Assembly (NCBI GenBank): GCA_031260665.1
Contig: JAISLD010000026.1
Span: forward strand, 1-64,000
Length of the DNA: 64,000 nt
DNA from: Oscillospiraceae bacterium
GTDB lineage: Bacteria > Bacillota > Clostridia > Oscillospirales > Ruminococcaceae
Direction of reading: 5' to 3'
Made by a program: the position numbers and the translations under genes. Below, in pieces: positions 1 to 64,000 of the stretch (the first letter of the stretch is position 1; each line of letters begins with the position of its first letter). The notes below the pieces were generated by a model. It was not told the DNA's origin and did not search any database. It saw only the letters and a program-made list of their open reading frames with translations.

Positions 1-119
1 CGCCCACGCGGCGAAGCCGCGAAACGGCGTATCAGGACGGTTAAATCCGCTCCTGCGGAGCGGTAGCCGCTGAAAGCGGCTATAAAAACGCTTTAGCGTT
101 TTTAATTTAACCTACTATA
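1..119 (+). repeat. MITE-like hairpin-chain repeat, copy A (left part cut by window edge)
   Basis: This stretch differs at one position from 42511-42629, so it is a recent copy of the same element. It is a chain of short perfect stem-loops: GCGGC/GCCGC (10-20), CCGCTCC/GGAGCGG (47-63), AGCCGC/GCGGCT (65-81) and AAAACGC/GCGTTTT (85-102). It ends in AATTTAACCTACTATA. Its left third lies outside the window. It sits about 200 bp upstream of the gene at 330. No coding sequence was recognised in it. Confidence 0.85.
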
Positions 120-329
120 CTCCTCCACCGGTTAAACTTTTAGTTTAACCTCGCCGCTTTGCGGCATTGGAATTTCGTGCCGCACATAAAAACCCGATGA
201 GTTTTTATAAAGAATTTCTTTCCAAAACACTAAAGTTTCACGTTATACTGCCGATAATAAGGTTACATATAGCAGTAATCTCTCGCTTGCAAGGACGCGA
301 GCGAGTATTCAAGAAAGGATTCAAGTATA
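120..329. other. Gene-free leader with small palindromes
   Basis: Between repeat copy A and the first gene lie further short palindromes. One is a GTTAAACTTTTAGTTTAAC hairpin near 132-152. Another is a TTCGTGCCGCACATAAAA block followed by AACCCGATGAGTTTTT near 173-208; its first part recurs near 49979-49997. A half-palindrome GTTTCACGT at 235-243 resembles half of a ParB site but the second half is missing. An AAAGGA ribosome-binding site lies near 314 before the ATG at 330. No clear promoter was recognised. Confidence 0.5.
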
Positions 330-1289
330 ATGAGCGTTAATTTTAATCGAGGCGGCGACTTCGCCGGTAAATTTACCCACACAAACAAAACAAACGGCAA
401 AAAGCCAACAAAATCAGCGGAGTTCCCGAAGCAAGACGCCAAGGTACAGCAGACACTTGACAAGTTGAACCGGCAGAACAAAAAAACAGAGGCGGCAAAA
501 GCCGAAAAGGAAAAGAACAAAGACCAGCTGTCTATCACCAAGACCGACAAAGCGGCAAGCAGCAGCGGCTTGTCGAAAACCGCGCTCGCTTATCTTGAGA
601 AACTGCAAGCGACGTACACGAACGTCAACTTCACAGTTGCGCAGTTCAATGAGGGCGAGGATGTCAGCCGCTACGCAACAGGCGAAAAGAAATATTCGTG
701 CGTTATCACGCCCGCTTTGCTTGAGAATATGGCGAGTGACGAAAAGATTGCGGCACAGTACGAGAAAATCATTGAAGAAGCGGACGGCAAGTTTGAACAA
801 GCAAAGACAGACCTCGGCGACGACGCCGCGAAAGTAAAGCAGTTTGGCGTGAGCGCAAACAGCGAGGGAACTAAATACTTCGCGAAACTAAGCGACAATC
901 TCCTTGACAGCGACGGCCAGCCGACTATATCTTCAGTAGAAGCCGCGACCATGGAGGACTTGGTTGCGAAACTTAAAGACGGCTTCGCTGAAATGGCAAA
1001 GAAGCAAGCGCAGATAACCGCAGACAACGCCGAAAAGACGCAAGAAACCGCAAAGACAGACGAAACCGATAAGACAGCCACGACAAACAAGGCGGACAAA
1101 GCAGACAAAGCAAGCACCGCAAAATACCCCGACAAGGTGCAAAAGGCGATAGACCAAGGCGAAAAGACGCTTGACCTCTTTCGCAGTATCGGAGGCAAGA
1201 CCGACGGCTTCGACCCGCTTGACATAGTGACAGGCGGCAAAAACGGGAACAACGCCAACACCTACTCGGCTTATACAAAGAAGAAGTGA
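330..1289 (+). CDS. Lys/Ala-rich protein, DUF6033-like
   Basis: The 319-residue product has no signal peptide and no membrane segment. Residues 1-85 and 235-290 are low-complexity, rich in Lys, Ala, Asp and Thr, with KTDKTATTNKADKADKA-type runs. The middle (about 85-230) is ordered: ALAYLEKLQATYTNVNFTVA, then KKYSCVITPALLENMASDE, then a segment ending FGVSANSEGTKYFAKL. That order of motifs recalls the clostridial DUF6033 family (from memory, not searched). Function is unknown. The ATG at 330 follows an AAAGGA site with a long spacer. The gene stands alone, with a hairpin repeat upstream and a two-way terminator downstream. Confidence 0.6.
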   Translation: MSVNFNRGGDFAGKFTHTNKTNGKKPTKSAEFPKQDAKVQQTLDKLNRQNKKTEAAKAEKEKNKDQLSITKTDKAASSSGLSKTALAYLEKLQATYTNVNFTVAQFNEGEDVSRYATGEKKYSCVITPALLENMASDEKIAAQYEKIIEEADGKFEQAKTDLGDDAAKVKQFGVSANSEGTKYFAKLSDNLLDSDGQPTISSVEAATMEDLVAKLKDGFAEMAKKQAQITADNAEKTQETAKTDETDKTATTNKADKADKASTAKYPDKVQKAIDQGEKTLDLFRSIGGKTDGFDPLDIVTGGKNGNNANTYSAYTKKK

Positions 1290-1297
1290 CTCAACAT

Positions 1298-1336
1298 AAA
1301 CAAAACCTGCTTTATCAAGTAAAGCAGGTTTTGTTT
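1298..1336. terminator. Bidirectional terminator between DUF6033-like gene and serS
   Basis: A near-perfect stem (AAACAAAACCTGCTTTA pairing with TAAAGCAGGTTTTGTTTT, 3-nt loop) has A-rich and T-rich flanks on its two sides. It can therefore stop transcription from both convergent genes. Confidence 0.85.
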
Positions 1337-1345
1337 TGATTGTGA

Positions 1346-2638
1346 TTAAGGGGCGATTATCTTGGCTTTGCCGCCCATATACGGCTGAAGTGCCGCGGGT
1401 ATCCTCACGCTGCCGTTTTCCTCAAGATTATTCTCAAAGAAAGCGATGAGCATACGCGGCGGCGCCACGACCGTGTTGTTCAGCGTGTGAGCAAAGTATT
1501 TCAGTCCCTTGTCGTCCTTTGAACGCACACGTATGCCGAGCCGCCTTGCCTGTGCGTCGCCTATGTTTGAGCAACTGCCCACCTCGAAATACTTCTTTTG
1601 TCGCGGCGACCACGCCTCAACGTCGACGCTTTTTACTTTTATGTCGGCAAGGTCGCCCGAACAACACTCAAGTGTGCGAACGGGGATATCAAGCGTACGG
1701 AAGAAGTCAACGGTTGCTTGCCACAGCCGGTCGTACCAATAAGGCGAGTCGGCGGGGTTGCAGACGACAATCATCTCCTGCTTTTCAAACTGATGTATCC
1801 GATAAATACCGCGTTCTTCAATGCCGTGCGCGCCCACTTCTTTGCGGAAGCACGGCGAGTAACTCGTCAGTGTTTTCGGCAACTCTTCTTCGGGGATAAT
1901 GGTGTCGATAAACATTCCTATCATCGAGTGTTCGCTTGTGCCGATGAGGTAGAGGTCCTCCCCCTCAATTTTATAGGCCATCGCTTCACGGTCGCCAAAC
2001 GACATAACACCGTCAACAATCTCACCGCGAATCATAAACGGCGGCACATAATAGGTGAAGCCGCGGTCTATCATAAAGTCGCGGGCATAGGATATAATCG
2101 CGGAGTGAACCCGCGCCACATCACCCTTCAGATAATAGAATCCGTTGCCGCTCACTTTGCGTGCCGAATCAATGTCGATGCCGTTTAACTTCTCTAAAAG
2201 CTCAACGTGATACGGAATCTCAAAGTCAGGCACTATCGGCTCGCCGAACCGCTCAACTTCCACGTTCTCGCTGTCGTCTTTGCCTATCGGCACGCTGTCG
2301 TCGATAAACTGCGGGATTGTCAGCATTATCTTTCGTATCTCCGCTTCAAGAAGCGGCTCACGTGAGGCAAGCGACTCAAGTTCTTTGTTGATAGCGACGA
2401 CTTCGGCTTTCGCCGCTTCCGCTTCGTCCTTTTGCCCGTGTGCCATAAGCGCACCGATGTTTTTGCTGACAGCGTTCCGCTTTGCGCGCAGTTCGTCTGC
2501 TTTTGACTTAAGCGCGCGGTATTCTTCGTCAAGTTCTATCACTTTATCAACAAGCGGCAACTTGCTGTCCTGAAACTTGTTTCTTATATTGTCACGCACA
2601 CGTTCGGGCTGTGTGCGAAGCACTTTTATGTCAATCAT
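1346..2638 (-). CDS. serS: Seryl-tRNA synthetase
   Basis: Charges tRNA-Ser with serine in the cytoplasm. The 430 residues match the usual length. An N-terminal coiled-coil arm (about 25-105, rich in Lys/Glu/Ala) is followed by the class II catalytic core. Motif 2 is visible as SPCFRKEVGAHG, with the downstream loop GIYRIHQFEKQEM, and motif 3 lies near NNTVVAPPRMLIAFFENN. The ATG at 2638 is 8 nt from a GAGGAG site that lies inside the last codons of the upstream parB-like gene, only 5 nt away, so the two are co-transcribed and probably coupled. No T-box leader was seen. Confidence 0.97.
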   Translation of the reverse strand: MIDIKVLRTQPERVRDNIRNKFQDSKLPLVDKVIELDEEYRALKSKADELRAKRNAVSKNIGALMAHGQKDEAEAAKAEVVAINKELESLASREPLLEAEIRKIMLTIPQFIDDSVPIGKDDSENVEVERFGEPIVPDFEIPYHVELLEKLNGIDIDSARKVSGNGFYYLKGDVARVHSAIISYARDFMIDRGFTYYVPPFMIRGEIVDGVMSFGDREAMAYKIEGEDLYLIGTSEHSMIGMFIDTIIPEEELPKTLTSYSPCFRKEVGAHGIEERGIYRIHQFEKQEMIVVCNPADSPYWYDRLWQATVDFFRTLDIPVRTLECCSGDLADIKVKSVDVEAWSPRQKKYFEVGSCSNIGDAQARRLGIRVRSKDDKGLKYFAHTLNNTVVAPPRMLIAFFENNLEENGSVRIPAALQPYMGGKAKIIAP

Positions 2639-2643
2639 AGCGG

Positions 2644-3495
2644 TTACTCCTCAAAGTAATCATTCACGAACGCCCGCAGGTCGTCCTCGTTCTCAACTAT
2701 CACACTCAGCGTGAAGTTTCCTTTGCCCTTTGTTATCTTGACGGGTCTGCCAAGCCGTTCTGTCAAGTGAACAGCCGCCTCTCTCGCGTACGCGGTCGGT
2801 GTTTGACGTGTCGGTGTCGGCTTCGGCGGTTCTTTCGCCGATTTCACGAGTCGTTCAAGTGCCCGAACCGACAAGCCCTCGTTCACGGCTTTGTTCGCCA
2901 ACTCAAGCGTCAACGCGGAGTCGTCAAGCCCAAGCAGAACCTTCGCGTGCCCCTTAGACAGCTTGTCCTCGACCACCAACTTCTGCACATCACCCGGCAA
3001 CGCAAGCAGACGAAGCGCGTTTGTCACGGTGGAACGCGGCTTGCTGACTGACTTTGCGACTAAATCCTGCGTCATCTCGAAGCGGTCAACAAGGCTTTGA
3101 TACCCCGCCGCTTCTTCAATCGGGTTGAGGTCAACGCGCTGCAGGTTCTCGATAAGCGAAATCTGCTCCGCGTCGATATCCGACAGTTCCATAACACGGA
3201 CAGGCACTTCTGACAGTCCCGCCATTCTCGCGGCACGCCACCTCCGCTCCCCCGCGACTATCTGCCATATATCGCCGAACGGACGCACGATTAACGCTTC
3301 GATAACGCCGTGTTCTCTGATTGAATCGGACAACGCCTCAAGTTCTTCCTGCCGAAAATGCTTTCTCGCTTGCTCCTTGTTCGGCTCTATGCTTGAGAGC
3401 TTCATTGTTATCAGTGCGGGTGATTCGTCGTCGCCGCCGCCCGGATTATCGAATAAGCCGTCAAACACGCCGCCTAACGCCTGTTTCTTTGCCAT
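2644..3495 (-). CDS. ParB/Spo0J/Noc-family DNA-binding CTPase
   Basis: ParB-family proteins bind centromere-like sites and slide as CTP-dependent clamps in chromosome segregation or nucleoid occlusion. The 283-residue product has the N-terminal nucleotide motif GERRWRAARMAGLSEVPV (about 80-97). A helix-turn-helix follows (MTQDLVAKSVSKPRSTVTNALRLL, described in two parts around 140-165), and a small C-terminal dimerisation region ends it. No parA lies beside it; the upstream neighbour is divergent. It could be Spo0J/ParB or a Noc-like paralogue, and sequence alone does not decide. It is the first gene of a two-gene unit with serS. Confidence 0.85.
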   Translation of the reverse strand: MAKKQALGGVFDGLFDNPGGGDDESPALITMKLSSIEPNKEQARKHFRQEELEALSDSIREHGVIEALIVRPFGDIWQIVAGERRWRAARMAGLSEVPVRVMELSDIDAEQISLIENLQRVDLNPIEEAAGYQSLVDRFEMTQDLVAKSVSKPRSTVTNALRLLALPGDVQKLVVEDKLSKGHAKVLLGLDDSALTLELANKAVNEGLSVRALERLVKSAKEPPKPTPTRQTPTAYAREAAVHLTERLGRPVKITKGKGNFTLSVIVENEDDLRAFVNDYFEE

Positions 3496-3792
3496 TCTTT
3501 CTTGCCCTCACATATATTCAAGTAACCGCCGATTAACTGATTATTTATGTCCTCTCCCCGCCAAAGCTGGGAGAGGACACGGGTTTTTCATTTGCTGACA
3601 GCGCAAAAATTAGTTGTTCAAAGGTTACTTAACCGATTATATCCTTTGTTGCCCATTATATAGCAAACAGCCGAAAATGTCAAGACTATGGGTCGTCTGT
3701 CCTTGACAACGCGGCTCATTGCTGATATAATGAATATAATCGTGTGATGTACAATGCCACAAGTTTAATCATTCTTCCTTAACGGGGTGTAT
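3496..3792. other. Divergent intergenic region between parB-like and sensor genes
   Basis: About 300 bp without a gene. It holds a GTCCTCTCCC/GGGAGAGGAC stem-loop (3549-3578) of a type repeated at 9663-9686 and 37630-37661, then an AT-rich stretch, then a sigma-A-type promoter reading right (3703-3731). No clear leftward promoter for the parB-like gene was recognised. Confidence 0.6.
3703..3731 (+). promoter_or_regulatory. Sigma-A promoter of the Cache-GGDEF gene
   Basis: TTGACA (3703-3708), a 17-bp spacer and TATAAT (3726-3731): a consensus vegetative promoter about 60 bp upstream of the start codon. Confidence 0.85.
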
Positions 3793-5379
3793 ATGCAAAA
3801 GAAAATATTCTTCAGAATACTAACCATTGCGATTGCCGGTGTTTTGCTCAGTACCGCGGTTCTCGTCGCGGCGCACACACTAATAATCGGCGCGGAAGTG
3901 AAAGCGAACGCCGAATCAACGCTAAGTCACGCGGAACGGCTTTACATGGACAACAAAAGTCGTGTCGCCGAAATCAAAACGGGCTATTATCAGTCCTGCC
4001 TCTCAAGAGCGCGCGCCCTCGCCGAATATATCCGTGTGACACCCGAAACTGCGGACGACGACCAACGGTTGTCGGAACTCTGCGTCACGTTTCGCGTTGA
4101 CGAGATACACATTATCGACGAAAACGGAATCATTCGCCACTCGAATATCCCGAAGAACATAAACTATGATATGAAGTCGGCGGCACAAAGCAACGAGTTT
4201 ATGCAAATCATCGGCAATCCGTCAACCGAGATTGCGCAAGAGGTTATGCCGAACGGATACGAAGCGAAGCTTGTGTCTTACAGCGGCGTATCGCGCAAAG
4301 ACAAGCCGGGAATTATCCAAATCGGCGTCTATGACAGCAGCGTGCAAAAAGCCGTGAATGGCGCGGAGATAATGGAAGTGATTGCACAGACTCGCTTTGG
4401 CGACACAGGCAGCGTTATGGTGCTTGACAACTTCAGCGGCACTATCCTCGCTCACCCCGATGAGTCGCTTATCGGCGACAAAGTTTCTTTGCCGCAAAAC
4501 GGCAAGGCCGCTTACATAAACGGCGCAAACCAGATAGTCTATTCAAAAGCGGTGGATTATTCATACACATTCGCGGCGACAATGCCTGTTTCCGAGATTG
4601 TGTCGACCTGCCTGCTTTACACACTGATATACTTCGTTGTCATTGTCGTGCTGTTCGTGGCGGTGACTGCGGCTGTTATGCGGGCTGTCAGGAAAGAAAT
4701 CTTGACGGGACTGGGGCAAATCAACGACAACATCGACACGGTTCTTCAAGGCGACTATGGCGCGGAGTTCAAGGTGGGCAACGCACCTGAGTTTGAACGG
4801 TTTGCGGTTAGCCTGAAAGCACTGACCAAACTGATTGTTGACCAGCACCGTGAGATAGAAAGCCTGAATATGATTGACCCCGTGACGGGGCTCGCGAACG
4901 AAACAAAGTTTCAGTATTCGCTCGGTCGTGAATGGGAACGCTATCGGAGAGGCGGCGGGCTTATCTCTCTCATCTTGATACAGATTGACGAATATCGCGC
5001 CTATGCCGAGAACTTCGGCGCACCCGCGGCCGACATGGTGATTGCTTCTGTCGCCGACATCATAAGCGCCGCGGCTAAACGCCCGTTTGACTTGGTGGCG
5101 TATCTCGACGACGGAAAGTTCGCGGTTCTCCTCCCCGAAACCGATGCCGACGGAAGCGAGAAGGTCGCGGACATCATTCGCGGCAAGTTCGACCGCGAGC
5201 CAAACGGCGGCAGGCATGCCGAACACGAACGGATTACGCTGTCACTCGGTATCGCCGATATCGCGCCGAGTTCGGGTCACAATGCTTCCGAGTTGAAAGT
5301 CCGTGCCGAAAACGCTCTCTACAACGCGATAATCAACGGCGGCAACAAAACAGAGTTGTTCAACGGCAACGCACAGTAG
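3793..5379 (+). CDS. Membrane Cache sensor with degenerate GGDEF domain
   Basis: The 528-residue product has one N-terminal membrane helix (about 5-27), an extracellular region of the double-Cache type (about 35-270), a second helix (about 275-298), a short linker and a C-terminal GGDEF-family domain (about 360-528). The catalytic GG(D/E)EF loop is replaced by DDGKF at about 439-443 within YLDDGKFAVLLP. No RxxD inhibitory site precedes it. It is therefore probably not a diguanylate cyclase but a sensor that binds GTP or a partner. The ATG at 3793 is preferred over an upstream GTG at 3787 because the GTG is itself part of the GGGGTG ribosome-binding site. Confidence 0.85.
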   Translation: MQKKIFFRILTIAIAGVLLSTAVLVAAHTLIIGAEVKANAESTLSHAERLYMDNKSRVAEIKTGYYQSCLSRARALAEYIRVTPETADDDQRLSELCVTFRVDEIHIIDENGIIRHSNIPKNINYDMKSAAQSNEFMQIIGNPSTEIAQEVMPNGYEAKLVSYSGVSRKDKPGIIQIGVYDSSVQKAVNGAEIMEVIAQTRFGDTGSVMVLDNFSGTILAHPDESLIGDKVSLPQNGKAAYINGANQIVYSKAVDYSYTFAATMPVSEIVSTCLLYTLIYFVVIVVLFVAVTAAVMRAVRKEILTGLGQINDNIDTVLQGDYGAEFKVGNAPEFERFAVSLKALTKLIVDQHREIESLNMIDPVTGLANETKFQYSLGREWERYRRGGGLISLILIQIDEYRAYAENFGAPAADMVIASVADIISAAAKRPFDLVAYLDDGKFAVLLPETDADGSEKVADIIRGKFDREPNGGRHAEHERITLSLGIADIAPSSGHNASELKVRAENALYNAIINGGNKTELFNGNAQ

Positions 5380-5383
5380 CACA

Positions 5384-5417
5384 AAGAAGCCTCTCTTTCT
5401 TAAAAGAGAGGCTTCTT
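5384..5417. terminator. Bidirectional terminator
   Basis: The stem AAGAAGCCTCTCTTT/AAAGAGAGGCTTCTT has a short loop and lies between convergent genes. Confidence 0.85.
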
Positions 5418-5426
5418 GCTTGCTTG

Positions 5427-6281
5427 TCAGACGCGAACGAGGCTTGTTTTCACCACCCAGCCGTAGATATCAGCGCTTGGAACGTAGACATAGAGCCACT
5501 TTTGCCCGTTTACGCTTCTCACATCTTCAGGGAGATACGCGGTCACTTCGGTCAAGTCGGCAAGCGGAGTGCCCGCCTTTGGTGCCGACAGCCCCGGTTC
5601 TTCGCGTATGTTCAGCACCGAACCGTAGACGTAAACTTTGTACTTATCAGACACCTTAGGCGGCGGCGTGGGGTTGCCTGCCGCTATATCGTGAAGCGCT
5701 ATGTTGCTGTCAACGTCAGCGCCGCCGAGTTTGTCGCAGCCCCACTGCCAAATGTCGGCGTTGTAACTCTCAGCGTACTTGCTCGGCTTGTCGGGGCTGT
5801 GCGTCCAGTGTGCCAGCCACAGCGGATACTTCCCGATGATTCGCGACTTCACGAGCTTGTTCTCAAGCCAATCGGGGTTGGCATAGACCCCCGCTCGATA
5901 CCCCGCGTTCGTGATAACCGCGAGCGCCGCTTCCGCGTTTGCTGTTCGTTCTTCCGATGTCAGCCCACCGAGAAGCGACGTGTCCTCAAGGTCAAGCCAT
6001 ATCGGCAAATCAAGCGAGAACGGTTTCGCCTCGTTTACCGCGATTAACGCTTCTTTCTCGGCTGCCGCCTTGCTTCTCGCGTAAGAATAGATGTACGAAC
6101 CGATGTTCAGCCCCGCTTTGCCGCAACCTTCGGCGTGAACCGCGAACTTATCCGCCGCCCCTCGTGAACCCACCGCCTTGATTATCGCAAATGTGTAGCC
6201 GAGCCGTTTAAGCTCACCGTAATCTTTTATGGCGTTATACCCCGACAGGTCAACGCCCCTTGGTTTTGTGTTTTCCGACAT
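5427..6281 (-). CDS. GH25 lysozyme (endolysin) with C-terminal SH3-like domain
   Basis: Glycoside hydrolase family 25 enzymes cut the MurNAc-GlcNAc bond of peptidoglycan. Residues about 7-200 form the GH25 barrel: GVDLSGYN with the conserved Asp at 11, then IWLDLED with the Asp-x-Glu pair at 97 and 99, then YPLWLAHW and ADIWQWG. Residues about 215-284 look like a bacterial SH3 domain (YVYGSVLNIREEPG, WLYVYVP, YGWVVKTSLV). There is no signal peptide, as expected for a holin-dependent phage endolysin, and a holin gene lies just upstream. The start is supported by an AGAGG site. It is the last gene of a three-gene lysis cassette. Confidence 0.92.
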   Translation of the reverse strand: MSENTKPRGVDLSGYNAIKDYGELKRLGYTFAIIKAVGSRGAADKFAVHAEGCGKAGLNIGSYIYSYARSKAAAEKEALIAVNEAKPFSLDLPIWLDLEDTSLLGGLTSEERTANAEAALAVITNAGYRAGVYANPDWLENKLVKSRIIGKYPLWLAHWTHSPDKPSKYAESYNADIWQWGCDKLGGADVDSNIALHDIAAGNPTPPPKVSDKYKVYVYGSVLNIREEPGLSAPKAGTPLADLTEVTAYLPEDVRSVNGQKWLYVYVPSADIYGWVVKTSLVRV

Positions 6282-6334
6282 TGTATACCTCTTTGTTTGT
6301 AATCCAATGTCAACAACTTAGGCAATCCGCTTTG

Positions 6335-6386
6335 CGGTCGCCCGCCTGTGCCCCGAGGAGTATGACCTTCGGTATATGCGGTTCAG
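6335..6386. repeat. Dispersed short repeat, GCCCCGAGG family, copy 1
   Basis: The block CGCCCGCCTGTGCCCCGAGG, followed by a TATGACCTTCGG-type segment, recurs with few changes at 20796-20842 and 35348-35393. Here it lies in the 130-bp gap between the holin and lysozyme genes. No function is known. Confidence 0.8.
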
Positions 6387-6413
6387 TTGTTGACTTGATT
6401 TGTAATCCGTTCA

Positions 6414-6656
6414 TTATATGTTTTTGCCGCGAAGTTGTTCCAACCTCTCGTCGGCAATCAGCGCCGCCGATGTAAAGCTGTTGTTCTTCCACCACGCCGC
6501 CGCCGCCGTCACTATGACGACTGCCGACGACACCAACTCGTTCACTTCGTTCTCACCAAAGTCAAGCGGACTTTTGCCGAGTGCCGTCAGCACTTGGTTC
6601 ACCAGTGCCAACGCAAGGCACGCCGTTCTTACCACTGTTTCGGTTTTGATTTTCAT
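6414..6656 (-). CDS. Phage holin, phi-LC3-type
   Basis: The 80-residue product has an amphipathic N-terminus, a hydrophobic stretch (about 9-25), a second hydrophobic stretch (about 40-56, SSAVVIVTAAAAWW) and a polar C-terminus. The layout ending WWKNNSFTSAALIADERLEQ is typical of the small phi-LC3 holin family. Holins oligomerise in the membrane and release the endolysin. The ATG has a GAGGTGA site that overlaps the end of the upstream XhlA-like gene (4-nt gap), so the genes are coupled. Confidence 0.9.
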   Translation of the reverse strand: MKIKTETVVRTACLALALVNQVLTALGKSPLDFGENEVNELVSSAVVIVTAAAAWWKNNSFTSAALIADERLEQLRGKNI

Positions 6657-6660
6657 AATG

Positions 6661-6969
6661 TCACCTCACTGACTCGTCTAATTTCCTGAATTTGTCGTGC
6701 GCCCAGTCCACATCGCGGCGAAGATTCTCACGGTCGGCTTTCGACAAAGCCATCTCGCGTTTCAGCTCCTCCACCGCTTCTGTCACTCTCGTTTGACGAA
6801 GCGAGAGTTCCGCTAACTGTTGTTTCAAAAACTCAAGCCCCGCTTGAATCTGCGCCAGTTGCTGAACCAACGCGGAGTTATCCTGCTTCGCGTTCCTCGT
6901 GAACGCCGCATAACCGAACACCACCGCCGCACCTGTTCCAACAACCGCAATTATCACCGTGACTTCCAC
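6661..6969 (-). CDS. XhlA-like holin-accessory protein (GTG start)
   Basis: The 102-residue product has an N-terminal membrane helix (about 3-21, VIIAVVGTGAAVVFGYAAF) followed by a long coiled coil (about 28-95). Heptad-like segments such as LEFLKQQLAELSLRQTRVTE are visible. This resembles XhlA/hemolysin-type accessory proteins coded beside phage holins. The start is set at the GTG at 6969 because a full AGGAGG site lies 7 nt upstream; the longer reading frame to 7044 has no such site. It is the first gene of the lysis cassette. The exact family assignment is inference from topology. Confidence 0.7.
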   Translation of the reverse strand: MEVTVIIAVVGTGAAVVFGYAAFTRNAKQDNSALVQQLAQIQAGLEFLKQQLAELSLRQTRVTEAVEELKREMALSKADRENLRRDVDWAHDKFRKLDESVR

Positions 6970-7115
6970 ATCTGAACCTCCTATTCTGTTCAAAACACCC
7001 TTGCAACCCCATAATAACACACCTATCCCCCTTTGACAATGCATTCAACTGCAGACCTTACGACCGAAATACCCGTGTTGCATCAGCCATATTGCCGGTC
7101 CGGCACAGACCGGAC

Positions 7116-7144
7116 TTGACAATTGATGTGGCAAGTGCTAAAAT
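7116..7144 (+). promoter_or_regulatory. Sigma-A promoter of the zinc/manganese transporter operon
   Basis: TTGACA (7116-7121), a 17-bp spacer and TAAAAT (7139-7144), about 37 bp before the start codon. No clear Zur or MntR operator was recognised. A short GGTCCGGCACAGACC hairpin (7097-7111) of a dispersed repeat type lies just upstream. Confidence 0.8.
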
Positions 7145-7181
7145 TAGTAAGATTGCCATCTAATCAGGAACAACAAAGCTA

Positions 7182-8123
7182 ATGAAACTAATTAACATCA
7201 AGCTCACCGCCTTGCTTGCGGTGATTTCTCTGTTGACAGCGTGCGGTATCGCCGACACACCGACAATAAGCGACAGCAAAGTCAATATCATAACAACGAT
7301 TTTCCCTCCCTACGACTTCTCACGGGAGATAGCGGGGGGTTACGCCGACATCACAATGCTGCTGCCGCCTGCCGCCGAGAGCCACTCGTTTGAACCGACG
7401 CCACGAGATATCATCAAGATTCAAAACGCCGACATCTTCATCTATGTCGGCGGCGAAAGCGACACTTGGGTGGACGGCGTGCTTGAATCGCTTAACGCGC
7501 CGAATCTCCGTGTCGTCACGCTTATGGACTGCGTTGAGGTTGTCGCGGAAGAATACTCCGAGGGAATGGAACTCGAAGAAGAAGAAGAAGAAGAGGCTTA
7601 CGATGAACACGTCTGGACTTCGCCACGAAACGCAAAGCTGATTGCCGAAAAAATCGCCGCGTCTGTCATTGAAGCCGACCCGAATAACCGTCAAGTCTAC
7701 GAAGCCAACCTGCTTCGGTTTTCAGCCGAGCTGGACAACCTTGACGAAAGATTCAGGCAAACCGTGGCAAACGGAAGCCGTGACGAGATAATCTTCGGCG
7801 ACAGGTTCCCGTTTCGATACTTTGCCGACGCTTACGGCTTGACGTACTACGCCGCTTTTCCCGGTTGTTCGGGGGAAACAGAGCCGAGTGCCTCGACAGT
7901 CGCGTTTCTTATTGACAAAATCAAAGCGGACGACATTCCTGTCGTCTTTCATATTGAACTCGGCAATGAACGAATGGCAAACGTAATCGCCGACGCGACA
8001 GGCGCAAAATCGCTGACACTTCATTCCTGCCACAACATCAGCAAAACCGATTTTCAAAACGGCAAGACTTATCTCGACTTTATGCGCGAGAATGTCGAGG
8101 CACTGAAGGAGGCGCTCGCTTGA
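7182..8123 (+). CDS. znuA: Metal ABC transporter substrate-binding lipoprotein (ZnuA/TroA type)
   Basis: Captures Zn2+ (or Mn2+) outside the membrane and hands it to the permease. The 313-residue product has a lipoprotein signal with the lipobox LLTAC at about 17-21. The TroA-like fold motifs are present: TIFPPYDFSREIAG, SHSFEPTPRD with a His ligand, EHVWTSPRN with a second His and FHIELGNERMANVIADATGA. The loop that is usually His-rich in ZnuA is acidic here, with eight Glu in a nine-residue run before the second His ligand. The gene overlaps the ATPase gene by 4 nt and begins a three-gene operon. Confidence 0.93.
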   Translation: MKLINIKLTALLAVISLLTACGIADTPTISDSKVNIITTIFPPYDFSREIAGGYADITMLLPPAAESHSFEPTPRDIIKIQNADIFIYVGGESDTWVDGVLESLNAPNLRVVTLMDCVEVVAEEYSEGMELEEEEEEEAYDEHVWTSPRNAKLIAEKIAASVIEADPNNRQVYEANLLRFSAELDNLDERFRQTVANGSRDEIIFGDRFPFRYFADAYGLTYYAAFPGCSGETEPSASTVAFLIDKIKADDIPVVFHIELGNERMANVIADATGAKSLTLHSCHNISKTDFQNGKTYLDFMRENVEALKEALA

Positions 8124-8830
8124 ACCTGAACGAACTTGTGAATATGAAAGACGCGTCTTTCGGCTACGAGGGGAAGCCCGCGGTCACGGAACTGAACTTC
8201 TCACTGAAGAAAGGCGACTATCTCTTCATTGTCGGTGAGAACGGCGGCGGCAAAAGCACACTTGTCGGCGGCCTGTTGGGGCTTAGAAAGCCGCTGTCGG
8301 GTGCCGCTCACGTCCACGTAAAGAAGAACCGCGTGGGTTATCTCCCGCAACAAACGGCGGCACAGAAAGACTTTCCCGCGAGTGTCTACGAGGTTGTGAT
8401 ATCGGGGCGGCTCCCAAAGACAGGGCTTATGCCTTTCTACCGCAAGAAAGACAAAGCGGCGGCACTTCAGAATATGGAGAAGCTAAACGTCGCCGATTTA
8501 CGAAAGAAATGTTTCCGTGAATTATCGGGCGGCCAGCAACGGCGTGTTCTCCTTGCGCGTGCGCTTTGTTCGGCTGACGAACTGCTTGTGCTTGACGAAC
8601 CTGCGGCAGGGCTTGACCCGGAATCAACACGCGAGCTTTATCTTCTGCTTGAAAGGTTACGCGGCGATGGACTGACACTGATTATGGTGTCGCACGACAC
8701 CGCGAACGCCCTGCGTTACGCCACGCACATTCTTCACTTAGGCGGCAGACAGGAGTTCTTTGGTTCGCCGGCCGACTACGCGGCGACTGAACTCGGTCAC
8801 AGATATTTGGGAAACTGCTTCGATGACTGA
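8120..8830 (+). CDS. znuC: Metal ABC transporter ATP-binding protein (TTG start)
   Basis: Hydrolyses ATP to drive metal import. Motifs: Walker A GENGGGKST (about 39-47), Q-loop LPQQTAAQKDF, signature LSGGQQRR, Walker B LLVLDEPAAGLD and the switch His in MVSHD. The 236-residue length is normal. The start is a TTG at 8120 with a strong AAGGAGG site 7 nt upstream, inside the end of znuA. The gene overlaps the permease gene by 8 nt. Confidence 0.95.
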   Translation: MNLNELVNMKDASFGYEGKPAVTELNFSLKKGDYLFIVGENGGGKSTLVGGLLGLRKPLSGAAHVHVKKNRVGYLPQQTAAQKDFPASVYEVVISGRLPKTGLMPFYRKKDKAAALQNMEKLNVADLRKKCFRELSGGQQRRVLLARALCSADELLVLDEPAAGLDPESTRELYLLLERLRGDGLTLIMVSHDTANALRYATHILHLGGRQEFFGSPADYAATELGHRYLGNCFDD

Positions 8831-9653
8831 AATACTTCAAATGATAAAAGAAATGCTCGGCTATCAGTTTATTGTGCGTTCGCTGATTGTCGGCGTGCTT
8901 GTCGCGTTATGCGCCGCGCTTCTTGGTGTCAGCTTGGTGCTGAAACGCTATTCGATGATTGGCGATGGTCTGTCGCACGTTGGGTTCGGTGCGCTTGCTC
9001 TTTCAGCCGCACTGAATGCCGAGCCTCTCACTGTATCAATCCCGATTGTAATGGCGGCGGCATTTCTCCTCCTGCGGCTGAGTGAGAACAGCAAAATCAA
9101 GGGCGATGCCGCAATCGCTCTCATTTCAACAGGCGCGCTTGCCGTCGGTGTCGTCATTATCTCACAAACCACGGGAATGAACACCGATGTCAACAACTAT
9201 ATGTTCGGCTCTATACTCGCAATGACCGGCACCGATGTCAAAATCTCCGTGTTTTTCACCATTGCTGTTCTTGTTCTGTTTGTTGTGTTTTACAACAAGA
9301 TTTTCGCCGTCACGTTTGACGAGAATTACGCAAGGGCGACAGGTGTCCACGCGGGGCTTTACAACACGATTATCGCGCTTCTCACATCGGTCGTCATAGT
9401 CGTCGGCATGCGAATGACGGGTGCGCTGCTTATCTCAAGTCTTATTATCTTTCCGGCACTGACTTCAATGCGGCTCTGCCGCAAATGGCTCACCGTCACG
9501 ATTTGTTCGGCAGTGGTGTCGGTCGTTTGCTTCGCTTCAGGAGTCGTCTGTTCATACATCTTTGCCGCCCCGACAGGTGCTTCCGTGGTTATCGCCAACA
9601 TAATTATGTTTGGGTTGTTCTCGCTTGTTGCGAGGGTGCGAAAAGCGGGGTAA
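8823..9653 (+). CDS. znuB: Metal ABC transporter permease (ABC-3 family)
   Basis: Forms the membrane channel of the importer. The 276-residue product has about eight membrane helices. Conserved features of the family are visible: VLKRYSMIGDGLSHVGFGAL near residues 40-60 and VVGMRMTGALLISSLIIFPA near 195-215. The ATG at 8823 lies inside the end of the ATPase gene, giving a translationally coupled ABC operon. A longer upstream start is unsupported. Zinc versus manganese specificity cannot be settled from sequence. Confidence 0.94.
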   Translation: MTEILQMIKEMLGYQFIVRSLIVGVLVALCAALLGVSLVLKRYSMIGDGLSHVGFGALALSAALNAEPLTVSIPIVMAAAFLLLRLSENSKIKGDAAIALISTGALAVGVVIISQTTGMNTDVNNYMFGSILAMTGTDVKISVFFTIAVLVLFVVFYNKIFAVTFDENYARATGVHAGLYNTIIALLTSVVIVVGMRMTGALLISSLIIFPALTSMRLCRKWLTVTICSAVVSVVCFASGVVCSYIFAAPTGASVVIANIIMFGLFSLVARVRKAG

Positions 9654-9658
9654 ACAGC

Positions 9659-9690
9659 AAAAAACCTCTCCCAACAGGGAGAGGTTTTTT
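9659..9690. terminator. Bidirectional terminator
   Basis: The stem AAAACCTCTCCC/GGGAGAGGTTTT has an AACA loop and is followed by a T-run. It lies between convergent znuB and murB. Confidence 0.9.
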
Positions 9691-9713
9691 CTTTAATTTT
9701 TCAACGCCCAACG

Positions 9714-10637
9714 TCAATCCGCCCAGATTTCTATCTCTTCTTCAAGTTCCACGCCCGTCTGCTCCTTAACACGGCGGCGCACCTCCGCAACAAGAGCGGT
9801 CACATCGGCAAACGTCGCGTTGTTTTTGCTGATAACAAACCCCGCGTGCTTGTCGCTCACCGCCGCGCCCCCGACAGTCAGTCCCTTCAAGCCGCAAGTG
9901 TCTATCAGCCGCGACGCGTAGTCGCCGCTCGGTCGCTTGAACGTGCTGCCCGCGTTCGGATAGTCGAGCGGTTGCTTCAGCTTTCGCTGTGCGATTATCT
10001 CGTTCATTCGGCTGTCCACGCGGAACTTCTCACCTTTTTTCAGCGAAAACTCAGCCGACAGCAGTATGCCGCCGCTATGCTTGAACACACTGTCACGATA
10101 ACCAAAGCCGCATTTCTGTGCCGCCACTGTTTCTATTTCGCCGCTGTCGCCGATAAACCGCACCGCTGAAAGAATGTCGGCGGTTTCACTGCCGTATGCG
10201 CCCGCGTTCATATAGACCGCGCCGCCGATTGTCCCGGGTATGCCGAACGCCCACTCCGCACCTGTCAGCGAGTTATCCCTCGCAAACTTGCACAAATCAG
10301 ACAGCGACGCGCCCGCCTCGGCACGTATCGTTTCTTCACCAATCAGCGTGACAGCCGAGAACGCCCCACGCACCAAGATAACAAGCGCGTTCAGTCCGTC
10401 GTCGCTGACCAGCAGGTTGGTGCCCTTGCCCATAACGCGAAACGGCAGGCTGTTCTCTCTCGCCGCCTTGACCGCGTGAACCAGGCAGTCCTCGCTGTTG
10501 ACCGCAAGCATTGCCGCCGCAACGCCGCCTATCTTGAACGAGGTGTACGGCGCAAGCAGTTCGTCAACAACAAACTTTGCCCCGAAACTCTCGGCGACCG
10601 CCTTTATCACACTGAAATCGTAATTTTTGTTAGTCAT
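9714..10637 (-). CDS. murB: UDP-N-acetylenolpyruvoylglucosamine reductase
   Basis: The FAD enzyme that reduces UDP-GlcNAc-enolpyruvate to UDP-MurNAc for peptidoglycan. The 307-residue product has the FAD-binding signatures YTSFKIGG, MGKGTNLLVSD and GIPGTIGGAVYMNAGAYG, and the C-terminal catalytic region YPNAGSTFKRP with the active Ser, then GAAVSDKHAGF. The length fits type II MurB. It lies 49 nt downstream of ispE on the same strand and ends at a shared terminator. No strong ribosome-binding site was seen before the ATG. Confidence 0.97.
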   Translation of the reverse strand: MTNKNYDFSVIKAVAESFGAKFVVDELLAPYTSFKIGGVAAAMLAVNSEDCLVHAVKAARENSLPFRVMGKGTNLLVSDDGLNALVILVRGAFSAVTLIGEETIRAEAGASLSDLCKFARDNSLTGAEWAFGIPGTIGGAVYMNAGAYGSETADILSAVRFIGDSGEIETVAAQKCGFGYRDSVFKHSGGILLSAEFSLKKGEKFRVDSRMNEIIAQRKLKQPLDYPNAGSTFKRPSGDYASRLIDTCGLKGLTVGGAAVSDKHAGFVISKNNATFADVTALVAEVRRRVKEQTGVELEEEIEIWAD

Positions 10638-10686
10638 ATTGAACCAAAAGTAGGTATTTATGTTATAATATGTGCTTGTCGTCGTT

Positions 10687-11475
10687 TTAGAACTCGTATG
10701 CTTCCGCGGTTTCCGCTTGAAACACTCTGTAATCTTGTCGCTTGCTTAACTCAGCGACAGCCGCGAAGAACCCGTCGTCTTTCATCTCAAACGAGCCGAA
10801 CACCGCGCTTCCGCTTCCTGTCAGCGTGGCGTACTCCGCGCCGTGCTTCATCAGCGTGGCTTTGATGTGTGGCAGGTCGGCGTGGTCGATAACGCGTTCA
10901 AAGTCGTTGCGAACACTCTTGTCTTGCTTTACCGCACCAAGTCTGTCCCACGCGGCAAAAGCGGCGGCGGTGACCACGCCAAACGGCGGCTTTACTATGA
11001 CGTAGTGCCGATTCGGTGCCGCCACGTCCTCCATCTCCTCGCCGAAACCACTACAGCGTTTTGTGCCGCCGCAAAGGCAAAACGGCACGTCGGCACCGAC
11101 CAAGAGAGCAATCTTCAGCAGCTCTTGTCGGTTGACCGCACCCGCAAAGTGCCTGCTAAGCACGCGAAGCACCGCCGCCGCGTCTCCGCTTCCTCCTCCA
11201 AGCCCCGCTTGCGACGGGATTTGCTTGTCGTAAGACACACGCACGTCCGCTGTTTGCCCTATCTGCCGCAGAAACAGCCGTGCCGCTTTGTGGCAGAGAT
11301 CACGCGGTCCAAGCGGCGCGGTTATGGTGTCGCCGCGTGTCACCTCGAGAGTCACGGTGTCGGATAGCGTCACGGTTTGCATCACCGTGTCAAGTGTGTG
11401 ATAGCCGCTGTCAACTCGCCCCGTGATAGCAAGCGAGAGGTTCAGCTTGGCATTGACGTTCTCTTTGTAAATCAC
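10687..11475 (-). CDS. ispE: 4-diphosphocytidyl-2-C-methyl-D-erythritol kinase (GTG start)
   Basis: The GHMP kinase that phosphorylates CDP-ME in the methylerythritol-phosphate isoprenoid pathway; dxr and ispG of the same pathway lie further right. The 262-residue product has VNAKLNLSLAITG (about 6-18), the phosphate loop PSQAGLGGGSGDAAAV (about 86-101) and the C-terminal GHMP motif ATLTGSGSAVFG. It is slightly shorter than the usual 280-290. The start is GTG with only a weak ribosome-binding site. It is read from a promoter that faces the whiA promoter. Confidence 0.95.
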   Translation of the reverse strand: MIYKENVNAKLNLSLAITGRVDSGYHTLDTVMQTVTLSDTVTLEVTRGDTITAPLGPRDLCHKAARLFLRQIGQTADVRVSYDKQIPSQAGLGGGSGDAAAVLRVLSRHFAGAVNRQELLKIALLVGADVPFCLCGGTKRCSGFGEEMEDVAAPNRHYVIVKPPFGVVTAAAFAAWDRLGAVKQDKSVRNDFERVIDHADLPHIKATLMKHGAEYATLTGSGSAVFGSFEMKDDGFFAAVAELSKRQDYRVFQAETAEAYEF

Positions 11476-11505
11476 GTTTAGTTTTCACTGAAATATATCA
11501 CTTAT

Positions 11506-11534
11506 ATTATATCGTTTTTGCTCGTGTTTGTCTA
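11506..11534 (-). promoter_or_regulatory. Promoter of ispE-murB
   Basis: Reading leftward: TAGACA (11534-11529), a 17-bp spacer and TATAAT (11511-11506). It is back to back with the whiA promoter. Confidence 0.7.
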
Positions 11535-11539
11535 CCTGC

Positions 11540-11567
11540 TTGACATTGTTGCCACCCGTGATATAAT
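11540..11567 (+). promoter_or_regulatory. Sigma-A promoter of whiA
   Basis: TTGACA (11540-11545), a 16-bp spacer and TATAAT (11562-11567). Transcription should start near 11575, exactly where a hairpin mini-repeat begins. Confidence 0.8.
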
Positions 11568-11574
11568 AACTATA

Positions 11575-11638
11575 TATAGAAGTTTAACCGCGAAGCGACT
11601 GCAAAAACGCTTTAGCGTTTTTAATTTAACCTGCTATA
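11575..11638 (+). repeat. 64-bp mini version of the hairpin-chain repeat, copy D, in the whiA leader
   Basis: It begins TATAGAAGTTTAACC and ends TTTAATTTAACCTGCTATA, so the two ends are imperfect inverted repeats like those of the 171-bp element. Only the last hairpin (AAAACGC/GCGTTTT) is kept, and its 3-prime 38 bp match copies A and B closely. It fills the untranslated leader between the whiA promoter and its AGGAG site, so the hairpin should be transcribed on the whiA mRNA. Confidence 0.8.
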
Positions 11639-11648
11639 GGAGAAAACA

Positions 11649-12287
11649 ATGTCGTTCACCACCGAAGTGAAAGCCGAGTTAAACTCGCTGAAAGGCACAG
11701 CCGAAGCAAAACGCCTCGCGAGCGAATATCTAAGCGACGACGCGGTTCACGGCGGCACCGCCACGCTTCTTCGCGGTTTGTTTTTGCTTAAAGGCACGGC
11801 TTCCTCACCCGAAAAGTCGTTTCGTGCCGAACTCGCCGTGTCGGCAAACGCCGCCTTGCTTCTTGCCGACTGCGACATCAAGTCGGGAGTCGCGACAAGA
11901 CGCGGCAAGCCGTACGTTGTTATCACGGGATACGAAAACACAAAGGATTTCTTTGCGCTTATCGGTGCGGGCAAGGCGGCAATGCGGCTGACTGAAGCGT
12001 CAATGGAGAAAGAACTGCGCGCAAACATCAACCGACGCACCAACTGTGAAGTGGCAAACCTTGAAAAGACAGTCGCGGCAAGTGAACGCGAGGTCGAGAA
12101 GCTTGAGCGGCTGCTATCAAGCGAAGCGGAGTTGCCGCCGGACTTGCGCCGACTCGCGGAGGCGCGGCTTGACGACACGCAGGCAAGTCTTGCGGAAATA
12201 GGCGAACGGCTTGGGATAAGCAAGAGCGGCGTTTATCGCAGGCTTCAGAAACTCGCGGCACTCTGTGAAGAAACTTCAACTATTTAG
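11649..12287 (+). CDS. whiA: WhiA-family regulator lacking its first LAGLIDADG repeat
   Basis: WhiA proteins join a degenerate LAGLIDADG homing-endonuclease fold to a C-terminal helix-turn-helix; they act in cell division and in sporulation of actinomycetes and firmicutes. Here the product is 212 residues, about 100 shorter than usual. The opening MSFTTEVKAELNSL is canonical. After a short linker the text goes straight to the second repeat (LLRGLFLLKGTASSPEKSFR, then NINRRTNCEVANLEKT) and the helix-turn-helix (ASLAEIGERLGISKSGVYRRL, in two parts near 177-200). The reading frame is open and the ATG has an AGGAG site. rapZ and yvcK, usual neighbours, are absent. Confidence 0.88.
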   Translation: MSFTTEVKAELNSLKGTAEAKRLASEYLSDDAVHGGTATLLRGLFLLKGTASSPEKSFRAELAVSANAALLLADCDIKSGVATRRGKPYVVITGYENTKDFFALIGAGKAAMRLTEASMEKELRANINRRTNCEVANLEKTVAASEREVEKLERLLSSEAELPPDLRRLAEARLDDTQASLAEIGERLGISKSGVYRRLQKLAALCEETSTI

Positions 12288-12578
12288 TGGACAATATGTT
12301 TAATATGAACACTTGTTCATTTGTTCAAGTATTCAAGTGAGGATATATTTAACATCTCCCCAAAAAAGGGTGAGAGAGGGGAAACAGAATAACATATATC
12401 CCGAATCTTTGTGAAGAAGAAAATTTTGTCCATATTGAATAAAAAGTAAGACAAGATACTTGACATTTCTGTAACTTTAGTGTACAATAAACTCGTTAGA
12501 CTATGTTCACACGTTACTATAGCCTAAGTGATTAAAGCGACTGTTAGGCGCAACCTGCGCCACCGAAAGAGGTATACT
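12288..12578. other. Intergenic region with glgA promoter and small palindromes
   Basis: About 290 bp without a gene. It holds overlapping inverted repeats (GAACACTTGTTC near 12308-12319 and CTTGTTCATTTGTTCAAG near 12313-12330), a loose CTCCCC/GGGGA stem near 12356-12382, an A+T-rich stretch and the glgA promoter (12460-12488). No clear whiA terminator was recognised. Confidence 0.6.
12460..12488 (+). promoter_or_regulatory. Sigma-A promoter of glgA
   Basis: TTGACA (12460-12465), a 17-bp spacer and TACAAT (12483-12488), about 90 bp before the start codon. The leader contains a GCGCAACCTGCGCC hairpin near 12549-12562. Confidence 0.8.
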
Positions 12579-14006
12579 ATGAGAATAATGTATGTTGCCA
12601 GCGAAGCACAGCCTTTCGCGGCGTCGGGCGGTCTTGCCGATGTTGCGGGTTCCCTGCCGAAAGCCCTCGCAAAAGCAGGTCACGAGTGCATAGTTGTTAT
12701 GCCTTACTATATCAACTCGTTCAAGCCTGAGATGAAAGAGAAGCTCTCGTTCGTCAAGTACTTCTATGTGCCTGTCGGTTGGAGAAGCCAGTACTGCGGC
12801 GTGTTCACGACTGAACTGAACGGCGTGACGTACTACTTTATCGACAACGAATACTACTTCAAGCGCGACTTCGGTTTGTACGGCTACTACGACGACGCTG
12901 AGCGTTACGCGTTCTTTTCGCGTGCCGTGCTGGAGCTTTGCCAGCAACTCGGCATTTACCCTGACATCATCAACTCGAACGATTGGCAGTCAGCCCTCGT
13001 TCCTGTTTACTTTCACATCTATTACCGCTATCACCACCAAATGCGGAAAACCCGCAACATATTCACGATACACAACATACAGTATCAAGGTCGTTACGGG
13101 CACGACATACAAGAAGATATCCTCAGTATCCCGAAACATCTGTCCAGCCTCATCGACTATGACGGCGACGTCAACTTTATGAAGGGCGCGATTGAAACGG
13201 CTGACAAAATCACCACCGTGTCGCCCACCTATGCGACCGAGATTCTTGACCCGTGGTATTCGCACGGGCTTGACCGCGTGTTGCTTAAGAAAACCTACAA
13301 GACTTGCGGATTCCTGAACGGCATTGACACCGATATGTTCAACCCCGAAACCGACAAAACTCTCGCGGCAAACTTCTCGGCGAAGAAACCGGCGAAAAAG
13401 AAAGTCTGCCGTAAAGCACTGCTTGAAGCAGTCGGCTTGTCTGACGGTGAGCAACCTGTTCTCGGCATTATCTCACGCCTTGTTGAACACAAGGGCTTTG
13501 ACTTAATCAAGTTTGTGTTCGACGATATCGTGGCTGCGGGGTTCAAGGTGGTTATCCTCGGTTCGGGAGCGAAAGTCTACGAAGATTTCTTCGCGCAAAA
13601 GAAGTACCAGTTCCCCGAACAAGTGAGTTTCACTTGTGGCTATGACCCTGCTTTGGCAAAGAAAATCTATGCGGGCGCCGACCTGTTCCTTATGCCAAGC
13701 AAGAGCGAACCTTGCGGTTTGGCACAGATGATTGCGCTTCGTTATGGTACGGTGCCGATTGTCCGTGAAACAGGTGGCCTGAAAGACAGCATCATTGACT
13801 GCGGCAACCCCGACGGCACAGGCTTCACGTTCAAGAGTTACAATGCCCACGATATGCTTGCCGCAATCAAACGCGGATACGACGCGTATCAGAACAAAGA
13901 ATATTGGGCGGAGTTGTTCAAGAGAGCAATCTCGGCTGATTTCAGCTGGGATTCGTCGGCAAAGCTCTACATCGGGCTTTACGAAGAAGTCGCGGCTTGG
14001 AATTAG
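12579..14006 (+). CDS. glgA: Glycogen synthase (ADP-glucose type)
   Basis: Transfers glucose from ADP-glucose to a growing alpha-1,4-glucan; a GT5 enzyme. The 475-residue product starts with SEAQPFAASGGLADVAGSLP, the N-terminal nucleotide-sugar motif including the KxGGLADV-like loop (here ASGGLADV; the usual Lys is Ala/Ser). The C-terminal domain shows GIISRLVEHKGFDL and MPSKSEPCGLAQMIALRYGT with the conserved Glu. The ATG at 12579 is preferred because of the AAGAGG site; the frame opens 51 nt earlier without one. No other glycogen genes are adjacent, so it stands apart from a glg operon. Confidence 0.95.
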   Translation: MRIMYVASEAQPFAASGGLADVAGSLPKALAKAGHECIVVMPYYINSFKPEMKEKLSFVKYFYVPVGWRSQYCGVFTTELNGVTYYFIDNEYYFKRDFGLYGYYDDAERYAFFSRAVLELCQQLGIYPDIINSNDWQSALVPVYFHIYYRYHHQMRKTRNIFTIHNIQYQGRYGHDIQEDILSIPKHLSSLIDYDGDVNFMKGAIETADKITTVSPTYATEILDPWYSHGLDRVLLKKTYKTCGFLNGIDTDMFNPETDKTLAANFSAKKPAKKKVCRKALLEAVGLSDGEQPVLGIISRLVEHKGFDLIKFVFDDIVAAGFKVVILGSGAKVYEDFFAQKKYQFPEQVSFTCGYDPALAKKIYAGADLFLMPSKSEPCGLAQMIALRYGTVPIVRETGGLKDSIIDCGNPDGTGFTFKSYNAHDMLAAIKRGYDAYQNKEYWAELFKRAISADFSWDSSAKLYIGLYEEVAAWN

Positions 14007-14031
14007 TACGCGATATAGATGCCCCAATCAA

Positions 14032-14532
14032 CACGTTCTTACCAAATCTATTGACGTGCCTGTTCGGCGGTTAGACGACCTGATAAGGGAACACAACGTC
14101 ACACAGATAGACTTCTGTAAGATAGACGTTGAGGAGTTTGAGAAGTACGTGATTATCGGACTCGGCGACTTTGAGGTGCGCCCACTTGTGTTCCTCATTG
14201 AAAGCCAAGGCGAACGCGGCGGTCAGCGGCTCGACTGCAACTGGAATCAAATGCTGTTCGACCACGGATACGAGTTTTGGTCGTATCTTGACAACAACAG
14301 CGTTTATATCGACGTCTCACGAAAAGATGAGCTTAACCTCAAACCGTTTGACATAAACAGGTTCGCAAAGAAGTATCAAGTCTGCAAGGCACACATGGAC
14401 ATCGATATGTTCCCAAAAGATTCGTTGACATACAAAGTGGGCAACACCGTGAAAAAAATCGCGTTCGCTGTCCCCGGAGTAAGACACGCTATCGAAAAGC
14501 AGATACTTCGCAGACGAAAGAAATTTCAATAG
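14032..14532 (+). pseudogene. 5-prime-truncated FkbM-family methyltransferase remnant
   Basis: An open frame starting inside glgA in another phase continues as about 165 residues that look like the C-terminal half of an FkbM methyltransferase: VPVRRLDDLIREHN, then IDFCKIDVEEFEKYVI (usual form KIDVEGxE), then LVFLIESQGE. The S-adenosylmethionine-binding N-terminal half is missing. No ribosome-binding site or plausible start codon lies at the junction. A basic C-terminal tail ends it. It is probably a decayed gene left by a deletion next to glgA. Confidence 0.75.
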
Positions 14533-14539
14533 CCACCTC

Positions 14540-14591
14540 ACAGCCGAGTTTGTCCTCCGATTTTTATCGGTTGATTAGCTCGGCTGTTTTG
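14540..14591 (+). terminator. Terminator after the FkbM remnant
   Basis: The outer stem ACAGCCGAG/CTCGGCTGT encloses a second CCGAT/ATCGG hairpin and is followed by TTTTG. Confidence 0.7.
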
Positions 14592-14602
14592 TCGCCCTCT
14601 CG

Positions 14603-14631
14603 TTGACAATCATCTCCTCTTGTGGTATAAT
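14603..14631 (+). promoter_or_regulatory. Sigma-A promoter of the hom-pyrH run
   Basis: TTGACA (14603-14608), a 17-bp spacer and TATAAT (14626-14631), about 73 bp before hom. Confidence 0.85.
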
Positions 14632-14704
14632 CAAGAAGTATCGTAAACATCGGTTAACTGACTTTTATTATGTCGGCGAATAAAGAAAACAGAAAGAAGA
14701 GCAT

Positions 14705-15754
14705 ATGAGTTACGCGGCAGTGTTAGGCTACGGCACGGTTGGTTCGGGAACAGTCGAGTTCTTTCGCAAAAACAAGGCGGCGATTGAGAAACGAGCAGGT
14801 CAGCCTTTCAATATAAAATACGTTCTCGACACGAGAGATTTACGCGGCACAGAAGCCGAAAGCCTTGCCGTGACCGACTTCTCTGTGATAGAAAACGACC
14901 CCGAGGTGACGGTTGTCGCTGAAGTTATCGGCGGGGCGACTTTCGCTTACGACTTCGCCAAACGCGCAATCAAGGCGGGCAAAAGCCTAATCACATCGAA
15001 CAAAGAGCTTGTGGCGACAAAAGGCGCGGAACTGCTGAAGTTAGCAAATGAAAACGGCGTTCACTTCAGCTTTGAAGCGTCTGTCGGCGGCGGAATCCCC
15101 GTCATTCGTCCAATCAAGCAGTGCCTGTCAACAGACGTGCTTCAGTCGGTGTCGGGGATACTGAACGGCACAACAAACTATATCCTCACACGAATGGAAA
15201 ACGACAGCATTACATTTCAGCAGGCACTGAAGCAAGCGCAAGACCTCGGTTACGCGGAACGCGACCCGTCAGCCGATGTGCTTGGTCACGACACCTGCAG
15301 AAAAATCTGTATCCTCGCGTCACTCGCTTTCGGCAGGCAAGTCTACCCCGAGAGCGTCAGCACCGCGGGCATTGACAAGATAACACTTGACGACATTCGG
15401 CAAGCGGACAAAGACGGATACAAAATCAAGTTGCTTGGCGCGGCAAAGCGAGTGGAGGACGGCGTTTCCGTCATCACCGCACCGTTTTTGGTGCCGAAGT
15501 CAAACCAGCTGGCGAATGTCGGCGATGTCTTCAACGCGGTGCTTCTTGAAGGGGAATCGACAGGGGACGTGATGTTCTACGGACGAGGCGCAGGCAAAAT
15601 GCCCACCGCTTCGGCTGTCGCTTCCGATATGGTGAACGCCGTCAAGACAAACGCCGACCGCTCCGCTCCGCTTCCGTGGGTTGACAGCGGCAGCCAAGCC
15701 TTTGTCAAGCCGTGGCAAAGCGGAACAAGCGGAAACATCTTGACATTAGAATAA
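14705..15754 (+). CDS. hom: Homoserine dehydrogenase without ACT domain
   Basis: Reduces aspartate semialdehyde to homoserine, the branch point to threonine and methionine. The 349-residue product has the Rossmann motif GYGTVGSGTVEF (about 8-19), the catalytic-region motif SFEASVGGGIPVIRP and YAERDPSADVLGHDTCRKI. Most firmicute enzymes carry a further C-terminal ACT domain of about 80 residues for threonine feedback. It is absent here: the protein stops just after the catalytic fold. The next gene, pyrH, begins 22 nt later, so hom may be co-transcribed with it. Confidence 0.95.
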   Translation: MSYAAVLGYGTVGSGTVEFFRKNKAAIEKRAGQPFNIKYVLDTRDLRGTEAESLAVTDFSVIENDPEVTVVAEVIGGATFAYDFAKRAIKAGKSLITSNKELVATKGAELLKLANENGVHFSFEASVGGGIPVIRPIKQCLSTDVLQSVSGILNGTTNYILTRMENDSITFQQALKQAQDLGYAERDPSADVLGHDTCRKICILASLAFGRQVYPESVSTAGIDKITLDDIRQADKDGYKIKLLGAAKRVEDGVSVITAPFLVPKSNQLANVGDVFNAVLLEGESTGDVMFYGRGAGKMPTASAVASDMVNAVKTNADRSAPLPWVDSGSQAFVKPWQSGTSGNILTLE

Positions 15755-15776
15755 GATTGACTACAAGGGAGGCTTT

Positions 15777-16487
15777 ATGCCGGAAAACAAATACAAACGC
15801 GTTATACTGAAACTATCGGGCGAAGCACTCGCGGGGGAGCAAAAGACGGGGTTTCACCTCCCCACAGCGACCGCAATCTGCGAAAGCATAAAGAAAGCCG
15901 CGGCTCTCGGTGTTGAGATTGGCATTGTGGTCGGTGGAGGGAACTTCTGGCGCGGAAGAAGCAGCCAGTATATGGACACCGTCCGTGCCGACCACATCGG
16001 TATGCTTGCCACCGCAATGAACGCGATTGCTCTCGCTGATGTGCTTGAGTCTATCGGGTGCGAGGTGCGAGTGCAGACGACACTGCCGATTACGGCAATC
16101 GCCGAGCCTTACATCTGGCAAAAGACCCTGCGGCACTTTGCAAAAGGCAGAATAGTGATATTCGGGTGCGGTGTCGGCAGACCTTACTACACGACAGACT
16201 CGGCGGCGGCGCTTCAAGCCGCGGAGTTATCAGCGGACATTCTCCTCAAAGCCACAATGGTGGACGGTGTCTACGACAAAGACCCGAACGTCTTTGACGA
16301 CGCCGTGAAACTGAAAGAAATACGTCACATTGATATGCTGACAGGCGAGTTGGCTGTTCTTGACGGAACAGCGGCGGCGATGTGCCGTGAACGCAAAATC
16401 CCGATTCGAGTGTTCAACCTGCAAGACCCCGACAACATCTATCGTGCCTGTCTTGGCGAGGACATCGGCACGTTAGTCAACGATTAA
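15777..16487 (+). CDS. pyrH: UMP kinase
   Basis: Phosphorylates UMP to UDP; an amino-acid-kinase-fold hexamer. The 236-residue length is normal. Motifs: ILKLSGEALAG (about 10-20), GIVVGGGNFWRG, the UMP-binding DHIGMLATAMNAIAL and the uridine loop RPYYTTDSAAALQAAEL. A GGAGG site lies before the ATG. It is followed by frr after 13 nt, the usual bacterial order. Confidence 0.97.
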   Translation: MPENKYKRVILKLSGEALAGEQKTGFHLPTATAICESIKKAAALGVEIGIVVGGGNFWRGRSSQYMDTVRADHIGMLATAMNAIALADVLESIGCEVRVQTTLPITAIAEPYIWQKTLRHFAKGRIVIFGCGVGRPYYTTDSAAALQAAELSADILLKATMVDGVYDKDPNVFDDAVKLKEIRHIDMLTGELAVLDGTAAAMCRERKIPIRVFNLQDPDNIYRACLGEDIGTLVND

Positions 16488-16500
16488 CGGAGGCTTACCA

Positions 16501-17055
16501 ATGAAAGAAGTTATTGACGGCTCAAAAGGCAAAATGGACAAGTGTATACAGAATCTCGAGTTTGAGTTCTCAACCCTGCGCGCGGGGCGCGCCAACCCAG
16601 GCGTACTCGAGAAGCTGAGCGTGGACTACTATGGTGTGCCCACCGCAATCAACGCGATGGCGGCTGTTTCGGTGCAAAACGCGCAAACCCTCGTCATTCA
16701 GCCGTGGGACAAAGCGGCGCTCAAGCTGATAGAGAAAGCGATTAACGGGAGTGACATAGGCATAACCCCGAACAACGACGGCACGGTCATTCGTTTGATG
16801 TTCCCGACAGTCACCGAGGAACGCCGCAAGGAACTTTGCAAACACGTGAAGAAGTACGGCGAAGAAGCGAAAGTTGCGGTAAGAAACGTCCGACGCGACT
16901 CGATAGATAAGCTGAAAGATATGAAGAAGAAGTCGGAAATAACCGAGGACGACCTCAAGGCGGCAGAGAAAGACACCCAGAAGCTGACCGACAAGTATGT
17001 TGAGAAGATAGACAAAATCTGTTCTGACAAAGAAAAAGAGATAATGACTGTTTAG
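16501..17055 (+). CDS. frr: Ribosome recycling factor
   Basis: Splits post-termination ribosomes together with EF-G. The 184-residue product has the standard two-domain composition: FSTLRAGRANPGVLEKLSVDYYG near the start, QTLVIQPWDKAALKLIEKAI, and a long C-terminal helical arm rich in Lys/Glu (AKVAVRNVRRDSIDKLKDMK). GGAGG precedes the ATG. uppS follows closely. Confidence 0.97.
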   Translation: MKEVIDGSKGKMDKCIQNLEFEFSTLRAGRANPGVLEKLSVDYYGVPTAINAMAAVSVQNAQTLVIQPWDKAALKLIEKAINGSDIGITPNNDGTVIRLMFPTVTEERRKELCKHVKKYGEEAKVAVRNVRRDSIDKLKDMKKKSEITEDDLKAAEKDTQKLTDKYVEKIDKICSDKEKEIMTV

Positions 17056-17063
17056 GTTTTGCT

Positions 17064-17711
17064 TTGCATATAGGAATCATAATGGACGGCAACCGGCGTT
17101 GGGCAAAGGCGCGTGGTCTGCCGCCCCAAGCGGGTCACGCCGAAGGGGCGAAAGTGTTTCGCCGGTTGATTGACGACTGCTGCCACGGCTTTGGTATCGA
17201 CTGTATGACGTTTTACGCGTTCTCCACCGAGAACAAGTCGCGTCAAGAGAAAGAAATCGAGGCGTTGACCGCGATATTCGGCAAATATCTCGACGATATA
17301 TCAAAGCTGACAGACAGCGACATTCGGCTCAAGTTCATCGGCGACCTGTCGTTCTTCTCGCCGAAGTTCGCCTCAAAGGCGCACAAAGCGGAAGAAACAT
17401 CGGCGAACCGAACGGGAATGAAAGTCGTCGTCGCGCTGAATTACGGCGGCAGAGCGGAGCTTGAACGGGCGGCGCGGCTGTCAGCAGCGAACGGCGGCGG
17501 TATTGCCGAGTATCTTTACGACACCGAGTATCCCGACTTAGACCTTCTCGTAAGAACAGGCGGCGAGAAGCGACTGTCGAACTTTCTGCTTTGGCAGTCG
17601 GCGTATGCCGAGCTCTATTTCACCGACAAACTCTGGCCCGACTTCACGAAAGACGACCTGCAAGCCGCAATTGACGAGTACGCGTCACGAAACAAGCGGT
17701 TCGGCAGATAG
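17064..17711 (+). CDS. uppS: Undecaprenyl diphosphate synthase (TTG start)
   Basis: A cis-prenyltransferase that makes the C55 lipid carrier for cell-wall synthesis. Motifs: IGIIMDGNRRWAKARGLPP at the extreme N-terminus with the catalytic Asp at about 8, FYAFSTENKSR and the C-terminal DLLVRTGGEKRLSNFLLWQ then YAELYFTDKLWPDF. At 215 residues it lacks the 15-25 residue N-terminal extension common in the family. The start is taken as the TTG at 17064, 8 nt after the frr stop, with a weak AGG site. An in-frame upstream start is excluded by frr spacing. Confidence 0.95.
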   Translation: MHIGIIMDGNRRWAKARGLPPQAGHAEGAKVFRRLIDDCCHGFGIDCMTFYAFSTENKSRQEKEIEALTAIFGKYLDDISKLTDSDIRLKFIGDLSFFSPKFASKAHKAEETSANRTGMKVVVALNYGGRAELERAARLSAANGGGIAEYLYDTEYPDLDLLVRTGGEKRLSNFLLWQSAYAELYFTDKLWPDFTKDDLQAAIDEYASRNKRFGR

Positions 17712-17751
17712 CCCCTCTGCTTCCCTTTTCACAAACAAACACGAGAGGCAA

Positions 17752-18597
17752 ATGGTTAAACGAATCTTAACGGCGGTCATCGCCATTCCACTCGGCGTAT
17801 TAGTGATTCTCCTCGACTATATGCCGCTTTATGTCGCGTTTTTCTCGGCGGTGTCGCTGATATCGGTCTACGAGTTGCTTATTGCCTCGAAGTATACAGG
17901 CAACAAGCTGCTGTCTGTCGTCAGCATAGTCTTTGCGGCGGCAACCCCGACTATCTTTATAATCCCCGTGCTGCACAAACATCTTGTTTGGTTATTCAGC
18001 ACGTTTGTTCTTTTTTTGTTCATCATTTTGTTGTTCAAGCACGACCGCATACAGTTCGAGCAGCTGTCGCTTTGTGCTTTCATTTCTATTGCGATACCGC
18101 TTGCTTACTCAAGCTTCCTGTTTCTGCGTGAAACTTTCCCGCAACACGGTCAGTTCTTGATGCTCTTTATTCTCATCACCACGTGGATGGCCGACGCGGG
18201 AGCGTACTTTGTCGGCACGTTTATCGGCAAGCACCCCTTTGCGCCGAAAATCAGCCCCAAAAAAACGTGGGAGGGCTTTATCGGCGGCATTGTCATCGGT
18301 ACGTTGTCGGGTGTCGCCACCGCGTTCGTCTATCTGCTTATCGATACACAGCTGAACGGACACGCGACGTTTGAGATTAACATTCCGTATATCTGCGTTA
18401 TCTCCGCCGTGATGACCATTCTCGCCGTTGTGGGCGACCTCTCCGCTTCTATCATCAAGCGGCAATGCTCGGTCAAAGACTTCGGCAACCTTATGCCCGG
18501 TCACGGCGGCGTGCTTGACCGCTTTGATTCTGTGCTGTTTGTCGCGCCGTTTGTTTATCAGTTGTTCTCCTTTTTCTCGCCGTTTACGCAAATATGA
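17752..18597 (+). CDS. cdsA: Phosphatidate cytidylyltransferase
   Basis: Makes CDP-diacylglycerol from phosphatidate and CTP in the membrane. The 281-residue product has about eight membrane helices. The family signature is present: VGDLSASIIKRQCSVKDFGN, then LMPGHGGVLDRFDS near the C-terminus (about 225-265). WMADAGAYFVGTFIGKHPF and SPKKTWEGFIGG are also conserved. The ATG at 17752 follows GAGAGG with a short 3-nt spacer. A reading frame extending 147 nt upstream overlaps uppS and looks spurious. dxr begins 3 nt after the stop. Confidence 0.96.
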   Translation: MVKRILTAVIAIPLGVLVILLDYMPLYVAFFSAVSLISVYELLIASKYTGNKLLSVVSIVFAAATPTIFIIPVLHKHLVWLFSTFVLFLFIILLFKHDRIQFEQLSLCAFISIAIPLAYSSFLFLRETFPQHGQFLMLFILITTWMADAGAYFVGTFIGKHPFAPKISPKKTWEGFIGGIVIGTLSGVATAFVYLLIDTQLNGHATFEINIPYICVISAVMTILAVVGDLSASIIKRQCSVKDFGNLMPGHGGVLDRFDSVLFVAPFVYQLFSFFSPFTQI

Positions 18598-18600
18598 AAT

Positions 18601-19719
18601 ATGAAAACAGTTTCGGTTCTCGGCTCAACAGGTTCTGTCGGAACCCAGTCGCTTGACGTAATCCGTTCCCTCGGCTACAAAGTCGCGGCACTCGCGGCGG
18701 GTCGCAACATCACGCTGCTTGAACAGCAGTCCCGTGAGTTCCTGCCGACTGTCGTGTCGTGCCTGCCCGACCATTACCACGACCTCAAGACGCGGCTTGC
18801 CGACACAACCATCAAAGTGACAGCCGACTTGACTGAGGCCGCTTCGCTTAAAGCCGACGTCACGCTGAACGCCGTGTCGGGCTTCTCGGGGCTTATGCCC
18901 TCGCTTGCCGCGATAGAGGCAGGCAACACACTCGCCCTCGCCAACAAGGAAACACTTGTAGCGGCGGGGGATATTGTTATGCAAAGGGCAAAAGATAAAA
19001 ACATAAAGATTATCCCTGTGGACAGCGAGCATAGCGCAATATTTCAGTGCTTGCAGAATAATAATAGGGTATACAAGGTTATCCTCACCGCTTCAGGAGG
19101 CGCGTTCTACGGGTTCACGGGGGAACAACTCTGTCAAGTCACGCCGCTTCAAGCAACGCGTCACCCCAACTGGAATATGGGCAAACGTATCACGGTTGAC
19201 AGCGCGACTTTGATGAACAAAGGACTTGAGTTCATAGAGGCGCAGAAGCTGTTCGGTTTGACAGCGGAGCAAATAGAGATAGTGATTCAGAGGCAAAGCA
19301 TTGTCCATTCGGCTGTGGAATACCTTGACGGCGCGGTTATCGCGCAACTCGGCACCCCCGATATGAAACTTCCCGTGAGATACGCGCTGACTTATCCCGA
19401 CCGCGCCCCGACCGACTCGGCACGCCTGTCGCTCACCCAAATCGGCACGCTGACATTTGAAAAGCCCACGTTGTCCGATTACCCCTGCTTAGAGGCGGCA
19501 CTTTATGCCGCAAGTCGCGGCGGCAACCTGCCCGCCGCCCTCAATGGAGCAGACGAAGCGGCAGTGTCGCTTTTCTTAAACGAACAGATAAAGTTCACGG
19601 ACATCGCTCGGTTGGTGCGTGAGGTATTAGACCGGACTCGTTACATCGCACAACCGACATTAGACGACATAATAGAAACAGACAAGGCGGCACGGCGGCT
19701 TTGTAAAGAACGCTTTTGA
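18601..19719 (+). CDS. dxr: 1-deoxy-D-xylulose 5-phosphate reductoisomerase
   Basis: The first committed enzyme of the methylerythritol-phosphate pathway; NADPH-dependent. The 372-residue product starts with VLGSTGSVGTQSLDVIRS (Rossmann motif). It then shows ALANKETLVAAGDIV, PVDSEHSAIFQCL with the metal ligands Asp and Glu, LTASGGAF and WNMGKRITVDSATLMNKGLE. The length is a little under the usual 380-400. The ATG has no clear ribosome-binding site, and the cdsA stop is 3 nt upstream, which suggests coupling. Confidence 0.97.
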   Translation: MKTVSVLGSTGSVGTQSLDVIRSLGYKVAALAAGRNITLLEQQSREFLPTVVSCLPDHYHDLKTRLADTTIKVTADLTEAASLKADVTLNAVSGFSGLMPSLAAIEAGNTLALANKETLVAAGDIVMQRAKDKNIKIIPVDSEHSAIFQCLQNNNRVYKVILTASGGAFYGFTGEQLCQVTPLQATRHPNWNMGKRITVDSATLMNKGLEFIEAQKLFGLTAEQIEIVIQRQSIVHSAVEYLDGAVIAQLGTPDMKLPVRYALTYPDRAPTDSARLSLTQIGTLTFEKPTLSDYPCLEAALYAASRGGNLPAALNGADEAAVSLFLNEQIKFTDIARLVREVLDRTRYIAQPTLDDIIETDKAARRLCKERF

Positions 19720-19731
19720 GAGAAACAATCT

Positions 19732-20781
19732 ATGGGAATAATCTACGGTATCGTAATTTTCTGCCTAATCATCATTATCCACGAGCTGGGTCACTATGCG
19801 GCGGCTCGGTTGTTTGGAATGAAAGTCTACGAGTTTATGCTTGGCATGGGGCCGCTTTTGTGGAAACACCGAGCAAAGAACGGCACGCTGTTCACACTCC
19901 GTGCGATTCCGTTTGGTGGCGCGGTATCCCTTGGCGAAGACGAGGACGACACCAGCCCCGACGCTTTTCGCAACCGCCCCGTAATCCAGCGAATGGTCGT
20001 TATCCTCGCGGGAATAGTGATGAACCTTGGTTTGGGGCTGATTGTCTGCGTTATCTCCTCGGCTACAAGCGACAAACTTATCACGACGACACTCGCGGGC
20101 TTTCGCGACAACGCGGTGAGTTCGCTTTCTCTTGCGGAGAACGACAAGATAGTGAACGTCAACGGCTTGTCGATTATCACGGCGGCTGACTTAAGCTACG
20201 CGCTCTACAACTCCGCCTCAAAGATGGCCGACAACGATAACTCCGCTGTCTACGACTTCACCGTTATGAGAAACGGCGAGCGTCTGAATCTCCCGAACGT
20301 GACGTTCGCGGCGACAAGCAACGGCAAAGGCGGCAAGACAATCACGCTTGATTTCTACGTCTATTCGGAAGAAAAGTCGTTCGGCGCCGTAATCGCTGAC
20401 GGCGCAAAGTCGGCTGTGTCACTGTCACGGCTTGTCGTCATATCGCTGATTGATATCATCAAAGGCACATACGGGCTGAACGACTTCTCAGGTCCTGTCG
20501 GTGTGGTGAACGAGATATCAAAGGCGGCGGCAATGGGCTTTGACGAAGTTCTGACGATGTTTGCGCTGATTACGCTGAACGTCGGTATCTTCAATCTGCT
20601 GCCTGTGCCGGGTCTTGACGGGTCGCGGTTCTTGTTTTTTGTCCTCGAAGCGGTGAGAAGAAAGCCTGTCAAAGCGGAAATAGAGGGGTTCATTCACTTT
20701 CTCGGGTTTGCCGCGCTTATGGTGCTTATGCTTGTGATAACATTTAACGATATAAAGAAACTATTCACGGGTGAGATGTAA
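19732..20781 (+). CDS. rseP: Site-2 protease RseP/RasP
   Basis: An intramembrane zinc metalloprotease that cuts anti-sigma factors and signal-peptide remnants. The first helix carries HELGH at residues 17-21, the zinc site. One PDZ domain (about 115-200) follows. The C-terminal helices carry NLLPVPGLDGSRFLFF with the third zinc ligand Asp. The 349-residue length is normal. It follows dxr by 12 nt, the usual firmicute order. Confidence 0.96.
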   Translation: MGIIYGIVIFCLIIIIHELGHYAAARLFGMKVYEFMLGMGPLLWKHRAKNGTLFTLRAIPFGGAVSLGEDEDDTSPDAFRNRPVIQRMVVILAGIVMNLGLGLIVCVISSATSDKLITTTLAGFRDNAVSSLSLAENDKIVNVNGLSIITAADLSYALYNSASKMADNDNSAVYDFTVMRNGERLNLPNVTFAATSNGKGGKTITLDFYVYSEEKSFGAVIADGAKSAVSLSRLVVISLIDIIKGTYGLNDFSGPVGVVNEISKAAAMGFDEVLTMFALITLNVGIFNLLPVPGLDGSRFLFFVLEAVRRKPVKAEIEGFIHFLGFAALMVLMLVITFNDIKKLFTGEM

Positions 20782-20795
20782 GACGGGGGTTCTGT

Positions 20796-20842
20796 CGCCC
20801 GCCTGTGCCCCGAGGGGTATGACCTTCGGCATATGCGCTTCC
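20796..20842. repeat. Dispersed short repeat, GCCCCGAGG family, copy 2
   Basis: A near-identical match of copy 1 (CGCCCGCCTGTGCCCCGAGG, then GGTATGACCTTCGGCATATG), located in the 104-bp gap between rseP and ispG inside an otherwise compact gene run. Confidence 0.8.
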
Positions 20843-20885
20843 GCTGTTAATCTTGCTTCGTAACTAATAGTTCTTGGAGTAAAAA

Positions 20886-21917
20886 TTGTCTATTAAACAA
20901 GTACGTGTCGGTTCACTCGTGTTCGGCGGTGAAGAGATTCATATCCAGTCAATGCTGAATATCTCGCCTGACGACATTGACGGCAACATCAGACAAGCGA
21001 AAGCGTTGGAGCAAGCGGGTTGCGCGGTTATCCGCGCCGCTGTGCCGACGGCGACGGACGCAAGGCTGATTGCCGCGCTCAAAGAGAACCTCGCCGCTCC
21101 CATTGTCGCCGACATACACTTCGACTATCGTATTGCGATTGAAGCCGCTCACGCGGGAGCCGACAAGCTGCGGCTGAACCCGGGCAACATCGGCGCCGAC
21201 CACATCAAAGAAGTCGCTTCGCTTTGCCTCGACAAGCACATCGCGATACGCGCCGGTGTGAACGGCGGTTCTTTAGAGAAAACAATCCTCGCTAAACACG
21301 GCGCACCGACTGCCGAAGCACTCGCCGAGTCGGCAATGAACGCGGCGGCTTTGCTGGAACAAGCGGATTTCTTTGATATAGTTTTGTCGGTCAAGTCGTC
21401 CGACGTGCTCACCACAATCAAAACCTATCGGATTTTATCAAAGATATCGCCGTATCCGCTTCACGTTGGCGTGACAGAAGCAGGCGTGGGCAACGCCGCT
21501 CTTATCAAGTCGGCAGTCGGGATAGGCTCGCTGCTTGCTGACGGCATTGGCGACACAATACGCGTGTCGCTGACGGGCGACCCGATTGCCGAGGTCTATG
21601 CCGCGAAAGATATCCTCACCGCAGTGGGACGCGGCGACTCCCCTGAAGTTATCAGCTGCCCCACTTGCGGCCGCACACGTATAAACGTCGCGAAGCTCGC
21701 GGAACGCGTGCAGTCAGCTCTGCGCCATAAGCGGGGGCGCATTGTCGTCGCTGTTATGGGGTGCGCCGTCAACGGACCGGGTGAGGCAAGCCGCGCCGAC
21801 ATCGGTGTTGCGGGGGGCGACCACGAGTGGCTGCTCTTCAAGAAAGGCGAGATTGTCGGGAAAATCGCGGAAGAAAACGCGTTTGACGTGTTGATGAAAG
21901 AAATTGATAATATATGA
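20886..21917 (+). CDS. ispG: 4-hydroxy-3-methylbut-2-enyl diphosphate synthase (TTG start)
   Basis: The [4Fe-4S] enzyme of the methylerythritol-phosphate pathway. The 343-residue product begins close to the TIM barrel (VRVGSLVFGGEEIHIQSMLN) and shows VADIHFDYRIAIEAA and LRLNPGNIG. The cluster cysteines are seen in SCPTCGRT and in GCAVNGPGEASRADIGVAGG. The start is the TTG at 20886 with GGAG 6 nt upstream. Its last bases overlap the polC start in an ATGA arrangement. Confidence 0.96.
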   Translation: MSIKQVRVGSLVFGGEEIHIQSMLNISPDDIDGNIRQAKALEQAGCAVIRAAVPTATDARLIAALKENLAAPIVADIHFDYRIAIEAAHAGADKLRLNPGNIGADHIKEVASLCLDKHIAIRAGVNGGSLEKTILAKHGAPTAEALAESAMNAAALLEQADFFDIVLSVKSSDVLTTIKTYRILSKISPYPLHVGVTEAGVGNAALIKSAVGIGSLLADGIGDTIRVSLTGDPIAEVYAAKDILTAVGRGDSPEVISCPTCGRTRINVAKLAERVQSALRHKRGRIVVAVMGCAVNGPGEASRADIGVAGGDHEWLLFKKGEIVGKIAEENAFDVLMKEIDNI

Positions 21918-24900
21918 CAAACAAAGACGTAAAGCTGACCGACCTGTTGGACGAGAACCTGATACCCGAGTGCTTCTACGCGGCACGGCTCGCGGGTGCG
22001 GCGTTCAACCGTGCCGCCGACACGCTTGACTTGCAAATCTTATCCGACGACTACATACTGACAGACGACGTGCTGTCGTTTCAAGCCGCGCTCTCTGCTG
22101 AGCTTGGTTCTGTCACTACTATCTACCCGAAGTATCCGCCCGATATCTTCAACGCCGATTACGTTGAAGATATCGTGCTGCTGTTGAAGCGAAAGAATCC
22201 CTTTGTCAACGGTTTCTTAGACGACGCTGACGTAACTCTCGCCGACAACACGCTGACACTGACGCTTAAACGTGGCGGCGTTGACATTCTGCAAAACGAC
22301 AAGTTTGACACCAAACTCGCTTCAACTATCAACCATATGTTCAGCCGCAAAGTCGCCGTCTGTTTTTCAGGTGTGACCGAGCCGAACATCGCGGCGCGCG
22401 TGCTTGCCGAGGACAACGCGCCTGTTAGTGTCGTCAGCCGCCCCGCCCCCGTGTTTGAACGAAACACGCGTAATGGCAGACGTGCCACGCTGAAAGTTTT
22501 AGAGAAACCGAAAAGCGTCAAGATAGATTATTTAGCGGACAAGCTGCAGCAGGAAGCCAAGTTGATTGCGGGCAAAGCGATAACAGACGCGCCCGTCAAG
22601 ATGCGCGACCTCACACATCAAGAGGAGAACTGTGTGTTGTGGGGCACTATCTTCAAATCAGACGAACGAACCGTGAAAGACGGGCAGTTTCTTGTCGCCA
22701 AAATCTATTTCAGCGACCGCACTTCTTCTGAGATTATCAAGATATTCACGCCAAGCGAGGGGGCGGAGGGCCTGAAGTGCCTGCAGCCTGACACGACAAT
22801 CATTGTGCGTGGCGGCTTTGAGTATGACGAGTACGAGAAAGAAGAGCTGTTCAAGCCCACGTCGATAATGACGGCGAAACTTCACCCGCGTGAGGACAAC
22901 GCGCCGGAGAAGCGAGTTGAGCTTCATATGCACACCAAGATGTCCGACAAAGACGGCGTAAGCACCGCGAAAGAGTTGGTTGAACAGGCGTTCGAGTGGG
23001 GACACCGCGCCGTTGCTGTCACCGACCACGGCAATCTTCAGGCGTATCCCGAAGCGATGAACACGTTTGAGGCACTGACCAAAGGCAAAGACGTCGATTT
23101 CAAGATGATATACGGCATAGAAGCGTACTTTGTCAATGACGGTGCGCTGATTATCGACGAGGGGAAAGAGCGAAGCGTTGACGATGAATTCATCGTGTTT
23201 GACACCGAAACCACTGGTTTCAGCCCAACAAACGACAGAATCACCGAGATAGGCGCGGTTCGTGTGGTCAACCGCCAAATTGTCGACACTTTTAATACAT
23301 TTGTAAACGCCGGGGTTATGGTCCCCGCTATTATCACCGACAAAACGGGCATAACCGACGCAATGCTTGAGGGTGCGCCCGATGAAGCGCAGGCACTTCG
23401 GCAGTTCATAGAGTTCTGTGGCGAAAAGCCGCTGCTTGTCGCCCACAACGCGCCGTTTGACAAGGGCTTTCTGTCCGCAACACTCTCACGCTGCGGTGTT
23501 GATTACGCATACGATACTCTCGACACACTCGCGGTTTGCCGTGCCGTCTACCCGACAATCAAGAAGCACGGGCTTGACGATATGCGGCGGCACTTCCGCT
23601 TTGAGGAGTTCGGTCATCACCGTGCCTCAAACGACGCGGAAATGCTGACAAGGATTTTCCTCAAGATAATCGCTGAACTTGAAAGCAACAATCAGATAAA
23701 ACTCTTCGGCGATATCAACTCGGTGCTGACAGGCGACAGCTTTGCCAAGGCGCGCGCCCGTCACATGATTATCCTTGTGAAAAACCAAGTTGGACTGAAG
23801 AACCTTTATCGGCTTGTGTCGCGTTCATATCTCCACGATTTCTACAAAAAGCCGCGGATATTCCTCTCGTCACTGCGTCAACACCGCGAAGGGCTTATCC
23901 TCGGTTCCGCTTGTGAAGCAGGCGAGCTGTACAGGGCGATAGTCGAGGGCAAGTCGGACGAGCAACTGACAGAGATAGCGAAACTCTACGACTTCCTCGA
24001 GATTCAGCCGAACACCAACAATATGTTCCTTGTCCGCGAAAGCAGAGTGGCAAACGAGGCAATGCTTGAGGTCTATAACCAAAAGATAATCAAATTGGGA
24101 AAAAAACTCGGGATTCCTGTTTGCGCCACCTGCGACGTTCACTTCAAAGATGAAGAAGATATAATCTATCGTGAGGCGCTTCAAGCGGCGCAAGAGTATG
24201 ACGACTTTGACGGCAAAGCGAACCTCTACTTCCGTACAACCGAAGAAATGCTCGGCGAATTCGCCTATCTCGGCGAAGAAACCGCAAAAGAAGTCGTTAT
24301 CACAAACCCAAACAAGATTGCCGACTTGATAGAGCAGGTGCGCCCAATTCCCCTCGGCGTGTTCACCCCGCAAATGGACGGCGCAGAGGAAGAACTCCAG
24401 CTGTTCACTCACGACAAAGCGAAGGAGTTATACGGCGACCCGCTGCCGCCTATCGTCAAGGCGCGGCTCGACAAAGAGGTGACGGCTATCGTGAAGCACG
24501 GGTTCTCCGTGCTGTATATGATTGCCGAAAAGCTCGTGAAAGAGAGCGAACGCCACGGCTATCACGTCGGCTCACGCGGAAGCGTCGGTTCGTCGTTTGT
24601 TGCCACTATGCTTGGCATATCAGAGGTGAACCCGCTTCCGCCGCATTATCGTTGCCCCAAGTGCCGCCACACAGAGTTCTCAAGCGCCGCGTTGTCGGGG
24701 TACGACTTGCCGCCAAAGACTTGCCCAACCTGCAATGTCCCGATGATAAGCGACGGTCACGACATTCCGTTTGAAACATTCCTTGGATTCAAGGGGGAGA
24801 AGTCGCCCGATATCGACCTTAACTTCAGCGGCGAGTATCAAGCACAGTCGCACCGATACACCGAGGAGTTGTTCGGCAAAGAATACGTGTTCAAGGCGGG

Positions 24901-26266
24901 GACAATCTCGTGCATACAAGACAAGACGGCGTTTGGTTACGCGAAGAAGTACGCCGAAGCAAAGGGCGTGAAGATAAGCAAAGCGGAGATTGAACGTATC
25001 GCTTCGGGTGTCGTCGGTGTGAAGAACACGACAAGCCAGCACGCGGGTGGTATGGTCGTTGTGCCGAACACAATGGACGTCTATGACTTCACACCGATTC
25101 AGCACCCCGGCAAGCTGAACGAGGGCGACGACACCGACGGCAACATCATCACCACTCACTTTGACTTCCACGCCTTACATGATACCATACTTAAACTCGA
25201 CGAGTTAGGGCATGATGTGCCGACTCTCTACAAACGGCTTGAGGATTCAAGCGGAATAAAAATCGCTGATGTGCCGACCTCTGACCACGAAGTTATAAAG
25301 CTCTTCACTTCAACCGAGCCGCTTAATCTGTCGAAGCAAGACAGTGAGATTATCCCTGTCGGCACCTATGGCTTGCCTGAAATGGGCACGCCGTTCGTCA
25401 TTCGTATGCTTAAAGAAGCGAAACCGCAGACTTTTGCCGATTTGCTGCAGATATCGGGGCTGTCACACGGCACAGACGTCTGGAACGGCAACGCACAGGA
25501 ACTTATCAACAACGGCACCTGCACTATCTCAAACGTCATAGGCACGCGTGACAACATAATGGTGTATCTGATGAGCCGCGGTATGCCGGGCGACGTGGCG
25601 TTCAAGATAACGGAGATAACACGCAAAGGCAAAGCGAAGAAGCAGTTTGACGAAGCGATATACGCGGCGTTCAAGGAGTACGACATACCCGATTGGTATG
25701 TTGACAGCTGCAAGAAAATCAAGTATATGTTCCCAAAGGCACACGCCGCCGCTTACGTCACCTCGGCAATCAAACTCGGGTGGTTCAAGGTTCACCGTCC
25801 GCTTGACTTCTATGCCGCCGTATTGTCGCGTCACACATCCGCAATCGATATCAAGTCCGCGTTATCGGGAAGCGACGCGGTTCGGGCAAAGATTGCCGAT
25901 ATCACACGGCTTCGTTCTGAGAAGAAAGACACGCCCAACGACAACGCCGCCTATGACGCAATGCTGCTGGTCTATGAAATGCTGCTTCGCGGCATAGCTT
26001 TTTTGCCGCCGCATTACCTCAAGTCGCACCCGCTTCGGTACGAACCGGAGGGGAACAACCTCCGTTTGCCTTATCTCGTTATACCAAACTGCGCCGAGAA
26101 AAGCGCGGTCAAGCTGTACGAGGCGATAAAAGCGGATACCTACGTCTGCATTGACGACATAAAGAAAGCCGCCGAGATAAACGCCAAAACGCTTGACGCT
26201 ATGGTGGCGGAGAACTTGTTTGGTGATTTGCCGATGTCAGCACAGATATCGCTGTTTGACCTATAA
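21914..26266 (+). CDS. polC: DNA polymerase III, PolC type
   Basis: The replicative polymerase of low-G+C firmicutes. The 1450-residue product has an OB region near 215-310 and a PHP domain opening VELHMHTKMSDKDGVSTAKE (about 335). The PHP domain is split by a DnaQ-like 3-5 exonuclease (FIVFDTETTGFSPTNDRITE near 425; HNAPFDKGF; HHRASNDAEM). The polymerase core has VGSRGSVGSSFVATMLGI, a CPKC/CPTC zinc finger and EKSPDIDLNFSGEYQ with catalytic Asp residues. The start overlaps ispG by 4 nt. This is PolC rather than DnaE because the exonuclease is inserted in the PHP domain. Confidence 0.98.
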   Translation: MTNKDVKLTDLLDENLIPECFYAARLAGAAFNRAADTLDLQILSDDYILTDDVLSFQAALSAELGSVTTIYPKYPPDIFNADYVEDIVLLLKRKNPFVNGFLDDADVTLADNTLTLTLKRGGVDILQNDKFDTKLASTINHMFSRKVAVCFSGVTEPNIAARVLAEDNAPVSVVSRPAPVFERNTRNGRRATLKVLEKPKSVKIDYLADKLQQEAKLIAGKAITDAPVKMRDLTHQEENCVLWGTIFKSDERTVKDGQFLVAKIYFSDRTSSEIIKIFTPSEGAEGLKCLQPDTTIIVRGGFEYDEYEKEELFKPTSIMTAKLHPREDNAPEKRVELHMHTKMSDKDGVSTAKELVEQAFEWGHRAVAVTDHGNLQAYPEAMNTFEALTKGKDVDFKMIYGIEAYFVNDGALIIDEGKERSVDDEFIVFDTETTGFSPTNDRITEIGAVRVVNRQIVDTFNTFVNAGVMVPAIITDKTGITDAMLEGAPDEAQALRQFIEFCGEKPLLVAHNAPFDKGFLSATLSRCGVDYAYDTLDTLAVCRAVYPTIKKHGLDDMRRHFRFEEFGHHRASNDAEMLTRIFLKIIAELESNNQIKLFGDINSVLTGDSFAKARARHMIILVKNQVGLKNLYRLVSRSYLHDFYKKPRIFLSSLRQHREGLILGSACEAGELYRAIVEGKSDEQLTEIAKLYDFLEIQPNTNNMFLVRESRVANEAMLEVYNQKIIKLGKKLGIPVCATCDVHFKDEEDIIYREALQAAQEYDDFDGKANLYFRTTEEMLGEFAYLGEETAKEVVITNPNKIADLIEQVRPIPLGVFTPQMDGAEEELQLFTHDKAKELYGDPLPPIVKARLDKEVTAIVKHGFSVLYMIAEKLVKESERHGYHVGSRGSVGSSFVATMLGISEVNPLPPHYRCPKCRHTEFSSAALSGYDLPPKTCPTCNVPMISDGHDIPFETFLGFKGEKSPDIDLNFSGEYQAQSHRYTEELFGKEYVFKAGTISCIQDKTAFGYAKKYAEAKGVKISKAEIERIASGVVGVKNTTSQHAGGMVVVPNTMDVYDFTPIQHPGKLNEGDDTDGNIITTHFDFHALHDTILKLDELGHDVPTLYKRLEDSSGIKIADVPTSDHEVIKLFTSTEPLNLSKQDSEIIPVGTYGLPEMGTPFVIRMLKEAKPQTFADLLQISGLSHGTDVWNGNAQELINNGTCTISNVIGTRDNIMVYLMSRGMPGDVAFKITEITRKGKAKKQFDEAIYAAFKEYDIPDWYVDSCKKIKYMFPKAHAAAYVTSAIKLGWFKVHRPLDFYAAVLSRHTSAIDIKSALSGSDAVRAKIADITRLRSEKKDTPNDNAAYDAMLLVYEMLLRGIAFLPPHYLKSHPLRYEPEGNNLRLPYLVIPNCAEKSAVKLYEAIKADTYVCIDDIKKAAEINAKTLDAMVAENLFGDLPMSAQISLFDL

Positions 26267-26269
26267 ACG

Positions 26270-26300
26270 CAAAAGCCCCGTTAATTTAACGGGGCTTTTG
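26270..26300. terminator. Bidirectional terminator after polC
   Basis: The stem CAAAAGCCCCGTTAA/TTTAACGGGGCTTTTG has flanking A and T runs and lies between convergent genes. Confidence 0.92.
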
Positions 26301-26309
26301 TTTATTACA

Positions 26310-27125
26310 TCACTTTCGTTTTCTGCGTTGCCTGCTGATTAACAGCACGCCCGCCGACACCAGCATCACGCCGAGTTTATGCGCAATGCCATAGCCTGTG
26401 TTTGGATTGTATGGCGTTTTGTCAATCGGGTCAAGCTCACCCTCGCCGTCATAGTCGGGGTCGTTCTCAAATTGCGGCGGCACCAAGTCAATCGTGATAT
26501 CGTTTGCCACGTTCATATATCGGCGAATGGTCGTTTCACCTCCGCAGATAACAAGGTCTGTGAAACTGACACGATAATCGTTTTGCTTGCCGCCCGTGTT
26601 GATTATCTTCAGCCCAAACCAATCCGCGCCGCCTGCTCCCTTGTCATTTGCGCCGTTCGCGTCCATAAACGGCTGCGGATAATAAGTGATTGTATACTCC
26701 GTGCCCGCCTTAAACCCCTCCGACGAGGGCGGTGTTATGCTGACGTACTCGCTTTGATTTGATGAATCGGCGAAAGCCCAGCCCGTATCTTCGCCAAACT
26801 GCATTACCGCTTGGATATACGTCGCCGAGATATCGCCGTCGTTTGCCAACGGATTGATTATGCATTTCAGCTGGATTTTAGTCACCGCGTGCCACAACTC
26901 GCCGTTTTGCCTGATTGCCGACAGCGGCTTGCCTGACTGCGGCTCGTCGCCGGGAATCAGTATCATCGTGTTGTCATAACCAAGTGTGATTTCCTCGCCC
27001 GCACCGAGTGAGAACTCGCCGTCAAACACACGAAGCACACTGCCGTCAATCGCGTCCGCGTGTGATGAGAACACGGCGGCGACACCCACCGCCGCTGTTG
27101 TTATGAAAAAAAGTATACGTTTCAT
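26310..27125 (-). CDS. Exported surface protein with NPNTG sorting-like signal
   Basis: The 271-residue product has a signal peptide (about 1-25, with AVFSSHADA at the cleavage region). A beta-rich extracellular region (about 26-205) has no recognised family; segments such as EYTITYYPQPFMDANGA are visible. A DPDYDGEGELDPIDKTPYNP linker resembles short Asp-rich calcium loops. It ends with NPNTG at 240-244, a hydrophobic stretch (about 250-264) and an RQRRKRK tail, the layout of a sortase cell-wall sorting signal. AAGGAGC lies 6 nt before the ATG. No sortase gene lies in the window. Function unknown. Confidence 0.7.
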   Translation of the reverse strand: MKRILFFITTAAVGVAAVFSSHADAIDGSVLRVFDGEFSLGAGEEITLGYDNTMILIPGDEPQSGKPLSAIRQNGELWHAVTKIQLKCIINPLANDGDISATYIQAVMQFGEDTGWAFADSSNQSEYVSITPPSSEGFKAGTEYTITYYPQPFMDANGANDKGAGGADWFGLKIINTGGKQNDYRVSFTDLVICGGETTIRRYMNVANDITIDLVPPQFENDPDYDGEGELDPIDKTPYNPNTGYGIAHKLGVMLVSAGVLLISRQRRKRK

Positions 27126-27262
27126 ATAATTGCTCCTTAAAGTTGCTTTACGTCGCCTATACCGCCGCCTCTGTTATTGCCCGCCCCGCAAGGGGCTGTT
27201 TAATTATATCTTGTGAAATTTTGCCGTAAATATTTATGTTGTAACAAATTTTAGTCAAATAC

Positions 27263-27291
27263 TTGCAATAAAGCGTATAGTTTGGTATAAT
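27263..27291 (+). promoter_or_regulatory. Promoter of the transglutaminase-like gene
   Basis: TTGCAA (27263-27268), a 17-bp spacer and TATAAT (27286-27291), 39 bp before the start codon. Confidence 0.75.
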
Positions 27292-27330
27292 TAACGTGTA
27301 ACTGTAATAAAAAATTCAGAGGAAAACACT

Positions 27331-28887
27331 ATGAAAAGATTGACGAGCCTGTTTCTCGCCGCCGTTATGGCGATAACGGGCATTTTGTTCCCACAACTCG
27401 ACTCTTACGCGGCGACCACCTTTGAGGAAGCAGTCCTCGCGGCGCTTCAAAACCGCAACCAAACATTAAGCGCAAGAAACTACGCCAAAGCTTGCTATAG
27501 CATAGACGACGTGAAAGCCGAAAACAATCGTCTTATGGAAGAAGCCCTCGAAATCATCTGCAACTATCCCGAGATGTATTACGTGGCGAAAAAAATCAGC
27601 GGGCAAACCAGATACACCACAAGCAGCAACTCGGGCGTGCTTAAGTCGTTCACCATAACGCTCAAGTTTACATACACAATGTCGCAAACCGAGTTTAACA
27701 AAAGCAAACCGAAGTTTGACGCGGCGGCAAGCCGTGCGTTGGCGGCTGTGCTGCCGAATATGAGCGACTTTGAGAAGGCTTTGGCTTTACACGATTACAT
27801 AGTGCTTAACAGTGAATACGACAAAGAAGCGGCTGACAAAAACATCACGACACGGGCGCACACGTCTTACGACTGCCTTGTCAACAAGATTGCCGTCTGC
27901 GAAGGTTACGCGCTCGCTTATGTCTATCTGCTGAGGAAAGTCGGCGTTGACGCGTACGTCATATCAAGCAAAGAGATGAACCACGCGTGGGCTTACGTCA
28001 AGATTGACGGCAAGTGGTATCACGTTGACCCGACGTGGGACGACCCGACTGTCGGCGGTCAATACAACTGGCACGGCAAAGTGGAACACGACAACTTCCT
28101 CAGGTCAGACAAAGGTATAACAGAAACCAAACACTACGGCTGGGATATCCCGAAGAAAGCAAACGGCGCCACAGCAAACTCCACTCGCTTTGACAGCGGG
28201 TTCTGGACAGGAATCAGCAGCGGAATGTTCAAGGTGGGGGACGAGTGGTTCTACACAAAACAGGGCGCAATGGGCGAAAAAAAGTATGACTTCACGTCAG
28301 ACCTGCGCGCCTACAACATCGTGACAAAGAAGTTCCGCACGTTGCTGAGCATCGGGCCAAACGCGTGGGGTTACACAGAGAGGAGAGAGGGCAACACCAC
28401 CTATTCCAACTGGATGCAAGGCAGCTTCACCTTTGACGCTCTCTACAACGGCAAGGTTTACTACAACACGACCGACGAAATCCGCGCGTTCAGCTTGTCA
28501 ACAGGCAAAGACGAGTTGGTTTACACCTACAAAGGCGACGGCGACATCACGGGAGTGACGGCGGCGGACGGCACGCTCGTCTTCAGTGTCAAAACCGACC
28601 TGAACGGCGACGACAAACTTTATAAGAAATCAATCGAAGCGTCCACCTCGGTTTCAATCAAACTGAATGTGACGATGCTGAAGATAGCAAAGGGCAAGTC
28701 GTCCACGCTCAAGGCGACCCTCGACCCCGCTTCGTCAAAGGACTTCGTTTATTGGTGCTCGTCTGATTCGGCAATCTGCTCGGTTGACTACAACGGCAAG
28801 GTAACAGGCGTGAAAGCAGGCAAATGCACCATCACGGCTTACACCGACAGCGGAGCAAAGGCGACAGTCACGGTCACGGTGGCCTAA
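27331..28887 (+). CDS. Secreted transglutaminase-like protein with BIG2 domain
   Basis: The 518-residue product has a signal peptide (about 1-28, ending SYA). A transglutaminase-like cysteine-protease fold follows (about 140-240) with a complete triad: Cys190 in AVCEGYA, His218 in EMNHAWAYV and Asp233 in HVDPTWDDP. Residues about 275-425 look like a repeat-rich propeller or DUF5050-type region (YDFTSDLRAYNIVTKKF; EIRAFSLSTGKDELVY). Residues 440-518 are a BIG2 immunoglobulin-like domain (LKIAKGKSSTLKATLDPAS, VTGVKAGKCTITAYT). It probably acts on wall peptides or exported proteins; the substrate is unknown. AGAGG precedes the ATG. Confidence 0.88.
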   Translation: MKRLTSLFLAAVMAITGILFPQLDSYAATTFEEAVLAALQNRNQTLSARNYAKACYSIDDVKAENNRLMEEALEIICNYPEMYYVAKKISGQTRYTTSSNSGVLKSFTITLKFTYTMSQTEFNKSKPKFDAAASRALAAVLPNMSDFEKALALHDYIVLNSEYDKEAADKNITTRAHTSYDCLVNKIAVCEGYALAYVYLLRKVGVDAYVISSKEMNHAWAYVKIDGKWYHVDPTWDDPTVGGQYNWHGKVEHDNFLRSDKGITETKHYGWDIPKKANGATANSTRFDSGFWTGISSGMFKVGDEWFYTKQGAMGEKKYDFTSDLRAYNIVTKKFRTLLSIGPNAWGYTERREGNTTYSNWMQGSFTFDALYNGKVYYNTTDEIRAFSLSTGKDELVYTYKGDGDITGVTAADGTLVFSVKTDLNGDDKLYKKSIEASTSVSIKLNVTMLKIAKGKSSTLKATLDPASSKDFVYWCSSDSAICSVDYNGKVTGVKAGKCTITAYTDSGAKATVTVTVA

Positions 28888-28900
28888 GCAACAGAGAGCA

Positions 28901-28930
28901 AGCAGTGCGTAGAGATACGCACTGCTTTTT
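28901..28930 (+). terminator. Rho-independent terminator
   Basis: The stem AGCAGTGCGT/ACGCACTGCT is followed by TTTTT, just after the transglutaminase-like gene. Confidence 0.92.
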
Positions 28931-29055
28931 CTTTACAATGCCAACAACTTGGCATATATCCGAAGCTCAAGGGCGAACCGGCAACCTGTCGCATTAGCCC
29001 TATTGCCTGTCGGGCACCTATTAGTAAAAATAACCAAAATCTTTTAGTTTTCTTC

Positions 29056-29084
29056 TTGCATTGTGTGAAAACTTATGGTATAAT
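29056..29084 (+). promoter_or_regulatory. Promoter of the FMN glutamate-synthase-like gene
   Basis: TTGCAT (29056-29061), a 17-bp spacer and TATAAT (29079-29084), about 50 bp before the start codon. Confidence 0.75.
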
Positions 29085-29133
29085 TGTACATATTTCACAA
29101 AAACAGAGTGGTTAATGAGGGGGAATTTTATCA

Positions 29134-30765
29134 ATGGGCTATCAAAAAACAAACGACGTTCTCAAAACGGCAAACCGCGGCGACCCGTGTGAATCGGGGC
29201 TGTGTACCCTGTGCCGCGCCGACTGCAAAGGCCGCTGTGAAACTTGGCTGTCGTCACTGAAAGGGCGCAAGATGCTTTACCCGAGAGACTTCGGGACAAT
29301 CACTTCAGGCAGCTCAAACACCAACCACATCGGCGTGGCGTACAACAACCTGCGTATCCAAGGGTACAACTACGGGGCAAACGGACTCGGCACCAATGCC
29401 GCTGACGACTGCATCTTCCCGAACGTGTCTCTTGAAACCGAATTCGGCGCAAAAGTGAAAACGAAATCTCGTATTCCGCTTATGACGGGCGCACTCGGCT
29501 CTACTTTCATCGCGGCTAAATACTGGGAGTCGTTCGCGGCAGGCGCAGCACTCGCGGGATACCCGATTGTCATCGGTGAGAACGTCGTCGGTGTTGACCG
29601 CAAGTCAATCCTTGAGGGCGGACGTATCAAGTCGGCGCCCGAGTTGGAACGCCGAATCGACATCTATCAGAAGTATTACGACGGTTACGGCGCAATCATC
29701 GTGCAGATGAACGTTGAGGACACACGGAACGGCGTCGCCGACTATATCGCGGCAAAGTATGGCGACAAAGTTGTGCTGGAGCTGAAGTGGGGACAAGGGG
29801 CGAAAGATATCGGCGGCGAGATTCAGGTCACCGACCTTGAATACGCGCAGTTCCTCAAAAGCCGTGATTATATCGTTGACCCCGACCCGACCAACCCCGC
29901 AGTGCAAGAAGCGTTCAAGTCGGGAGCGATAAAGTCGTTTGCTCGTCACTCACGGCTCGGCTATACCGACAAAAACTCGTGGCAAGAGGTTCACGACGAC
30001 TTTATGGCGGCGGTGAAGCACCTGCGCGGTCTTGGGCTGACACGCATAACCCTCAAGACAGGCTCTTACGGTATGGAAGCGCTCGCAAGCGCAATCAAGT
30101 TTGCGGCTGAAGCGGAGCTTGATTTGCTGACGATTGACGGTTCGGGCGGCGGCACGGGAATGAGCCCGTGGAATATGATGGAATCGTGGGGCGTTCCGTC
30201 CATCAACCTGCACGCAAAAGCGGTTGAATACGCGTCAATTCTCGCGGCAAGCGGCAAACGGCCGACCGATATGGCGTTCGCGGGGGGCTTTGCGCGTGAG
30301 GACCATATCTTCAAGGCACTGGCTCTCGGCGCACCTTTCGTGAAACTCGTTTGTATGGGACGCGCTTTGATGATTCCCGGGTTCCTCGGTTCAAACATCG
30401 AGGGTGCGCTTTATCCCGACCGACGCGAGAAACTGAACGGCAACTGGGACGAACTGCCCGCTTCTTTCAAAGAAGAAATCGGCTCGAAACCGGAACAAAT
30501 CTTCTCAAACTACTTCGATGTGAAAGCCAAACTCGGCGACGAAGCGTTCGCGGCACTGCCACTCGGCGCAATCGCTTCGGCAAACCTTGCCGACAAACTG
30601 TCGGCGGGACTTCAGCAGTTTATGGCAGGCGCGAGGAAGTTCAAGGTGTCGGAGATTACACGAAACGACATCTTCGCGGCTAACCGCGACACTGCGGCTG
30701 AAACAGGGATTCGCTTTATGACCGATGTAAACGACGAACTGGCGAAGAAGATACTCCTCAGTTAA
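29134..30765 (+). CDS. FMN-binding glutamate-synthase-related enzyme with Cys-rich N-terminus
   Basis: The 543-residue product matches the central FMN/synthase domain of glutamate synthase (GltB domain 2): SRLGYTDKNSWQEVHDDF, ITLKTGSYGMEALASAIKFA, LLTIDGSGGGTGMSPWNMME and PTDMAFAGGFAREDHIFKAL. It has neither the class II amidotransferase domain nor the C-terminal GXGXG helix. The N-terminus holds five closely spaced cysteines (CESGLCTLCRADCKGRC, about 19-35), perhaps an Fe-S or metal site. It stands alone with its own promoter and terminator. It is probably an FMN oxidoreductase; the real substrate is unknown. Confidence 0.82.
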   Translation: MGYQKTNDVLKTANRGDPCESGLCTLCRADCKGRCETWLSSLKGRKMLYPRDFGTITSGSSNTNHIGVAYNNLRIQGYNYGANGLGTNAADDCIFPNVSLETEFGAKVKTKSRIPLMTGALGSTFIAAKYWESFAAGAALAGYPIVIGENVVGVDRKSILEGGRIKSAPELERRIDIYQKYYDGYGAIIVQMNVEDTRNGVADYIAAKYGDKVVLELKWGQGAKDIGGEIQVTDLEYAQFLKSRDYIVDPDPTNPAVQEAFKSGAIKSFARHSRLGYTDKNSWQEVHDDFMAAVKHLRGLGLTRITLKTGSYGMEALASAIKFAAEAELDLLTIDGSGGGTGMSPWNMMESWGVPSINLHAKAVEYASILAASGKRPTDMAFAGGFAREDHIFKALALGAPFVKLVCMGRALMIPGFLGSNIEGALYPDRREKLNGNWDELPASFKEEIGSKPEQIFSNYFDVKAKLGDEAFAALPLGAIASANLADKLSAGLQQFMAGARKFKVSEITRNDIFAANRDTAAETGIRFMTDVNDELAKKILLS

Positions 30766-30810
30766 TTCTCACGAGGCAGATACGCTGTGCAATACGTTGC
30801 TTGTTAAACG

Positions 30811-30844
30811 CAGGTTAAATTAAAAACGCTTTAGCGAAAGTTCT
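30811..30844. repeat. Partial end of the hairpin-chain repeat
   Basis: CAGGTTAAATTAAAAACGC followed by TTTAGCG matches the inverted right end of the repeat family (AATTTAACC with the AAAACGC hairpin), with the stem broken after GCG. It is a decayed fragment between the FMN enzyme and its terminator. Confidence 0.5.
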
Positions 30845-30845
30845 G

Positions 30846-30887
30846 CAAAACAAACAACCTCTCTTATCGAGAGGTTGTTTGTTTTGT
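30846..30887 (+). terminator. Rho-independent terminator
   Basis: A long stem (CAAAACAAACAACCTCTC pairing with GAGAGGTTGTTTGTTTTG) ends in a T-rich arm. It lies between the FMN enzyme gene and spoIIID. Confidence 0.88.
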
Positions 30888-30961
30888 CCGTGGCTCCACA
30901 AGGTTTCTAAACAACCGTCACTCCGCATATAGTTAATCAAACCTTAATTCGGAGGACTATG

Positions 30962-31246
30962 ATGGGCAACACGGCGAAGCTCTCGCCGGGCGAGGGCAAA
31001 CAAGAAAGATGTGTAATGCTCGGAAAGTACATTGTGGCGAACGGTGCGACTGTGCGCGATGCCGCAAAGCGATACGGAATAAGCAAAAGCACGGTTCACC
31101 AGGATATAACGGTAAGACTCGAAAAGACCAGTCCCGCTCTGCATAAAAAAGTTAAATCCGTACTGGAAAAAAACAAGAACGAGCGTCACTTACGCGGAGG
31201 TGAAGCGACAAAACAAAAATACTTAAAAGACAAGGAAGTGAAATAA
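30962..31246 (+). CDS. spoIIID: Sporulation transcription regulator SpoIIID
   Basis: A small DNA-binding protein that switches gene expression in the mother cell during endospore formation. The 94-residue product has the family text MLGKYIVANGATVRDAAKRY, the helix-turn-helix GISKSTVHQDITVRL and the C-terminal signature ERHLRGGEATKQKYL. Two ATG codons lie in tandem; the second (30962) is preferred because GGAGG is then 6 nt away rather than 3. It points to an endospore-forming, or formerly endospore-forming, host. Confidence 0.96.
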   Translation: MGNTAKLSPGEGKQERCVMLGKYIVANGATVRDAAKRYGISKSTVHQDITVRLEKTSPALHKKVKSVLEKNKNERHLRGGEATKQKYLKDKEVK

Positions 31247-31284
31247 CTATCCCGTGTTCTCTCCCCTGTGGGGAAGCGCACAAG

Positions 31285-31335
31285 CGTTTGCTATATAGCC
31301 GATTAAACTAAAAGTTTAACCGGTTAAGGGGTATA
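31285..31335. repeat. Small palindromic element related to the repeat ends
   Basis: TATATAGCCGATTAAACTAAAAGTTTAACCGG and then GGGGTATAAC: the left end resembles the TATAGCCG end of the 171-bp repeat, followed by a small AAACT/AGTTT hairpin. It is perhaps a minimal or decayed relative. Confidence 0.45.
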
Positions 31336-31341
31336 ACAAAA

Positions 31342-31374
31342 CACAGCCGATTAGATTAAAACTAATCGGCTGTG
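31342..31374 (-). terminator. Terminator of the PilZ gene
   Basis: The stem CACAGCCGATTAG/CTAATCGGCTGTG, read leftward, is followed by TTTTGTT. Confidence 0.88.
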
Positions 31375-31380
31375 CTGCTG

Positions 31381-32157
31381 TTACATCTTCACGACTTTCG
31401 CCGCAGCTTGCGCTTTCGCGTGTTCTTCCGCTTCCGCTTTCTCTCTGTCCTCTTGCTCTTTTGAGATAAGCCGCTGCGAAACTTGGTTGTCGTTCACATA
31501 CTTTTGCACAAACGCCTCGAAGTCAGAACCGGCGGGGATAAGGAAGCTGCAGCCATAGCCTGTCGCGTTGTCAAGGTTCTTGATTCGCATAATCTTCGAC
31601 GACACGTTTTCTTTGGTGCCGAGAAACTCAAGCTCAACCACCAACACATCGTCTTTGTTGAACACACGGTCGCCCTCGTCCACCTCAAGAAACACACCGC
31701 CGAGATTGATGTCGGACACCACGCACTTTATCGGGTTCTCAAAGTTGTCGAGTTCCGTGTCGGTCGTCAGCCCCGTTATCACACCTTTTTCGTGAACCTT
31801 TATCTTGTAGAACCGCCGCTTGTCAACGACAATCTCTTTCTCCTCGAGAGCGTTGATGATGATTTTTCGTGGAGTTGACACCTCGACTATGCCCTTGTAG
31901 GGGATTCCCACCTCGTCTTCGTCGTCCTCCTCGTCCTCGGGGTCGAAGTAAAACAGCAGGTTTGCCTCGGCACCGACGACTTGCGGCGGCAACAGATTCG
32001 CTTTGGAAGCGAACAGCGGCGCGTTAAAGACGACGCGGTCTGTGTCGCTCTCCTTTGATTCGTCCGCCAAGACAAAGTAATAGCCTTTCTCAGCCAAGTA
32101 AAGGCTCAAGTTGTTCGGGTCAAGAAGGTCCGCTCGTGTTATGTCCGCGTAATTCAT
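31381..32157 (-). CDS. PilZ-domain protein (probable c-di-GMP receptor)
   Basis: The 258-residue product has a variable N-terminal domain (about 1-105) with an acidic patch of nine Asp/Glu in a run near residue 75. A PilZ domain (about 110-215) shows DKRRFYKIKV in place of the RxxxR arm, VVSDINLGGVFLEV for the D/NxSxxG motif, and GCSFLIPAGSDFEAFVQKYV. The arm keeps only part of the arginine pattern, so c-di-GMP affinity may be altered. A charged Ala/Glu/Lys tail ends it. It has its own terminator and lies downstream of a hybrid kinase gene on the same strand, separated by 83 bp of repeats. Confidence 0.85.
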   Translation of the reverse strand: MNYADITRADLLDPNNLSLYLAEKGYYFVLADESKESDTDRVVFNAPLFASKANLLPPQVVGAEANLLFYFDPEDEEDDEDEVGIPYKGIVEVSTPRKIIINALEEKEIVVDKRRFYKIKVHEKGVITGLTTDTELDNFENPIKCVVSDINLGGVFLEVDEGDRVFNKDDVLVVELEFLGTKENVSSKIMRIKNLDNATGYGCSFLIPAGSDFEAFVQKYVNDNQVSQRLISKEQEDREKAEAEEHAKAQAAAKVVKM

Positions 32158-32180
32158 AGTTTACCTGTTTGATTGAAAAT

Positions 32181-32240
32181 TACCTGCCCGGCACGGGCTA
32201 ACAAGTTGGCGCATTAGCTTATTACCTGCCCGGCACGGGC
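32181..32240. repeat. Two copies of a TACCTGCCCGGCACGGGC hairpin
   Basis: TTACCTGCCCGGCACGGGCT occurs at 32180-32199 and again at 32222-32241, 42 bp apart. Each forms a GCCCG/CGGGC stem. The second copy abuts the stop codon of the hybrid kinase. Relatives (ATTGCCCGTCCGGCACGGAC and similar) occur near 7091, 28999, 50778 and 59788. Confidence 0.75.
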
Positions 32241-35200
32241 TTACTTTCCGTAAAGAAGCTTCATATTGTTTGCCAAAGCTGACACGGTGGTCGCCGCTGA
32301 CGCAAAGTCGCTCTGCAGGAGTTTCCGTGACACAGACGGCAGTTCGGCGCGCACCTCAGGCGGAAGATTCAGTTGTTCCAGCGTACCGAGAAGATTGTAC
32401 AGAGCGTCAGGGTCGAGCGCCCTTGCCGCAAGTGCAAACTCCTCCGCGATACCGATGATTTTCTCCACGTCAACTTCCGCGTCTTTGTCGGTGTTTTCGG
32501 GGAGAACATTCTTGATTGAGGTGCAGAGTGTCCGCAGTTTGTCGACAAGCAGCGGCGTTTTTTCGCCCAGAATCGCTGTCTTAAGGTTCTTCCCCGCCGA
32601 TTCAAGTTCCTTTGCCAAGAGCGAGATTTCCATTGCTCCGATGTTTGCGGCGGTCGACTTTATGCCGTGTACGTTTATGGTGTAGTTCTCGTAGTCGCCA
32701 ATCAGCAGCGCCTGTTCGATTGAATCAGCCGCCTTTAACCCGTCGTCGGCAAAGACATCAAGCACACGGCGATAGAACTCGACGCTGCCACCCGCGTGCC
32801 GCACTCCCGCTACCGCGTCAACGCCGTCAAGGTGCGGCACGCCCTCGGCTTCAGCGGCGACACTCTCTTGCTCGGGGACATAGCCCGTGTCATAGACACG
32901 TTTCGGGTCAACCTTGTGCATCTTTGACGTCGGCAGCCACTTTTGGAGAATCTCGTCGAGTTTCTTCACTTCTATCGGCTTGACAAGCAGCGCGTCAATG
33001 CCGTTGGTGCGAAAAAGTTCTTCCGCACCACCGAGAGCGTTCGCGGTGAGGGCGACAATCGGACGGAAATATCCCGTTGTTCTGATACGATTTGTCGTTT
33101 CAATGCCGTCCATTTCGGGCATCATATGGTCCATAAATATGATGTCGTAGTTTTTGTTCGCGGCAAGTTCAACCGCCTTTGCCCCTCGGTCACAGGTCGT
33201 GATTTTAACGCCGTAGGGCCGCATAAGCCCCTCGGCCACCATAAGGTTGGTGTGAAGGTCGTCGACTATCAGTATCTCGGCTTCAGGTGCGTTGAAGCGA
33301 ACAATCAGCTCGTCTTTGTCGTGTGCCGTTTGGGTTTTGATATCGTTGAAGATGTTTGCGGCGGCAAGCGACTGAAGCGGCAGTTCAGCCGAGCGTTCAC
33401 CTGTAGGCGGCGCTTCACCGTAAGTGGTGAGCGCCAACAGCTTTACGTCGGTGCCATCGTCGGTTTCCTCGATGTGAAGTTTCACCTCGTCAAACTTCTC
33501 TTTGCAGACAAGTACATGCGTATAGCCGCCCTTTGCGTATTCAGCGGCGAACTCCTCGTCGGTGAAAGCAAGGCTGCAAGGCACCTTGAGGTCAAGTATC
33601 GTTCGCCTTGCGTTGAGGGCATAGACGCGGCGTGGTTCGTAAATAAGCGCACTGTGTCGGACTTGGTTGGTGACAGCGGCAAACGGGGTTTTGCGGGTAT
33701 AATTCTGGAATATCTTTGCGGTGAAGGTGCTGCCGACACCGTAATCGCTTGCCACCTCGATATCGCCGCCCATTGCCCGAACAAACGTGCGTGTTATCGA
33801 CAGCCCAAGCCCCGTGCCTACAATCCCTTTGTTGTTTATCTGGTCCACCTGCGTGAAGTCGGAGAACAGCTTTGGTATGTCCTCTTTCTTGATACCCTTG
33901 CCGCTGTCAAGCACCGTGAACTTAAGCCCGACGCGTCTGCGGAACTCGTCTATCCCGTCGATTTCAATTGAAAGCGATATCTGACCGTTGTTTGTATACT
34001 TCTCAGCGTTTGACAGCAGATTGAACAGTATCTGGCGCACACGCACAGGGTCGCCGTTTAGGTATTCGGGGATATTCGGGTCGGTGTAAAGGGCAAACAA
34101 CACCGACTTGCCGAGTAACCTCGCGTTGATTATCGCCGCTGTGTCGGACACAAGCGAAGCAAACAGATAGTTAGAGGGGTGAAGCTCCATCATTCCGTTT
34201 TCTATTTTCGTGAAGTCGAGAACGTCGTTGATAATAGCAAGCAGGTTGTTCCCCGCGTTCTTGATGTCGAGAGCATAGCCTTTAACGGTCGGCGGTATCT
34301 TCTCACGGAGAATAATCTCGCTCATACCTGTTATGACGTTCATCGGTGTACGCAACTCGTGGCTCATTTTGGCAAGGAAGATTGACTTTGCGCGTGTCGC
34401 CGATTCCGCTTCCATTTGCGCCCGTTTCACCGATGTGATATCGGTAAAGCTGATGTAGGTTTCACCGTTTCCGACGGCAAGCCGCGAAGCCATGACGCTG
34501 TACCAAAACTTCTTGCCGCCACGATGAAAGTCAACGATTTCGGGTTGAAAGTCCTCAGAAGTCAAGGCGTTGGCAATTGTCATCTTCATCTCGGGCTCGT
34601 CGAACAAGTCGAGCACCGGCATACCTTTTTCAAGCCCGAACTGCACGCGTGACAACTCTGACAGTGTTTGGCTGATGTGTGTGACACGTTTGTCTGAATC
34701 GGCGAACACGACAAAGTCGGGCGTTGACTTCAGCATTGCCGAAAACCTCTCAATCTCCTCGGCACTTAGTGCCGCCAAACGAAGCGAGCGGTCAACGAAC
34801 ACGAGCATACAAAGCGAAAGCAGCAGCGATATCGCGCCGTTTGCGAGCGCCGAATGAAACTCGGCATTCGTCAGCGTTTGCCGCATAGTGGTGACGAGAA
34901 ACACGGAGGCAAGCGCTGTGGTGACAAACCAGTAGAGTTTCAGCGACATTCGTTTTGCGTAAAAACTTGCGACCGCGAAGATAGAGGTTATCGTGAAGAA
35001 ATAGTTGCTGAAGCTGTTCGTTTCCATACAACCGATTGTGTATCCCGCAAAGATAACGAACGCACCGAAGAAAGCTTCCTGCGAAGGGTGCTTCCTGCAA
35101 AGAAACACCACAGCGAAGTAAACCCCGATTGTGATTGCGGCGTATGAAGCCACCTGCCAGGTTTCGGGCGAGTAACCGAGTTCCATAAAGCGAAGCACCG

Positions 35201-35261
35201 TGTAAAACACAGGGCAAACCGCACAAAGAAGCCGCACCCGAGTAAGAGGATTCTTTTTCAT
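32241..35261 (-). CDS. Hybrid sensor histidine kinase (PAS, HisKA, HATPase, pseudo-REC-like, REC, Hpt)
   Basis: The 1006-residue protein has five or six membrane helices (about 8-155), a PAS domain (about 170-285) and HisKA with the phospho-His at 301 (MSHELRTPMNVITG). The HATPase has DSGKGIKKED and GTGLGLSIT. Residues about 535-645 look like a receiver-like domain without an acidic triad. A receiver (about 660-775) has phospho-Asp at about 711 in IIFMDHMMPEMDG, and an Hpt domain has His at about 865 in NVHGIKSTAAN. A full phosphorelay is therefore encoded in one chain. Candidate partners are the two REC-HD-GYP regulators nearby, by position only. Confidence 0.93.
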   Translation of the reverse strand: MKKNPLTRVRLLCAVCPVFYTVLRFMELGYSPETWQVASYAAITIGVYFAVVFLCRKHPSQEAFFGAFVIFAGYTIGCMETNSFSNYFFTITSIFAVASFYAKRMSLKLYWFVTTALASVFLVTTMRQTLTNAEFHSALANGAISLLLSLCMLVFVDRSLRLAALSAEEIERFSAMLKSTPDFVVFADSDKRVTHISQTLSELSRVQFGLEKGMPVLDLFDEPEMKMTIANALTSEDFQPEIVDFHRGGKKFWYSVMASRLAVGNGETYISFTDITSVKRAQMEAESATRAKSIFLAKMSHELRTPMNVITGMSEIILREKIPPTVKGYALDIKNAGNNLLAIINDVLDFTKIENGMMELHPSNYLFASLVSDTAAIINARLLGKSVLFALYTDPNIPEYLNGDPVRVRQILFNLLSNAEKYTNNGQISLSIEIDGIDEFRRRVGLKFTVLDSGKGIKKEDIPKLFSDFTQVDQINNKGIVGTGLGLSITRTFVRAMGGDIEVASDYGVGSTFTAKIFQNYTRKTPFAAVTNQVRHSALIYEPRRVYALNARRTILDLKVPCSLAFTDEEFAAEYAKGGYTHVLVCKEKFDEVKLHIEETDDGTDVKLLALTTYGEAPPTGERSAELPLQSLAAANIFNDIKTQTAHDKDELIVRFNAPEAEILIVDDLHTNLMVAEGLMRPYGVKITTCDRGAKAVELAANKNYDIIFMDHMMPEMDGIETTNRIRTTGYFRPIVALTANALGGAEELFRTNGIDALLVKPIEVKKLDEILQKWLPTSKMHKVDPKRVYDTGYVPEQESVAAEAEGVPHLDGVDAVAGVRHAGGSVEFYRRVLDVFADDGLKAADSIEQALLIGDYENYTINVHGIKSTAANIGAMEISLLAKELESAGKNLKTAILGEKTPLLVDKLRTLCTSIKNVLPENTDKDAEVDVEKIIGIAEEFALAARALDPDALYNLLGTLEQLNLPPEVRAELPSVSRKLLQSDFASAATTVSALANNMKLLYGK

Positions 35262-35347
35262 TTGTGTGTTATATTAAATGCAATGTCAATAACTTAAGCA
35301 ATTCCGCTCCCGCGGGAGAGGCAAGGGCGTCGGCTGAGTCGTTCCGG

Positions 35348-35393
35348 TCGTCCGCCTCTGCCCCGAGGGGCATGACCTTCGGGTCTGCGGCAA
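35348..35393. repeat. Dispersed short repeat, GCCCCGAGG family, copy 3
   Basis: CGTCCGCCTCTGCCCCGAGG followed by GGCATGACCTTCGGGTCTGC is a diverged copy of the elements near 6340 and 20800. Here it lies upstream of the hybrid kinase, next to copy C of the hairpin-chain repeat. Confidence 0.75.
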
Positions 35394-35425
35394 ACGCGCA
35401 GTAGATATGTTGCCGATGTTTGTGA

Positions 35426-35525
35426 TATAGCCGTTTAACTTAAAAACACTAAAGTGTTTTTAAGTTTGGGCGCATACGCGCCCACGCGGCAAAGCCGCGA
35501 AACGGCGTATCAGGACGGTTAAATC
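35426..35525 (+). repeat. Hairpin-chain repeat, copy C (left half)
   Basis: It matches 42460-42560 at about 97 percent: TATAGCCGTTTAACTT, the AAACACT/AGTGTTT stem, the GGGCGC/GCGCCC stem and the GCGGC/GCCGC stem, then AAACGGCGTATCAGGACGG and TTAAATC. The right half is missing. The break falls within the stop codon of the lipid kinase gene (35524-35526), so the repeat end may form the end of that gene. Confidence 0.85.
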
Positions 35526-36501
35526 AATCAATTGGGGCAATCACTTCGGCAAACCCGTGAAGTATCTCAATCTCAACCTCGGTGCGATAGACGTATTGCC
35601 CGTTTAGGCAGAGCCGCATTGGTGTATCGCTTGAGATACGCATTTGTTTGCCCCTGACATAGATGTATCTGCTTCGGTTTTCTTTCCACCTGCCCTTGAT
35701 GTGCTTGCCAAACAGCGTGAACAAGCCAAATGGTGCGGTGCTTCGTGTGAAGAGCGCGTCAAACTCACCGTCGGTGCAGTCGGCTTCGGGCACGCTGACC
35801 ATACTGCCGCCGACGTACTTGTGGTTAGCGATGTTGATTGACGCGTATTGCCCGTCATAGTGCTCGCCGTCTATCTCGATAACATAGCGGTGATATATCG
35901 CGTGTCTGTTGAATAACGTGAGAATAAACGCCGTTATGTATCTAAGCCTGCTGAGCTGAGAGGGGATAGGACGCTTGAACAAACCGCGCCACGCGTTCGA
36001 TATCTGTGAGCCGAGATAAGCAACGTGGCACTCCATTCCGAGTGAAACATAATCGGGTGTGACGAACGCGTCAACCTTCAGTATATCAACGGGTATCGTC
36101 TTTGCGACAATCTGTCGCTTGATATTTAAGAATTTGACAAAGTTTTCCGCACCGAACACCTTTACGAAATCGTTCTCCACACCAAACGGTATTATCCCGA
36201 TTTGGATATTTTTGAGTCCATACACGGCGTTGACTATATCAAACAGCATACCATCGCCACCCACCGAGTAAACCCGCTTTATCTCGCTCTCTCCTGCCTC
36301 CGCCGCAAACTTTCTTACCGCGGGGATAGCGTCGCGGGCAAACCGAGTGAAGAACAGCTCGTAAGGGTCGTCGCTGTGCCTAAACGCACCGCGTATGTTC
36401 TCGGCAAATTCGTCTGTTGTCACATCAGGCGGCAATGCCCTTGGGTTGACTACGAAAAGATGTTTCATATATGTTACATAGGATTTTGTTACTTTAATCA
36501 C
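35524..36501 (-). CDS. Diacylglycerol-kinase-family lipid kinase
   Basis: DagK/YegS-type kinases phosphorylate diacylglycerol or related lipids. The product (325 residues from GTG 36501, or 314 from ATG 36468) has VYSVGGDGMLFDIVNAV (the GGDG nucleotide loop, where GGDGT is usual), IPFGVENDFVKVFG for the GTxNDF motif, and the YASINIANHKYVGGSM segment of the second domain. The GTG at 36501 overlaps the stop of the upstream REC-HD-GYP gene in a GTGA arrangement, which suggests coupling; the ATG is the more usual family start. The stop codon coincides with the end of a repeat, so the C-terminus may have been altered. Confidence 0.88.
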   Translation of the reverse strand: MIKVTKSYVTYMKHLFVVNPRALPPDVTTDEFAENIRGAFRHSDDPYELFFTRFARDAIPAVRKFAAEAGESEIKRVYSVGGDGMLFDIVNAVYGLKNIQIGIIPFGVENDFVKVFGAENFVKFLNIKRQIVAKTIPVDILKVDAFVTPDYVSLGMECHVAYLGSQISNAWRGLFKRPIPSQLSRLRYITAFILTLFNRHAIYHRYVIEIDGEHYDGQYASINIANHKYVGGSMVSVPEADCTDGEFDALFTRSTAPFGLFTLFGKHIKGRWKENRSRYIYVRGKQMRISSDTPMRLCLNGQYVYRTEVEIEILHGFAEVIAPID

Positions 36502-37550
36502 AAAATGATGTCTGTTGGTTCGCCGTTTAGTATCGCGATGAAGTGCCGCGTTATGTCGGGGTCAAACTTCTTTCCCATTTCCGAGATGATGATTTTCTTC
36601 GCGTTGACGTCCGTGAGAGCGTCGCGGTAAGGTCGCGGGCTGGTAAGAGCGACATACGAGTCAACCGGTGAAAGAATACGCCCCTCAAGCGGAATACCCA
36701 GATTTTGAAGCCGCTTGGGGTATCCCGTGCCGTCCCAGTTTTCGTGGTGTGACCCCGCAAAGACTGCCGCTCTCGCTAAATCCTCGTCGTCTTTTCGCTC
36801 CGCCAACAGTTTGTTCAGCATTGCGACACCGATGACAGGGTGCTTTCTTATCACCGAGTGTTCGTCCTCTGCAAGGGGCGTTTTCTTCTCGATTATCTCG
36901 TCCATTGCGCTCTTGCCTATGTCACGCACCATTGACGAAGCGCCGGCAAACACGGGATTCCACTCTTTCAGCTCCTGCTGATATGCCGACAGTGTTTGCA
37001 GGTGAGCCACAAGCTCGGTAATAAGCCCTCTCACACGGACAGCCTCGTCGAAGAAACTGTCGCCGAGTGAAGCCGCCGCCCCATAGGTCAGCCCCTCGAA
37101 GAACTGCGTGACCCGCGAATACTCCGCATACTTTAGTCTCGCGATTTCTTCGGACAAGTGGTTCATCTGGATACGCGTATGCACTTGGTTCTTCAGCCGC
37201 ATTGGGATAAAAGGCTTGGTGAGATAGTCAGACGCGCCAAGCCGCATACATCGGATTTCGCTTACGATATCGGTTTTTGCCGTGACGATGATGACAGGGA
37301 GCGTGGCATAGTCGGGCTCGCCTTTCAGTACGGTGAGAACGTCGTAACCGCTTATCTCATACATCTCAAGGTCGAGAATAATCAGCGACGGCTTGAATAT
37401 GAGGAGCATCTCAAGCATCTTCTCGGCACTTTGAAAGGTGTACACACGAAAGTCGCCCTCAAGCGCATGACGCGCCGTCATAAGCGAGGACATACTGTCG
37501 TCCACCACAAAAACTATATCTTTACCGTTGTTGTTAGCAGTATCGTTCAT
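36498..37550 (-). CDS. Response regulator with degenerate HD-GYP domain
   Basis: The 350-residue product has an N-terminal receiver (about 12-128; acidic pair at 17-18, phospho-Asp60 in ILDLEM, Lys112 in TKPF), a linker and an HD-GYP-like domain (about 150-345). The HD pair is RD at 209-210 (MVRDIGKS), so the metal-binding His is lost. HHENWDGTGYP is kept (268-278), and the later motif is DSYVAL instead of DvyDAL. c-di-GMP hydrolysis is therefore doubtful; it may act as a phosphorylation-controlled binding protein. It is translationally coupled to a lipid kinase gene. Confidence 0.88.
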   Translation of the reverse strand: MNDTANNNGKDIVFVVDDSMSSLMTARHALEGDFRVYTFQSAEKMLEMLLIFKPSLIILDLEMYEISGYDVLTVLKGEPDYATLPVIIVTAKTDIVSEIRCMRLGASDYLTKPFIPMRLKNQVHTRIQMNHLSEEIARLKYAEYSRVTQFFEGLTYGAAASLGDSFFDEAVRVRGLITELVAHLQTLSAYQQELKEWNPVFAGASSMVRDIGKSAMDEIIEKKTPLAEDEHSVIRKHPVIGVAMLNKLLAERKDDEDLARAAVFAGSHHENWDGTGYPKRLQNLGIPLEGRILSPVDSYVALTSPRPYRDALTDVNAKKIIISEMGKKFDPDITRHFIAILNGEPTDIIL

Positions 37551-37717
37551 ATCAAAACTCTCGGCAACTTGCCCGTATTTCAGGCTGCAGATACAGAAAC
37601 TTTCGAGTAAATAATCTTTTAGTGTTCTCTCCCCACCTTGGGCGGGGAGAGAACACTAATTCTTTGCCGGTTGCAAAGCAAAAGTTAGTTAATCGGTGTT
37701 ACTATATACCTACTTAA

Positions 37718-37745
37718 TTATATCAGAGAAACAGAGTTAAGTCAA
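37718..37745 (-). promoter_or_regulatory. Promoter of the pseudo-HD-GYP/lipid-kinase unit
   Basis: Reading leftward: TTGACT (37745-37740), a 16-bp spacer and TATAAT (37723-37718). The leader is about 170 nt and contains the GTTCTCTCCCC stem-loop. Confidence 0.7.
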
Positions 37746-37827
37746 TACCGGAAAAGCCGTATGTTATTTATTTACCACATATTCACAAAAATCTGGATAC
37801 ATTCACAAAAATATCGCTTCACAACCC

Positions 37828-37856
37828 TTGAAATTTCGTCAACAGTATGCTATAAT
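37828..37856 (+). promoter_or_regulatory. Promoter of the canonical REC-HD-GYP gene
   Basis: TTGAAA (37828-37833), a 17-bp spacer and TATAAT (37851-37856), about 74 bp before the start codon. Confidence 0.75.
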
Positions 37857-37929
37857 ATACTTGAAGGTTTAATGTGGGTTCTCACTCACTTGATTTATTT
37901 GATCTAATTTACAAGATAAGGGAAAGCTT

Positions 37930-39054
37930 ATGGACACAATTAAAGACAACGCGGCTACGACTGAAGCTCGCAAAACTATCCTCGCGGTTGACGACGACCC
38001 AATCGTGCTCGAGTCTGTCCGTGTTTCACTGATGTCAAGCGAGTTCAGCATCGTTCCGCTGACAAGCGGCAAGCAGGTCTTCAACTTCTTTGAGAGGAAA
38101 GACGCCGACTTAATCCTTCTCGACTGCTATATGCCCGATATGGACGGCTTTGAGGTCTTTACTCAGCTTCGTTCCAACCCGAAAACCAAAAATATCCCCG
38201 TCATATTCCTGACGGGAGCGGCGGACGGCGACAGCGAAACAGCCGCTCTCAATATGGGCGCCGCCGATTACATAACCAAGCCGATTCGCCCCAGTGTGCT
38301 GACTGCACGCGTGAAGAACCAGCTTGAGCTGATTGATTATCGCCGCAACCTCGAGAACCTCGTGACAGAGCAAAGCGGCAAGATTATCGAAGCCAACACG
38401 ATGCTGAAGAAGCGTGAGGACGTTATCCTCACTATGCTCGCCCGTATCACCGATATGCGCGACAGCGAAACAGGCGACCACATCATACGGACGACCAAGT
38501 ACAGCAAGATTCTCGCGGAAGATTTGTACCGCAGCCCCAAAGAGGGATACCCTATGCCGAAAGCCCTCCTTGAGGATATCGTCAAGTCGGCAAAGCTGCA
38601 CGACCTCGGTAAGATTGCGATACCCGACAATGTGCTGCTGAAGAACGGCAGACTGACGAAAGAGGAGTTCGACATAATCAAAACCCACCCGGCACACGGC
38701 GCGATGATTATGGACGTGTTCAGCGAAGAATCGGGCGACGACCACTTCCTTGATGTGGCGCACGATATCGCGCTTCGTCACCACGAAAAGTGGAACGGCA
38801 CAGGTTATCCCGACGGACTTTCGGGATTCAACATTCCTTTGTCGGCACGAATTGTCGCTGTCGCCGATGTTTACGACGCGCTGACCTCTCGCCGCCCCTA
38901 CAAAGAGCCGTTCTCTCACAAAAAAGCGGTAGAGATTATCTGCGACGACAGCGGGATTCACTTCGACCCGTATTTGGTCACGGTGTTCACTCGTCACGCC
39001 GCTGAGTTTGAAACTATCTCACTCACACAAATCAAGAAGTCAACCGCTATATAA
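37930..39054 (+). CDS. Response regulator with canonical HD-GYP phosphodiesterase domain
   Basis: The 374-residue product has a receiver (about 15-130; acidic DDD at 21-23, phospho-Asp65 in LLDCYMPDMDG, Lys117 in ITKPI), a short coiled linker and a complete HD-GYP domain. KLHDLGKIAIPD holds the HD pair at 224-225, followed by THPAHGAMIM, RHHEKWNGTGYPDGL and VADVYDALTSRRPYK. The family hydrolyses c-di-GMP (to pGpG or GMP). It is divergent from the degenerate paralogue across 380 bp. AAGGGAAAGC precedes the ATG. Confidence 0.94.
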   Translation: MDTIKDNAATTEARKTILAVDDDPIVLESVRVSLMSSEFSIVPLTSGKQVFNFFERKDADLILLDCYMPDMDGFEVFTQLRSNPKTKNIPVIFLTGAADGDSETAALNMGAADYITKPIRPSVLTARVKNQLELIDYRRNLENLVTEQSGKIIEANTMLKKREDVILTMLARITDMRDSETGDHIIRTTKYSKILAEDLYRSPKEGYPMPKALLEDIVKSAKLHDLGKIAIPDNVLLKNGRLTKEEFDIIKTHPAHGAMIMDVFSEESGDDHFLDVAHDIALRHHEKWNGTGYPDGLSGFNIPLSARIVAVADVYDALTSRRPYKEPFSHKKAVEIICDDSGIHFDPYLVTVFTRHAAEFETISLTQIKKSTAI

Positions 39055-39125
39055 CTCGGTGCCCGCGGGGCAATAGAGTTATGCGACACGTTGCTTGTTA
39101 TGCTGAGTCATAGCAATCAAACAGA

Positions 39126-39152
39126 CAAAGCCGCTTGAATCTCAAGCGGCTT
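39126..39152. terminator. Bidirectional terminator
   Basis: The stem AAAGCCGCTTGA/TCAAGCGGCTTT has a short loop and lies between the convergent HD-GYP gene and khpA. Confidence 0.85.
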
Positions 39153-39171
39153 TACGTTTGTTTAGTGGGAC

Positions 39172-39402
39172 TCACTCAATATCCACGTTGACTTTCAGCC
39201 CTTCTTTGGCTGCGCCTGCACGCATTATCGTACGAATAGCCTTGGCTATCTTGCCTTGCTTGCCGATAACTCTGCCCATATCTTCCGCCGCAACGTGAAG
39301 CTTGCAAGTGACCAGACCGTCAACAGGCTCGCTGACGGTTATCTCTACGGCGGACGCGTCCGTCACGAGGTCGTTCACTATAGCCTGAAGAAGTTCTTTC
39401 AC
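39172..39402 (-). CDS. khpA: KH-domain RNA-binding protein KhpA (GTG start)
   Basis: A small RNA chaperone that pairs with KhpB/EloR in firmicutes and affects cell elongation and division. The 76-residue product is essentially one KH domain with the GxxG loop in GRVIGKQGKIAKAIRTIMRA. The start is GTG, one base after the rpsP stop, with AAGGAG inside the rpsP tail. This is the last gene of ylxM-ffh-rpsP-khpA. Confidence 0.94.
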   Translation of the reverse strand: MKELLQAIVNDLVTDASAVEITVSEPVDGLVTCKLHVAAEDMGRVIGKQGKIAKAIRTIMRAGAAKEGLKVNVDIE

Positions 39403-39403
39403 G

Positions 39404-39646
39404 TCAGACTATCTCCTTGATTTTAAGGATTTTCTTCACGGTTTCAGTCGGCTGCGCACCTTTGCCGAGCCATTCTTTCGCTTTGTCGCCGTCTATGTTG
39501 ATAACCGACGGGTTCTTGGTCGGGTCATAGGTGCCGATTTCTTCGATGAAACGGCCGTCGCGCGGATAACGTGAATCCGCAACCACGATTCTGTAGTAAG
39601 GTGCTTTCTTTGCGCCGATACGACGCAATCTGATTTTAACTGCCAC
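39404..39646 (-). CDS. rpsP: 30S ribosomal protein S16 (GTG start)
   Basis: The 80-residue product has the invariant opening [20 protein letters not shown], then [19 protein letters not shown] and the C-terminal [23 protein letters not shown] start lies 8 nt after GGAGG. It is flanked by ffh and khpA as in many firmicutes. Confidence 0.97.
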
Positions 39647-39791
39647 TTTGTCTGTCCTCCGAATGTTTTTAATAAATAATAGTAAATCGGTAAAGTTACC
39701 GTTAAACTTGATAAATAATAACAGCCGCTGATTAACTATAGGGAATACGGTTTATTTACTTGCCGATAAAGCCAATTCGCATCACAACTTG

Positions 39792-41126
39792 CTACTGCAC
39801 GCCGAGTCCGCTGAGGAATCTCGCTTTCTTCTTCGTGTTCATCTTACCCATCTTCCTCATCATATCTTTCATCATATCATACTGCTTCAGCAGTTGGTTC
39901 ACCTCAGGCACACCAACGCCGCTTCCTGCCGCGATACGGCGTTTCCGTTTCGCGTCGATTATCTGCGGCCGCTCACGTTCACGCTTTGTCATCGACAGGA
40001 TAATCGCCTTGGTTCTCGGCAGTTTCTTTTCGTCTATATCGTCGTCGCTGATTTTCCCCGCCACACCCGGCAGCATTGACACAATTGACTTAAGGCTGCC
40101 CATCTTTTCAATCTGGGCAAACTGAACAAGCAAGTCGTTCATATCGAACTTGTTGTCCATAAGACTCTTCGCCGCACCGATTGCCGCTTCGTCGTCGAAC
40201 GACATCTTCGCTTTGTCAATCAGCGACAGCACGTCGCCCATTCCGAGTATCCGCGAAGCCATACGTTCGGGGTGAAAGACCTCAAGGTCGTCGAGTTTTT
40301 CACCTATCCCCGCGAACTTTATCGGCTTGCCTGTCACGGCACGCACCGACAACGCCGCGCCTCCTCGTGAGTCGCCGTCAAGTTTCGTCAGAACCACGCC
40401 CGTAAGCGGCAACGCCTCGTCAAACGCCTTGGCGACGTTCACCGCGTCTTGCCCCGTCATTGAATCGACTGTGAGGAGTATCTCATCGGGCGGCACGGCG
40501 TCAACGATACGCTTAAGCTCATTCATCAGCGTTTCGTCTATATGAAGCCGACCTGCCGTGTCGATAATCAGCACGTCATATCCGCCGTCTTTCGCGAACT
40601 TTACGGCGTTTGCCGCGATTGCCACGGGGTCGCCCTGCCCCTCGTCGTATACTTTCGCGCCTGCTTGTTCGCCCACGGTTTTCAGCTGCTCGATAGCCGC
40701 GGGTCTATAGACGTCGCAAGCCGCGATAAGCGGACGGCGGCTGAGTGTGCGCAAGTGCTTCGCGAGTTTTGCCGCGTGGGTGGTCTTGCCCGCCCCTTGA
40801 AGCCCGCACATCATAATAACAGTCGGCGGTTTTGACGAAAACCGCAGCTTTGCTTCTTCCGTCCCCATAAGAACCGTGAGTTCTTCGCGAACGATATCAA
40901 TGACCTGTTGCGCAGGTGTAAGGCTCTGCATAACGTCCGCGCCGATTGCCCGCTCGCTCACTGCCGCCGCAAACTCTTTCGCTGTCTTGAAGTTCACGTC
41001 AGCTTCAAGCAAAGCGTTCTTCACCTCGCGCATAACTTCGCGGACATCTTTTTCAGACAGCTTGCCCTTTGACTTCAGCCCCTTGAACACCTTTGACAGA
41101 CGTTCGGTCAGCCCCTCAAATGCCAT
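39792..41126 (-). CDS. ffh: Signal recognition particle protein Ffh
   Basis: The GTPase that, with SRP RNA, delivers nascent membrane proteins to FtsY. The 444-residue product has the N domain, G domain motifs GLQGAGKTTHAAKLAKHL (about 107), DTAGRLHIDETLM and TKLDGDSRGGAALSV, and a methionine-rich M domain (KQYDMMKDMMRKMGKM). The length is normal. An AAGG site precedes the ATG. ylxM lies 10 nt upstream. Confidence 0.98.
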   Translation of the reverse strand: MAFEGLTERLSKVFKGLKSKGKLSEKDVREVMREVKNALLEADVNFKTAKEFAAAVSERAIGADVMQSLTPAQQVIDIVREELTVLMGTEEAKLRFSSKPPTVIMMCGLQGAGKTTHAAKLAKHLRTLSRRPLIAACDVYRPAAIEQLKTVGEQAGAKVYDEGQGDPVAIAANAVKFAKDGGYDVLIIDTAGRLHIDETLMNELKRIVDAVPPDEILLTVDSMTGQDAVNVAKAFDEALPLTGVVLTKLDGDSRGGAALSVRAVTGKPIKFAGIGEKLDDLEVFHPERMASRILGMGDVLSLIDKAKMSFDDEAAIGAAKSLMDNKFDMNDLLVQFAQIEKMGSLKSIVSMLPGVAGKISDDDIDEKKLPRTKAIILSMTKRERERPQIIDAKRKRRIAAGSGVGVPEVNQLLKQYDMMKDMMRKMGKMNTKKKARFLSGLGVQ

Positions 41127-41136
41127 ATTTACCTTG

Positions 41137-41496
41137 TTACAGTTTAGTTTTTATTTCAACGAGTTTCTCGTCAATTTCAGCCATAACGGATTCATTCTGC
41201 ATATCCGCCTGCATAATGAGTCCCTCGAGTTCTTCAATGTCGCGAGTAAGCTCAACCGTGCGGCGCGCAAGGCACAACTCTTGCTCAAGTTGGCGCAAAT
41301 GTTCGCCGCTCTTTTGGATACAGCCGAGCACGCCTTGCCTTGAAATGCCTGTTTCAAGGCTGATTTCGCCAAGTGACAGGTCGTATTCATAGTAAAGCTG
41401 AAGCGTTTCCCGCTGTTTATCGGTGAGAAGCCCGCCGTAATAGTCCAGCAGGATTGTCATCGATAAGTCTTTTATTTTGGTCTGCGTCACAGACAT
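41137..41496 (-). CDS. ylxM: YlxM-family helix-turn-helix protein (SRP-associated)
   Basis: The 119-residue product has the sigma-70 region-4-like helix-turn-helix of YlxM (LLTDKQRETLQLYYEYDLSL, then GEISLETGISRQGVLGCIQK) and a C-terminal coiled coil. YlxM stimulates the SRP GTPase in streptococci and is nearly always coded just before ffh. The ATG at 41496 is chosen because GCGAGG lies 6 nt upstream; the longer frame runs through the promoter. Confidence 0.92.
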   Translation of the reverse strand: MSVTQTKIKDLSMTILLDYYGGLLTDKQRETLQLYYEYDLSLGEISLETGISRQGVLGCIQKSGEHLRQLEQELCLARRTVELTRDIEELEGLIMQADMQNESVMAEIDEKLVEIKTKL

Positions 41497-41526
41497 TGTA
41501 AACCTCGCACAGTTGACAGTCTTATC

Positions 41527-41555
41527 ATTATAGCACAAGGAAACCGCGTTGTCAA
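41527..41555 (-). promoter_or_regulatory. Sigma-A promoter of ylxM-ffh-rpsP-khpA
   Basis: Reading leftward: TTGACA (41555-41550), a 17-bp spacer and TATAAT (41532-41527), 31 bp before ylxM. Confidence 0.88.
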
Positions 41556-41578
41556 GTGTTTTCAGCCTGCAAAACAAA

Positions 41579-41612
41579 TAAACAAGCGGCAATGTTACTT
41601 GCCGCTTGTTTG
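41579..41612 (-). terminator. Terminator of the coat gene pair
   Basis: The stem AAACAAGCGGCAA/TTGCCGCTTGTTT, read leftward, is followed by ATTTGTTTT. Confidence 0.85.
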
Positions 41613-41630
41613 TGGGGGAAAAGCTTCGGC

Positions 41631-41903
41631 TTAAGAAGCCGTAAACTTGCTTTTCACTTGACTGACCTGCTGAACAGGAGCCTGCGAAGTCTGATACCAA
41701 CCGTTTTGCTGCATTGTCGTGAAGATGTTGCTTTGAACGTCAAGCGTTTCGTTCAGGTTCTGCTTGAACTGACTGTGCAGCGGTTCCGTGCAGGATTCCT
41801 GCGTGGCGTAGTGATAAAGCCCCGTGAGTGTTTTGGACGTGAGCAGCAGGTCCTGCATATACTCCTTGTCCGTCATCTGGGTCGCTGTGTTGTTGCCCTG
41901 CAT
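41631..41903 (-). CDS. CotF-type spore coat protein
   Basis: The 90-residue product matches the coat F pattern: MTDKEYMQDLLLTSKTLTGL with the conserved QDLL/S-K spacing, a central ATQESCTEPLHSQFKQNLNE and FTTMQQNGWYQTSQAPVQQV at the end. CotF-type proteins are small helical ferritin-like coat components. It is the second gene of a pair with the 58-residue gene at 41923 and ends at its own terminator. The start has AAAGGGGAG just upstream. Confidence 0.85.
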   Translation of the reverse strand: MQGNNTATQMTDKEYMQDLLLTSKTLTGLYHYATQESCTEPLHSQFKQNLNETLDVQSNIFTTMQQNGWYQTSQAPVQQVSQVKSKFTAS

Positions 41904-41922
41904 TTAATCTCCCCTTTCGTTG

Positions 41923-42099
41923 TTACTTCAGTTGACCGATAAGACTGTCGAAATGCCGTCTGTGTGTTTGCGAGAGTTGGCTCAGCAGCGTTTTCAGTTG
42001 CGGGCTTTGCATTTTCGCGCCATAGTCGCTGCATTTCACTAAGAGCTGCTGCTCCATTCCAAGAGCGTCCTCGAGATAGAGAAGTTCTTTCGGTGTCAT
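41923..42099 (-). CDS. Small coat-associated helical protein (58 aa)
   Basis: A short gene, translated here by hand: it opens MTPKELLYLEDALGMEQQLL, continues VKCSDYGAKMQSPQLKTLL and ends SLIGQLK. Almost all of it should be helical. Its E-L-x-Y-L-x-D pattern with a QxHxxHF-like end (QTHRRHF) resembles the small ferritin-like proteins coded beside coat F genes in clostridia (from memory). A strong AAAGGAGG site lies just before the ATG. It precedes the coat F gene by 19 nt, so both are one transcript. Confidence 0.8.
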   Translation of the reverse strand: MTPKELLYLEDALGMEQQLLVKCSDYGAKMQSPQLKTLLSQLSQTHRRHFDSLIGQLK

Positions 42100-42265
42100 A
42101 CTGCCTCCTTTGTGGTTTTATTTGGTAATAGTTTAACCGAAAGAGTGGAGGATATACATAGCTTCAATAATTTCGCTTCTGCGGAAGTCCGTGCCGGTGC
42201 CCGAGAGGCAATAAGCAATTGGCAACGTATTCCATCAATGTCAATGACTAAGTTGTCGGCATTGC

Positions 42266-42294
42266 TTTACAAACTGCTTCAGTTATGATATAAT
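42266..42294 (+). promoter_or_regulatory. Promoter candidate 1 of the cysE operon
   Basis: TTTACA (42266-42271), a 17-bp spacer and TATAAT (42289-42294). The -10 region and the next 22 bases are duplicated at 42407-42434, where the TATAAT sits in an ATATCATAT/ATATGATAT palindrome. Confidence 0.6.
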
Positions 42295-42459
42295 GTTGAC
42301 AGTTGTGCCTACAGTATATCTTTTTAAGCGTGGGCTTTGCGGACGGGCTTCGCCCCGTTGGGGCAACCGCCCTCTGATGCGCAATTATATCATATCTGCG
42401 ATATGATATAATGTTGACAGTTGTGCCTATATCACAAGAGTTTGCATAATATATATTGA

Positions 42460-42630
42460 TATAGCCGTTAACTTAAAACACTAAAGTGTTTTTAAGTTTG
42501 GGCGCATACGCGCCCACGCGGCGAAGCCGCGAAACGGCGTATCAGGACGGTTAAATCCGCTCCTGTGGAGCGGTAGCCGCTGAAAGCGGCTATAAAAACG
42601 CTTTAGCGTTTTTAATTTAACCTACTATAA
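42460..42630 (+). repeat. Hairpin-chain MITE-like repeat, copy B (complete, 171 bp)
   Basis: The complete element begins TATAGCCGTTAACTTAAAA and ends TTTTTAATTTAACCTACTATA; the ends are imperfect inverted repeats starting TATAG. Inside are six consecutive short stems: AACACT/AGTGTT, GGGCGC/GCGCCC, GCGGC/GCCGC, CCGCTCC/GGAGCGG, AGCCGC/GCGGCT and AAAACGC/GCGTTTT. There is no room for a gene. It lies directly before the cysE ribosome-binding site and should be part of the cysE leader RNA. Confidence 0.9.
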
Positions 42631-42652
42631 TACAATCAACTCGGAGAGATTT

Positions 42653-43294
42653 GTGTTTGGTCGCATAAACGAAGATGTGGCGTCGATAATGGCGCGTGAC
42701 CCCGCGGTGAAGAGTCCGCTTGAGGTCATACTACTCTACCCGACTTACCGCGCCGTTCGCGACTATCGCCGCGCAAACTGGTTCTACAAGCGGGGGCACT
42801 TCTTCATTGCGCGTTTTATTTCACAGATGTCACGAAAGAAAACAGGCATTGAAATTCACCCCGGCGCTACTATCGGCAAGAACCTCTTTATCGACCACGG
42901 AAGCGGAGTCGTGATTGGTGAAACCACCGTAATCGGCGACAACTGCACCATATACCAAGGCGTGACACTCGGCGGCACGGGCAAAGACAGCGGCAAACGT
43001 CACCCGACGCTCGGCAACAACGTGATGGTCGGTTCGGGGGCAAAAGTCCTCGGCCCGTTCAAGGTCGGCGACAACTGCAAGATTGCCGCGAACTCCGTGG
43101 TGCTTAGCGAAGTCCCCCCCGACTGCACTGCGGTCGGTATCCCCGCAAGGGTGGTCAAAATGCACGGACTTAAATTCGGGTACAACCTGAACCAAGTTGA
43201 TATCCCCGACCCCGTGTCGATGGAACTGCAAAACCTCCACGCAAAAATCGTTCACATAGAAGAATGGGAGCGATATATGGGGGCGCATATTTAA
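42653..43294 (+). CDS. cysE: Serine O-acetyltransferase (GTG start)
   Basis: Acetylates serine for cysteine synthesis. The 213-residue product has an N-terminal helical part (about 1-60) and a left-handed beta-helix of hexapeptide repeats: TGIEIHPGATIGKNLFIDHG with the catalytic His/Asp, VIGETTVIGDNCTIYQGVTL and GTGKDSGKRHPTLGNNVMVG. The N-terminal domain is shorter than in E. coli, as is common in firmicutes. A GTG start is used, with GGAGAG 4 nt upstream. No cysK lies in the window. It is the first gene of a probable six-gene unit. Confidence 0.96.
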   Translation: MFGRINEDVASIMARDPAVKSPLEVILLYPTYRAVRDYRRANWFYKRGHFFIARFISQMSRKKTGIEIHPGATIGKNLFIDHGSGVVIGETTVIGDNCTIYQGVTLGGTGKDSGKRHPTLGNNVMVGSGAKVLGPFKVGDNCKIAANSVVLSEVPPDCTAVGIPARVVKMHGLKFGYNLNQVDIPDPVSMELQNLHAKIVHIEEWERYMGAHI

Positions 43295-43318
43295 TCTCAA
43301 CGCAAAGGATTCGTAACT

Positions 43319-44710
43319 ATGAAACTCTACAACACTATCACAGGCGAAAAAGAAGAAGTGACGCCGCTTGACGGCAAGACACTGAAGATTTATGTCTGCG
43401 GACCGACCGTGTACAACCTTATACACATCGGCAACGCGAGAACTCTCGTGGTGTTTGACACACTGCGCCGTTACCTCAAGTATCGCGGTCAAGATGTGTT
43501 CTACGTGCAAAACTTCACCGATGTTGACGACAAGATTATCCGCAAGGCAAACGCAACGGGACAGACGGCGAGTGAGGTTGCGGAAGCAGCGATAGCCGAC
43601 TACTTCATCGACGCGGAAAGCCTCAACATAATAAAAGCGGACGTTCACCCGAAAGTGACCGAAACAATGGACGAGATTATCTCGGTGGTACAGTCGCTGG
43701 TTGACAGCGGTCACGCCTATGTCAACAGCACAGGCGTTTACTTCAAGGTTGATTCGTTCCGGAATTACGGTTCGCTGTCTAAGATGCCGCTTGAGGCGCT
43801 CCGCGACAACGCAGGCGGTCGAATCCCCGACGGTGAGGAGAAGAACGACCCAATGGACTTTGCCGTCTGGAAAACCGCGAAACCGGGTGAGCCGATGTGG
43901 GATTCACCGTTTGGCGCGGGCAGACCGGGTTGGCACATCGAGTGCAGCGCAATGGCTCGCCGTTATATCGGAGAAACGCTTGACATCCACGGCGGCGGTG
44001 CCGACTTGATATTTCCTCACCACGAGAACGAATGTGCCCAAAGCGAGTGTGCAAACGGCAAGCCGCTTGCCCGAATGTGGGTTCACTCGGCAATGCTCTT
44101 CATCAACAACGAGAAGATGGCGAAATCAAAGGGCAACTTCAAGTTGGTGCGTGAGATTGCTGAGGAATACGGGGGGGCGGCAATCAGGTTTATGCTGTTG
44201 TCGGCGAATTATCGAAGCCAAATGAACTTCAACTGCGATGTAATGGACGCGGCGAAGAACTCGCTGAAGCGTATCAGCGGCTCTGTCGCGGCACTTGCGG
44301 CACTTGACAGTGAAACAGACAGCGGCGACATTCGACCCGAAGTAGCGGAAACGGCGCGTGTGGCGAAGTCTGTGTTCATTGACGCAATGGACGATGACCT
44401 CAACACGGCAAACGGGCTTGCCGCGATATTCGACCTTGTGCGCCAAGCGAACACGCTGCTGTCGGACAAGCTGTCGGCAAGCGAACGCGCCTTGCTTAAA
44501 GACACGTTGCTGGAACTCACGGGTGTGCTTGGGCTTGACGTGACGACGACAGACGAGATACCAAGCGAAATAACGCTTCTTGCCGACAAACGAGCGGAAG
44601 CGAGACAAAGCCGCAACTTCGCCCTCGCTGACACACTTAAGAAAGAGATTCTTGACAAAGGGTTCACTCTTGAGGACACAAAGCAAGGGACAATCATCAA
44701 AAAGAAATAA
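43319..44710 (+). CDS. cysS: Cysteinyl-tRNA synthetase
   Basis: Charges tRNA-Cys. The 463-residue class I synthetase has the HIGH-like motif CGPTVYNLIHIGNART (about 27-42) with zinc ligand Cys, GWHIECSAMARRY, the zinc His in FPHHENECAQSE and KMSKS-like KMAKSKGNF (about 265). AAAGGA lies upstream of the ATG. It follows cysE by 24 nt, a common firmicute pairing. Confidence 0.98.
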   Translation: MKLYNTITGEKEEVTPLDGKTLKIYVCGPTVYNLIHIGNARTLVVFDTLRRYLKYRGQDVFYVQNFTDVDDKIIRKANATGQTASEVAEAAIADYFIDAESLNIIKADVHPKVTETMDEIISVVQSLVDSGHAYVNSTGVYFKVDSFRNYGSLSKMPLEALRDNAGGRIPDGEEKNDPMDFAVWKTAKPGEPMWDSPFGAGRPGWHIECSAMARRYIGETLDIHGGGADLIFPHHENECAQSECANGKPLARMWVHSAMLFINNEKMAKSKGNFKLVREIAEEYGGAAIRFMLLSANYRSQMNFNCDVMDAAKNSLKRISGSVAALAALDSETDSGDIRPEVAETARVAKSVFIDAMDDDLNTANGLAAIFDLVRQANTLLSDKLSASERALLKDTLLELTGVLGLDVTTTDEIPSEITLLADKRAEARQSRNFALADTLKKEILDKGFTLEDTKQGTIIKKK

Positions 44711-44729
44711 TAGATATATAGGTGTTTAA

Positions 44730-45464
44730 TTGACTAAGTTTATCAAGCCACTTTTGCTGACACTCGTGCCGCTTTGTCTGCTGACAGGGTGCGACAGGCT
44801 TTTCGCTACCACGCAACCCGCAATGGTTGACTACGACTTTTCGGACCTTCAGTTTATTCAGCTTGAAACGCCGACAGATTTGCCGACCGTTGTGATAACA
44901 ACGACACTCGGCTCCATGACCGCTGTGTTATACCCCGAATACGCGCCGAATACCGTTGATAACTTTCTTAACCGCGTGAACGAGGGGTTCTACGATGGAA
45001 AAGATATCTACGGGGTTGAGCCGGGAGGTATGTTCCTGACGGGGGCGGCTGACGAGAAGCATAACGGCGGAATAACAAACGACGGCGAGCCTATCCCGAA
45101 TGAATACAGCGTGAAGCTCTGGCCGTTTCGCGGTTCTCTGCTGTCGTATTACGGCAAGCAGGGGTTTGGCGACAGCAGGTTCTTCGCGGTGGACAGCGTG
45201 CCGTTTGGTGAAACCGAGGCGCAGTATCTCCGTGAGCTGATGAACAAAAACGGTGAGTATTATATCCCCGAAGAATTAGTCGACGCGTTTCTTCATAACG
45301 AGAACGCCGCGGGTTTCGCGGGAATGTACACGGTGTTCGGTCAGATAACAGACGGTCTTGACGTTCTCGACAAGATAACAAGCACACCTGTCACAGGCAC
45401 GGCGCCTACTTATCCAATCCATATTGAATCCATCAAGGTTGTTCAAAATGAAATCAACGATTAA
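44730..45464 (+). CDS. Cyclophilin-type peptidyl-prolyl isomerase lipoprotein 1, diverged (TTG start)
   Basis: The 244-residue product has a lipoprotein signal (LLTGC near 17-21) and a cyclophilin domain (about 55-240): TTLGSMTAVLYPEYAPNTVD and FLNRVNEGFYDG. The active-site segment normally written FHRVIPGFMIQGG reads IYGVEPGGMFLTGA, so the catalytic Arg is missing and activity is doubtful. A long insert follows with GFGDSRFFAV in place of the SQFFI motif. The start is TTG with AGGTG upstream. It is followed by a second cyclophilin gene that overlaps its end by 17 nt. Confidence 0.85.
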   Translation: MTKFIKPLLLTLVPLCLLTGCDRLFATTQPAMVDYDFSDLQFIQLETPTDLPTVVITTTLGSMTAVLYPEYAPNTVDNFLNRVNEGFYDGKDIYGVEPGGMFLTGAADEKHNGGITNDGEPIPNEYSVKLWPFRGSLLSYYGKQGFGDSRFFAVDSVPFGETEAQYLRELMNKNGEYYIPEELVDAFLHNENAAGFAGMYTVFGQITDGLDVLDKITSTPVTGTAPTYPIHIESIKVVQNEIND

Positions 45465-46611
45465 ACGCGTTTTCGCCGCCGCTCTTGCTCTGTCGCTTGC
45501 TGTCGGAGTTTCCGCCTGCAAGAAAGACGACGTTGAGGGCGCGAAAGAAAAAGCGAAGCTTCTTGCGGCAGGAAACATAAAAGGCATATCGGTGGACCAA
45601 GAACCCGGCGATATCTTTGCCGAAGTCGAGATATACGGCTACGGAATTATCACATTCAAGCTGTTTCCGCTTCTCGCGCCGAAATCAGTGGAGCAGTTTT
45701 GCTCGCTTGCCGAACGCGGCTTCTACGACACGCGAAACATTCACCGCGTTATCAGCGATATGGTTATGCAAGGCGGCTCGCTGAATTTTGACGGAAGCGA
45801 CGGCAGTGTGACCGAAGCAGAGTTAGTGCCGCTTGAAGCCAGCGACTACGCCCGCAACTTCTATGGCGCGCTTGTCCTTGCGCCCGACAGCACCGAGATG
45901 TCGTACTGCCAGTTCTACGTGGTCAACTCCAAAAAGCCCGCCGATATTGACGATGAAATCAAACAGGTTGACGAGCTGCTCGCCAACACGGAAACCCCGC
46001 TGAATGGAGCGGCGACCGCCGTGTTCACGAAATACCGCGCTGACCTCGCGGCTATCCCCGATGATGTGAAAGAGAAATACAAAGCGTCAGGCGGCTTGTA
46101 CCGGATGGACGGTCACGCAAGCGTAATCGGACAAGCGATTGATGGCTTTGAGGTTATCGACGCGATTGCCGCCGCCGAAGTCGTCGCGGGGAACAAAGCC
46201 GACGATGCTGACGGCGTTATGTCGCGTCCGATGTACGATATCATCATCAAGTCCGTCAAAATCACGCGGATTCCCTACCCCGAAACCACGACTTCACCCC
46301 CAGAAGAAGAAACCAAGAAGTCAAAGAAATCAAAGTCAACAACAGCCGCCGAGTCGATAGACACATCTGTCACGATTCTTACGGATGAGCCCGAAACGAT
46401 GTCGCCCGACAGCGAAGTCGTTAATGATATCAGTGAGGCTGAACCCGACGCAATCAGTGACGACGAAACATCAAGCACAGCCGCACCCGAAACCGAAACC
46501 ACTACAGACACAACCACCGAGGCGTCAACCTCCGCTTCATCTGTCACAACAACAACCAAAGATATCGAAACAGCAACCGAACCGGCAGACACGGAAAGCG
46601 GCAGCTCGTGA
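45448..46611 (+). CDS. Cyclophilin-type peptidyl-prolyl isomerase lipoprotein 2 with acidic Ser/Thr tail
   Basis: The 387-residue product has a lipoprotein signal (GVSAC near 20-24) and a cyclophilin domain (about 50-275) that keeps the catalytic segment NIHRVISDMVMQGG with Arg and YCQFYVVNSKKPADID for the SQFFI region. A 110-residue tail rich in Thr, Ser, Glu and Pro follows (TTTSPPEEETKKSKK and TTTDTTTEASTSASS), probably a disordered wall-spanning segment. The ATG at 45448 lies within the first cyclophilin gene. It is likely an extracytoplasmic foldase. Confidence 0.9.
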   Translation: MKSTIKRVFAAALALSLAVGVSACKKDDVEGAKEKAKLLAAGNIKGISVDQEPGDIFAEVEIYGYGIITFKLFPLLAPKSVEQFCSLAERGFYDTRNIHRVISDMVMQGGSLNFDGSDGSVTEAELVPLEASDYARNFYGALVLAPDSTEMSYCQFYVVNSKKPADIDDEIKQVDELLANTETPLNGAATAVFTKYRADLAAIPDDVKEKYKASGGLYRMDGHASVIGQAIDGFEVIDAIAAAEVVAGNKADDADGVMSRPMYDIIIKSVKITRIPYPETTTSPPEEETKKSKKSKSTTAAESIDTSVTILTDEPETMSPDSEVVNDISEAEPDAISDDETSSTAAPETETTTDTTTEASTSASSVTTTTKDIETATEPADTESGSS

Positions 46612-47309
46612 TGTTCAGCTTCAGCCGATTGCCCACACCTGTTGGCTACATCGTCTTTGTGGTGTTAGTCTCGGCGATAGTCGCGGCAATCTGGCTCGTA
46701 TGCGGAAGAATCCGCAAAACGAAGATACGGCGTGGTGTTCGTATGATTATCAGTATTGTCGTCGCTGTCGCCTTGCTTCTGTTCGTCGTGGCGCTCGTGC
46801 CTGTCGTCAATGCCGCAAAGGGCGCGACTTACGCCGACACGGACTACGCGTTAGTTCTCGGCAACCAAATCAAGGGAACAACCCCGACAACCATGCTGAC
46901 AGAGCGGCTGTCTGTCGCGATTGACTGGCTGGACAGCCACCCAAACGGCAAGGCGGTGCTGTCGGGCGGTCAAGGCAAAGGCGAGGATATCGCCGAAGCT
47001 GAAGCGATGTATGCGTGGCTTGTGCAGCAAGGAGCGGACGGCGACAGGCTGATACTTGAGGTCAAGTCAACGTCAACTATCGAAAACGTCCGCTTCTCAA
47101 AGGCTCTGCTCCCCGACAACACCGCTGTCGCTATCATCACAAGCGACTATCACCTTAAACGCGCATACGACATATGTCTGCGTGAGGAACTCGCGGTTGC
47201 GGCGATTATCCCGGCGAAAACCACGCACCCGCTTCTTGCCGCCAACAACTATATCCGCGAAACGCTGATTGCGCTTTATATGTGGGTATTTCCAAACTAC
47301 GAATCTTGA
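46611..47309 (+). CDS. YdcF-family (DUF218) membrane protein
   Basis: The 232-residue product has two N-terminal membrane helices (about 12-32 and 42-66) and a DUF218/YdcF domain: YALVLGNQIKGTTPTTMLTE, KAVLSGGQGKGEDIAEAEAM and AVAIITSDYHLKRAYDICL with the conserved SDYH. The family includes SanA/ElyC, which affect envelope integrity; the activity is not established. The ATG at 46611 overlaps the previous stop by one base (TGATG), so it is coupled. Confidence 0.9.
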   Translation: MFSFSRLPTPVGYIVFVVLVSAIVAAIWLVCGRIRKTKIRRGVRMIISIVVAVALLLFVVALVPVVNAAKGATYADTDYALVLGNQIKGTTPTTMLTERLSVAIDWLDSHPNGKAVLSGGQGKGEDIAEAEAMYAWLVQQGADGDRLILEVKSTSTIENVRFSKALLPDNTAVAIITSDYHLKRAYDICLREELAVAAIIPAKTTHPLLAANNYIRETLIALYMWVFPNYES

Positions 47310-47317
47310 ATCTTAAA

Positions 47318-48649
47318 ATGAACAACATACATACTTATAAGCAACTCGGAATGAACATTGCCCTCGACCCTTGTTCGGGGGCGGTTCATGTGGTCGACGA
47401 CGAAACCTATGCGCTTCTTGAAACAGGCAAGCCGCCGTTTGACGAGAACACAGACGCGGGTTTGCAGCTGAACAGCCTAATCAAGGCGGGTCAGCTGTTC
47501 AGCGAGGACGACTATCAACGGTTTGCCGGTGTGACCGCGAACGCGCCGATAAAGGCGCTCTGTCTGCACGTCGCCCACGACTGCAACCTTCGTTGCGGCT
47601 ACTGCTTCGCAAGCACAGGCGACTTTGGCACAGAGAAACGCGGACTGATGAGCAAAGCCACGGCAAAGCAGGCGATAGACTTTTTGGTCGAAAACAGCGG
47701 CGACAGGGTGGAACTTGAGTGCGACTTCTTCGGCGGCGAACCGCTTATGGCGTGGAACACCGTGACAGCGGCAGTAGACCACGCGCGCTGTCTTGAGAGG
47801 ACACACGGCAAGCACTTTCGGTTCACTATAACCACCAACGGGATTCTCCTTGACGACGACAAGATAGACTACATCAACGAGAATATGTCAAACGTGGTGC
47901 TGTCGCTTGACGGACGGCGCGAGGTTCACGACCTTATGCGCCCCACGGCAAACAACAAAGGCAGCTATGACGTTGTGCTTCCCAAATTCAAACGCTTGGT
48001 TCAGAAACGAAACAAACTCGGCTTCACCGATTATTACGCGAGAGGGACGTTTACTAAATACAACCTTGATTTCGCAAACGATGTGCTTGCGATTGCCGAC
48101 GAGGGATTCAAACACATATCGGTGGAACCCGTGGGCTGTGATGAGAGTGAACCTTACGCTATCACTCGCGCCGATATGCCGCTTGTTCTCGCTGAATACG
48201 ACCGACTGCTTTCTATCATCGCGACACGTCCCGACATAAACTTCTTTCACTTTAACATAGACTTGGACCAAGGTCCTTGCGCGGTCAAGCGGCTGCGGGG
48301 CTGCGGCGCCGGCAGTGAATACTTCGCGGTCACACCCGAAGGCGACGTTTATCCTTGTCACCGATTTGTCGGTATTGAAAACCACAAAGCGGGCAACCTA
48401 ACCACGGGTGTGAAAAGTGCCGTGAAAGAATACTTCGGCGGCACACACATCTATTCAAAAGAGAACTGCCCCTCTTGCTGGGCACGGTTCTACTGTTCGG
48501 GCGGCTGCAACGCCGCGTCTTATTTGTTCCGCGGCGACTGCAAGAAGCAAGTGGACACCGACTGCTCGCTTATGCAAAAGCGAACCGAGTGCGGCATCGC
48601 CCTTGCCTGCAAGAAAGCGTTGTCACACAATGATTTAAGCAAAAGTTAA
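47318..48649 (+). CDS. scfB: Radical SAM/SPASM maturase, SCIFF thioether type
   Basis: SCIFF maturases install Cys-Thr thioether links in a small cysteine-rich peptide found across Clostridia. The 443-residue product has the N-terminal family text GMNIALDPCSGAVHVVDDETY and the radical SAM motif CNLRCGYC with cluster Cys at 89, 93 and 96. It then shows CDFFGGEPLM, ITTNGILL and a SPASM region (GDVYPCHRFVG, ENCPSCWARFYCSGGCN, DTDCSLM). The ATG at 47318 is preferred to a GTG inside ydcF, although its ribosome-binding site is weak. No precursor gene (scfA) is seen beside it. It ends a unit that begins with cysE-cysS. Confidence 0.9.
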   Translation: MNNIHTYKQLGMNIALDPCSGAVHVVDDETYALLETGKPPFDENTDAGLQLNSLIKAGQLFSEDDYQRFAGVTANAPIKALCLHVAHDCNLRCGYCFASTGDFGTEKRGLMSKATAKQAIDFLVENSGDRVELECDFFGGEPLMAWNTVTAAVDHARCLERTHGKHFRFTITTNGILLDDDKIDYINENMSNVVLSLDGRREVHDLMRPTANNKGSYDVVLPKFKRLVQKRNKLGFTDYYARGTFTKYNLDFANDVLAIADEGFKHISVEPVGCDESEPYAITRADMPLVLAEYDRLLSIIATRPDINFFHFNIDLDQGPCAVKRLRGCGAGSEYFAVTPEGDVYPCHRFVGIENHKAGNLTTGVKSAVKEYFGGTHIYSKENCPSCWARFYCSGGCNAASYLFRGDCKKQVDTDCSLMQKRTECGIALACKKALSHNDLSKS

Positions 48650-48733
48650 ATCAAACTTCACTGTGATTACACAAACAAACGGTATAATTAGGCACATCAA
48701 ACCACCCAAATACTCTAAACATAAGGAGAAACT

Positions 48734-49912
48734 ATGGATAATCCCAACAAAAAACCCGTCAAGTTTATGCACACGTTGGCTCTGCTTCTTGCTGTCGTCA
48801 TTCTCGGCGGAGGAACGGGTTTCACCGGGGCATACCTCGGATACGACCTGTTGACAGGGAACGATAGCCCCGCCTACAGCCAGACCTCATCCACCGAGTC
48901 TGATTCAGTCAACCTCGCTATTGACAACCTCGTCACCGGCAACACAAGCAAAGAGCTTACCGCCGCCGAATTGTTCGTCAAGGTTCACGACACCGTGGTC
49001 GGTATCAAGACCTACTCGACCAGTGTGTCGCGCGGAGTTTCAAAGACTGTTGACCAAGGTGTCATCGGAAGCGGCGTTATCTTCACTACCGACGGCAAAG
49101 TCCTCACCAACTATCACGTCATTGAGGGAGCATCCAAGATTTCCGTTGTGGTGAACGACTATAAGGACCCGTCAATCGTCAAGGAATACGTCGCGACTGT
49201 TATCGGCGGCGACCAAGCGACAGACCTCGCTGTGCTGAAAATCTCGCGAACAGGCGGCTTCCTCGCGGCTTCACTCGGCACCAGCAGCACTCTCGTCGCG
49301 GGGCAAGACATTTGTGCAATCGGCAACCCGCTCGGTATGGAAAAGTCTATCACCAAGGGGATTATATCAGGCGTCAACCGTCAACCCAGCAAAGGTGGCT
49401 ATGAACTGCCGTCTATTCAGATAGACGCGGCGGTGAACTACGGCAACAGCGGCGGTCCGCTGTTTGATATGTACGGCAACGTAATCGGCATAGTGAACAA
49501 GAAGTATGTACTCAGCAGCTCCGTTGACAATATGGGGTTTGCAATCAGCATTGACGAAGCAAAGCCGATTATCGAGCAACTTCTCAGCAGCGGCAGCGTG
49601 ACCGACCGCCCTGTCCTCGGGATAACCTGCCAAGCAGTGAACGAATACTGGGCAGAGGTACTTAACCTCGATATAGACAGCGGACTGATTGTCGTTGAAG
49701 TCAACCCGAAAGCGCCCGCTTCAAGCGTGCTGGCTCGCGGCGACATCATCACGAAAATTGAGGGCAAGTCCGTGTCAAGCGTGAGCGACTCGCAAACTTT
49801 GCTGAAAGACAAGAAGTCGGGCGACACCATAACGCTGACGATTATCCCGTATTCGGGCGGCAGTGAGAAAGACGTGAAAATAAAGCTGACGACAAACAAA
49901 GAAATATCTTGA
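48734..49912 (+). CDS. htrA: HtrA/DegP-type membrane serine protease
   Basis: The 392-residue product has one N-terminal membrane helix (about 14-38) and a trypsin-like domain with His128 (TNYHVIEGA), Asp164 (QATDLAVL) and Ser239 (NYGNSGGPLF). One C-terminal PDZ domain (about 300-388) follows, with VVEVNPKAPASSVLARGDII. It degrades or refolds damaged exported proteins. AAGGAG precedes the ATG. A TATAAT-like -10 lies at 48681-48686 with no clear -35, in the 84-bp gap after the maturase gene. A terminator follows. Confidence 0.95.
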   Translation: MDNPNKKPVKFMHTLALLLAVVILGGGTGFTGAYLGYDLLTGNDSPAYSQTSSTESDSVNLAIDNLVTGNTSKELTAAELFVKVHDTVVGIKTYSTSVSRGVSKTVDQGVIGSGVIFTTDGKVLTNYHVIEGASKISVVVNDYKDPSIVKEYVATVIGGDQATDLAVLKISRTGGFLAASLGTSSTLVAGQDICAIGNPLGMEKSITKGIISGVNRQPSKGGYELPSIQIDAAVNYGNSGGPLFDMYGNVIGIVNKKYVLSSSVDNMGFAISIDEAKPIIEQLLSSGSVTDRPVLGITCQAVNEYWAEVLNLDIDSGLIVVEVNPKAPASSVLARGDIITKIEGKSVSSVSDSQTLLKDKKSGDTITLTIIPYSGGSEKDVKIKLTTNKEIS

Positions 49913-49922
49913 ACAAACAAGT

Positions 49923-49957
49923 AAAGCAAAGCCCCCTATTCAAGGGGGCTTTGCTTT
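49923..49957 (+). terminator. Terminator of htrA
   Basis: The stem AAAGCAAAGCCCCCT/AGGGGGCTTTGCTTT has a short loop. Confidence 0.88.
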
Positions 49958-49973
49958 AGCAATCAATGTCAAC

Positions 49974-50020
49974 GGGCACTTCGTGCCGCACATAAAACTC
50001 GGTGAGTTTTATGTGGTTAC
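49974..50020. repeat. Short palindromic repeat related to 173-208
   Basis: CACTTCGTGCCGCACATAAA leads into the stem CATAAAACTC/GAGTTTTATG. The same TTCGTGCCGCACATAAAA text occurs near the left edge of the window. Confidence 0.65.
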
Positions 50021-50040
50021 GCAGTATAGCATTGACTTAC

Positions 50041-50078
50041 AACAAACAATCCCCCTATCACAGGGGGATTGTTTGTTG
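50041..50078 (-). terminator. Terminator of rpmB-rpmE
   Basis: The stem AACAAACAATCCCCCT/AGGGGGATTGTTTGTT lies just after rpmE on the minus strand. Confidence 0.88.
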
Positions 50079-50089
50079 CTGATAAAAAC

Positions 50090-50293
50090 TCAGCTTTCGC
50101 GGTTGAACTTTCTGTTGAAACGCGAAACGCGTCCGCCGCTGTCCACAAGCTTTTGCTTGCCTGTGAAGAACGGGTGGCACTTTGAGCAAATCTCGACCTT
50201 TATGTTTGCCTTTGTCGAGCGTGTCTGTATCACTTCACCACAGGCGCAAGTAATGGTTGTCGCCTCATATTTCGGGTGAATATCGTTTCTCAT
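50090..50293 (-). CDS. rpmE: 50S ribosomal protein L31 (zinc-binding type)
   Basis: The 67-residue product opens [20 protein letters not shown] and has the zinc ligands CAC near 16-18 and [13 protein letters not shown] near 36-39, marking the C+ form that holds zinc. The C-terminal [12 protein letters not shown] is conserved. It lies 78 nt downstream of rpmB. Confidence 0.97.
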
Positions 50294-50371
50294 CGAAGAA
50301 TCACTTCACTTTCTTGCCAATGTAAGCATTTTGGGGCGCAACCCAAAATAACATATAAGTTTTGTCGGCTT

Positions 50372-50623
50372 TTATTCGGCGGAAACTGCCGCCTCTGGAG
50401 CGATAACTTCCACTGTCGGAAGCGACTTGGAAACTGTGCCCGCTCTGGTCACTTTGCCTGAACGCAGGCATCTTGTGCAAGCGTGGACACGCGTGGGCGT
50501 GCCGTCAACCACGGCTTTCACTTTCTGGACATTGGGCTTGAAGGTGCGGTTGTTTCTTCTGTGTGAGTGTGAAACCTGTATCCCGAACGCCACGCCTTTG
50601 CCGCAGAAATCGCATTTTGCCAT
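50372..50623 (-). CDS. rpmB: 50S ribosomal protein L28
   Basis: The 83-residue product begins MAKCDFCGKGVAFGIQVSHS, has RRNNRTFKPNVQKVKA and ends after CTRCLRSGKVTRA with an acidic Ala/Val/Glu extension of about 15 residues. Two CxxC pairs form a zinc site. A strong AAAGGAGA site precedes the ATG. Confidence 0.97.
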   Translation of the reverse strand: MAKCDFCGKGVAFGIQVSHSHRRNNRTFKPNVQKVKAVVDGTPTRVHACTRCLRSGKVTRAGTVSKSLPTVEVIAPEAAVSAE

Positions 50624-50670
50624 TATCGTTCTCCTTTCGTCATACTGCGCACAAATAGAGCGCGTTCTTC

Positions 50671-50699
50671 ATTGTATCATAAAAAGACAAGCTTGTCAA
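50671..50699 (-). promoter_or_regulatory. Sigma-A promoter of rpmB-rpmE
   Basis: Reading leftward: TTGACA (50699-50694), a 17-bp spacer and TACAAT (50676-50671). Confidence 0.85.
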
Positions 50700-50735
50700 G
50701 TGGCATATAAGCAGAGATTCCACTCCTGCGTGTTT

Positions 50736-50849
50736 GGCACGGACTTGAACATATGTTAAAGTGTATCTATATAGCTTATTGCCCGTCCGGCACGGACTTG
50801 AACATATGTTCAAGTGTATCTGTTAGCTTATTGCCCGTCCGGCACGGAC
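50736..50849. repeat. Tandem repeat, about 2.2 units of 53 bp
   Basis: Units GGCACGGACTTGAACATATG...GCTTATTGCCCGTCC at 50736-50788 and 50789-50840, plus a partial third (50841-50849). Each unit contains a TTGAACATATGTTCAA palindrome (one base off in unit 1) and a GTCC/GGAC hairpin across the joint. It lies between the divergent rpmB and rlmB promoters. Confidence 0.85.
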
Positions 50850-50855
50850 CGAGTG

Positions 50856-50884
50856 TTGCAATTAAACGTGATTTGTGATATACT
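50856..50884 (+). promoter_or_regulatory. Promoter of rlmB
   Basis: TTGCAA (50856-50861), a 17-bp spacer and TATACT (50879-50884). The start codon is only 7 nt after the -10, so the mRNA would be leaderless or nearly so. Confidence 0.6.
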
Positions 50885-50890
50885 TGTAAT

Positions 50891-51652
50891 ATGAATGTTT
50901 ATGACACAGAAGCCCTGTTTGGGAAAAACGCGGTCACGGAAGCACTGCGTGCAGAGCTTGCCGCCGACACGCTTTACGTCGCCGCCAAACAAGGCGGTCT
51001 GACTGAAATAATCACGTTGGCAAAGGAACGCGGCGCGGTCGTCAAAGAAGTGCCGCTTGATAAGTTGTCTGCTCTTTGCGGCAACGCGAAACATCAAGGC
51101 GTGGTGCTGACGATAGCTTCGGCTCAGTACGTTTCAGTCGAAGAACTGTTGTCACACGCCGAAGCACGCGGCACCAAACCGCTGCTCGTCATCGCGGACG
51201 GCATTGAGGACCCGCACAACCTCGGTGCGATTATTCGCTCGGCTGAATCGGCGGGTGCTGACGGGCTGATTATTCCGAAGCGAGGCGGCGTGTCGGTGAA
51301 CGGCGCGGTGTTTCGCGCTTCCGCGGGTGCGGCGGCGCACCTCAAGGTCTGCAGAGCGACAAACCTGAACGACACCGTGCGTTTCCTCAAGGACAACGGT
51401 GTCTGGCTTTACTGCGCCGCGATGGACGGCGAGGTTTACACCAAGCAGGACTACACGGTGGGAACAGCGTTTGTTATCGGTTCGGAGGGTCGCGGCGTGT
51501 CGCGGCTGCTTCGACAGAACTGCGATGCTGTGGTGTCGCTGCCGATGAACGGCAAGATTAACTCGCTTAACGCGTCTGTTTCTGCGGGGATATTTCTATA
51601 CGAAGCGATAAGGCAACGACAAAGTGGTTTGGAGAAACTGAATGTCAGATAA
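50891..51652 (+). CDS. rlmB: SpoU-family rRNA 2-O-methyltransferase (RlmB type)
   Basis: The 253-residue product has a short N-terminal substrate-binding domain (LFGKNAVTEALRAELAADTL) and a SPOUT knot domain. Motif 1 is DPHNLGAIIRSAESAGADGL, motif 2 is FVIGSEGRGVSRLLRQNCD and motif 3 is LPMNGKINSLNASVSAGIFL. Known members methylate G2251 of 23S rRNA. No ribosome-binding site is visible before the ATG and the promoter -10 is 7 nt upstream, which would suggest leaderless initiation. Its end overlaps the next gene by 11 nt. Confidence 0.93.
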   Translation: MNVYDTEALFGKNAVTEALRAELAADTLYVAAKQGGLTEIITLAKERGAVVKEVPLDKLSALCGNAKHQGVVLTIASAQYVSVEELLSHAEARGTKPLLVIADGIEDPHNLGAIIRSAESAGADGLIIPKRGGVSVNGAVFRASAGAAAHLKVCRATNLNDTVRFLKDNGVWLYCAAMDGEVYTKQDYTVGTAFVIGSEGRGVSRLLRQNCDAVVSLPMNGKINSLNASVSAGIFLYEAIRQRQSGLEKLNVR

Positions 51653-54600
51653 AATTTCAGTTGACGATATACTCGCCGAAGTTGACCGACGGCGCGATAT
51701 TCAGCCGGGACGGCGACCTTTGCCGTCTTATGGCGGCGACAGCGCGACCGAAATACTGAGCGGGCTGACGAGCGCACCCGCCAAGGCTGACGTCACTATC
51801 GTTGATGTAGGTGTGAAACCCGCACACGAACACGAAGAAGAAAGCGCGACTTCCATTTTGGACACGCTGATTCCAACCGCGCTTCTCCCGAAAGAAAAGC
51901 TGACCGAAACAATAGTCAAAGTCACCACCGCACCCCTTGAAGAACTGTTTCGTGCCGCTGTTCCGCCCGAAACAGACGAACTGCCGCCGATAGAACACGA
52001 TGAGCTGTCCTTTATCAAGCCGCGACCGAACCTGTTTGGCGACAGACAGCCGCTTCATGATGAACCGAACGTGGTGGCTGACGAAAAACGACCGAAACGG
52101 CCAAGCGAGTTGACACCGGGAACAGGCGTGTTTCAAAAGCCGCAGAAGCAGATTCACCGCGTCAAAGCGGACGACACCGCCGAACCTTTCGGCGACACGG
52201 CAGCCGCGGCGAAGAAGCCGAAGCCGCGTTATTCAGTCGCAGACAACAACGACAGCCGCAACAAAACGCCAAAGCCCTCGTTCACGTCAACTATCGCGGG
52301 GTTTGATTCCCCAACCGCCGACAACATCTCCGTGCCTGTTCGTAAAACCGAGAACAAAGGCGGCAACAACATAACGGCGCAAAACGACCAGACGTTTGTG
52401 TTTCCGCTGTTTTCACGCAAGAATCTCTCAAAGCAGCAGCAGCAAACGCCGCCGCCAAAGCCCGAGCCGCACCACGTCGTCCACACGGACGTGATGGAAA
52501 ACAACCCCGACGAACTTATCGGGGCGATTTCGGCATCTCTTCCTCTTCCGCTTCCGAAAGAACCTAAAGTCGATACCGCGCCGTTTTCGGGCGACACACT
52601 CGGCATTGTGGGCGACGATTTGAAAGAAATCTCCGCTAAAGCGGCGGACGAACACTTCGCCGACTTGCCGACCGCTGAAAGCGAGCCAATCACAGCGGAA
52701 ACCGACATAAAAGAATACGAGCCGACTGCCGACGAACCGACGCCGCATAAGTCGTACTTATCTAAGAAAAGCAACACCGCTTTAATTGAAAACCTCAACC
52801 GCTCCCTCAAGAAACGCCTTGCCGATGAAACCGCGACGCTGAACGTCCGTCCACCGAGAAGCGACTCGGCACACACCGCGCCGCTTATCCCGGCGAGCGA
52901 GTTCGACCCAAGTGACGGACTGCCCGGTGTGGTGGACGGCGCAATCGAAACGACGTCAGAGATGGCGGAGAAGGCGTTGCGTTCACTAAACAACAAGCGG
53001 AAGCGGAAAATCAGCGACTTTATTTTTGACGGGGGCGCGGAAACCGACGACGACGAGCCGTTCAGCCGTGACGACGATTCGGCTGTCCGCGAGGACGCCG
53101 ACGAAATGCGCACAATGCTTCGCACGCAACATGCGGGGCTGTTTTGGCGACTCTGCGTGCTTGTCTTGCTGACACTCGGCACCGCCGCTGTCACGTTGTT
53201 CAACGATTTGGGCGTGAACCTCGCCTATCGTATCGCGGGAACAGACATAGGCACCGCGTTTCTTAACCGCCGATACGACACGTTCGGCTATGTGATGACC
53301 AATATGCTTGCCGTCGCCCTCGGTGTCGTTGTTTGTTCGGGTGCCGTGAGAGACGGGCTTGTTCGTTTGTTCACGGGTCACGCCGACTGCGACAGCATGG
53401 CGGCTGTCGCCGTGATTTTGCCTGTGCTGTCAATGGTGCCCGCACTCGGCAACTTTGACCTCGTGCAACGCGGCGTTGTCGGGGTGTATACCACTGCCGC
53501 ACTCGCCGCTCTCCTCTTTAACACAATGGGCAAATTCCTCGCTACTCTCCGTATGAAACGCTGCCTGTCCGCGGTCTACACTAACCGTGACCGCTACTTC
53601 GCCGACCTGCTTGACTATGACGAAGCCGACGTGTTCCTCAAAGGCACGGTCAGCCGCGCACCGCTTGCTGTTCGCCGCAAAGCGGGCGTGCTTACGGGTT
53701 TCCCCGATGATTGCTATAAAAACGACTATATGGACGGCATTTGCCGACTGCTTGTCCCGATAACCATTGGTGCGGCGGCACTTGTCGGCATTGCTTCTTA
53801 CTTCTCGCCGTTTCTCGGCGGAGGTGAAACCCGCAACATCGTCTACGCGCTCGCTTCGTTTTCTGCTGCGATATCGGCGCTCTGTCCGCTTTGCGTGTCG
53901 CTGATTGCAAACTTCCCGCTTCACAAAGCCAACAAAGCACTCGCTGACGAACACTCAGCGCTCCTCGGCTATCCTGCCGCCGCTCACTTCAGCGAAGTCG
54001 GCGCGATAATGGTGGACGCGAAGAACCTGTTCCCCGAACACGGTATCGTGTTTCACAACTTCCGCAAGCTGAAGAACCCCAATTCAGTCGCCGAGTATTC
54101 ACCCGATGAGATATTCATCACGGCGGCAAGCCTTGCCAAAGCGGGCAACTCGGTGATGTACGAGATGTTCCGCGACGCAATCAACGGCGACCATGAGTCG
54201 CTGCTGAAACCGCTTGACAACGTGGTCTACGAAGTCAATATGGGGCTGCTTGGTTGGCTTGGGCGCAAACGCGTGCTTCTCGGCAACCGCGAACACATGA
54301 AGCACCACGGTATCAAGGTAGTTGACCGCAAGAAAGAGCAGGAGTTCGTGTCCGACAACGGCGACGCTGTCTATCTTGCAATCGGCGGCGAAGCTGTCGC
54401 TTTGTTTCATATCGAGATAGGCGCGGAGGGGCGCACCACCGCGGAGTTCGCCGCGATAAAATCTCGGCTTGAACAGCTTGACAAACTGCACGTTGGGTTG
54501 ATTGTCCGCACAAATGACTCTGTCGTCACGGTCAACCGACTTGCCGAGTTGTTCGACATCGACCCCGAACGTATGCGTGTTCTTCCGTTTGAAGCGCACG

Positions 54601-54890
54601 CCCGGTTTGAAGAAGCGACGCGGTATGTCCCTGTCGGCGACGGTTCACTCACCACAGGCGGCGGCTTCACCTCGCTGGCACGCGGCGTGGTTTCCGCGAA
54701 GAAAATCGTTGATTCAATCAAAAAGTCGGTCGCTTTGCTTTACGTTTATATGTTCGCGGCGTTCTTCTTGCTGTTTTTCTGCGCTTTCTTTGGGGCGGCA
54801 GGCGTTATCGGCGGCACAAACATCCTGCTAATCAACGGCGGCTTCCTCGCGCTCGTCGTTTTGGCGCAAAGCCTCAACAATTATAATTAG
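51642..54890 (+). CDS. Degenerate P-type ATPase-like membrane protein with long disordered N-terminus
   Basis: The 1082-residue product has a polar, low-complexity region (about 1-490, rich in Pro, Asp, Glu, Lys) followed by a body laid out like a P1B metal ATPase. Four helices (about 500-640) come first, then two around ISALCPLCVSLIANF (CPLC at 748-751, where CPC is usual), a cytoplasmic region and two C-terminal helices. The phosphorylation motif DKTGT is replaced by DAKNL (Asp792). No TGE loop is seen in the A-domain position. LLGNREHMKHHGI resembles the nucleotide-domain GN motif, and PVGDGSLTTGGGF stands where GDGxND is expected. It is probably not a pump. The role is unknown; it is coupled to rlmB and addA. 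Confidence 0.75.
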   Translation: MSDKISVDDILAEVDRRRDIQPGRRPLPSYGGDSATEILSGLTSAPAKADVTIVDVGVKPAHEHEEESATSILDTLIPTALLPKEKLTETIVKVTTAPLEELFRAAVPPETDELPPIEHDELSFIKPRPNLFGDRQPLHDEPNVVADEKRPKRPSELTPGTGVFQKPQKQIHRVKADDTAEPFGDTAAAAKKPKPRYSVADNNDSRNKTPKPSFTSTIAGFDSPTADNISVPVRKTENKGGNNITAQNDQTFVFPLFSRKNLSKQQQQTPPPKPEPHHVVHTDVMENNPDELIGAISASLPLPLPKEPKVDTAPFSGDTLGIVGDDLKEISAKAADEHFADLPTAESEPITAETDIKEYEPTADEPTPHKSYLSKKSNTALIENLNRSLKKRLADETATLNVRPPRSDSAHTAPLIPASEFDPSDGLPGVVDGAIETTSEMAEKALRSLNNKRKRKISDFIFDGGAETDDDEPFSRDDDSAVREDADEMRTMLRTQHAGLFWRLCVLVLLTLGTAAVTLFNDLGVNLAYRIAGTDIGTAFLNRRYDTFGYVMTNMLAVALGVVVCSGAVRDGLVRLFTGHADCDSMAAVAVILPVLSMVPALGNFDLVQRGVVGVYTTAALAALLFNTMGKFLATLRMKRCLSAVYTNRDRYFADLLDYDEADVFLKGTVSRAPLAVRRKAGVLTGFPDDCYKNDYMDGICRLLVPITIGAAALVGIASYFSPFLGGGETRNIVYALASFSAAISALCPLCVSLIANFPLHKANKALADEHSALLGYPAAAHFSEVGAIMVDAKNLFPEHGIVFHNFRKLKNPNSVAEYSPDEIFITAASLAKAGNSVMYEMFRDAINGDHESLLKPLDNVVYEVNMGLLGWLGRKRVLLGNREHMKHHGIKVVDRKKEQEFVSDNGDAVYLAIGGEAVALFHIEIGAEGRTTAEFAAIKSRLEQLDKLHVGLIVRTNDSVVTVNRLAELFDIDPERMRVLPFEAHARFEEATRYVPVGDGSLTTGGGFTSLARGVVSAKKIVDSIKKSVALLYVYMFAAFFLLFFCAFFGAAGVIGGTNILLINGGFLALVVLAQSLNNYN

Positions 54891-54891
54891 A

Positions 54892-57800
54892 ATGAATTTT
54901 ACACCCGAGCAACAAACGATAATCAACCGCAAAGGCACATCAGCCGCTGTTTATGCCTCGGCAGGCAGCGGCAAGACCGCAGTGCTTGTGGAACACCTCG
55001 CGAAGATTATCGCGGACGAATCGGCAAACCTGCCTGCAGACACGATTGTAGCCGTCACGTTTACTGAAAAAGCCGCCGCTGAACTATCAGAGCGGCTTGA
55101 GAAGCGACTGTCTGAACTCGTAAGTGAACACGACGACGCCTACCTCTCGCTTCAACTGAAGCGACTGCCTGACGCGAGAATCTCAACGATTCACTCACTC
55201 TGTGCTTCTATACTGCGCCGCTTCCCTGAAGAATCAGAAGCGGGCGACTTTGCTGTCTGCGATGAAGCGAGAGCCGCGGAGTTTCGCCGTGAAGCACTGA
55301 CGTTCGCGATGGAAAGCCTGTACGACAGCAAAACATTCAGCGAGAGCGAGTTGTCCGCGCTGAATTTGGTGTCGGCGGGTCGTGAGAACGACTTGACGGC
55401 GGCACTCACCTCGCTGTCAAACACTCTCGCCAATATCCCCGACCAAAACGGCTGGCTCGACACGAACGCCGCCGTGTTTGATAATTACAAAACATACTTT
55501 GACAAGATATTCGCGGTGTTTACGCCGCTGTTTCAGAACAAACAGCGCGAGTATTACAACGAAGCGCATACGCTTGCCGACAAGTTGTTTCAGCAACTGA
55601 AAAGTTATCCCACGGCACAAGCCGTGGTAGAAAGCGACTTGTCGCTTATCGCTTCGGCTTTTCGTGAGAATTGGAAAGAAAAGCCGACGTTTTCGCGGGC
55701 AAACTATAACGAACTGCGTGACGACCCCGACTTCAAGGAAGAAATAAAGAAAACCCGCGACAACTACAAGCGGCTGACCGAGAAACTTTGCAACCACAAC
55801 AAACTGCTTCCTGTCCTTGTCAACTCGTTTGACGAAGCGCGCATTCTCCTTGCACCCGCTGTTGCCGCCTTTGTGAAAATGTATCGCGTGTTTGCGGCGA
55901 AACTGCGCGAGCTGCTGACCGCCGAGAACCTGCTGACTTTCGACGACTTGCAGCACTACACGCTGAACTTGCTTAACAAAAGCGAGGAAGCGGCGGCGGA
56001 ACTTCGCGGTGAGATATCGCTGATTGCGGTCGATGAGTTTCAGGACAGCAACGAACTGCAGTTTCAGTTGTTTCGTCTGCTGTCTCACAATGAACAAAAC
56101 ATCGTGGTTGTCGGCGACGTAAAGCAGTCAATCTATCGATTTCGCCGTGCCGAACCAAAGGTTTTCATCGACCTCAAGTCGCACAACAAGTTTGTTCCGC
56201 TTTATCTCAGCGGCAACTTTCGTTCGGCTGATGAGGTGATTTGGACGGTCAACGATGTGATGTCGCACAATATGACGGCTGACTTTGGCGGCGTTGACTA
56301 CAAAGGCGGCGAGGTCTTGCGTCCTATGCTTGGCATTGCGGGCGAGCCGACGGAGTTGGTTGTGCTTGAACAAGACGACGTTTCAGAAGAAAACTACATC
56401 GCGGCACGGATAGAAGAACTTGTCTGCACGGGATTCGCGTTTGTTGACAAAAGCGGGCAGACAAAACGGCTTGACTATGGGGATATCGCGATTCTCGCTT
56501 CTTCGCTTGACGGCAGCGATATGTTTGGCGACAAAATGGCGGAAGCACTGCGTTCACGCGGGATTCCCGCTTCACGAGAGAAAGGCGGCGGTTACACCGC
56601 GAGCCGCGAAGTCGCCGCCGCACTCGACTTTTTCACTGCGGCAGTCAACCCGTATGACGACTTTGCGCTTTTCTCCGCAATGCTGTCCCCAATCGGTGGC
56701 TTTTCGCTTGAAGAAATCGCCGCGCTTCGCTTAGACAAGCGGTTCTCGCTCATTGTCGAGGTGCGGCGCGACAAGACCGACAAATCAAAAGGCTTCGCCG
56801 CTTTGCTCGACAGCGTCGCTGATTCGGCAAGGGAGAACGCCGCGTCCGACATTATTTCGCGGTGTGTTGACGACGGGGTGTTCAGCCGACTGATTGCCTC
56901 GTCGCCGTATCCGAAGAAAGCGTTGGCAAACCTGCGCCTCCTTGCCGCCCATGCCGGCAACTTTGGGGCGAACAACTCGCTGTCCGACTCGCTTCGGCGG
57001 TTCAAGTCGCAGAGTTTGCCGGGTGCGGGGGGAAGCGGCGGTGCGGTCAATATACTGACGATTCACAAAGCGAAAGGGCTGGAGTTTCCGCTTGTGTTTC
57101 TCGCGAAAGCCGCAAAGAGTTACAACCGCGAGGAAGAACGCGGCAATATGCTGTTTGACGGGAAAATCGGGTTCGCTTTTCGTTATATCCACGATAATCT
57201 GGTTCCGTTTGAAACTATGGCGCACAAAACGGCGGTCTGGCAAGCAGAACAGGACGCGAAGAGCGAGGAGCTGCGCAAACTCTACGTGGCACTCACACGG
57301 GCACGAAACAAGCTGATAATCACCGCGAAAGCACCGCCCAAAGGGCATTGCTACTTAAACTTGATACGAAAAGCGAGTCACTTCAAGGAAATATCTCCGA
57401 GTCTTTCATTCAAAAGCGCCGCGGCAAACGCGCCTGTAGAAGCAAAAGCGCCTGTCGTGGCTGAAAAGTTCGTCTACTCACGCGAGCCATTGACGGAGAT
57501 ACCGAGGAAGTTCACGGTCACGCAGATAGGAATTGAACACGAAACGGTGCTGAAAAACAAAAGCGCACCGACTGTTTTCCCGAAGCGGCCATCGTTTATC
57601 GCGGAAAAGCGGCCACTGAGCGGCAAAGAACGCGGCGACGCTTATCACAAGGCAATGCTGCTGCTTGACTTCAAGTCGAACGAATCGGTTCAGTCACAGC
57701 TTGAGCGGATAAAGCACAGGTTTTCACCGCAAGAATTTCACGCGGTTTCGCCCGATTTAATCGAGCAGTTCCTCTGCTCACCGCTTGGCGACCGCGTGAA

Positions 57801-58119
57801 GAAAAGCGCAAAGATATACAAAGAATTCCCAATCTACACCGAAACCGCCTTCGCCGACATCGGAAAGCCGGAGTTGGACTCGGTTTTTCCAAACGAGAAA
57901 CCGTTTGTTCAAGGGATTGCCGATATGTTTTTTGAAGAAAACGGCGAGATAATCTTGGTGGATTATAAGACCAATCGAAACTCAACGGCGCGGTTGCTCA
58001 CCGCGAAATACGCGGGGCAACTGAAGATTTACACGCGCGCCGTGTCAGAGATGACGGGGCTTCGCGTCCGCGAGCGCTTCATCTGGGCGTTCGACTTGGG
58101 GACGGCGATATCAATATGA
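54892..58119 (+). CDS. addA: ATP-dependent helicase/nuclease, AddA type
   Basis: The AddAB complex processes double-strand breaks for recombination. The 1075-residue product has UvrD-type motifs: Q-motif FTPEQQTIIN, Walker A ASAGSGKT (Lys28), DTIVAVTFTEKAAAELSERL, Walker B LIAVDEFQDSNELQ, VVGDVKQSIYRFRRAEPKVF and LTIHKAKGLEFPLVFLAKA. A C-terminal RecB-like nuclease has GERGDAYHKAMLLL and IADMFFEENGEI then ILVDYKTNR. It is about 130 residues shorter than B. subtilis AddA. No addB is upstream, where it is usually found. It begins one base after the pseudo-ATPase gene. Confidence 0.92.
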   Translation: MNFTPEQQTIINRKGTSAAVYASAGSGKTAVLVEHLAKIIADESANLPADTIVAVTFTEKAAAELSERLEKRLSELVSEHDDAYLSLQLKRLPDARISTIHSLCASILRRFPEESEAGDFAVCDEARAAEFRREALTFAMESLYDSKTFSESELSALNLVSAGRENDLTAALTSLSNTLANIPDQNGWLDTNAAVFDNYKTYFDKIFAVFTPLFQNKQREYYNEAHTLADKLFQQLKSYPTAQAVVESDLSLIASAFRENWKEKPTFSRANYNELRDDPDFKEEIKKTRDNYKRLTEKLCNHNKLLPVLVNSFDEARILLAPAVAAFVKMYRVFAAKLRELLTAENLLTFDDLQHYTLNLLNKSEEAAAELRGEISLIAVDEFQDSNELQFQLFRLLSHNEQNIVVVGDVKQSIYRFRRAEPKVFIDLKSHNKFVPLYLSGNFRSADEVIWTVNDVMSHNMTADFGGVDYKGGEVLRPMLGIAGEPTELVVLEQDDVSEENYIAARIEELVCTGFAFVDKSGQTKRLDYGDIAILASSLDGSDMFGDKMAEALRSRGIPASREKGGGYTASREVAAALDFFTAAVNPYDDFALFSAMLSPIGGFSLEEIAALRLDKRFSLIVEVRRDKTDKSKGFAALLDSVADSARENAASDIISRCVDDGVFSRLIASSPYPKKALANLRLLAAHAGNFGANNSLSDSLRRFKSQSLPGAGGSGGAVNILTIHKAKGLEFPLVFLAKAAKSYNREEERGNMLFDGKIGFAFRYIHDNLVPFETMAHKTAVWQAEQDAKSEELRKLYVALTRARNKLIITAKAPPKGHCYLNLIRKASHFKEISPSLSFKSAAANAPVEAKAPVVAEKFVYSREPLTEIPRKFTVTQIGIEHETVLKNKSAPTVFPKRPSFIAEKRPLSGKERGDAYHKAMLLLDFKSNESVQSQLERIKHRFSPQEFHAVSPDLIEQFLCSPLGDRVKKSAKIYKEFPIYTETAFADIGKPELDSVFPNEKPFVQGIADMFFEENGEIILVDYKTNRNSTARLLTAKYAGQLKIYTRAVSEMTGLRVRERFIWAFDLGTAISI

Positions 58120-59261
58120 TGTTTGACGTTTTAATCCTCGGGGGAGGCGCGAGTGGCTTGACGGCGGCAATTGAGGCAAGTGGTCGCGGTAAAAGCGCGG
58201 TGATTCTTGAAAAGAACCCACGTGTCGGGAAAAAATTGCTGCAAACGGGCAACGGACGTTGCAACCTATCTCACGCGCCGCTTCTGACGGAAAACAATTA
58301 CTTCGGAGATATTTTGCTTGCCGACCACGCTTTGAATAATACCGACTTGCCCGCTTTCTTTGAGTCAATCGGCATTATCACAACTGCCGACGAATCGGGG
58401 CGGGTTTACCCTCACAGCGGCACAGCGGCAAGCGTTTTAGACGCGTTGCGGCTTGAGTGCCGCCGCCTTGGAGTGACTGAGCAGACAGAGTTCAAGTGTG
58501 TGGCTTTGGAAAAAAGCGACGATGTTTTCACCGCGATATCGGCAAACAACGAGCGTGTTTCGGCAAGAAACGCGGTCGTTGCCACAGGTTCGCCTGCTTC
58601 CGCCGACGATGTTTTGCTAAAGCAACTGACCGCGAGATTCGGTCACGCACCCGTGCCGTTTGCGCCCGCGCTTTGTCCTCTCATCACCGACGAACGGCTT
58701 GTGCGTTCGCTTAAAGGGCTTCGTGTGTCGGCAAACTGCAAGCTGATAAGCGGCGAGCGTGTGGTCGCGGAGGAACGCGGGGAGGTGCAGTTCGGCGAGA
58801 ATTATCTGTCGGGAATCTGCGTGATGAACCTGTCGTGCTTTGTGAATCACGGTGAGAATTTCTCGCTGTCGCTTGACCTTGCGCCCGATTTCACGGAAAA
58901 AGACTTGGTTTTATATCTGCGGCGGACATTTGAAAAAAGAAAAGCGGCGGCAAACGAGGATAAATTGACGGGGATTTTACAGAAGCGGCTCGCTTTGCTA
59001 ATCGACATTAGTTCACCACACATTACGGCAAAGCACATCAAGGATTTTCGCTTTCCTGTGATGAAGAAAGCGGAGTTAAGCAAGGCACAGACAGCTGTCG
59101 GCGGTATTCGTGCCGACGAAGTGGACGACCGCTTTCAGTCTGTAAAAACACACGGGCTGTTCTTCTGCGGTGAATCGCTGAATGTGTTCGGCAGGTGTGG
59201 CGGCTACAATCTTGCGTTTGCGTTTGCAAGCGGAATAAAAGTTGGAAAAAATATTGTTTGA
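58116..59261 (+). CDS. HI0933/BaiN-family flavoprotein
   Basis: The 381-residue FAD protein opens with the dinucleotide motif VLILGGGASGLTAAIEASGR. It continues with EKNPRVGKKLLQTGNGRCNL and ends with GGIRADEVDDRFQSV, then LFFCGESLNVFGRCGGYNLA and FAFASGIKVGKNI, all typical of the HI0933 family. At 381 residues it is a little short (usual about 400-420). Members reduce varied substrates; the physiological one is unclear. Its ATG overlaps the addA stop by 4 nt. Confidence 0.92.
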   Translation: MMFDVLILGGGASGLTAAIEASGRGKSAVILEKNPRVGKKLLQTGNGRCNLSHAPLLTENNYFGDILLADHALNNTDLPAFFESIGIITTADESGRVYPHSGTAASVLDALRLECRRLGVTEQTEFKCVALEKSDDVFTAISANNERVSARNAVVATGSPASADDVLLKQLTARFGHAPVPFAPALCPLITDERLVRSLKGLRVSANCKLISGERVVAEERGEVQFGENYLSGICVMNLSCFVNHGENFSLSLDLAPDFTEKDLVLYLRRTFEKRKAAANEDKLTGILQKRLALLIDISSPHITAKHIKDFRFPVMKKAELSKAQTAVGGIRADEVDDRFQSVKTHGLFFCGESLNVFGRCGGYNLAFAFASGIKVGKNIV

Positions 59262-59276
59262 TTAAGGAGTGTCACA

Positions 59277-59726
59277 ATGAAAATCGTTTTTGCAAGCGAC
59301 CACGCGGGGCTTCCGCTGAAACTTGAGCTGAAGAATCACCTCATCGCGAAAGGTTATGAAGCGATTGACCTCGGCACCGATACGCCGAGCAGCACGGACT
59401 ATCCGCTGTGGGGCAAAGCGGCGGCGGAGGTGCTGCTGCGGGGCGAAGCGGACAAGGCAGTGCTTGTCTGCGGCACGGGCTTTGGGATATCTCTCGCCGC
59501 GAATAAGCACAAGGGCGTGCGCTGTGTCAACTGCTCTGAGCCGTACACAGCGGCAATGGCGCGCCGACACAACAACGCGAACGCCATTGCTCTCGGTGCG
59601 CGTGTGGTCGGTGTGGACCTCGCCAAGCTGATTGTCGACACGTTTTTAGACGCGGAGTTCGAGGGGGAACGACACTCACGGCGTGTCGGTCAGTTAGTTG
59701 AAATAGAAGAAAGTAACTTCTGTTGA
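59277..59726 (+). CDS. rpiB: Ribose-5-phosphate isomerase B
   Basis: Interconverts ribose 5-phosphate and ribulose 5-phosphate. The 149-residue product has SDHAGLPLKLELKNHL (about 6-21), DLGTDTPSSTDYPLWGKAAA, the active Cys region LVCGTGFGISLAANKHKGVR and CSEPYTAAMARRHNNANAIA. AAGGAG lies before the ATG. It is the last gene of the rlmB-to-rpiB run and is followed by a terminator. Confidence 0.96.
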   Translation: MKIVFASDHAGLPLKLELKNHLIAKGYEAIDLGTDTPSSTDYPLWGKAAAEVLLRGEADKAVLVCGTGFGISLAANKHKGVRCVNCSEPYTAAMARRHNNANAIALGARVVGVDLAKLIVDTFLDAEFEGERHSRRVGQLVEIEESNFC

Positions 59727-59729
59727 TAA

Positions 59730-59762
59730 TAAAAGCCGCTTGAATTACAAGCGGCTTTTGTT
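59730..59762. terminator. Bidirectional terminator
   Basis: The stem AAAAGCCGCTTG/CAAGCGGCTTTT is followed by GTTTT and lies between convergent rpiB and yfhO. Confidence 0.9.
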
Positions 59763-59788
59763 TTAATTGTGCGACGCAACACATTAGC

Positions 59789-62683
59789 TCATTGCCTGTC
59801 GGGCGCCGACTTGGGACTGTAAAACTCGCCGAAGTTCTCCGACAAATGCGTTCTGTTTGACGCAACCTGCTCGTGGTCAGGAAGCGGATTATCTAAATCG
59901 TTCAAGTCCTCAAGCTCTTTCGCGACCGCACCGATATCGGAAAGAAACTTCTCCCTGTCAATGTCGTGTTCGCCGGATTCGGATTCTTCGTCGTATTCTT
60001 CTTCTTCTTTGTCGTCAAACTCATCGTCGTCGCCCCCCTTACGCGGGTTCTTCTTTGTCAGCTTCCCCGATATGAACCACATTGCGGCGAAAACCAACGC
60101 GCCGCCTATGCTGATGTAAACCGCTGTGGGATAATACGCGGGGGTGAAGCGCATTTCAATCGTGTGCCTTCCTTGGTCCAGATTGACGCCGATTAACGCG
60201 CCAAGTGTTTCGGTTATCTCGGCGGATTTGCCGTCAACTGTGACTTTCCAACCCGGCTCGTTCGGGATTGTCGTGAACAAAAGGTCGTTTGATGTGGCGT
60301 TTACGTCAATCTTCAAGTGAGTAGGCGACAGCTTTTGCACTTTGGTATCGCTGTTCTTCGTGTTCAGCTGTTCGATAGCTTGATTATAAACTTCTTCGTC
60401 AAAGTATCCGAAATAGGCGTGCTGGATATACAAATCATCTTTGGTCAAGGTAAGAATAACGTCGACGCTTTCGCCTTGCTTGAAAGTGCCGAGGCTCATC
60501 ACGCAGTAGTAATCGGTTTCGTAGTAATTGCCGCCCCACGCCTTGTTGACCCAGACGTTCAGCTTGCGTTCGTAACTGCTGGGCAGCCACATAAACAGCT
60601 CGCCGCTTATCGGTGAATCAAACGTGTACTCAATCTGCGCGTTTGAGCCTTTCTTCGTGACTTTATAGGCGGCGTGACCTTTAGCGGCGGAGCTGATGCT
60701 GACGTTTTCACTTGAGAACGTCAGTTTGTCGTCGTCAATCGTTTTGATATACTCGGTGGTGTCGCCGCTTCCGAGAAGCGAGTCAAGCAAAGCGTTTTGC
60801 CTGCTGAACATATTCAGTTCGCTGAACACCGCCGCTTCTTGCAGGTTTGTGACATTGCGGCTCGCAAGATAGGCAATCGGCAACGCGTCGTCGTTTTTCT
60901 CCACGTCAATGTCGCCCACTGTTTTAGTGCGCCCCTTGTCCGCTTCGTCACTCGACAGGATATACTTGACGCCGAACACATCGTCAATCAGCGGCGTCGC
61001 CCCGCGATAGCAAGTGTAGTGACTGCGTGACGAAAGCCCAAGGTCTTTCAGCAACTGAATCGGCTTGGCGTTAAGGACGCTTGACGAGTGGGATAACCCG
61101 TACATACGCAGTGCCATCGGGTCGTTCACGGTACGGAAATAATCTTTTTCTATCCGGAAGAACCCGTCGTCATCCGCATAAATCGCGTTCACCGCCTTGC
61201 GTGTTTCGCTGATTACCGCATAGGTGTCGCGGTTCGAGTAAGTGACGTCGGCGTCTTGCTTGTGCAGTTGCATCAACGTGTTGTAGAACCCTTCGCCGCA
61301 CACGACAACAAGAAGCGAAGCCGCAAGCAAGATGTTTCGCTTTGCGTGCTTTCGTGTTGCGATGAGCATGATACCGACAAGCATTATGAACGCGAGTGCG
61401 GGAAGCACCACGGTCACTCCGTCAAAGAGTTCGCGTCCCGATTCGCCCAAATCGTTGTTGAACGTGTCGGTTGTGGTGAGAAACAACGCCAAGAAGCCAA
61501 GCCCAAGCGAAGCACCGAGGATTAGCTTCGAGGTCAGCCGCTCCGATTCCTCAAAGGCTTTCGCCGCGAATAACAAAAGCAGGAATATAACGCAGAACGA
61601 ATAGCGTTGCGGCAACCAGTTCGGCATTTGACCACCGTGCCAAAGCATATCAACAGGTGTGATATACATAGAAGCCGACATTATCACGAGGAAAGCGGCG
61701 GAAGCGACGCGTTCGCGGCGAGAAACGGCGGTGATTTTGCCCGACAAGAAGTAACAGCAGAGCATTATTATTACGACTGTGCCGCAGTAAAGAAACGGCA
61801 GACCGTCCATTCTCACGGTGTCGTAACTGCCGGGGAAAAGTTTGGTGAGTGGCTCGGTCATTTCAAAGTTGGTGCGAAGCGAGTAGTCGGGGGTGGTGAA
61901 CTGAAACTTTCCGAGGGAAAGCGACGAGTAAACAGGGAGAAGCATAAACGCCGCAATAGCGACCGACACCACTGCCGACAATCCAAACAAGAAACCGCGT
62001 TTGATTACAGTGGAAGCGGCGCCTATGTCGCGTTCATTTGTCGCAATGTTGTAGTAAAGAAAATACAGTGCGGCGAATATGCCAAGCATATACCCAATGT
62101 AGAAATTTGTGATAAACGCGTAAGCGAGAGAGATAACAAGCAGTTTGAACTTGCCCTTGTCAACAAGCGACTCTATGCCGAATATGATAAGCGGCAACGC
62201 ACCAACGCCGTCAAGCCACATCGGGTTCATTGTCTGCTCGATTGTATAAGCCGAGAGCGCGTAGCAAACAGCGAACATAAGCGAGGTCAGCCCGCTCATT
62301 CCTCTGCCGCGACGCAGATAGATTGCCATTGTTGCGCCGATTGCCCCGACCTTGACGACAAGCATAGCAAACAGTCCGTCCATTATCTGCTCACGAGGGA
62401 ACGCCCACACGATAAAGTTAAACGGGGAAGCGAGGTAGTACCCGATTATCCCGAAGAACTCACCCGATAGATTGCGGCTCCACGAATAAAAAACGCTTTC
62501 ATCACCGTGAAGCACATCGTAGATGTAGTCGTAGTAATAGACATACTGCCCGTTGAGGTCGAGGACAAGCACCGACTCCTCACCTGCGGGATAGATACCG
62601 AATATCAGATAAGCGACAAACATTATTACCGCAGGTATACCAAACGCAGCTATATACAGTTTGTAATTCGTTTTTAGTGCCAT
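59789..62683 (-). CDS. yfhO: YfhO-family polytopic membrane protein
   Basis: The 964-residue product has about 12 N-terminal membrane helices (up to residue 460), a large extracellular domain (about 475-860), one more helix (about 865-885) and an acidic C-terminal tail with a DDDEFDDKEEEEYDEESE run. Family signatures: VLDLNGQYVYYYDYIYDVLH, SWSRNLSGEF and NPMWLDGVGALPLIIFGIES. YfhO proteins belong to the GT-C-like superfamily and help glycosylate teichoic acids with GT2 partners such as CsbB; a GT2 gene lies directly upstream. The acidic tail is unusual. Confidence 0.93.
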   Translation of the reverse strand: MALKTNYKLYIAAFGIPAVIMFVAYLIFGIYPAGEESVLVLDLNGQYVYYYDYIYDVLHGDESVFYSWSRNLSGEFFGIIGYYLASPFNFIVWAFPREQIMDGLFAMLVVKVGAIGATMAIYLRRGRGMSGLTSLMFAVCYALSAYTIEQTMNPMWLDGVGALPLIIFGIESLVDKGKFKLLVISLAYAFITNFYIGYMLGIFAALYFLYYNIATNERDIGAASTVIKRGFLFGLSAVVSVAIAAFMLLPVYSSLSLGKFQFTTPDYSLRTNFEMTEPLTKLFPGSYDTVRMDGLPFLYCGTVVIIMLCCYFLSGKITAVSRRERVASAAFLVIMSASMYITPVDMLWHGGQMPNWLPQRYSFCVIFLLLLFAAKAFEESERLTSKLILGASLGLGFLALFLTTTDTFNNDLGESGRELFDGVTVVLPALAFIMLVGIMLIATRKHAKRNILLAASLLVVVCGEGFYNTLMQLHKQDADVTYSNRDTYAVISETRKAVNAIYADDDGFFRIEKDYFRTVNDPMALRMYGLSHSSSVLNAKPIQLLKDLGLSSRSHYTCYRGATPLIDDVFGVKYILSSDEADKGRTKTVGDIDVEKNDDALPIAYLASRNVTNLQEAAVFSELNMFSRQNALLDSLLGSGDTTEYIKTIDDDKLTFSSENVSISSAAKGHAAYKVTKKGSNAQIEYTFDSPISGELFMWLPSSYERKLNVWVNKAWGGNYYETDYYCVMSLGTFKQGESVDVILTLTKDDLYIQHAYFGYFDEEVYNQAIEQLNTKNSDTKVQKLSPTHLKIDVNATSNDLLFTTIPNEPGWKVTVDGKSAEITETLGALIGVNLDQGRHTIEMRFTPAYYPTAVYISIGGALVFAAMWFISGKLTKKNPRKGGDDDEFDDKEEEEYDEESESGEHDIDREKFLSDIGAVAKELEDLNDLDNPLPDHEQVASNRTHLSENFGEFYSPKSAPDRQ

Positions 62684-62705
62684 TGTTGTTTCCTAATCGC
62701 TTGTT

Positions 62706-63647
62706 TCAAACATTTTTGTCAGTTAATCGAGGTTCGGGAGTTGTATCGCTGATGATGTATCGCGGTCTGTACTTCACTTCTTCATATATTTTACTGAGAT
62801 AATACCCAAGTATCCCAAGCCCCGTCATAAGAAACCCGCCTGTGATAAGAAGAAGCAGTATCACCGTGGTGAAGCCGTCAGCCGCTTTGTCCGTGAAGAA
62901 GTTGACGAGAGTTTGCCCCCCGAGAACCAGCGAGAACACGAGATATATTATCCCCGCCACCGTGATAAAGCTGAGTGGCAGAGATGTGAACCCCGTGAGA
63001 TTAGATAAAGCGAACTTGAACAGCTTCGTGAAACTCCACTTGCTGGTGCCGACCGTCCGCTCCTGTACTTCAAAAGGTATCTTGACGGTCTTGAAGCCGA
63101 CCCAACCCGACAAGGCGCGAAAGAACGTCAATCTTTCGGGCAACTCGACAAGCGAATCGACGACTTTGCGGTCAAGCAGCTTGAAGTCAGACGCGTTCTC
63201 TAAGTCCACCGCTTTGCTTGAGCTTTTCATCAACGAATAAAACATCTTGGCAAACGCCTTGTACACCACCGACTCGCGTCCGCGGCTTGACTTCACCGCC
63301 GCCACGATTTCCGCGCCCTCTTCCCACAAGCGATACATCTCGGGGATAAGCGAGGGCGGGTGTTGCAGGTCGCAGTCAATCAACAGGGCGCAGTCGCCGC
63401 TCACGTTTGCCAGCCCCGCGAAAATCGCGCCTTCTTTGCCGAAATTGCGAGAGAATCGTATGCCCCTCACACTCGGGTTCTGCTGATGAAGCGACTTTAT
63501 TATTTCCCAGCTGCCATCAGTTGAACCGTCGTCGGCAAAGAGAAGTTCCGCGTCTATGTTCGCCGCTTCTGTAATCGCGAGGATTGTGTCGGCGGCTGTC
63601 TTGATGTTGCCGGCTTCGTTGTAGGTTGGTATTATTATAGAAAGCAT
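62706..63647 (-). CDS. GT2 polyprenyl-phosphate glycosyltransferase (CsbB/DPM1-like)
   Basis: The 313-residue product begins MLSIIIPTYNEAGNI, then shows LFADDGSTDGSWEIIKSL, ALLIDCDLQHPPSLIPEM (the DxD-type site) and SDFKLLDRKVVDSLVELP. Two C-terminal helices (about 230-250 and 265-285) complete the layout of enzymes that load a sugar on undecaprenyl phosphate. The ATG at 63647 is chosen because it matches the family start; a longer frame overlaps the upstream gene by 50 nt. It lies 22 nt before yfhO on the minus strand, so the two probably act as a carrier-loading enzyme and a transferase. Confidence 0.92.
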   Translation of the reverse strand: MLSIIIPTYNEAGNIKTAADTILAITEAANIDAELLFADDGSTDGSWEIIKSLHQQNPSVRGIRFSRNFGKEGAIFAGLANVSGDCALLIDCDLQHPPSLIPEMYRLWEEGAEIVAAVKSSRGRESVVYKAFAKMFYSLMKSSSKAVDLENASDFKLLDRKVVDSLVELPERLTFFRALSGWVGFKTVKIPFEVQERTVGTSKWSFTKLFKFALSNLTGFTSLPLSFITVAGIIYLVFSLVLGGQTLVNFFTDKAADGFTTVILLLLITGGFLMTGLGILGYYLSKIYEEVKYRPRYIISDTTPEPRLTDKNV

Positions 63648-63649
63648 AG

Positions 63650-64000
63650 TTATTTGTTCACATATATGGAATAATCGCCGCTTGTGCTTTTCACTTTCCA
63701 CGTTTTAGGTGAATCGCCGCGTGAGAACGTCACGCTGCCGCGACCACGCACGTATCTATCCTCAAACGCGTCTGACGTGAAGATACCGCGTTCCGTGGAG
63801 AACTCGGCGGTCACGGGATAGTCGCTTGCAATATAAACCGTCACATCGCCGCTGTTTGACTGGACGTTCGATTCAAGGTCGCCGCCGTAAGCCGTGACGT
63901 TGCCGCTGTCCGTGTATACTTTCAGTATATCAGCTTGCAAATTATACAGTTCTATCGGTCCCGACTTGGCGTGGACGTTAATTTCGGTGTAAACGCGGGT
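63650..64000 (-). CDS. DUF4097-like beta-helical protein (C-terminal part, runs off window)
   Basis: About 117 residues are visible up to the right edge, and the frame stays open there. The text TRVYTEINVHAKSGPIELYN, then VYTDSGNVTAYGGDLES, SNSGDVTVYIASDYPVTAEF and VKSTSGDYSIYV repeats an SG-D-hydrophobic pattern of beta strands typical of DUF4097-type adhesin-like repeats. The gene is upstream of the GT2 gene with 2 nt between stop and start, so it is part of the same unit. Its N-terminus and any membrane anchor are outside the window. Confidence 0.75.
   Translation of the reverse strand, partial: TRVYTEINVHAKSGPIELYNLQADILKVYTDSGNVTAYGGDLESNVQSNSGDVTVYIASDYPVTAEFSTERGIFTSDAFEDRYVRGRGSVTFSRGDSPKTWKVKSTSGDYSIYVNK

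Follow-up and report, generated by a model that had tools for sequence, protein, structure and literature searches.

A P1B-type ATPase body apparently without pumping chemistry, encoded beside rlmB across one bacterial order

What is a metal-pump body kept for when the motifs of the pump are gone? This question is raised by a long reading frame directly downstream of rlmB in the window, the whole stretch of 64,000 nucleotides analysed here. The original prediction had described its product as a pseudo-P-type ATPase, a P1B-like membrane body with lost phosphorylation chemistry that may have been repurposed as a sensor or scaffold, coupled to rlmB and addA. The frame starts with ATG and is open throughout its 1082 codons, as had been predicted, and its start codon sits within the final codons of rlmB, the overlap being 11 bases. 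The upstream gene was assigned to rlmB by a score above the equivalog cut-off of TIGR00186. A consensus scan of positions 50600-55100 on the + strand revealed no further promoter-like site from the one in front of rlmB up to where the pseudo-pump gene ends, and an own promoter for the latter was rejected on this weak evidence. The positions of all features are compiled in Table 1.

Table 1. Features of the rlmB and pseudo-pump locus in the window
Feature	Position	Strand	Remarks
Promoter-like site TTGCAA-17-TATACT	50856..50884	+	just 5' of rlmB; consensus scan only
rlmB, 23S rRNA (guanosine-2251-2'-O)-methyltransferase	50891..51652	+	TIGR00186, 220.8 bits against a cut-off of 160.15
Pseudo-P1B-ATPase gene (pseudo-pump)	51642..54890	+	1082 aa
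N-terminal polar extension	51642..53123	+	residues 1-494; 62 K+R, 88 D+E; rich in P, D, A, E
Short linear motif SVDDILAE	51657..51680	+	residues 6-13
Membrane helices 1-4	53127..53576	+	residues 496-645; AlphaFold2 model
Stub replacing the actuator (A) domain, without TGE	53577..53723	+	residues 646-694
Membrane helices 5-6	53724..53945	+	residues 695-768; AlphaFold2 model
CPLC at the metal-site CPC column	53883..53894	+	residues 748-751
DAKNL at the DKTGT column	54015..54029	+	residues 792-796; the family-specific FP comes next, at 797-798
N-domain	54030..54422	+	residues 797-927; without the SEHP histidine, with G868 (second G of GxG) and G881 (G of GN)
TND at the TGD column	54510..54518	+	residues 957-959; D kept, G lost
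GDG	54636..54644	+	residues 999-1001; not homologous to GDGxND
Membrane helices 7-8	54666..54872	+	residues 1009-1077; AlphaFold2 model

The conserved core of the protein comprises residues 495-1082, and an AlphaFold2 model of this part contains eight long membrane-type helices arranged 4+2+2 as predicted, with a break of helix 6 at CPLC. The comparison with CopA and ZntA that had been proposed as a check returned a P-type ATPase fold and not an unrelated one, with CopA on top; VIA-align covered the folds in Foldseek's list only. The profile alignment with P1B-type ATPases is collinear over 531 columns, and by common ancestry and fold the protein belongs to the P1B-type ATPases as a superfamily. 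With the window protein as query, no Pfam family was matched at E <= 1, and the three chains that a PDB sequence search gave up to E 5 include no P-type ATPase. In NCBIfam, CopA was matched weakly over residues 697-982 (E 9e-6) and far under the cut-off, and PRK10671 scored 25.8 bits against a cut-off of 1316, outside the range of that curated model. Among 31 diverse family members, PF00702 matched seven and the copper-exporter CopA model matched 26 at E <= 0.01 (best 4.9e-17 for CopA); because of the latter matches, pseudo-pumps may be labelled copper exporters in error during annotation.

The catalytic motifs were followed in 126 distinct sequences, 67 at genus level (window included) and 59 from elsewhere in the order, after removal of duplicates by the last 250 residues. 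DKTGT, the phosphorylation motif of P1B enzymes, occurs in none of the 126 cores, and it is also absent from 23 further ORFs, including three from loci or genomes that had been seen before. Since no orthologue examined has it in the core, its loss is family-wide and old. Two close relatives (L010/L053, L012/L051) do carry the letters DKTGT, but in the N-terminal tail outside the P domain, and these were dismissed as chance. In the window protein the predicted change to DAKNL could be placed at the DKTGT column itself; across the family the K, the G and the second T of this column are each found in 0/126 sequences, and the two positions behind it form a new family motif, FP (F 118/126, P 111/125). 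The phosphorylatable D is kept in 81/126 sequences.

The remaining pump motifs have fared similarly. The GDGxND hinge is present in 0/126 sequences, the whole segment being deleted relative to true pumps, and the GDG that had been read as its remnant is no such thing; genus members mostly have GSG there. As predicted, no TGE loop exists in the window protein, whose A domain is a stub; the letters TGE occur scattered in 13/126 cores, in four of these within the stub and at differing columns. The claim that CPLC replaces the CPC of metal pumps holds for the column in the window protein but not for a family motif, since the first C is found in only 7/126 sequences and C or H at the second position in 2/126, while the helix-breaking P is kept in 105/126; CPC or CPH itself occurs in 0/126. 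The P-domain lysine is retained in 1/123 and the G of TGD in 0/124. Read from these sequences, the protein is a P1B-type ATPase body that would be unable to form an aspartyl phosphate, to be dephosphorylated or to use a transmembrane metal site; the loss of pumping chemistry would be family-wide, and transport by the pseudo-pump is presumably absent.

Could the protein still be a pump or facilitator working by an unorthodox chemistry, as has been argued for human ERMA/TMEM94? The D of the old phosphorylation site is present in all 67 genus-level sequences, the window among them, and the D of TGD in 121/124, and Mg2+ uptake has been reported, in the portion of the source available, for a protein that lacks TGES and carries DKQGI and GSSANL (PMC13322241). 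However, within this one family only 14 of the 59 order-level sequences keep the phosphorylatable D and 45 have lost it, hinge, TGE and CPC ligands are gone, and even the TMEM94 case is disputed in the accessible part of a cryo-EM study (PMC12134183). This explanation is considered very unlikely.

The N-domain calls for a separate consideration. The predicted GN motif was confirmed at the N-domain GN column, where G881 is kept in 125/125 sequences, and G868 is kept in 123/125; survival of these two nucleotide-site glycines leaves room for ligand binding. A nucleotide-binding sensor may thus be envisaged, in which catalysis is lost, ATP or another nucleotide binds the N-domain, and domain movement signals to partners. 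Such a role is judged rather unlikely, given that the SEHP histidine is found in 0/125 sequences, its glutamate in 7/125 and the N of GN in 43/125, and that the kept glycines may be structural turns.

In order to describe the distribution of the family, genomes of the window's order and of its class were searched. At E <= 1e-45, a cut that misses more distant pseudo-pumps (one such case, L183, was met), a full-length pseudo-pump was detected in 137/147 genomes of the order, and 113/118 good-quality genomes carry it. The carriers span 24 families, with a single copy per genome; in G492 two pieces were found, each on a contig of its own. Searching with a single query found 52 of 60 relatives and missed members that were recovered by a profile. 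In a class-wide draw of 245 genomes, nine carry the pseudo-pump, all nine in the order, and none was found outside it at the threshold used; for 216 of the 245 there was no listing, and a same-order genome without a match may be among these. The 66 named loci obtained in a search with 16 closer alignment rows are mostly titled Oscillospiraceae, Ruminiclostridium or Clostridia MAGs, and a few bear other names, e.g. Roseburia or Bacteroides. Judging from the locus titles, the order is probably Oscillospirales, and record titles place it in animal guts and rumens. P-type ATPases above the Pfam cut-off exist besides the pseudo-pump in 13 of 13 genomes searched; the window's own genome has three such ATPases.

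In a tree of 85 sequences and 282 columns the family is monophyletic and cleanly split from 17 true pumps with a support of 1.0; eight true ATPases (all those without the CPC motif) and the family fragment L267 had too few columns and were left out. The dN/dS of the core amounts to 0.026-0.097 (14 closest of 27 pairs), i.e. purifying selection, which bears out the earlier argument from the open frame. A chance ORF is excluded by this selection together with 136 orthologous loci, some of which come from the same genome, and a pseudogene is rejected by dN/dS and distribution. That a decaying relic of a copper pump is being observed is extremely improbable for the same reasons and in view of the new FP motif, even though catalytic motifs are lost and a stop inside the matched frame was found in 3/137 genomes (one TGA each in G057 and G503, one TAA in G552).

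The disordered N-terminus of about 490 residues that had been proposed was recovered in the window protein as a polar extension, but it is not a constant of the family: its length varies between 0 and 610 aa, with fewer than 60 aa in 6/126 sequences, one of the six (L032) being a fragment behind an in-frame stop. The extension is also more loosely constrained than the core (dN/dS 0.06-0.21). Because it is optional, the core must carry the shared function. A DDIL-type pattern lies within the first 120 residues in 62/67 genus-level and 15/59 other sequences. DDILAE was rejected as a general tag, as searches with DNA patterns gave mostly pseudo-pumps and unrelated proteins (by eye MutS-like, EF-Ts and others). 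A DDILAE-type motif was also seen on two ABC-2 permeases and one signal-peptidase-II tail, which are plausible true sharers.

The coupling to rlmB turned out to be near-universal. Among 136 family loci (some genomes counted twice), 132 have rlmB as the immediate upstream gene in the same orientation; the two frames overlap in 18 loci and are 0-50 bp apart in 96. Two of the four remaining loci are cut by contig ends; the others are L142, with 584 bases of apparently non-coding DNA upstream of the pseudo-pump, and L239. No other neighbour is common to the loci; the next cluster was found in seven of 32, at scattered positions. In this clustering an antisense frame was taken over rlmB in four of the 32 loci, and rlmB is present in all four. 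For addA no match was found in 100 other loci, some of which end soon after the pseudo-pump; it was therefore rejected as a conserved partner, and the predicted linkage to it looks peculiar to the window. A crude scan for a SCIFF precursor peptide near the SCIFF maturase gave nothing recognisable.

A census of both genes in the 147 genomes yielded 135 with both, eight with neither, two with the pseudo-pump only (G519, G539) and two with RlmB only (G039, G455). All four single-gene genomes have the genes at contig ends: the start of the pseudo-pump is visible behind rlmB in G455, the cut end of rlmB before the pseudo-pump in G519, the pseudo-pump frame reaches the contig end in G539, and 229 bases remain behind rlmB in G039. 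Four of the eight genomes without both are less than 80% complete (G453, G460, G494, G553) and four more than 90% (G490, G558, G516, G530), G490 and G558 belonging to one genus; a genus member without the pseudo-pump, G001, has no RlmB above the cut-off either. Co-occurrence is significant by Fisher's exact test (p 4e-10), in genomes that share history. Since adjacent genes can vanish in one deletion or assembly gap, co-absence is weak independent evidence and adds less than adjacency. In 128 of the 135 genomes the two genes share a contig and a strand, rlmB coming first, and in six of the other seven the pseudo-pump frame is at, or at most 80 bases from, a contig end, so that rlmB is directly upstream in 128 of the 129 genomes whose contigs permit the test. 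The only true separation is G036, where the pseudo-pump follows obgE; in its relative G544 the order is obgE-rlmB-pseudo-pump. As G036 keeps the two genes at separate places, they need not always be adjacent.

The close association with rlmB speaks for a role as partner or scaffold. The best reading, to which about an even chance is given, is that this single-copy core gene of the order encodes a non-pumping membrane scaffold or receptor that cooperates with RlmB or the 50S particle. With overlapping or closely spaced frames, one transcript with RlmB is probable. The ligand of this scaffold or receptor would most likely be RlmB itself or the 50S precursor that is the substrate of RlmB, a physical or functional partnership to which gene linkage points; binding would occur via the cytosolic P and N domains, and the N-terminal tail where present, and RlmB or the 50S particle may be tethered to the membrane in this way. 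Conserved gene pairs can reflect shared expression only.

Accordingly, a job of the pseudo-pump unrelated to RlmB, e.g. as an envelope scaffold, with the pair held by shared expression or overlapping frames only, has to be weighed, and it is regarded as possible if somewhat doubtful. Overlaps and small gaps make separation costly, both genes survive their separation in G036, and the tails on the ABC-2 permeases and the signal peptidase II hint at an envelope partner. On the other hand, the flanks shuffle while the pair holds in nearly all testable genomes of a set spanning 24 families, and where the pair is split, in G036, the pseudo-pump gene comes after obgE, which is likewise linked to the 50S subunit.

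Among known systems, the P1B-type ATPases CopA and ZntA share with the pseudo-pump the 4+2+2 topology, the P and N domains and the broken helix at the CPx place, whereas the pseudo-pump lacks DKTGT, GDGxND, CPC and the SEHP histidine and has an A-domain stub without TGE and an optional polar tail in front. To our knowledge, a family of P-type ATPases without catalytic activity has not been described in bacteria. RlmB (TIGR00186), the constantly co-occurring neighbour, is a SpoU-family methyltransferase and hence another kind of protein. TMEM94/ERMA, compared here by description, resembles the pseudo-pump in its P-type fold, altered phosphorylation loop, absence of TGES and changed GDGVND, with a role that is disputed, but it is eukaryotic, has ten membrane helices and an A-like domain, and the available parts of the two reports mention no link to an rRNA methyltransferase (PMC12134183, PMC13322241); in its structure paper, as far as available, TMEM94 resembles SPCA most. 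According to the accessible part of a further report, the P4-ATPase-like domain of Plasmodium guanylyl cyclase alpha likewise ties a P-type body to signalling and not plain pumping, but it forms part of a fusion with a cyclase and retains the conserved Asp, and catalytic activity is argued for it (PMC7858053). Among the matches listed in the open-access literature, a scope outside which most subscription papers lie, neither a bacterial pseudo-P-type ATPase nor a link to RlmB was found.

That rlmB and the pseudo-pump gene go together is new here. The gene order and the kept pump body suggest that the body has been reused for a ribosome-connected job, which supports the idea of a repurposed ATPase in the original prediction. 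As a speculative and fairly improbable extension, the pseudo-P1B protein could be an order-wide membrane platform capturing RlmB and the late 50S particle, with 23S rRNA methylation, or quality control of the 50S subunit, at the membrane as a lineage-specific step and the former transport cavity perhaps touching membrane segments of new proteins. Within its order the family occurs almost universally, in single copy and under strong constraint, and its partner gene has been named by genomics; if the scaffold or receptor role is true, it would be an example of a P-type pump body that is preserved for something other than transport.

A protein of 622 aa (counted from the first ATG) at locus L183 was matched by PF00702 (54.3 bits) and by the profile of the pseudo-pump, the pseudo-P1B-ATPase family with lost catalytic motifs (102.7 bits). 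In a motif check of its sequence none of DKTG, GDGxND, CPC and TGES was found, HP and GCG were still present, and no rlmB, the 23S rRNA methyltransferase gene usually upstream of the pseudo-pump gene, was recognised adjoining it. It is a second pseudo-P1B-like protein, probably of separate origin, from another family of the phylum.

In the pseudo-pump family itself, one in-frame stop was located in the frame of each of three genomes (G057, G503 and G552), for which frame-breaking mutation, assembly error and recoding are all possible explanations. Within one family of the order (L239, L344), obgE is a neighbour of the pseudo-pump gene, with the arrangement obgE-rlmB-pseudo-pump in G544 and obgE-pseudo-pump in G036, a further 50S-linked setting. 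The window also encodes a SCIFF maturase (578.8 bits against a cut-off of 425); a crude scan of the window recognised no SCIFF precursor peptide.

Features identified in the window and at related loci
Feature	Location	Coordinates	Strand	Profile
ABC-2 type permease, genus member	L082	229-1539	-	PF01061
ABC-2 type permease, genus member	L179	1370-2866	-	PF01061
Signal peptidase II	L294 (G524:C5)	586-1539	+	PF01252
Pseudo-P1B-like protein	L183 (G374:C15)	3412-5292	-	pseudo-pump profile, PF00702
SCIFF peptide maturase	window	47282-48649	+	TIGR03974
In-frame TGA, pseudo-pump	L032 (G057:C38)			
In-frame TGA, pseudo-pump	G503:C4			
In-frame TAA, pseudo-pump	G552:C35			

The Ala/Pro-rich C-terminal tail of the signal peptidase II ends in EYSLEDILAEFRDI, which resembles the N-terminal DDILAE-type motif of the pseudo-pump. 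Both permeases begin with MSDKFSIDDILAE, the same motif as that of the pseudo-pump, followed by a long polar tail, and these two permeases and the pseudo-pump may have a docking motif in common.
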